IMG/VR virus record: IMGVR_UViG_3300006751_000169 | Span: 1-21,663 of that record | Length of the DNA: 21,663 nt | Origin: a virus | Strand: one strand, 5' to 3' | Part shown: positions 1-21,663 of the stretch, piece by piece | Position numbering within the stretch: the stretch's first letter is position 1 | Layout: each line of letters starts with the position of its first letter | Notes under the pieces: model-generated | The model's database searches: none | Told to the model about the DNA's origin: nothing | The model's input: the letters and a program-made list of their open reading frames with translations, nothing else | Program-made: the position numbers and the translations under genes

Positions 1-1997
1 CCACCTGTAATATTTTCTGCAATATTCTTTGTGATTAAAGATTTTTCTTTAGCAAAATCTGCTGCTTCATATTTAAATATAGGTGTTGCTGTATCTGGAT
101 CTAGTTTAACGTTCTTAATAATATCTTTAACCACCAACATGGCATCGTCTTTAGATAATGATTTACGATTTGCTTTAGCACTTCTTACAAATATCTCAGC
201 TACTTCATCCATCATGTCATTAGCTGGAGCGTACTCTGCAATGGGTTTAACACCATTGTCTTTAAAAATTTTATATTCTGTAGATAATGTATCGCCGATT
301 CTTTCCTTCATTAATGCTACAAATTCTTTGGCTGAAACATTTAAGTTCTTGCCTTTAACCACTAAATTTAAAAAATCAGCCCAGGAACTGTGAACATTAG
401 TTAATTCTTGCACTAATTTTAATGCATCTTCTTTGGATACCTTCAATTTATTTACTAAGGATGAATAGAATTCATCAGCCATCTTGGGCTCAATACCTTT
501 AACAACTACCTTATTTCCTTTAAGTCCTAACTTACCTTTCAGGATAGTATTAACAATTAAATCAGATAGTTCATTACTCATTCCAGATTTGTTGGCAGCT
601 GATTGAGAATACTTAGAAATATTTTTTATAATTTGATCAAAGTTTCTTAAATAATCTGTAGCCATTAAATTAGCCGAGGATTTTTTTCCTTCTAATCTTT
701 GAATAGCTTGGAATTCTTCTTCAGGAAATGGTCCTCTGGATCTTAAAGGTCTTGCTACATATTTATCTACAAACTTATCAAACTTAGAGGCATTAGCTGC
801 TCTCTTCATGACACCACTGGTAATACTCTTAGCTACTTTACCGCCCCCTATAATAGCTGGAATAATTGGAAAGCCCATTTCTCCTGCAAACTTAAGTTTG
901 TTATATAACATTCTTATTGCATCCTCTTGAGCGGACTCTCTACCATCTCTATCTAAAGCTGTGAGTTCTCCTTCGTCAAAAAATATATCCCCAAAGGTTC
1001 CAATGTTTTCTGCATCATAAACAACACCACCAGTTACTGCACCCCCTACAAAAATACCGACAAATTTTTGTTTACCAGATAGTTTGTTCCATTTAGAAAC
1101 TTCTTGAGCGAGTTTATATCCTTGTTTACTTCCTGCAGTCCTAACATATTTACCTTGTCTAAGACCACTGATTGCTTTGTTGTACATTTTAAATGCAGTA
1201 GTGGTTAATTGATCAGCATACTTTCCAACGCTTTTCCATCCACCATATAATTGTACAAGTGTTTCAGTTATTTTTCCAACTGCAGTTTCTCTTGCTTTCT
1301 CTTCAGCATATTTTTCAACATGACCAATAAAAGTTTGGTCCCACCAATTTTCTAATTGAGCTACTTTACCTTTGTCGACAGGAATATCTTTGTCTCCAGC
1401 CCAATCCATGATCATTGCTCCAAGATTTAAAAAACCTTTTGGAATTTTAATAGCAGCAGATGCCACCGCACTATAAATAGATTCAGTTATACCTACTTCA
1501 CTTTCAAAAGGAATTCCTTTTGAAGATATTTTCATTCCTCCAAATGTACTCTCGTCTGTAAAAGTTTGTTTTTCTTTTTTGTCACCGTATTCAGATTCTA
1601 ATGTAGGTCCTGTACCTTCTTCCCACACAGTATCATATGTTTCAAAATCTAATGTAGCACCTTCAAGCATTCCTTTCATGGAAGCCATCTCGTCTCTATA
1701 ATATTGTTTGTTTTCTTCTTCGGTATAATCTCTTGGATCTCTAAAGTCTGGATCTTGTTTTAATTTCTCATCATAGTAAGCATCGTCACCATGTTTTTTT
1801 CTGTATTTATATTCTCGTATAATTTCACTAACACTATCCAAAGCATTTTTAATGTTGCTTCGTTTTCTTAAGCGCGTTTCATTTTGTTCGACTACATCGT
1901 CGAAGCTTAATTGTTTATCAACAGCTTCTACGACTTCTTCTTTCTTTAATTTTTTTTCTTCGTCGACTAATTTTCGAGGATCAAAACCGAACACCAT
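1..1997 (-). CDS. Large internal virion / ejection-type protein (3' end beyond the left edge)
   Basis: An open frame runs from ATG at 1997 to the window edge without a stop, giving at least 665 residues. It begins MVFGFDPRKLVDEEKKLKKE. The start follows the SD TAGGAGG, which also contains the upstream TAG stop. The N-terminal ~150 residues are charged and probably helical. Two glycine-rich hydrophobic stretches are visible at about residues 312-326 (FVGIFVGGAVTGGVV) and 374-386 (MGFPIIPAIIGGG), the kind of segment that could enter a membrane. The rest is Lys/Glu-rich helix-like sequence. Its size, its last place in the structural operon and the segments fit the large internal core or ejection proteins of podoviruses (T7 gp15/gp16 role), but no catalytic lysozyme motif was recognised in the visible part. 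The function is inferred from context. Confidence 0.75.
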   Translation of the reverse strand, partial: MVFGFDPRKLVDEEKKLKKEEVVEAVDKQLSFDDVVEQNETRLRKRSNIKNALDSVSEIIREYKYRKKHGDDAYYDEKLKQDPDFRDPRDYTEEENKQYYRDEMASMKGMLEGATLDFETYDTVWEEGTGPTLESEYGDKKEKQTFTDESTFGGMKISSKGIPFESEVGITESIYSAVASAAIKIPKGFLNLGAMIMDWAGDKDIPVDKGKVAQLENWWDQTFIGHVEKYAEEKARETAVGKITETLVQLYGGWKSVGKYADQLTTTAFKMYNKAISGLRQGKYVRTAGSKQGYKLAQEVSKWNKLSGKQKFVGIFVGGAVTGGVVYDAENIGTFGDIFFDEGELTALDRDGRESAQEDAIRMLYNKLKFAGEMGFPIIPAIIGGGKVAKSITSGVMKRAANASKFDKFVDKYVARPLRSRGPFPEEEFQAIQRLEGKKSSANLMATDYLRNFDQIIKNISKYSQSAANKSGMSNELSDLIVNTILKGKLGLKGNKVVVKGIEPKMADEFYSSLVNKLKVSKEDALKLVQELTNVHSSWADFLNLVVKGKNLNVSAKEFVALMKERIGDTLSTEYKIFKDNGVKPIAEYAPANDMMDEVAEIFVRSAKANRKSLSKDDAMLVVKDIIKNVKLDPDTATPIFKYEAADFAKEKSLITKNIAENITG

Positions 1998-2006
1998 TTA
2001 TACCTC

Positions 2007-3002
2007 CTAATCTATATTTATAGTTTCTGCCATATAGTCATCATATGGAATAAATAACGGTCCTTTTTTAACGTATACTATATTATTTCTAAAATTTATA
2101 TAGATTGTGCCATCTTCATAATCGTCTTTGTCTGGATCATAATTTTTGATGGCTAGTCTCTTATCTTTTGGATCATCTGCCGCTATAACATCATCAGGTT
2201 CAATATGGTACTTACGACCTGCACCTCCAGAACCTCCGGAAGGAAGTTTATATTTACCTGCTATGTCATCTTCCATAAACTTCTGCAGTTTTACAGCATC
2301 AGGTTTTCCTAAATCAAACTGTGTTATTAATAGTTGTACTTCTTGGTTTAATCTTTTTTCTTCTCTTATTTTTTTTTCTAGTGCAGTCTCATCTGGATGT
2401 TCTTGTTTTCTGTACTCACTACCAAATTTTTCTTTAAGCAATAAAGTGTAAGCTTCTTGTGGACTTTTAAATGCTTCTCCTGTTTCAGGATTTATTCCTG
2501 CATGTTTATGGTAGCCTACAGCTGTAGCCCATAACTTATCTTTGTCCTCTTTATTCATATTTTTATAGGCTGATAGTACAAGTTCTTTATCACTTTGCCA
2601 CTGACGTACTTTATCGTCTTGTCCCTCACCCCAAGTTGCCAGTTGAGTTTTTTGTAATGTTTCAAGTGGAACTTGTGCGGCCTTACCTATTGTTTGAAAT
2701 ATAGGTTGACCTCCTGGCTGTGCTAGTATTCCTGAACCTAGTCCCATAAAAAAATCTGAAGCTTTATAAGGATATGGTTCACGTTTTGGGATGTCTCCCG
2801 TTTCAGATTTTAAAAAATCTACATCACTTCGTAATTTTCTCTGGTTGATGATTTCGTTGTCTAGTGTATTATCTTCAGATTGAGAATATTTTCCTGGTCC
2901 ATTAACTAAACCTCTTTTAGGTGTATTTAATCCAGTCGTGATCCCTGTGCCAGCAGAACCGCCGATTCTAAACATTGGTCGTTGTAAAGTTCTATTAAAC
3001 AT
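2007..3002 (-). CDS. Putative internal virion protein, 331 aa
   Basis: This 331-aa protein starts MFNRTLQRPMFRIGGSAGTG, a short Arg/Gly-rich opening that I associate with virion proteins of marine phages. Residues ~85-110 form a glycine-rich hydrophobic patch (FFMGLGSGILAQPGG). The middle is charged and helical (ALEKKIREEKRLNQEVQLL), and a Gly/Ser linker near residue 258 leads to an acidic C-terminal domain (YDPDKDDYEDG). The gene begins 1 nt after the upstream stop and ends inside the SD of the large protein at 1997, so it is translationally coupled to both. The position among ejection-type proteins suggests an internal virion role. No enzyme motif is seen. Confidence 0.7.
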   Translation of the reverse strand: MFNRTLQRPMFRIGGSAGTGITTGLNTPKRGLVNGPGKYSQSEDNTLDNEIINQRKLRSDVDFLKSETGDIPKREPYPYKASDFFMGLGSGILAQPGGQPIFQTIGKAAQVPLETLQKTQLATWGEGQDDKVRQWQSDKELVLSAYKNMNKEDKDKLWATAVGYHKHAGINPETGEAFKSPQEAYTLLLKEKFGSEYRKQEHPDETALEKKIREEKRLNQEVQLLITQFDLGKPDAVKLQKFMEDDIAGKYKLPSGGSGGAGRKYHIEPDDVIAADDPKDKRLAIKNYDPDKDDYEDGTIYINFRNNIVYVKKGPLFIPYDDYMAETINID

Positions 3003-3003
3003 A

Positions 3004-3888
3004 TTATTTATTAAGTGCTTTGTAAGCTCCTAATCCCATTGATGCTATACCTAACGCCTGTTGCAACGGCGATTGGTTTGGTGTTACTTGTGATTGGTAC
3101 TGACCCATCGCACTACCAAATAAACCACCGATACCTGTGCCGAAGTATCCAAGTCTTTCATAAGGTTCGTACGCAGCCATTCGATTCGCTTCTCGTTTTT
3201 GATCAAGAACAGCTTGTGCTTGTGCTTGTTGAGACGCGCCCGCTTGACCCAACGTTGAAATATCTTGTCCACGTAATTGTGGCATTAGTTGAGCCATTCT
3301 TTGTTGGTCGGCTCCCATTTGTTGCATTTGTGAAAATGCTGTTCCTGCTCCTTGTTGAGCTTGTTGAAAATTCTGTTGTTGTAATTGTGCCATCAAAGCA
3401 GCTCTGTCTAAATTAGATTGGTTTTGATATTCTGATCTCATTACACCTTCTCTACCACCACCTAAGTTTCCAGATCGGGCTGCCATTAAACCTATACCAC
3501 TTATATCTTTTCCTCTTTGTGTATCAAACTTTTGCATTGTTGCATCAATAACATCTTGTTGATAAGGAGACATGAAAGGTTGGTATGCTTGAGGTCCAAC
3601 ATAATCTTGGGCTCCTCTCATAGCTGTAGGGATACCTGCGTATTGTCCAGCTCCTGTTTGATATTGTCCAGCTGCTGTTAAGTATGGTGCATAAGCCCCG
3701 ATACCTTGACCAGTAGTTGTTGCCAGCGAGTAAGCATCTTGTTGTGCCTGGTCTTGGGCAGCCACCATTGGTTGGAATTTTGTGGTGTCTAATTGTTTTC
3801 CAGTTAAATTAGTTAACTGCGTTGCGTAATCTTTACCTAGATCTTCGACAAACTGTGGGGGTAATGCTCTTGATTCTGTTATTGCCAT
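3004..3888 (-). CDS. Gln/Ala-rich putative internal virion protein, 294 aa
   Basis: This 294-aa protein has extreme Gln and Ala content. The central part (about residues 150-235) is an almost uninterrupted Q/A/M-rich helix-forming region. The C-terminus (YFGTGIGGLFGSAMGQYQ and onward) is glycine-rich and amphipathic. This composition resembles the small helical ejection proteins of podoviruses (P22 gp7/gp20 and T7 gp14 play this part), but I claim no sequence homology. ATG at 3888 is 1 nt beyond the TAA of the upstream gene, with AGGAG about 12 nt upstream, so it is coupled to the 648-aa gene. It is predicted to be packaged in the head and delivered with DNA; this is inference from context. 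Confidence 0.7.
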   Translation of the reverse strand: MAITESRALPPQFVEDLGKDYATQLTNLTGKQLDTTKFQPMVAAQDQAQQDAYSLATTTGQGIGAYAPYLTAAGQYQTGAGQYAGIPTAMRGAQDYVGPQAYQPFMSPYQQDVIDATMQKFDTQRGKDISGIGLMAARSGNLGGGREGVMRSEYQNQSNLDRAALMAQLQQQNFQQAQQGAGTAFSQMQQMGADQQRMAQLMPQLRGQDISTLGQAGASQQAQAQAVLDQKREANRMAAYEPYERLGYFGTGIGGLFGSAMGQYQSQVTPNQSPLQQALGIASMGLGAYKALNK

Positions 3889-3889
3889 T

Positions 3890-5836
3890 TTATAATACTT
3901 CTCCTATTCTCTCTGATACACTAAACATCTCTTGAGCGCCAGCGTTTCCTTGTGTTTCTTCTGAAATTTTTCCGCCTTGCTCTAGGTTCTTCATCACGTT
4001 TTCCATGACTTCTGCGCCTTTGTCAATGTCTCCACCACCTGCACCTCTTACAGCATCGGCCGTGAAAACGAATTCATTTTTACTTAATCTAGCTGGTACA
4101 TCATCAGCTCTTTCTTCTCTTCCAAGAGGTACGAATCCTCCATTGTTTCTATAATCTTTTTCTTTTCCACCCATGTCTATTAATGGTAATACTTCTTTAC
4201 CTGCAGCATATCCAATTCTTCCACCATCTTTAACGCCGTAAGTTTCATAAGGTAGGTGAGTTCCTAATCTCAGATCAGGTCCTAAAAAACGATAAGCATT
4301 TTTAACTTTTGCTATTTGTTCTGGATCACCGCTGTCTAAAGCTTCTTTAAATGAGGCTACCATTTCTGCTGGTTTGGCTGCTTCTCCTGTTAAAGGATCT
4401 ATTAAACTTCCACCTCTGTCAGTAAAACTTGTTTCATTTGGTTTTGCTTTAGTGCCCATCGCAGCTCCACCTAATGTAATTAAACCTGCCATTTTTAAAG
4501 GATCAAATACTTGTGAGCCCAAATTTTTTCCTTTTCCGGCAGAAAATAAAAGAGGATTTTTGTTACTAAAAAAATTAGTAAAACTAAAACCAGGAGCACT
4601 AGGTCTTAGACCAAACATTTTACCACCACCACCATAGTATGCACCTAACCCGAGTACTGCCATTTTACCTATGTCACTTTTTAAAACTTTACTTATAGAT
4701 TTTTTAACACTTTTAAATAAACTACCTAAACCGTAGGCTCTTCTTCCTGTTCCACTGTCCATGATACCACCGAAAGCTGCTGGTATTCTTCCGCCATCTC
4801 TAGCTCCATAATCCTCATAAATAACTTTTTGATCTACATCCCATGGTTCAGTTTTCCAGTCTGTAGCCACGTCTCCTCCAACGTTGCCGCCCCCTTGTTG
4901 AGATAATAACCATTTTTGATATTCCGCATCATTCATTTGTTGTTGATCTCCACCATCGTCATGTGGTCCTGTATGCAGAGCATATCTATTTGGTTGGTAA
5001 TAAGCCATTTGTTGTAACCAATCGGCTTCCTTACTGTTGGGATCTTTCCATTGTTGTGGGCCTGCATTGAGTTTGTCTATGTAGCCCATAGCATCTTCGT
5101 AAGAAAAATTTTTAGCTCCTCCGTATTTTCCTATTGTATCAAACGCCCAGCCCTGTCCAGTACCTGCATATTTTTGCCAATCTTCTTGTGGTTTTCCACT
5201 CCAGTTGGTCATCACATTAGCTGGGTTTAAATTTTCTGCACCAGCCATTAATTCTTCAATTGTCATGTCTGCATTAAACATCTTTGTTTTTAATTGTCTG
5301 TTTAATCTATTAGCTAAAGATTTTTTAGTAGACTTATTATAATAATTTTGTTGTTTTGTTTGCCAGTTATAATTACGTTGTTCTAGCCAACTTATTTTGC
5401 CATCGTCATTTTTATCAACACCAGCGTCTAGAAGTTTTTGTTTTTTTTCAGCTTTCTCCCACATCTCTTTTTGAGCTGCGGGTTGTTCATATCCAGGGTC
5501 CCAACTTGTTCTCTGCCAACTATCATCTTTAGTAGGATCACCATGTTTTGTATCATAATCTTTTTTACTTGTTGCGCCCGGATCATTATCCCAATAAGGA
5601 TAGGCCGGTACACCATTCTCGGTCATGGTTTCTTTACCACCTAACCTTTGTAATGTCTTTGCTTCGCCGGGTGTAATGTATGCTAATAAATGGGGTTGGC
5701 CTTTAACTGTTTTAGTACTAGTTATACCACCATTACTTTTTTGAATTCTACTTCCATAGGTATCGGACCAGTCTCTTGCGATCTCCGGTTCGTTAGCCCA
5801 TAGATATCTTCTTTGTGCTTCTGATTTGAATGGCAC
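3890..5836 (-). CDS. Multi-segment virion protein with an EF-hand-like loop, 648 aa
   Basis: The start is GTG at 5836, preceded by a strong SD (GGAGGAG). The N-terminus MPFKSEAQRRYLWANEPEIA is a short helix module seen in many phage proteins. Residues ~141-152 (DKNDDGKISWLE) match a canonical EF-hand/dockerin calcium loop, with acidic or polar side chains at loop positions 1, 3, 5 and 12 and Gly at 6. A Trp/Gln/Tyr-rich region follows. Glycine-rich hydrophobic segments lie at about 392-408 and 450-462. The motif DGGRI occurs twice (about 348 and 538). Near the C-terminus, 'GGFVPLGREERADDVPARLS' introduces a conserved-looking block (about 567-602). The gene lies between the 191-aa and 294-aa genes and is probably a virion component. 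The specific role is unknown. Confidence 0.7.
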   Translation of the reverse strand: MPFKSEAQRRYLWANEPEIARDWSDTYGSRIQKSNGGITSTKTVKGQPHLLAYITPGEAKTLQRLGGKETMTENGVPAYPYWDNDPGATSKKDYDTKHGDPTKDDSWQRTSWDPGYEQPAAQKEMWEKAEKKQKLLDAGVDKNDDGKISWLEQRNYNWQTKQQNYYNKSTKKSLANRLNRQLKTKMFNADMTIEELMAGAENLNPANVMTNWSGKPQEDWQKYAGTGQGWAFDTIGKYGGAKNFSYEDAMGYIDKLNAGPQQWKDPNSKEADWLQQMAYYQPNRYALHTGPHDDGGDQQQMNDAEYQKWLLSQQGGGNVGGDVATDWKTEPWDVDQKVIYEDYGARDGGRIPAAFGGIMDSGTGRRAYGLGSLFKSVKKSISKVLKSDIGKMAVLGLGAYYGGGGKMFGLRPSAPGFSFTNFFSNKNPLLFSAGKGKNLGSQVFDPLKMAGLITLGGAAMGTKAKPNETSFTDRGGSLIDPLTGEAAKPAEMVASFKEALDSGDPEQIAKVKNAYRFLGPDLRLGTHLPYETYGVKDGGRIGYAAGKEVLPLIDMGGKEKDYRNNGGFVPLGREERADDVPARLSKNEFVFTADAVRGAGGGDIDKGAEVMENVMKNLEQGGKISEETQGNAGAQEMFSVSERIGEVL

Positions 5837-5838
5837 GG

Positions 5839-6414
5839 TTACTCTCCTCCAGAGTCGATCATGTCCAGCGCTATATTGTAGATTTTAAATTGTTCGTCCT
5901 GGGGAAGATCATAAAAATCTAAATCTTGCCCTGGATATTTGTCATCTACAAGTTGCTGCGCCAACATTTGTGCCTTCCATCCTCTTGCTCCACCACCTGC
6001 CATCTCCATGGTGTCTGTTTCTTTAATTGTTTCAATCCCACTTGGGACTTTAATTCGTTCATCCATTGTAACTGACTCGTCCATAAAACGACCCAATCTT
6101 GCTGGTACTCTTTCACTCATATTGACTTGTTCTTCCATCATGCCTCTAGGCATTTGTGAAGCGATACCTTGTTGATCACCTTGTTGGTCCACTTGTATTT
6201 GTTGTAAAATCTTTTTCCAGATTCCGCTTTGATAAAATTTCTCAAAGTTTCCAAACTGTACTTTTTGTTGGGGTTCCATTTGTTCCCATATTTGAGCTGC
6301 TATTTGCATGGATCTTTGGTCTTCTTGACCTTGACCCATTCTTACATCACCTCTATTATACTTGATACTAGGTGCGCCGGCTTCAATGGTTTCTGACATT
6401 TTTTCTTCAAACAT
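5839..6414 (-). CDS. Unknown virion-operon protein, 191 aa
   Basis: This is a 191-aa acidic, Gln/Met-rich protein. ATG at 6414 has AGGAG at a normal distance (AGGAGATTTAATATG); a second Met at residue 6 has no better SD. Residues ~35-100 are Gln-rich and helical (IAAQIWEQMEPQQKVQFG). The segment MSERVPARLGRFMDESV (about 98-114) carries VPARL, also present near the C-terminus of the next protein (648 aa). The C-terminus holds a GGGARGWKAQMLAQQLVDD stretch followed by an acidic end. It ends 2 nt before the GTG of the 648-aa gene. I do not recognise a family with known function. Context suggests a virion assembly or internal protein. Confidence 0.65.
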   Translation of the reverse strand: MFEEKMSETIEAGAPSIKYNRGDVRMGQGQEDQRSMQIAAQIWEQMEPQQKVQFGNFEKFYQSGIWKKILQQIQVDQQGDQQGIASQMPRGMMEEQVNMSERVPARLGRFMDESVTMDERIKVPSGIETIKETDTMEMAGGGARGWKAQMLAQQLVDDKYPGQDLDFYDLPQDEQFKIYNIALDMIDSGGE

Positions 6415-6438
6415 ATTAAATCTCCTGAGTTGATTAGT

Positions 6439-6609
6439 TTACTTTGTTTTTGCGAATAAATCAAGAGCAGGCATAATAACCTTAACATCCCGTCTCACAT
6501 CTTCTTCTGGAATATTAGCAGCCTTTAAAGCTTCTTCGTCTTTATAGACTTCTCCTGTTTTTTTATTAGATATTGTTGTTATTATTTCCTTGGGTTCTAA
6601 TACTTTCAT
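6439..6609 (-). CDS. Small protein, 56 aa, unknown function
   Basis: A 56-codon frame starts at ATG 6609 and ends with TAA at 6439-6441. The ATG overlaps the TAA of the upstream 111-aa gene (TAATG), so translation is probably re-initiated there. The product starts MKVLEPKEIITTISNKKTGE and continues VYKDEEALKAANI, then PEEDVRRDVKV and a hydrophobic end. The motif 'TGEVYKDEEAL' resembles short proteins found at this place in other marine phage structural operons; this is from memory and not checked. It is charged, has no membrane segment, and is too short to assign a role. The coding call rests on the tight junction and reasonable composition. Confidence 0.6.
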   Translation of the reverse strand: MKVLEPKEIITTISNKKTGEVYKDEEALKAANIPEEDVRRDVKVIMPALDLFAKTK

Positions 6610-6944
6610 TATGTTGTTACCTCTTTTTTAATGTTTAGGTAGCTTACCCCAAAAGTAAAGGCATCGGCACTACCTGCTTTAATTGTAAGGGTTTTTCCAC
6701 CCTCTACTATTAACGGTTGGGTTAATAATTCTTTGCTAGTATCGGCTGTTAATGCGGCTGATTGTATAACAACAATACCATCGTTTGTTACTGTAGGCGT
6801 AGGGTTGCTCGCAGATTTAACTATAATAGATTTAATTACATAGGTTTCACTTACCAAAGGATTACCAGATCCAAAAGGATTCTTTTCTGTGTTGTCCGTG
6901 TTGGCGTCTAGCCCTGCAAATTTATATTGGTTTACTACTGCCAT
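6609..6944 (-). CDS. Small beta-rich structural protein, 111 aa
   Basis: This 111-aa protein begins MAVVNQYKFAGLDANTDNTE. The sequence alternates hydrophobic and polar residues in short strands (YVIKSIIVKSA, DGIVVIQSAAL, GKTLTIKAG, FTFGVSYLNI), suggesting a beta-sandwich, with Thr/Ser/Ala/Gly composition like phage decoration or fibre-cap proteins. The start overlaps the stop of the 54-aa gene (TAATG at 6946-6942) and its own stop overlaps the next start (TAATG at 6611-6607). It lies directly after the nozzle gene and its small partner, so a tail-tip or appendage component is possible. No named family is recognised. Confidence 0.65.
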   Translation of the reverse strand: MAVVNQYKFAGLDANTDNTEKNPFGSGNPLVSETYVIKSIIVKSASNPTPTVTNDGIVVIQSAALTADTSKELLTQPLIVEGGKTLTIKAGSADAFTFGVSYLNIKKEVTT

Positions 6945-7108
6945 TATTCTAAAAAGAAAGCTCTAGCTTCTATCTCCTGTTTTAATTCTTCTTGAAAAGT
7001 ACTATTTAATTTCTCTAACACAGCATCTAAATCTCTTACTAAAGATTGTGCTACATCTTCTCTATATTCTTTACTAGCTCTTGTTAATGCTTGTACTATT
7101 TTTGCCAT
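6944..7108 (-). CDS. Small helical protein, 54 aa, unknown function
   Basis: ATG at 7108 overlaps the TAA of the nozzle gene as TAATG. The frame runs to TAA at 6944-6946, itself overlapping the next ATG. The product begins MAKIVQALTRASKEYREDVA and continues as a continuous charged amphipathic helix with Leu/Val at heptad-like spacing (SLVRDLDAVLEKLNSTFQEE). It ends in AFFLE and is probably a short coiled coil. Evidence that it is real: both junctions are perfect TAATG overlaps, no other gene fills the 160-base interval, and the amino-acid pattern is coherent. A chaperone, a tail-nozzle partner or a small virion protein are all possible. Confidence 0.6.
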   Translation of the reverse strand: MAKIVQALTRASKEYREDVAQSLVRDLDAVLEKLNSTFQEELKQEIEARAFFLE

Positions 7109-9327
7109 TATCTTCTTCCTCCTGCATGTATATCTAATCTAAAGGTTCCTAATTTCCAATTCGCATCAATTGCTGTATTAGATATAGTTAATGCTACAGC
7201 TCTAGCTCTAGCTCTAGTATCAATTTTTTGCGTACTTGATGTAATTGTAAAAGGACCTAATGAGGAACTAGCTGCGGAATCATTAGGATAATTTCTTAAA
7301 TCTAATTGAACAATTGTATTTCCAGCTTGAGCAATAAAATCAGGAAGTACCCTACTTACTCTCATCATAAATTCTCCATCCCCTCTTAAATCAGCTAGTG
7401 AAGTAGCTGCACCTCTAATTACTTTCTGTGTAATATCATAATCACCTGAAGTAATGTTAGCTGCGATGGCGCTTACAGTTCCTATCTTAACTTGATTAAC
7501 TCCTGTTTCGTGTTGATAATAATATGAAACTCCATCTGTGTTTCCGTACACATCATAAGATGAATCAACGCCTGCATCATAAGCAGTCGCATGAGGTAAA
7601 CCAAATACAGCTGAGTCTACCCACGTAGTTCGTGGGAATACAGAGCTTGCGTTAGTATACCAAATTGGTCTTTCAGAGGTAGAGTCTAAGTAACTATATA
7701 TAACACATCTGTTTACTACGTTTGAATCTGCTTTTGGATAAAACCACATAACTTCTCCAAACAAGTTATTAATTCCACAATATACTAATTGACCAGATGT
7801 TGTATTTAAATCATCATAAACATAATCCTCAACTAAACAGTCCATTGATTCTAAGTTACCAGTATATCTAAAGAAACCATTATCAGACATCCAGTATGCA
7901 GCACCATCAACCTCAACGGCTGCATTCTTACCAATCAATCCACAGTTAGTACCTACTTGTTCATAGGCGAAAGTAAAAGGAGTTCCCACAAATCTCATAG
8001 TAAATAGAGATGTGTTGGTCCAAACATAAAGAGCATTTCTACCAAGCTTAGCTCCCATGATCCGTGATCCAGCGGCCAGTCTTTGTGTACCAGCACTATT
8101 GGTTGCTGTTGGTGCCCAGGTAGTAATATCTTCTTGGTCCGAGAACCTTATAAACATATCGTCTTGTGTATCCGTATCTCCAATTGTTGTTTCTGTTCCA
8201 AATAAAACTAAGTGACGATCCGGAGTAGAGACTAACATATCACGTGACGCTGTTGGTGCACCACTAACAATTGTTGCTCTTGTTTCTACTGCTCTGAGTG
8301 GATCTGCATCCCATTCAAAAACTGCTCCATTACAAATTAATGCAAGAGCTGTACTTCCTAAATTATCTAAAGACCAAAGTCCTGGTTCTGCTACTTTATC
8401 TGTTGTAGCTGCTGCTTGGCCCCATGCAGCATAATTACTATAGTCTGTAACAGTGGCGCCATTACTGTGAGAAGCGTTTGTTGTTCCTCTAACATTTCTA
8501 ACAATTCCTGTGAAGCTTGTGGCAGTGAGACCTGTGTAAGATATTTCTTCATTATCAACTTTTATATAATTTGTTCCACTAGCTGGAAATCCTGTAGTAC
8601 TAGCTACAGTAATCGTGGTTCCAGAACTTCCGGTTCCATATGCATCAGCACCTAGTGCTCCATTTAAAGTAGTAGTTTGTGGATTAGTTACGCTACCACC
8701 AAACTGAGAAATACCCCATCCATAAACCCCAACCTGATCCGCAGGTCCTACGTGGTAATATTGATAATAAGTTATCCCTCCAGAAGTAGTTGCGCCTGCT
8801 CCAGTTTCATTACTATCCATTGTAATAGTAAGAGTAGCGGCTGTTGGTACACTAGTGACCATAAATTTTTTATCACAAAAATCTGAAGCACCAAAATCAG
8901 AACCTGTAATAGCAGTAAATGTAGTTGTATCCCCAAATAAAATAATGTCTCCAGCTAAAATATTGTGTGTAGATGAAAATGTAATTGTTACTTCCGGATC
9001 TCCATTTGTTGTGCTGAATGCGTTCGTAAGAGCTGTACCTGATGGATTAACTAAAGGGTGAATGTCATAAAAAACTCCTCCAGAATAAACATATAGAATT
9101 CTATTAGTTCCTAGCAGAGAGTATTTAATACCACCATTATTAACCATCTGATGAATAGCCCGAGTAGGTCCTGTTAATTTCTTATCTCCCAAAGAAGACC
9201 AACCACCTATTTTTTCAGGAGTACCATATCTAAAACGGACATTTTCCCCACCAGTCCATTGCGACTCAGCACCCGTAGCGGTTACTTGTTTATTAAATCC
9301 AGGTAAAAAGGCTATTTTTTGCAGCAT
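7108..9327 (-). CDS. Tail nozzle / stabilisation-type protein (P22 gp10-like), 739 aa
   Basis: The protein starts MLQKIAFLPGFNKQVTATGA; ATG at 9327 is chosen. A GTG at 9336 in the same frame would add three residues; neither has a strong SD. The N-terminus, the following GGENVRFRYGTPEKIGGW motif and the C-terminal FRLDIHAGGRR are features I associate with podovirus 'packaged DNA stabilisation' proteins. These are P22 gp10-like and act as the tail nozzle below the adaptor ring, the T7 gp12 position. Its length suits that role (T7 gp12 is about 790 aa). Residues ~233-295 hold a module (GFPASG...EEISYTG...RG...H..GATV) also found in the 280-aa gene. Many Tyr/Trp/Gly strands suggest a beta-propeller-like fold. 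It is followed by three tiny coupled genes. Confidence 0.75.
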   Translation of the reverse strand: MLQKIAFLPGFNKQVTATGAESQWTGGENVRFRYGTPEKIGGWSSLGDKKLTGPTRAIHQMVNNGGIKYSLLGTNRILYVYSGGVFYDIHPLVNPSGTALTNAFSTTNGDPEVTITFSSTHNILAGDIILFGDTTTFTAITGSDFGASDFCDKKFMVTSVPTAATLTITMDSNETGAGATTSGGITYYQYYHVGPADQVGVYGWGISQFGGSVTNPQTTTLNGALGADAYGTGSSGTTITVASTTGFPASGTNYIKVDNEEISYTGLTATSFTGIVRNVRGTTNASHSNGATVTDYSNYAAWGQAAATTDKVAEPGLWSLDNLGSTALALICNGAVFEWDADPLRAVETRATIVSGAPTASRDMLVSTPDRHLVLFGTETTIGDTDTQDDMFIRFSDQEDITTWAPTATNSAGTQRLAAGSRIMGAKLGRNALYVWTNTSLFTMRFVGTPFTFAYEQVGTNCGLIGKNAAVEVDGAAYWMSDNGFFRYTGNLESMDCLVEDYVYDDLNTTSGQLVYCGINNLFGEVMWFYPKADSNVVNRCVIYSYLDSTSERPIWYTNASSVFPRTTWVDSAVFGLPHATAYDAGVDSSYDVYGNTDGVSYYYQHETGVNQVKIGTVSAIAANITSGDYDITQKVIRGAATSLADLRGDGEFMMRVSRVLPDFIAQAGNTIVQLDLRNYPNDSAASSSLGPFTITSSTQKIDTRARARAVALTISNTAIDANWKLGTFRLDIHAGGRR

Positions 9328-9377
9328 ATGATTCACTATATATTAGTTATTAATATAAAGAAAGTGAGAAATCTAGC

Positions 9378-9899
9378 TTACATGAAATCGCTATTAAAAG
9401 CTATGATAGTTTTTCGTGAATTACTCTTAATTTTTTCTGATGTATGAGACATGAAAGCAGGGAAAGTAAGTAAATCTCCTTCTTCCGCTTTTATCTTATA
9501 TGTTTGTTTACTATTTAATAAAGGCCTTATTGTAGTTGTCATACTATTATCTGGAAGTTCTAAATAAAAAGTATTACCAAAATTTGTTTTTGCATGCCTA
9601 TGCCATTCATGACAATCATTCTCATAGTATTGTTGAAACCATGTATTCTTGATTTCCCAGGATTTCTCTTTTAACAGCTCCTGTATTTCCCTCATGTAAG
9701 GAGTTATAATTTTATAGAAAAGATCTAAGTATTCTCTTTTATAATCTGAAGGAATATTCCAATCAGTCTTGGAAATATTCTCATAAGAAGATGGAGGCAT
9801 TTTATCTATTAAAGATAGCAGTTCCTTCTTAATCTCTTTATGCTCTTTTATCTTGGTAATAAGATAATAGCTTTCAATCTTTTTTATTTTAATTGTCAT
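9378..9899 (-). CDS. 2OG-Fe(II) oxygenase-like protein, 173 aa, HxH variant
   Basis: ATG at 9899 forms an ATGA overlap with the stop of the upstream oxygenase; a longer frame from 9950 is unlikely because it lies inside the neighbour. The N-terminal ~80 residues are helical and charged. The catalytic-like core is HEWHRHA at residues 97-103, a strand FYLELPD at 111-117, then EEGDLLTFPAFMSH with His152 and Arg162 before the strand KTIIAFNS. This is the double-stranded beta-helix order of 2-oxoglutarate/Fe(II) oxygenases: first His, distal His, then Arg for 2OG. The usual carboxylate ligand of HxD is replaced by His (H100-R-H102), as in some phage 'putative 2OG oxygenase' families. The substrate is unknown. 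Confidence 0.75.
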   Translation of the reverse strand: MTIKIKKIESYYLITKIKEHKEIKKELLSLIDKMPPSSYENISKTDWNIPSDYKREYLDLFYKIITPYMREIQELLKEKSWEIKNTWFQQYYENDCHEWHRHAKTNFGNTFYLELPDNSMTTTIRPLLNSKQTYKIKAEEGDLLTFPAFMSHTSEKIKSNSRKTIIAFNSDFM

Positions 9900-10471
9900 T
9901 GACAACAGTTTCCTTCTCCATTGAAACCGTACCATCCAGTAATAACACATTTCTTTTTTTTCTTATTGATGATACCTACATGGGAATGGGTCCAATCTGT
10001 TGGCCAAATAAGAGTGCTTCCTATAACACAATCAGAAGTAAATTTTTGCTTAGGCCAAGATGTTCCTGCATCTTTAACGGTATTTAAATAAGTCATAAAC
10101 ACAAGTACTCTTGGGGAAGAATGTACACAACCTCTCTCACAATGTATCTTTTTAAATCCTCCACCTGGCTTATAACATTGAATATTGTATGCTTCAGTTA
10201 TAGCCCACCTCTGTAATAAACTATCTAGTTCTGGATATTTTTTTCTATACTTATCAATACATTTCTGTAACTGATTTTTATATTCATTGAAGGGGTAATC
10301 ATTAAAGTCCGGTTGGATAGATATGTCCTTAGATTCTTTTACATCTTTATCAATTCCCATTCCCACAATGCCTTCAAGAACTTTGTCTTGGTTGTCATGA
10401 TAATATTTTAATATGTCTTTACATATTTTCGTACTAACTTTTGATTGATATATAAAAGTATCTTGTTTCAT
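9896..10471 (-). CDS. 2OG-Fe(II) oxygenase, 191 aa, HxE variant
   Basis: The start ATG overlaps the previous TGA as ATGA. Helical N-terminal half. The core begins YNIQCYKPGGGFKKIHCERG, where His110-x-Glu112 would be the metal pair. It is followed by the strand RVLVFMTYLN (121-130), a DAGTSW turn, and IWPTDWTHSHVG with the distal His at 162 or 164. The final strand is CVITGWYGF. The pattern matches a family I know from marine phages (PGGGFK, HCER, TYLN, WP-DWTH, ITGWY), annotated as 2OG-Fe(II) oxygenase. The 2OG-binding basic residue is not obvious; a Lys-rich run at 170-174 precedes the last strand. The Cys-rich tail (NCCQ) is unusual. Target unknown. Confidence 0.82.
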   Translation of the reverse strand: MKQDTFIYQSKVSTKICKDILKYYHDNQDKVLEGIVGMGIDKDVKESKDISIQPDFNDYPFNEYKNQLQKCIDKYRKKYPELDSLLQRWAITEAYNIQCYKPGGGFKKIHCERGCVHSSPRVLVFMTYLNTVKDAGTSWPKQKFTSDCVIGSTLIWPTDWTHSHVGIINKKKKKCVITGWYGFNGEGNCCQ

Positions 10472-10806
10472 TTATTTATAATTATATTCCAGGTTAGATC
10501 TATTATTAAATTCTGTAGTAATAGATCGGTAATCTTATTTTTTTGAATATACTCATGTAATTCTTCTATGTCCAAAATAATCCATTTGTTCTTAAAACTA
10601 AATACCATTTTTTCTGCTTTTGTATCAAAGAATCCTATCTTTCCTTCTGTACTATCTTCAAATTTTTTAATTGGTCTAAGGTCAAATTTATATGATTGAT
10701 TGGCTGAGCCATGTAATATCCCTTCTACATCCCACCCTTCTTTCTGTTGTGGGTACTTTATATTTTTTAATAACTTTAAAAAATCTTTAGTGCTATTCCG
10801 CGTCAC
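10468..10806 (-). CDS. Unknown protein inside the oxygenase cassette, 112 aa
   Basis: The start is GTG at 10806, overlapping the end of the upstream oxygenase by 14 nt; no ATG occurs until far inside the frame. The stop overlaps the next ATG as ATGA. The sequence is basic at the N-terminus (MTRNSTKDFLKLLKNIKYPQ), then has a beta-like part (YKFDLRPI, GKIGFFDTKAEKMVFSF, KWIILDI) and a helical hydrophobic C-terminus (DLLLQNLIIDLTWNIIINK). It has no His/Asp metal motif, so it is not an oxygenase by sequence. Its tight coupling on both sides suggests it works with its oxygenase neighbours, for example as a partner or substrate carrier; this is speculation. I do not recognise the family. Confidence 0.65.
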   Translation of the reverse strand: MTRNSTKDFLKLLKNIKYPQQKEGWDVEGILHGSANQSYKFDLRPIKKFEDSTEGKIGFFDTKAEKMVFSFKNKWIILDIEELHEYIQKNKITDLLLQNLIIDLTWNIIINK

Positions 10807-11506
10807 GATGTTTAAAAGCTATTGGTAGTCCTAAATGTTTTCTCGTATCATATATATTAGCTGCTTTACCTCTAACAACTGTATTACTCAAATAATCATC
10901 TATATTATAATGTAAAAAAACTTGGGCACATTCATCTCCTTTAAATTCTTTTCGCCAATGTTCTAGTTCACACCCAGAATATACTAACATGTCTCCTGGT
11001 TTTAAATCTACTTTAACTCCTTTAGACTTTGATGGTTGATAATCTTGAACACCATGTACACCTTTAAGTGGACCATATACATGTCCACCTTTTGGATTAG
11101 GGTTTAGATAAATTGGCCAATGGTCCCCACCTAAATTCATTGTTGCTGAAAGCTCACAACTAAATCTATCTTTATGTCTAGCAAGAACATCTCCGTTTTT
11201 ATAAATTCTTGCATATGAATAAGTTGGAGATAACCTTAATTTAATTTTTTTCTCTATAACTGGTTGTACCTTTAATAATAGTGTTTCCATTGCTATATCC
11301 CCATAGTGAGAATATGTATTAGGCACCTGAGAGTCCTCCCATGTTCCCCAATCTGTTGTTGATGGTGGAATATATTGAGTATTACGCATTGTTTCTGCCA
11401 CCTGTCTTTTCATTAAAAAATAATTATAAACAAAACACGCTAGGTCAGAGGAAACCGCTTTTCTAATTACTATATATCTCATCTGTTGAAAGCTTTTTTT
11501 AGTCAT
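10793..11506 (-). CDS. 2OG-Fe(II) oxygenase, 237 aa
   Basis: ATG at 11506 is chosen (MTKKSFQQMRYIVIRKAVSS); an upstream TTG at 11515 in the same frame is less likely. The metal site is RHKDRFSCELSATMNLGG, with His111 and Asp113 in this numbering, and the distal His183 in GCELEHWRKEF after KPGDMLVYSG. The latter is the usual strand before the third ligand. The domain order (N-terminal helices, a TYSYARIYKNGDVLARHKD entry, a long insertion with PNPKGGHVYGPLKG, a C-terminal FLHYN strand) fits a P4H-type 2OG oxygenase also found in cyanophages and pelagiphages. The gene overlaps the upstream gene by 8 nt and the downstream one by 14 nt. The substrate cannot be read from the sequence. Confidence 0.82.
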   Translation of the reverse strand: MTKKSFQQMRYIVIRKAVSSDLACFVYNYFLMKRQVAETMRNTQYIPPSTTDWGTWEDSQVPNTYSHYGDIAMETLLLKVQPVIEKKIKLRLSPTYSYARIYKNGDVLARHKDRFSCELSATMNLGGDHWPIYLNPNPKGGHVYGPLKGVHGVQDYQPSKSKGVKVDLKPGDMLVYSGCELEHWRKEFKGDECAQVFLHYNIDDYLSNTVVRGKAANIYDTRKHLGLPIAFKHRDAE

Positions 11507-11963
11507 GTACCCCAAACGATAAAATTATTCTAGGTGTTAAACCTAATGATCGATGTTTAACTCCTTTTCCTATAAACAATCTATCTCCTTTCTCTACAAT
11601 TATTTCTTCATTATCAATAAAATAAAGTGTTCTACCATACACTCCGAATATGTTAACTGATTCTATGTCTTTATGAGCGGGACCTCTTGCTCCTTTAATT
11701 ATTGAAAAAAATATATCTAAATCACTTGGTAAGTTTTCTGGGTTTAAAGAACTATTTAATTTGTTATAAGTATCATAGAAAAATTCTTCTTTCTCAACAT
11801 TTTTTATTTTAAAGCAGCTTTCAAGAACATGGTCAAGCATCCAATGAGACATTAGATTACTTTTAAAATTATTAACAGAGAGAATTTCGAATAATTTATT
11901 AAAGTCTAATTCATATTCAAATTTAATGAAATTTTTTTGAAGGAAATAATTTTGATTGTTCAT
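11499..11963 (-). CDS. Cupin-fold 2OG-Fe(II) oxygenase-like protein, 154 aa
   Basis: This short 154-aa protein has the catalytic core in its C-terminal third. GPAHKDIESVNIFGVYGRTL gives His97-x-Asp99; VEKGDRLFIGKGVKHRSLGL gives the distal His137; Arg145 precedes ILSFGVHD. This HxD...H...R order in about 60 residues fits a minimal double-stranded beta-helix. It could act as a 2OG dioxygenase or as a metal-binding cupin. The N-terminal ~90 residues are helical (LDFNKLFEILSVNN). ATG at 11963 lies 4 nt from the upstream TAG. The C-terminus overlaps the next gene. It is smaller than the usual 2OG oxygenase (about 180-250 aa), so it may be a compact form. Confidence 0.72.
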   Translation of the reverse strand: MNNQNYFLQKNFIKFEYELDFNKLFEILSVNNFKSNLMSHWMLDHVLESCFKIKNVEKEEFFYDTYNKLNSSLNPENLPSDLDIFFSIIKGARGPAHKDIESVNIFGVYGRTLYFIDNEEIIVEKGDRLFIGKGVKHRSLGLTPRIILSFGVHD

Positions 11964-11967
11964 AATA

Positions 11968-12609
11968 CTATTTAAATGGATGTCCTAGATTCCACATAAC
12001 TAAAGAATATCTCTTTCCTTTTGTTACAGGCTTTACTCTATGCCACACAAAACTAGGGAAGATAACAATACTGCCCTTAGTTTTTAATTCCTTACATTTA
12101 ACAACATGTCTTTTTTTATCAGGATCCTTGTTTCTAAAATCAAATTCAAAATCACCACCTTTATAATCTTTAGGATCAGATAATGAAAGAGCAACAGATA
12201 GCTTTCTAATTTTACCATGAAAGCCTAGATTATCGGGAGTGTTATAAGGCTCAGTCCAACTATCACAATGCCAATCATAGTGTTGGTTTAATTTATATTT
12301 TGTAAATTGACACGGCTCGCTCCAATCCCATTGGAAATTCCAACCTGCTTTTTCATTAGCTTCATGTATATAAGGACCCAGTTCACTATATATCCATGGG
12401 TGTTCTAACCAAGTTATATGTGAGTTCCTTTTCTTTTTTAAAGTGGATAGTTCTTTCTTTTTTAATGGTTGTTTCGTTAGGTCTCTGTCGCCAAAGCCAC
12501 CGGTTAAGGCTTGTTGTTTTGTTTGTTGTAAACCCAGTTGTATAATTCGATCACACAAATAAGAAGATAGGGCAGACTTATAATAGTAATAATAATTATT
12601 TAGATTCAT
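11968..12609 (-). CDS. 2OG-Fe(II) oxygenase, prolyl-hydroxylase (PKHD) type, 213 aa
   Basis: This is the clearest oxygenase of the set. CQFTKYKLNQHYDWHCDSW places His114 and Asp116 as metal ligands, with His190 in IVIFPSFVWHRVKPVTKG and Arg200 in KRYSLVMWNLG as the 2OG-binding residue. The strand IRKLSVALSLSDPKDYKGGD between them is diagnostic of the PKHD / prolyl 4-hydroxylase-like family (PF13640-type). The length is normal for the family. ATG at 12609 overlaps the upstream gene by 14 nt; a run of Tyr (NNYYYYYKSA) follows the start. The expected reaction is 2OG- and O2-dependent hydroxylation of a protein or small-molecule side chain; the target is not known. Confidence 0.9.
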   Translation of the reverse strand: MNLNNYYYYYKSALSSYLCDRIIQLGLQQTKQQALTGGFGDRDLTKQPLKKKELSTLKKKRNSHITWLEHPWIYSELGPYIHEANEKAGWNFQWDWSEPCQFTKYKLNQHYDWHCDSWTEPYNTPDNLGFHGKIRKLSVALSLSDPKDYKGGDFEFDFRNKDPDKKRHVVKCKELKTKGSIVIFPSFVWHRVKPVTKGKRYSLVMWNLGHPFK

Positions 12610-13105
12610 AAGTAAAAGTTAAGATATAGTTTTGTTGACTAGATAAATTAGGAGTTATTCTATAAACTAAATGAGCTGGAAACATTACAAAATGATTAGT
12701 GTTCAATCCTGTCTCAAAAAATTTATTTTTGAATTTATTGTCATCATACTCTATCACAACATTGCAAGAATTTTTATCTACCTTAACTCCATAAAGCAAA
12801 ACATAATCCACAGAATTTCTTAAATCCATTGGGTCTACTTCTATTACTGGAAGAGATTGTTCGTTTGGTTTATATATACTACCAACCGTATCTTTTTTTA
12901 TAAGGAATCTACGATGTTTCAACATAAAAAAATCTCTTATATATGTATTTAATATATCCACACTTCTAGAAAATGGAAAATTGTTAGGCTCAGAGGTATA
13001 AGATAAAACATCGGCACGTAAGGTTTCTGAATTTATTTCAACACCTTCAGGTAATTTTATTTCCCCACTGTAAACAGCTGTCTCTGATAATATTTCTTTA
13101 TTCAT
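12596..13105 (-). CDS. Degenerate 2OG-oxygenase-like protein, 169 aa
   Basis: First gene of the promoter-led oxygenase run. The C-terminal pattern NHFVMFPAHLVYRITPNLSS followed by QQNYILTFTYE (about 137-167) aligns by eye with the final strands of 2OG oxygenases ('FPS-x-x-x-H-x-I-x-P...R-x-S-x-x-x-N'). However, the distal metal His is replaced by Tyr148 and the 2OG Arg by Gln/Asn. No HxD/HxE pair is visible upstream; the strand-like parts are DYVLLYGVKVD and CNVVIEYDD. This suggests a related fold without catalytic metal, perhaps a regulatory or binding subunit. ATG 13105 has a weak SD and lies about 14 nt from the predicted transcript start. The oxygenase relationship is inference. Confidence 0.7.
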   Translation of the reverse strand: MNKEILSETAVYSGEIKLPEGVEINSETLRADVLSYTSEPNNFPFSRSVDILNTYIRDFFMLKHRRFLIKKDTVGSIYKPNEQSLPVIEVDPMDLRNSVDYVLLYGVKVDKNSCNVVIEYDDNKFKNKFFETGLNTNHFVMFPAHLVYRITPNLSSQQNYILTFTYESK

Positions 13106-13125
13106 CTTTATGCTTTTATAAAATG

Positions 13126-13154
13126 TGTATACTAAAAATACACTAAGACGTCAA
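13126..13154 (-). promoter_or_regulatory. Sigma70-like promoter for the oxygenase cassette
   Basis: On the minus strand, TTGACG (13154-13149) is followed after exactly 17 bases by TATACA (13131-13126): 5/6 and 4/6 matches to the -35 and -10 consensus. The predicted start, about 13119, is 14 bases before the ATG at 13105. It lies in a 99-base spacer, the longest gene-free stretch of the window. The spacer also holds a 7-bp inverted repeat (CAACATC/GATGTTG, 13156-13174) just upstream of the -35 box. Confidence 0.5.
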
Positions 13155-13155
13155 C

Positions 13156-13174
13156 CAACATCCAGATGATGTTG
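13156..13174. repeat. 7-bp inverted repeat in the spacer before the oxygenase promoter
   Basis: The arms CAACATC (13156-13162) and GATGTTG (13168-13174) are perfect complements around a 5-base loop. No T-run follows on the minus strand, so it does not look like an intrinsic terminator for the 155-aa gene. Directly upstream of the -35 box, it could be a DNA-binding site or a weak RNA hairpin at the 3' end of the previous transcript. Confidence 0.4.
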
Positions 13175-13204
13175 CTATCGTTTTGATATAGATCAAAAAA
13201 AAAA

Positions 13205-13672
13205 TTAAGCTAGTTCGTCGACTAATGTCCAACCAGTGGTGTTATCGTTTTGATAAGCAGTTTCATCCCACGTCCACATCCATCCATGAGTGTTTGCTTC
13301 TCTATCACTTAGTTGTTCTGCTGTTAGTGTAGGTTCTGCACCGAGCGGTGAATCCCAACGAGCATCTGTAGTATTTTTTATCCAAGATGGATAAGGTTGT
13401 TCAGGCCAAAAATTATTAGTAGCTGCGTCCCAAGTATAACCTATACCTGCGTAGTTTCCTCTAAAAGGAGTACCACCCAGTACGTGTGTATTCTGATGTG
13501 TGTTGTAAGAAGTTTGAATCCATAAATGTGCTGGCCAATTATTATGGGTTTCTAGATATGCTTGACCTACTGCTTCCTCTTCTACGTTCTCAGCGTTGAG
13601 CACATCTTTGTCGTCAACCGCTAGGACTTGTAGAACTTCATTGTCTTCAGTGATTTTTGCGAAACTTGCCAT
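13205..13672 (-). CDS. Conserved marine-phage protein of unknown role, 155 aa (FRGNYAGIGY type)
   Basis: This 155-aa protein begins MASFAKITEDNEVLQVLAVD. It has GGTPFRGNYAGIGYTWDAA at about 66-84, YPSWIKNTTDARWDSPLGAE at 94-113 and WTWDETAY near 133-140. These blocks (FAKI-NNxV, TPFRxNYAGIGYTYD, YPSW...W..P, WDE) are typical of a small Trp-rich protein widespread in cyanophages and pelagiphages, often next to tail-fibre or oxygenase genes; this is from family memory. No catalytic motif is seen and the function is unknown. It may be a virion or fibre-associated protein. There is no SD before ATG 13672. A promoter-like sequence ends a few bases upstream, so the mRNA may be leaderless. Confidence 0.75.
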   Translation of the reverse strand: MASFAKITEDNEVLQVLAVDDKDVLNAENVEEEAVGQAYLETHNNWPAHLWIQTSYNTHQNTHVLGGTPFRGNYAGIGYTWDAATNNFWPEQPYPSWIKNTTDARWDSPLGAEPTLTAEQLSDREANTHGWMWTWDETAYQNDNTTGWTLVDELA

Positions 13673-13680
13673 ATATACTA

Positions 13681-13707
13681 TTTATAAATTTTGTTCGTTA
13701 AAGTCAA
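13681..13707 (-). promoter_or_regulatory. Promoter-like sequence before the 155-aa gene
   Basis: On the minus strand, TTGACT (13707-13702) and TATAAA (13686-13681) are separated by 15 bases, shorter than the usual 16-18. The predicted start, about 13674, is only 2 bases from the ATG at 13672, and no SD is present. The call rests on good hexamers in a spacer of 39 bases; the spacing lowers confidence. Confidence 0.35.
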
Positions 13708-13711
13708 TGTA

Positions 13712-14335
13712 TTATTTTATATAACTATCTCTATAACCATAGGGTGGTAGAGGTCTTGCATTACAAGCTATAGAATATCTCGGTTTTGGACCTAAATTCT
13801 TAGATATCTTATGATACATAGAAGAAGGAAAAACAATTAAAAGTTTATCTCTGGGTTCTATAGACCACGTGCTTGAGTTAAAGTGATTATATTCTGATAC
13901 CCCTAGATCATAATTATGACTACTCCAATTATTGTTATGAAATTCTATTTTAGAAGAGTTGTCATGACATTTATTATAATAGACAGCTGAGTACATATTA
14001 TTACAATGTTTGTGTCTTCCAGATTCTTCATTAAAACTACACCTAGTTGCCCATGAAGTTGTTATTTCAAACTCTGTTTTTTTATAACTCATAACTTCTT
14101 CATTGAATAAGTTAATTGAGTCTAATATTTTTGTTTTTAATGTAGTGAGGGGACTATATATATTTTTATTATTATATAAATACACATCCCTGCTCAGATA
14201 ACATTCTCGGTTGTCAGCAGGTTCATATTCTAACTTATGAAGAATAGATTCAATTTTATCTTGGTGTTCTTTAGATATATTTAATTCAAATAAACATATA
14301 GGTGATGCAAATAAAGGTATCACTTTCTGTGACAT
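13712..14335 (-). CDS. 2OG-Fe(II) oxygenase-like protein (PF13759/TIGR02466 type), 207 aa
   Basis: The start MSQKVIPLFASPICLFELNI is the typical opening of the 'putative 2OG-Fe(II) oxygenase' family ('...LFPTPV...'). TTSWATRCSFNEESGRHKHC (92-111) gives the first ligand region, with His108 and His110 (HxH), followed by the strand MYSAVYYNK. PRDKLLIVFPSSMYHKISKN (161-180) gives the distal His175, and Arg186 in PKPRYSIACNARP is the likely 2OG contact. The length is normal. The gene follows the glycine-rich tail protein by 27 nt without a clear SD (AGAAAG only) and precedes the 155-aa gene. It is probably the first member of the accessory cassette. The substrate is unknown. Confidence 0.82.
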   Translation of the reverse strand: MSQKVIPLFASPICLFELNISKEHQDKIESILHKLEYEPADNRECYLSRDVYLYNNKNIYSPLTTLKTKILDSINLFNEEVMSYKKTEFEITTSWATRCSFNEESGRHKHCNNMYSAVYYNKCHDNSSKIEFHNNNWSSHNYDLGVSEYNHFNSSTWSIEPRDKLLIVFPSSMYHKISKNLGPKPRYSIACNARPLPPYGYRDSYIK

Positions 14336-14362
14336 ATAGATCTTTCTACGAGTTAATAAGTA

Positions 14363-15286
14363 CTATTGAAACTTATATCTTATTCTAACAATTCCGCTAC
14401 CACCAGAACCACCTGTACTATTGTGAGGGCCAGATGTTCCGCCTCCACCGCCACCGCCAGTATTAGCTGTGCCAGGTTGATTAGTAGAACCACCACCGCC
14501 TGTTCCTCCAGGGGATGTTGGACCATTTGAGCCACCTCCGGCACCACCAGAATAAGAAGTGTTTGAACCTGTTATACCTGTTGTTGCTCCTGCGCCGCCT
14601 GTTCCTGCAGTACGATTATTTGGTGTTGGTTGTCCAGCTGCTATAGCGCCTCCGCCACCTCCACCGGATCCATCTCCGTCAGAGCCTGCTCCTGCGCCGC
14701 CGTTTGTTCCTTGTGCTGGTGATACGGGTGGACTGTTTCCACTTCCGCCTCCAGTTTGTCCGCCGAATCCTCCGCCAGATCCGCCACCGGATCCTCCGGG
14801 TTGTCCAGCTTTTGGACTGTTATTAAAATATCCGCCTCCGCCTCCGCCGGCAGAGTCTATACTTAAAGCACTAGAACCTGATCCATTTCCAGCACTAGAA
14901 GGACCTCCGTTTCCAACGCTAATTGGATAAGATCCAGGACTTGCTGAAAGTGTAACTGCTGCTGCAGGGCTAGCTCCTAAAGGAGAAGCCGTATAACCAC
15001 TAGTTGTACCTGGAGATTCTCTGTAACCTCCGGCTCCGCCAGCTCCACCGTGACGACCTGCGCCACCGGCTCCACCAGCTACTACTATATAGTCAGCTGC
15101 TTCTGATCCGTCAGCATTGCCGACAGCTGAAACAGTAAAAGTTCCTGGTCCTGTAAATGTATGAATTCTGTAATCGCCGTCTGTTGTTTCTGTTCCACCT
15201 GAAGCTGTTATAAATTTTGCTGAAGGTCCATTATCTTTCCCGAAGCCTCTTGCGGATGCTGCTCCTCTTGTTCCTAATAAAGGCAT
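14363..15286 (-). CDS. Glycine-rich tail/appendage protein, 307 aa
   Basis: After a ~20-residue leader, residues ~23-70 form a beta domain (AKFITASGGTETTDGDYRIH ... TGPGTFTVSAVGN ... DYIVVAGG). Residues ~70-295 are extremely Gly/Ser/Ala/Thr-rich with runs of up to seven Gly, and the C-terminus is GGSGGSGIVRIRYKFQ. This N-terminus / glycine core / 'GIVRIRY' end arrangement is typical of glycine-rich phage tail proteins (Gly_rich_2-like). It may be a polyglycine-helix sandwich at the distal tail, in the manner of gp38-like receptor-binding adhesins; that analogy is inference. SD AGGAGGA lies before ATG 15286. Base composition is much more GC-rich than the neighbours because of Gly codons, so this alone does not show transfer. 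Confidence 0.78.
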   Translation of the reverse strand: MPLLGTRGAASARGFGKDNGPSAKFITASGGTETTDGDYRIHTFTGPGTFTVSAVGNADGSEAADYIVVAGGAGGAGRHGGAGGAGGYRESPGTTSGYTASPLGASPAAAVTLSASPGSYPISVGNGGPSSAGNGSGSSALSIDSAGGGGGGYFNNSPKAGQPGGSGGGSGGGFGGQTGGGSGNSPPVSPAQGTNGGAGAGSDGDGSGGGGGGAIAAGQPTPNNRTAGTGGAGATTGITGSNTSYSGGAGGGSNGPTSPGGTGGGGSTNQPGTANTGGGGGGGTSGPHNSTGGSGGSGIVRIRYKFQ

Positions 15287-15306
15287 ATTATTCTTTCCTC
15301 CTTCTA

Positions 15307-16638
15307 TTATGCGTACTGTGTCATTGAAGCAAACACTGTGTAGGCTGATGCACCTGTTTTAATAACAGTATACACGTACGAATCAACTGAACTCGCATTT
15401 CCTTCACTTGGGGCTGCTCCACCTTGCCATTCTGTTGTAACACCTGATGTAGTTCCATCTACTTGAACAACAGTATTTCTGTATTCAGAACTACCTATAG
15501 TTACTAGATGACAAAGAGTTAAAGATTCTCCCGTTGCCATAATAGTGTTCATTGTATTAGAACCATCACCTCTAAGATTAATTGTCCAATCTCCTGAAGC
15601 GTCTGATGTAAAATACCAAACGGCTTGAGTTGTTGCATCATAGTTTATAGTTCCTGTAGCTGCAGTTGCATCTATAGTAACTTTTTCTGCAACAGATTCA
15701 ATTGCTCCTAATCCATCAATTGTGAATTTTCCATAGCCATTAGGGGCCATAGTCATAGCACCGTTAGCTGCGTCTGTAATTGTAAATGTTCCAGAGTTTG
15801 TACCACTATTTGTACTTAAAACTAAGTCAGTAGTTCCACCCGTTGTAACCGTTAAAGTTCCAGCGCCATTAGAAGTTAAAACTGCTGCTGCTGCCGCATC
15901 TCCAACTTTAACCGTATCTGCTCCTAAAACAACATCTCCTGTTCCTGCAGGGGTGATATTAATATCAATATTACTATCACTACTTCCTGTAGATGAAAGA
16001 GTTGGGCCATTTCCGCTAGCTCCCGCGGCTACTGTAAATTCGTTTTCCGCTGAACCTGTCGCGGTTATTTTTATTAATTCATTTCCATTAGTATCTAAAA
16101 TAGATGTTCCAATAGCTGGTGAAGTTAAAGTTTTGTTTGTTAAAGTCTGTGTTCCTGTAAGAGTTACATCTCCAGCTGTAGTTGAAAAACCAGTATCGAC
16201 AACACTAGGATTACTTCCTGCACCATCAATATAAATAATTTTCCATCCTTTATCTGTAGTGGAATAAGTTACTGTACCACCTGATCCAGTAGCTGTTTTA
16301 AGCTGAACTGTATAGGCTCCACTTGTACTATTTTTAATTAAGTAAAAGTTCTCAACATCATTAGGAAAAGTTACAATTTTAGCTCCTGTAATTGCTTGAG
16401 GAGATTCAGCGCCTAAAATAATTATTCTTGTAGCTAAAGTTGCTCCTGTTGAGCCATCTGATACAGCTAAAGCTGTTGTATTAGCTCCTCCGCCTGCAGC
16501 ATTTAGAGTTTGTACGGCATAACCGCCTGCTATTTGTTCTATGATATTTAAATTTGTATTAGTCTTTGTTCCCCATGTACCGGCGTTTTCACCAGTTGCC
16601 ATTAATTCGACGCCGAGAGGTGTATATGTTGATGCCAT
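15307..16638 (-). CDS. Tail fibre-like protein, 443 aa
   Basis: The N-terminus MASTYTPLGVELMATGENAG continuing TWGTKTNTNLNIIEQI is a short module common to fibre-like proteins of marine phages and is presumably the virion attachment part. The rest is Thr/Ser/Gly/Ala-rich, beta-strand rich and low in charge (LTGTQTLTNKTLTSPAIGTS; TGDVVLGADTVKVGD), as in trimeric fibres. The C-terminal ~100 residues (LTLCHLVTIGSSEYRNTVVQ to FASMTQYA) look like a globular cap. SD AGGAG lies 8 nt before ATG 16638. A promoter-like sequence lies upstream (16663-16691). It is the probable host-contact component together with the downstream glycine-rich protein. Confidence 0.75.
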   Translation of the reverse strand: MASTYTPLGVELMATGENAGTWGTKTNTNLNIIEQIAGGYAVQTLNAAGGGANTTALAVSDGSTGATLATRIIILGAESPQAITGAKIVTFPNDVENFYLIKNSTSGAYTVQLKTATGSGGTVTYSTTDKGWKIIYIDGAGSNPSVVDTGFSTTAGDVTLTGTQTLTNKTLTSPAIGTSILDTNGNELIKITATGSAENEFTVAAGASGNGPTLSSTGSSDSNIDINITPAGTGDVVLGADTVKVGDAAAAAVLTSNGAGTLTVTTGGTTDLVLSTNSGTNSGTFTITDAANGAMTMAPNGYGKFTIDGLGAIESVAEKVTIDATAATGTINYDATTQAVWYFTSDASGDWTINLRGDGSNTMNTIMATGESLTLCHLVTIGSSEYRNTVVQVDGTTSGVTTEWQGGAAPSEGNASSVDSYVYTVIKTGASAYTVFASMTQYA

Positions 16639-16662
16639 TATTTAATCTCCTAATTATTGTTA

Positions 16663-16691
16663 TTAATATTATGTTTTGAAAAACAAGTCAA
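16663..16691 (-). promoter_or_regulatory. Promoter-like sequence before the fibre gene
   Basis: On the minus strand, TTGACT (16691-16686) is followed after 17 bases by TATTAA (16668-16663), 5/6 and 4/6 consensus matches, in the 58-base spacer after the 426-aa gene. The predicted start (about 16656) leaves an untranslated leader of about 18 bases containing the SD AGGAG. It would allow separate expression of the fibre and glycine-rich genes. Confidence 0.4.
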
Positions 16692-16696
16692 CCTAT

Positions 16697-17977
16697 TTAT
16701 CCAGCATGTGTTTTCTCAGTATATGTAGCACTGTCATCATAATCTTTATCTGTGTAATTTCCACTAGTATTATAAACTAATTCTCTGTAATATAAAGGTG
16801 AAAGTTCACCTACTGAAACAGTTGCTGAAACTCCTGTTAATCCCATTACATCATTAGGGGCTATTGCTCCTATAGAAGCATTTAAAGAAGATGGCGCTGT
16901 TAAACCAACAGTCATTTGGTCTAATGAAATAGAGCCTACAGAAACAGTCGACCCTAATCCAGATGGTTGAACTATTTGTTCTTCGGTAACAGTAATATCA
17001 CCAATAGAAGCAGTTACTGAAACTCCTGTTAATCCCATTACATCCGCAGGATCAATAGCACCTACTGCAGATGTTGATCCAACTCCAGTTAATGGTACTC
17101 CTATTTCATAACCCAATGCGCCAACAGAAGAAGTTGCTGCTATTCCTGATATTGGTTCCGTACTTGCACCGTATGCTAAACCTGGTGTTCCTACTGATGA
17201 TGTAATACTTTGACCACTTAATCCAACAGACATTTCAGTTGGAGATATTGCTCCAACACTTGTAGTTGATACTCCACTAGAGCTAACATCAACAATAACT
17301 GTCATTGCAGATTCACCCCAGTTTTCATAACCCCAAGGATCTCTGCCCCAACCTTGCTCGTTGTATGCTGATACTTCTCCGATAGAAGTTGCTAAACCAA
17401 GTCCACTTAAAGTAATAACTGGTTCATGGGTATCGCCCCATGGCTCAAGGCCCCAGTTATCTCTACCCCAACCAGCATTAGCACTAACTTCTGTTAACGC
17501 TCCAACAGATGTTGTAGCTATTCCAGCTGTATTAATATGAACTATAATTTCTGTAACGGGTGTGCCTAAAGAAGATGTTAAACCGGATGGTGCTGTAAGA
17601 ATTTGTAAAAGTTCAACTTCAGCTGAACCAAGTGAAGATGTTAAACCTAATCCAGATAATGCAACGGAATAAGTTACTCCCCATCCCGCATTACCATATG
17701 TAGTTCTGCCCCAACCTTCTTCATTGAAAGCTGTTAAAGAACCTATTGAAGATGTTAAACCGGAAGGTGCTGTTAAACTTATATCAAGTGCACTCTCACC
17801 CCAGTTTTCAAATCCCCATGTGTCCGAACCCCAACCTTGTTCTGGAAAGGCTTCTACTGATCCAATGGATGAAGTTAAAGATGATGGTGCTGTTAATGAT
17901 TGTGCAACAGTATTAGATTGCCAGGTGTTCTGTCCCCAGGCTACTGAAGGACTATCACCACCCCAAATTGATGCCAT
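16697..17977 (-). CDS. Repetitive GWG/bead-repeat tail appendage protein, 426 aa
   Basis: The protein is built almost entirely of repeats. About 14 units carry the core [S/T/A]-S/T-[I/L/V]-G preceded by 'LTAPSGL' or 'LTGVS'. In the C-terminal half (about 236-390) they recur every 20-23 residues. In the N-terminal half, Trp-rich inserts GWGSDTWGFENWGE, GWGRTTYGNAGWG, GWGRDNWGLEPWG and GWGRDPWGYENWGE separate the units. The start MASIWGGDSPSVAWGQNTW also has this style. Such proteins occur in marine phage structural operons; a beta-solenoid or bead-string appendage is inferred. The SD is inside a hairpin that spans the upstream stop and this start. The C-terminal ~30 residues are Tyr/Asp-rich and unlike the repeats. 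Confidence 0.75.
   Translation of the reverse strand: MASIWGGDSPSVAWGQNTWQSNTVAQSLTAPSSLTSSIGSVEAFPEQGWGSDTWGFENWGESALDISLTAPSGLTSSIGSLTAFNEEGWGRTTYGNAGWGVTYSVALSGLGLTSSLGSAEVELLQILTAPSGLTSSLGTPVTEIIVHINTAGIATTSVGALTEVSANAGWGRDNWGLEPWGDTHEPVITLSGLGLATSIGEVSAYNEQGWGRDPWGYENWGESAMTVIVDVSSSGVSTTSVGAISPTEMSVGLSGQSITSSVGTPGLAYGASTEPISGIAATSSVGALGYEIGVPLTGVGSTSAVGAIDPADVMGLTGVSVTASIGDITVTEEQIVQPSGLGSTVSVGSISLDQMTVGLTAPSSLNASIGAIAPNDVMGLTGVSATVSVGELSPLYYRELVYNTSGNYTDKDYDDSATYTEKTHAG
16826..17044 (-). repeat. 27-bp exact direct repeat inside the 426-aa gene
   Basis: An identical 27-base sequence occurs at 16826-16852 and 17018-17044 (192 bases apart), encoding the DVMGLTGVS part of two bead units. 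Identity at DNA level in an otherwise diverged repeat family suggests recent unit duplication or recombination between units. Confidence 0.75.
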
Positions 17978-17994
17978 AAGGAGTTCCTCCTTAT
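17976..17994 (-). promoter_or_regulatory. Stop/start-spanning hairpin that can sequester the SD
   Basis: The minus-strand sequence ATAAGGAGGAACTCCTTAT is a perfect 8-bp stem (ATAAGGAG/CTCCTTAT) with a GAA loop. The 5' arm contains the TAA stop of the upstream gene and most of the SD AAGGAGG. The 3' arm contains the AT of the downstream ATG. A ribosome finishing the 146-aa gene would open it, giving translational coupling. The structure is read directly; the mechanism is inference. Confidence 0.55.
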
Positions 17995-18431
17995 GCTATC
18001 CGGATTATCGCTGTAGTTGCTGCTGCTGCAGGAAACTGAATTGTAAAAGTTCCACTAGATACAGTTTTATCTCCACCAAAAGCTACTGCACAAACCGATC
18101 CGTCCGTGGCATGTGAATCATTAAAGATTAAACATCCGTTAGCGGTAAATGAAGCTGATGACCAAGATATATCTGCAAAATCACAAACTGCTGTTGATGA
18201 ATCTAATGTTGGTGTAACACTTGTTAGAGCTTGTCCTTTAGCAGAATAAGAAGTTCCTGAAGTGTTTGTTATTTCTTCAGAAGATGTGTACGCAGTGGTA
18301 CTCGCTCCTAAAGTTGCTGAACTTGTGTATAAAGCTAAATTAAAAGTGTTTCCTGTAGAAGCTGTGAAGTTATGTTCTGCTTCTAGTATTTCTTGTTTAA
18401 AGCTATTACAAATTGCCGATGTTATTGCCAT
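17991..18431 (-). CDS. Small virion protein, 146 aa
   Basis: This 146-aa protein begins MAITSAICNSFKQEILEAEH. It then has FNLALYTSSATLGASTTAYT and GTFTIQFPAAAATTAIIRIA at the end. The pattern (short helix, then Ser/Thr/Ala-rich beta strands and a hydrophobic C-terminal strand) is that of small structural proteins I have seen in this place in marine phages, without an established function. A tail or capsid accessory protein is likely. It lies between the second adaptor-like gene and the bead-repeat protein. SD AGGAGATAAACATTATG is strong. Its stop is embedded in the hairpin that controls access to the next start. Confidence 0.7.
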   Translation of the reverse strand: MAITSAICNSFKQEILEAEHNFTASTGNTFNLALYTSSATLGASTTAYTSSEEITNTSGTSYSAKGQALTSVTPTLDSSTAVCDFADISWSSASFTANGCLIFNDSHATDGSVCAVAFGGDKTVSSGTFTIQFPAAAATTAIIRIA

Positions 18432-18447
18432 AATGTTTATCTCCTAA

Positions 18448-19179
18448 TTACTGAGGCGGCGACTCGATTGGTATACGGATAGTACCGTCTGTATAATCAT
18501 CTCGTCTTCGTCTCCCAATTTGCATTGCTGCAAACTTTTGTAGTTCTTGTTTATACTTTCCGTCGTATAATGTCAACATATCAGTTGGACCTTTTAAATA
18601 AGAATATGCCTCCGACAAACAGCAATATAATAGTCCTTGGGGAAAGTATCTGCTGACATAAGTCCCAGAAGTTTGGTCCTCCAAACCAGGTGGTATCTTG
18701 TTATAATGAATAATATATTGATAATTAGCGTCTGGTGTAGGAGCTATATAAATACCTCCTGAAGTACTAGAAGTAGTTCCAGTTGCTCCTCCGAACATAG
18801 AATAGTATTTAGGTAATCCTGTGGTATCTTGACCTGTTTGAGATCCTTCGTCTCCGGTTAATTCCCCTACATATTCTTGTATGAAAGTTTGATCTCGTCT
18901 TTCCAAATATGTGCCTTGGCCAGTGCTTGCACTCGTAGAAGGAAATACTTGAATAGCTCTTACAAATAAACATCCAGCTGGCATATTTATTGAATTAGTA
19001 TCAGTTGCAAATTGTGCTTGAGCTTGTTTTCTATCAGAATCCATCGGAAGATCATAAGCAATTCTATATTCTGCATTTTCTATAATTCTACCTAGAATAG
19101 CACCAGTAAAAACATTACTATCTACTTCAGTGTAATTTCTAATGTCAGTTTCTAAATCTGAAAGTGTATATGCAGCCAT
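18448..19179 (-). CDS. Adaptor-like head-tail connector (SU10-adaptor type), 243 aa
   Basis: The N-terminal helix TLSDLETDIRNYTEVDSNVF and the following RIIENAEYRIAYDLPMDSDR suit the helical base of phage adaptors. The middle is a beta sandwich with a GT/ST-rich loop (SMFGGATGTTSSTSGG). The C-terminal helical part is FPQGLLYCCLSEAYSYLKGP, then TLYDGKYKQELQKF and an Arg-rich end (RRRRDD). This resembles the SU10-type adaptor family, whose members form the ring between portal and tail nozzle. Family assignment is by pattern memory. It is 6 nt from the upstream gene and coupled by a GAGG SD. Together with the 250-aa protein it may form two stacked rings. Confidence 0.65.
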   Translation of the reverse strand: MAAYTLSDLETDIRNYTEVDSNVFTGAILGRIIENAEYRIAYDLPMDSDRKQAQAQFATDTNSINMPAGCLFVRAIQVFPSTSASTGQGTYLERRDQTFIQEYVGELTGDEGSQTGQDTTGLPKYYSMFGGATGTTSSTSGGIYIAPTPDANYQYIIHYNKIPPGLEDQTSGTYVSRYFPQGLLYCCLSEAYSYLKGPTDMLTLYDGKYKQELQKFAAMQIGRRRRDDYTDGTIRIPIESPPQ

Positions 19180-19184
19180 AATAG

Positions 19185-20027
19185 TTAACCTCTATCATTA
19201 ACGGGTCCAATTGTACACTGAAAACCGCCTCCTGTTGCTGTACTTGTAGCATTAGATACTAAAGGAACTGTTAATGAATTATATAATGTTTCTGTTTGTG
19301 ATGTTTTAGGACCTACTATTACTGTTGTTGAAACTGCTGTTGCTAAATAAGATCCGTATACTTTTGCGCCAGAAGAATGTGCATTAGCTGGTGTGTCTGA
19401 TAAAGTGTTTCCTCTATAAGGCGCAGCTGTTCCACGTGTGCATCCTGTTAGAGTATGTGTAGACCTACCTGTATATTGAATTGTTTCATTTTGGTAAGTA
19501 CCCACTAATAAAGGATTAGTAATATTTCCTGCTGTTAAATCAGCTTCTGTCCAAACTTTTTCTATAACAATATATCCAGCTGTTGGAAATTCAGATCCAT
19601 CAGTTAAAACAATTGATGTAGCAGAATCAGTTAGGTCTCCATTTAATGTTGTAGATAATTCTAAAGTTGAAATTGCAACTCCACCTACCAGTTGTGAAAT
19701 ATCACTAAATCTTACATACGATGTGCCCGCATTTAAACCATTGTTTGGAAATGAAACACTTAAGGTTCCAGAAGCAGCGGTTGTTGTAAATGGATTATTT
19801 GGTAAAATATCTTGAACTGGGAATTCGACTCGAGCTGGTTTTGCATGTTGTAAGGCTTGAGGATCAGCGCCCACGGGCCTTGGATCTATTTGTGGTTGCT
19901 TAGGTTCGTATTCAGATGTATGGACCCAAAGACCATTCCATTCTTGAACCATTTCGTTATAAGGAAATGCCGCACCAGAACGGTCCGAAAGCATTAATGC
20001 ATTTCTACCTTTTGCAAATCGTGCCAT
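19185..20027 (-). CDS. Virion protein with a repeated beta module, 280 aa
   Basis: The N-terminus MARFAKGRNALMLSDRSGAA, then NEMVQEWNGLWVHTSEYEPK, is an extended basic/aromatic segment. Residues ~133-224 hold a module (SIVLTDGSEFPTAGYIVIE ... QNETIQYTG ... LTGCTRGT ... HSSGAKV) also present in the nozzle protein. The C-terminal part is a Thr/Ser-rich beta region ending TIGPVNDRG. ATG at 20027 overlaps the stop of the upstream adaptor as TAATG, so production is linked to it. It may be a connector, a neck protein or a portal-proximal decoration. No enzymatic motif is seen, and I have no firm family name. Confidence 0.7.
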   Translation of the reverse strand: MARFAKGRNALMLSDRSGAAFPYNEMVQEWNGLWVHTSEYEPKQPQIDPRPVGADPQALQHAKPARVEFPVQDILPNNPFTTTAASGTLSVSFPNNGLNAGTSYVRFSDISQLVGGVAISTLELSTTLNGDLTDSATSIVLTDGSEFPTAGYIVIEKVWTEADLTAGNITNPLLVGTYQNETIQYTGRSTHTLTGCTRGTAAPYRGNTLSDTPANAHSSGAKVYGSYLATAVSTTVIVGPKTSQTETLYNSLTVPLVSNATSTATGGGFQCTIGPVNDRG

Positions 20028-20779
20028 TATATATTTGGATAATAAGTCTTAGGCGTGATGTACGCACTAGCTGATGATCCATCCTCCTGTAACGCTCTAG
20101 CTAATTCATCTTCATATAATAATTTCATTTCTTGAACTCTTTGTGGTGCAAATTTTTGAGCTAGATAATAAGATAAACCTGAAACCATTGCAGGTATAAA
20201 TCTATATGGTGCATCAGATGCATTGGTATAAGCTCCAACATCTTGTATTCGCGCCACATAATAAATATTAATATAATTACTTGCCGCTGTAGAATTAGCA
20301 GTTGGATAAATTGTGATAGTTGTTCTATCTATAAATCTTTGAATCCAAAATTGACTTGGAGTTCCCTCAACTAATTTATTTGAAAAAGCAGTGTATGTGT
20401 CTCTGCTGACTTTTGTTAAAGGTAAATCTGTTTGTGAAGTAGTATCATAGCCAGTTCTGTAAGAAGCTGACATAATATCGCTCATTCCATAAATACCGTT
20501 TGATGGTGTTGTAGTGGCACTTGTACCATCTGCGCTATTTCTGTAAAAAGCGTAACTCTGAGTTCCTTCGGAAAGGTCTATATTAGTATCTGCCACTTCC
20601 CAAAAATGTAGTCCTCTATTACCCCATTCTTGAAAAAGAATATTTAATGATCTTCTAGCACTTTTGATTTGATGTCCTGCAGTGCCTACTAGACCAAGTC
20701 TTTCGTATGCTTCAGCAATTACTTCATCAATTGAAAAAGTTCTATCAAATGTATACGAGCCTGATGTTGTATTTGCCAT
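20027..20779 (-). CDS. P22 gp4-like tail adaptor, 250 aa
   Basis: FSIDEVIAEAYERLGLVG (about 15-32) followed by QIKSARRSLNILFQEWGNRG (about 38-57) is the typical helical start of P22 gp4-like adaptor/head-completion proteins, which dock on the portal. A beta region with SFW/IQRF segments follows. The C-terminal helix-rich part reads FIPAMVSGLSYYLAQKFAPQ, then EMKLLYEDELARALQEDGSS. The tail ends ITPKTYYPNI. The length fits the gp4/gp11-like class (about 160-250 aa). SD GAGG overlaps the TAG of the upstream gene, and the end overlaps the next start. It would be assembled as a dodecameric ring under the portal (known for the family; inferred here). Confidence 0.72.
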   Translation of the reverse strand: MANTTSGSYTFDRTFSIDEVIAEAYERLGLVGTAGHQIKSARRSLNILFQEWGNRGLHFWEVADTNIDLSEGTQSYAFYRNSADGTSATTTPSNGIYGMSDIMSASYRTGYDTTSQTDLPLTKVSRDTYTAFSNKLVEGTPSQFWIQRFIDRTTITIYPTANSTAASNYINIYYVARIQDVGAYTNASDAPYRFIPAMVSGLSYYLAQKFAPQRVQEMKLLYEDELARALQEDGSSASAYITPKTYYPNI

Positions 20780-20790
20780 CGGCTATTCCT

Positions 20791-21120
20791 CTAAAATGTT
20801 CCGACTATGTATAAAAAGTCTACGTTAGTTACATCGGCATATATTCCAGTGTCAGCATAAATACCAGCTCCTGGTAATTTAAACTCCTGAACTGCGTCAG
20901 CGGCTGCACCAAACTTACCATGAAAAATTAATTGAGCAGCAGTTGCACCACTACCTATTTCATTATAAAGTTTAATTTCACCGTTAGCTGCACTCGACAT
21001 TGCATACACAGTCATAATATTTGCTTTAGTAATATTAGCTGCTGAACCACCTACTAATGCCTGTACTTGTCCATCTGCTGTAAGCACGACCGATTGTCTA
21101 ACTTTTGATGTTATTGACAT
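20791..21120 (-). CDS. Small virion protein, 109 aa
   Basis: This 109-aa protein begins MSITSKVRQSVVLTADGQVQ, with strands ITKANIMTVYAMSSA, GEIKLYNEI, AAQLIFHGKF and VDFLYIVGTF. It is a small beta-rich fold, rich in Ala/Gly/Ile, without Cys or charged clusters. It looks like a capsid- or neck-associated protein. SD AAGGAG lies directly behind the terminator hairpin, so the gene is the first beyond the terminator and depends on read-through or on an upstream signal that I cannot see. It is 11 nt upstream of the 250-aa adaptor. No known domain is recognised. Confidence 0.68.
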   Translation of the reverse strand: MSITSKVRQSVVLTADGQVQALVGGSAANITKANIMTVYAMSSAANGEIKLYNEIGSGATAAQLIFHGKFGAAADAVQEFKLPGAGIYADTGIYADVTNVDFLYIVGTF

Positions 21121-21137
21121 AATTTTTATCTCCTTAA

Positions 21138-21161
21138 AAAGTGCTCCCGAAGGAGCACTTT
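21138..21161 (-). terminator. Intrinsic terminator with UUCG tetraloop
   Basis: Perfect 10-bp stem (AAAGTGCTCC with GGAGCACTTT) and TTCG loop on the minus strand, continued by a run of five T (21140-21136). The hairpin lies 13 nt after the stop of the 152-aa gene and just before the SD of the next gene. It probably gives partial termination, reducing downstream expression relative to the gene before it. Confidence 0.75.
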
Positions 21162-21173
21162 AATTATTAGTTA

Positions 21174-21632
21174 TTAACCGACGTCAACAGCTTGAATATA
21201 AGTAACCGTTAACCAACCTTCACCTGCTCCGGTGTTTCCATGAGTTAAAAGTAATCTTCTATCCGTGTCTCCAACGTCTGCCCATGCATCAACTCTTGCT
21301 TTGTTAGCTCCAGCTGTAATTTTAATGATACCTAAAGTACCACCAGCTACACCAGTAGTTGAGGTAAATGCAGTTGCATCACCCACATAACCTAAGCCAG
21401 CTGTAGATGCTCCGCCACTCCATATAACACTTACATATAAATCTGCCGAAACCAATTGGCTCTTTGCAGGGATGATCATGTTTGTTGTGCCAGTAACAGC
21501 TGTTTGATCAACAGCTTCTGTTTGTGACATTAACACATAGCCTGTGTTTTTCATATCCGAACCAACAGTAGTACCAGTAGTATTTTTAATACCTCCGGCT
21601 AATATTGGACCCGAAAAAGTTGTATTTGCCAT
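21174..21632 (-). CDS. Small structural protein, 152 aa (capsid-proximal)
   Basis: This 152-aa protein starts MANTTFSGPILAGGIKNTTG and contains GYVLMSQTEAVDQTAVTGTT, MIIPAKSQLVSADLYVSVIW, GIIKITAGANKARVDAWADV and GWLTVTYIQAVDVG. This is a beta-rich, Gly/Thr/Ala-rich sequence like capsid decoration or cap proteins placed after the major capsid gene in marine phages. It has a double stop (TAATAA), then a strong terminator, suggesting high expression. The SD TAGGAGG lies in the loop of a small hairpin. The role is inferred from position and composition. Confidence 0.7.
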   Translation of the reverse strand: MANTTFSGPILAGGIKNTTGTTVGSDMKNTGYVLMSQTEAVDQTAVTGTTNMIIPAKSQLVSADLYVSVIWSGGASTAGLGYVGDATAFTSTTGVAGGTLGIIKITAGANKARVDAWADVGDTDRRLLLTHGNTGAGEGWLTVTYIQAVDVG

Positions 21633-21652
21633 AATATTCCTCCTAGAATATT
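21633..21652 (-). promoter_or_regulatory. SD-in-loop hairpin before the 152-aa gene
   Basis: On the minus strand AATATTC and GAATATT flank the loop TAGGAG, a 7-bp AT-rich stem that presents the SD in the loop right before ATG 21632. It is weak thermally. It could keep the SD accessible or serve as an RNA processing or stability element. Confidence 0.45.
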
Positions 21653-21663
21653 TAAATGTAGTC

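Follow-up and report, generated by a model that had tools for sequence, protein, structure and literature searches.

A tail-linked cassette of 2OG-Fe(II) oxygenase-like genes in an HTVC023P-type pelagiphage and its possible role in tail-protein modification

What does a phage do with six different 2OG-Fe(II) oxygenase-like genes set among the genes for its virion? The question is raised by the window, the whole 21,663-nucleotide stretch of viral DNA that was analysed (IMG/VR record IMGVR_UViG_3300006751_000169), in which nine close-packed genes, A to I, occupy positions 9378-14335. All nine lie on the - strand, with 4-14-nt overlaps at the C/D, E/F, F/G, G/H and H/I junctions. Genes A, D, E, F, H and I encode the six oxygenase-like proteins with intact ligands, C encodes a ligand-less relative, and B and G encode other proteins. 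This inventory, drawn up in a first-pass annotation from the DNA alone, was borne out by profiles and ligand conservation, and the six proved to be divergent, falling into several distinct families.

The cassette lies between tail-fibre genes on one side and a tail-nozzle gene on the other. The nozzle/stabilization protein (742 aa; 7108..9336, - strand; phrog_3287, 2e-95), whose gene forms the downstream border of the slot, was 39-46% identical to the nozzle proteins of HTVC023P, HTVC027P and psg01. Homologous virion genes were present in an order shared with these three phages, and Pelagibacteraceae single-cell contigs had the same architecture as the window. By sequence homology, then, the window comes from the virion operon of a pelagiphage of the HTVC023P type (a SAR11-type ocean phage). 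Directly upstream of the oxygenase slot is a gene for a glycine-rich adhesin-like protein (14363..15286, - strand; PF21722 Gly_rich_2, 5e-8; phrog_2295, 1e-43), and beyond it are two more tail-appendage genes (443 and 426 aa; 15307..17977, - strand), recognized by gene order and by their relation to tail clusters c0/c1. The products of all three genes are candidate substrates of the cassette.

Profile searches placed A (207 aa; 13712..14335) and I (173 aa; 9378..9899) together as 2OG-FeII_Oxy_5/phrog_81 proteins, with matches to PF13759 (7e-15 and 7e-8, respectively) and phrog_81 (3e-35 and 5e-25); A additionally resembled TIGR02466 at 1.7e-12, below the cutoff of that model. D (213 aa; 11968..12609), a PKHD/P4H-like protein, matched PF13640 (3e-14) and phrog_61 (9e-38), as well as the NCBIfam PKHD hydroxylases at 1e-14 (below cutoff), and its matches to PDB sequences were PiuC (2e-5) and, weakly, a prolyl 4-hydroxylase (0.03). 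Pfam cutoffs were thus passed by A, D and I. H (191 aa; 9896..10471), with a weak match to PF13640 (3e-4, below cutoff), was assigned via phrog_61 alone (6e-27); its cyanophage homologues were at most 43% identical.

The metal ligands of these proteins were conserved across homologues. In A (H108, H110 and H175), the H-x-D/E/H motif and distal His were invariant, gaps aside, in 111 unique homologues. For D (H114, D116, H190 and R200), H114 and D116 were retained in 133/133 homologues and H190 in all 124 that were ungapped. The first His of I was found in 45/45 homologues, followed by His or Asp as the second ligand, with the distal His in all 43 ungapped sequences, and the ligands of H (H110, E112 and H164) were kept in 24 homologues. 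Apart from a few gaps, the only changes in I, H and E were D/E/H exchanges at the second position. Because the ligands are conserved in this way, chance motif matches are excluded as the source of the triads, and profile and triad together indicate that A, D, H and I belong to the 2OG-Fe(II) oxygenase superfamily. Of the six, E (154 aa; 11499..11963), a cupin/2OG-like protein, is assigned with the least certainty. Its sole Pfam match was Cupin_2 (3e-4, below cutoff), alongside unnamed PHROGs (phrog_4992, 4e-11), and H97, D99, H137 and R145 were kept in 3/3 unique homologues, the profile match being a weak, cupin one. Direct search found E in four IMG/VR contigs, and tblastn against isolated phages gave no match; the gene sits between D and F, where most relatives have an A-type gene.

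F (237 aa; 10793..11506) carries the database name "ferrochelatase" through its match to phrog_2954 (1.5e-46) and matched no Pfam family above cutoff. Residues H111, D113 and H183 were invariant in 50 diverse homologues, and the triad was likewise invariant, gaps aside, in 113 unique homologues. The AlphaFold2 model (pLDDT 91.7) had a double-stranded beta-helix fold, and its top Foldseek matches were 2OG oxygenases (Pseudomonas P4H, PHD and PhyH) at E values of 1e-9 to 1e-6. At the aligned position of the 2OG-binding Arg/Lys, about 10 residues past the distal His, there is a conserved Gln, and another residue may bind 2OG. No match to the ferrochelatase Pfam domain (PF00762) was found in six F-family members, and the ferrochelatase fold was absent from the 50 best Foldseek matches. 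With no Pfam match and an oxygenase-like fold, identity as a ferrochelatase is ruled out; by motif and predicted fold, F is oxygenase-like. Searching PDB sequences with the profile of F yielded nothing useful, and when relatives of cellular, non-phage origin were sought, most of what came back was phage-like contigs within SAGs and MAGs.

C (169 aa; 12596..13105) matched no Pfam family, and its AlphaFold2 model (mean pLDDT 89.5) is predicted to adopt the double-stranded beta-helix fold without metal ligands; the top Foldseek matches were all 2OG oxygenases (PHD2 and P4H; E about 1e-5). The fold expected of cassette members was therefore found in both of those predicted, C and F. In C, Tyr148 and Asn159 replace the distal His and Arg, with Tyr at the distal position in 110/112 homologues and Asn at the Arg position in 111/112, and the metal ligands were absent in about 110/112. 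C is accordingly filed as a pseudo-oxygenase rather than an oxygenase, because the fold is present and the triad is not.

The two remaining genes are also recurrent. B (155 aa; 13205..13672), a conserved non-oxygenase slot gene, matched phrog_7759 (1e-30) and no Pfam family; it was present in 134/165 loci of a first survey, usually between tail genes and oxygenases, and is possibly tail-associated. The small conserved gene G (112 aa; 10468..10806) gave no Pfam, PHROG or NCBIfam match, and its relatives, found at 16 loci in the first survey and at several in others, recurred at the end of the slot nearest the nozzle gene.

When the nozzle protein was used as an unbiased bait, 41 contigs were fetched, and in 38/41 two or more oxygenase genes occupied this slot (mean 4.0, maximum 8), as they did in pelagiphages HTVC023P, psg01 and HTVC033P. 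The set co-occurs in related phages, so the lack of conservation that would have counted against the first-pass reading was not seen. The further suggestion that six such genes in 5 kb is unusual fared less well, since multi-oxygenase slots are the rule; six is a high number but not an extreme one, and the presence of six or more in 7/41 other, independent contigs rules out the window as an exceptional outlier. Slot content was modular and varied between close relatives. Halogenases (best PDB match VirX1, 5e-93), carbamoyltransferases and one sulfotransferase fused to an Asp/Asn beta-hydroxylase domain were found in relatives' slots and are reported here as new; a PDB sequence search with the fusion protein (L180) gave no match. 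These tailoring enzymes are accessory (12/41 contigs), oxygenases alone being the rule.

Co-variation of the oxygenases with tail genes was assessed on nozzle-baited loci only, with nozzle similarity controlled. The similarity of oxygenase repertoires was unrelated to nozzle similarity and was correlated with that of the upstream tail genes (partial r 0.37, Mantel p 0.005, n 28; r 0.58, p 0.001, n 20). Contigs with a Gly-rich protein had a mean of 4.6 oxygenases, versus 2.2 in those lacking it, values uncorrected for contig relatedness. The co-variation can be partly linkage, because adjacent genes are exchanged together and the nozzle control removes this effect only in part.

The same families were also found in unrelated marine phages. 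In the T4-like cyanophages Syn9, S-RIM44, S-WAM1 and P-TIM40, they follow tail-fibre and tail-fibre-assembly genes and are accompanied by one or two tryptophan halogenases, and in pelagimyophage HTVC008M, they adjoin neck and large tail-like genes, with a relative of B next to the cluster (3e-14). HMMs of the window families matched the T4-like toolkit genes (e.g. F, 4e-29; H, 6e-43). It is because this toolkit adjoins tail fibres in unrelated phages that modification of tail proteins is suggested. We give roughly even credence to the proposal that the cassette forms a protein-tailoring module linked to the tail, with oxygenases that hydroxylate tail appendage proteins; among the targets first listed for it, which included capsid proteins, hydroxylation of tail proteins is the best favoured. 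No statement of a tail-fibre role for these enzymes was found in the open-licence literature.

Under the proposed mechanism, the cassette would be transcribed together with the virion genes and the enzymes expressed late. With Fe(II), O2 and 2-oxoglutarate, they would hydroxylate side chains on newly made tail appendage proteins, either fibres or the product of the adjacent glycine-rich adhesin gene, and several divergent oxygenases would provide several residue or sequence specificities. In relatives, introduced or native hydroxyl or aromatic groups may then be sulfated, carbamoylated or halogenated by the other slot enzymes. Such modification would alter or protect the host-binding surface or stabilize the fibres. 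Slot content being modular and variable between close relatives, the cassette may serve multi-step modification of one substrate or act on several independent targets.

The nearest folds and relatives of F, C and D are largely protein or peptide hydroxylases, which lends support, at the level of sequence and model, to a protein target. Substrate promiscuity is notorious in 2OG families, and PF05118 includes lipid-A hydroxylases; because of this promiscuity, likeness to the P4H/PHD2 fold does not fix the target. Also weighing against tail modification, the three oxygenase genes of HTVC027P are oriented opposite to the virion genes, the halogenase of S-B64 is not adjacent to fibres, and 3/41 nozzle-baited slots hold no oxygenase gene. 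More tentatively, HTVC023P-type marine podoviruses and T4-like pelagi- and cyanophages may have in common an exchangeable island, made up of hydroxylases, a pseudo-oxygenase, VirX1-type halogenases, and carbamoyl- and sulfotransferases, that diversifies receptor-binding tail proteins chemically, a counterpart of sequence-based tail-fibre variation.

The published reading of these pelagiphage genes is metabolic (PMC9599517, PMC11561400 and PMC12753301). As auxiliary metabolic genes, they would act on host metabolites or on iron/heme, and their virion-operon position would be a historical accident. PMC12753301 reports SAR11 iron-uptake genes up during HTVC027P infection, and 2OG enzymes often use small molecules. 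We nevertheless consider this reading unlikely: the F family has an invariant HxD...H triad and a prolyl-hydroxylase-like fold and gave no ferrochelatase Pfam match, and a metabolic role does not predict repeated adjacency to tail genes in unrelated phages or turnover with them.

Rather unlikely, too, is the tailoring of small molecules or peptides during infection, or the modification of host lipids or glycans that blocks superinfection. A halogenase, carbamoyltransferase, sulfotransferase and 2OG enzymes do resemble natural-product tailoring sets, and the F fold also matches the natural-product oxygenases SnoK and FtmOx1. However, no NRPS, PKS, RiPP precursor or terpene synthase was recognized among the slot genes listed, the rest of the slot consists of tail genes, and the tailoring enzymes are accessory. 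It is improbable that the cassette modifies host proteins in favour of infection, for instance translation factors; by structure, F best matches a Pseudomonas P4H entry in complex with EF-Tu, but tail-gene linkage and turnover would be left unexplained, and such an activity would presumably be more useful early than in a virion operon. Most improbable of all is that C is a recently decayed, functionless oxygenase copy, as the loss of all its recognized ligands might suggest, given that it is intact and conserved in >100 contigs, at identities as low as roughly 40%, that Tyr148 and Asn159 are fixed and many residues invariant, and that its overlap with D is usually fixed.

That overlap, reported here as a new observation, was an identical 14 nt in 84/98 adjacent C-D pairs. 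The description of C as a degenerate relative thus holds for its ligands and fails where random decay is implied, which conservation and the shared overlap disfavour. C would have lost the metal and kept the fold, and is most likely a non-catalytic partner of D or a substrate-presenting subunit.

If the cassette does modify tail proteins, many "auxiliary metabolic genes" of ocean surveys would be mis-filed and really be host-recognition genes, and tail proteins would become a concrete candidate for what VirX1, the viral halogenase, natively acts on, a substrate that the exchangeable-island reading, if true, would supply. Recurring misannotation would also be corrected ("ferrochelatase" for phrog_2954 and "DNA endonuclease V" for phrog_274), and with it some published ecological inferences, PMC11561400 naming phrog2954.

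Among known systems, the closest by phage group are the 2OG oxygenase clusters of HTVC023P-type pelagiphages, called auxiliary metabolic genes by Wittmers et al. 2022 (PMC9599517), in which several non-orthologous 2OG oxygenases adjoin a "ferrochelatase" gene. That article takes the latter as a heme/iron partner, whereas F is oxygenase-like here, and the passages found in it make no mention of a tail-linked slot, pseudo-oxygenase C, or halogenase, carbamoyltransferase and sulfotransferase genes. Among the PKHD and prolyl hydroxylases, D resembles PiuC/PKHD by sequence, and F and C resemble P4H/PHD2 by predicted fold. The likeness to PiuC, YbiX, Pseudomonas P4H and PHD2 is distant, with fold matches at about 10-16% identity and D far below the PKHD equivalog cutoffs, and C differs from PHD2 and P4H in having no metal site. 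One Tlx subunit is non-catalytic. The TlxI-TlxJ heterodimer (PDB 7vbq and 7vbr), which is among the structural matches of C, pairs two subunits of 2OG-enzyme fold and offers a possible model, by analogy, for a putative C-D complex, although the Tlx proteins are fungal natural-product enzymes. In the VirX1 neighbourhood of Syn9/Syn10, T4-like phages of a different family from the window phage, neither B nor C yielded a homologue, and 2OG, JmjC, DUF6445 and F-family genes run directly after the tail fibre/assembly genes. VirX1-like halogenases are common to Syn9/Syn10 and the pelagiphage slots, the window itself having none.

On the minus strand of the window, a 21.7-kb IMG/VR fragment, the virion genes of the right edge are followed by tail genes, the oxygenase cassette (9378-14335), the nozzle gene (7108-9336) and further virion genes. 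The nozzle is 39-46% identical to those of HTVC023P-type pelagiphages, and Pelagibacteraceae single-cell genomes contain contigs with window-like architecture; the host is therefore most likely SAR11.

The cassette comprises nine genes, A to I, and profile and homologue comparison revealed that the metal ligands are kept in the six oxygenase-like members (A, D, E, F, H and I). C is a pseudo-oxygenase, and B (phrog_7759) and G lie outside the oxygenase set. By family, phrog_81 accounts for A and I, phrog_61 for D and H, and phrog_2954 for F; E falls in a cupin-like family. Apart from A/I and D/H, no members form a recognisable pair. The cassette is a group of separate families sharing one slot between tail genes and nozzle, and not a single gene multiplied by simple tandem duplication. 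E occupies the D-F interval, a position filled in most relatives by an A-type gene. G (10468-10806, 112 aa) recurs in many contigs at the nozzle-side end of the slot.

“Ferrochelatase” is the label that PHROGs gives to F and its relatives, and it recurs in the HTVC023P, HTVC033P, HTVC008M and cyanophage records. This identity was rejected: a domain search found no ferrochelatase domain in F or five relatives, an HxD...H triad is invariant among F homologues, and the confidently predicted structure of F matches 2OG enzymes, prolyl hydroxylases among them. Gln is present at the position aligned with the usual 2OG-binding Arg. Those c3-family proteins that bear the annotation “DNA endonuclease V” are oxygenase-like too.

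C gave no family match above cutoff, and the best structural matches to its confident model (pLDDT 89.5) were all 2OG oxygenases. Of 112 unique homologues, nearly all have lost both His ligands and the Arg to fixed substitutions (Tyr148, Asn159). C directly precedes D in 98 of 124 cases, with an identical 14-nt overlap in 84 of those 98. Common ancestry adds to this count, but the C proteins have diverged to about 40-50% identity with the window protein. We infer that C is a maintained non-catalytic partner.

Searches baited with F and C listed at least 600 rows; the nozzle was chosen as survey bait so that the bait genes themselves were not counted. Among 41 contigs extending 4.5 kb or more upstream of the nozzle, a set that excludes the sister contig of the window, 38 contained at least two oxygenase genes (mean 4.0) and seven contained at least six. 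The recurrent order was tail genes, B, C, D, A-type, F, sometimes more tail genes, and nozzle, with additional oxygenases inserted variably. In the three contigs without oxygenases, the tail region looks different and lacks both B and any Gly-rich protein such as the adhesin-like one encoded directly upstream of the slot in the window (14363-15286). Three oxygenase-like genes of HTVC027P (gp72-gp74; L004:12093-13754) occupy the slot position in the orientation opposite to the virion operon, and inverted members also occur in L012, L166 and L048. HNH-endonuclease-like genes, judged by eye, lie between cassette genes in two contigs (L063:7548-7991 and L162:1602-2021) and are possibly homing elements aiding cassette movement.

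Other tailoring enzymes were found in the slots of relatives. Pelagiphage-type slots (L035:3787-5268, L034:3648-5171, L050:3545-5011, L254, L256, L260 and L261) contain genes of the tryptophan-halogenase family (PF04820, E about 1e-110); among solved structures, their best match is the cyanophage iodinase VirX1. Carbamoyltransferases (PF02543 + PF16861) share the slot with oxygenases (L171:3576-5090, L187:7536-9014, L201:7327-8904, L205:8540-9928 and L218:6612-7955); that of L168 (8340-9792) is apparently split in two. Sulfotransferases also occur. In the same slot, two related contigs encode a sulfotransferase domain (PF13469) joined in one protein to an Asp/Asn beta-hydroxylase domain (PF05118; L180:8513-9781 and L185:4531-5826), a fusion that looks rare and whose domain content suggests “hydroxylate, then conjugate.” A methyltransferase-like gene was matched weakly. 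In the nozzle-baited set of 41, at least 12 contigs carry a halogenase, carbamoyltransferase or sulfotransferase-cluster gene; the window contains none of these tailoring genes. A tail protein of the window (16697-17977) contains repeated Trp-Gly motifs (GWGRDxWGxExWG), and Trp-rich repeats of that type would be natural halogenase targets in halogenase-bearing relatives.

Downstream of their tail-fibre and tail-fibre-assembly genes, the T4-like cyanophages Syn9, S-RIM44, S-WAM1 and P-TIM40 carry a small gene, one or two halogenases and a run of 2OG, JmjC/cupin and DUF6445 genes, which includes F-family genes in Syn9 and S-RIM44; S-B64 is a counter-example for halogenase placement, and these five were chosen non-randomly from the halogenase match list. 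In Syn9 (L243:14966-25145), two halogenases and then approximately ten 2OG/JmjC/DUF6445-type genes directly follow the tail-fibre assembly genes, several of them misleadingly named (as DNA endonuclease V, minor coat protein or ferrochelatase). In HTVC008M, five such genes are flanked by neck genes and large tail-like genes, and a B relative is adjacent.

Across nozzle-baited contigs, oxygenase-set similarity correlated with upstream tail-gene similarity (n = 20, r = 0.58, p = 0.001; n = 28, partial r = 0.37, p = 0.005) and showed no correlation with nozzle similarity (r = 0.05 and -0.09). When head genes were also controlled for, the oxygenase-tail correlation persisted in weaker form (n = 12, partial r = 0.39, p = 0.03). 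Contigs with a Gly-rich protein averaged 4.6 oxygenases versus 2.2 without one, values uncorrected for relatedness. Both associations could arise partly from physical linkage. The best-supported explanation, to which we give an even chance, is tail-protein modification: the cassette would be co-expressed with the tail genes and its oxygenases would hydroxylate tail proteins, the first candidate substrates being the neighbouring Gly-rich protein (PF21722) and the fibre proteins. The remaining probability is spread over roles in metabolism or on small molecules or host proteins.

An incomplete literature search turned up no earlier account of the “ferrochelatase” as an oxygenase, of the conserved pseudo-oxygenase, of the wider set of tailoring enzymes or of the recurrence of such genes next to tail fibres in unrelated phages. 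Oxygenase clusters have been published, and the enzyme families are known. Two such reports (PMC9599517, PMC11561400) pair 2OG oxygenases with ferrochelatases; given the missing ferrochelatase domain, invariant triad and 2OG-enzyme-like predicted fold of F, this pairing is better read as one all-oxygenase cassette.
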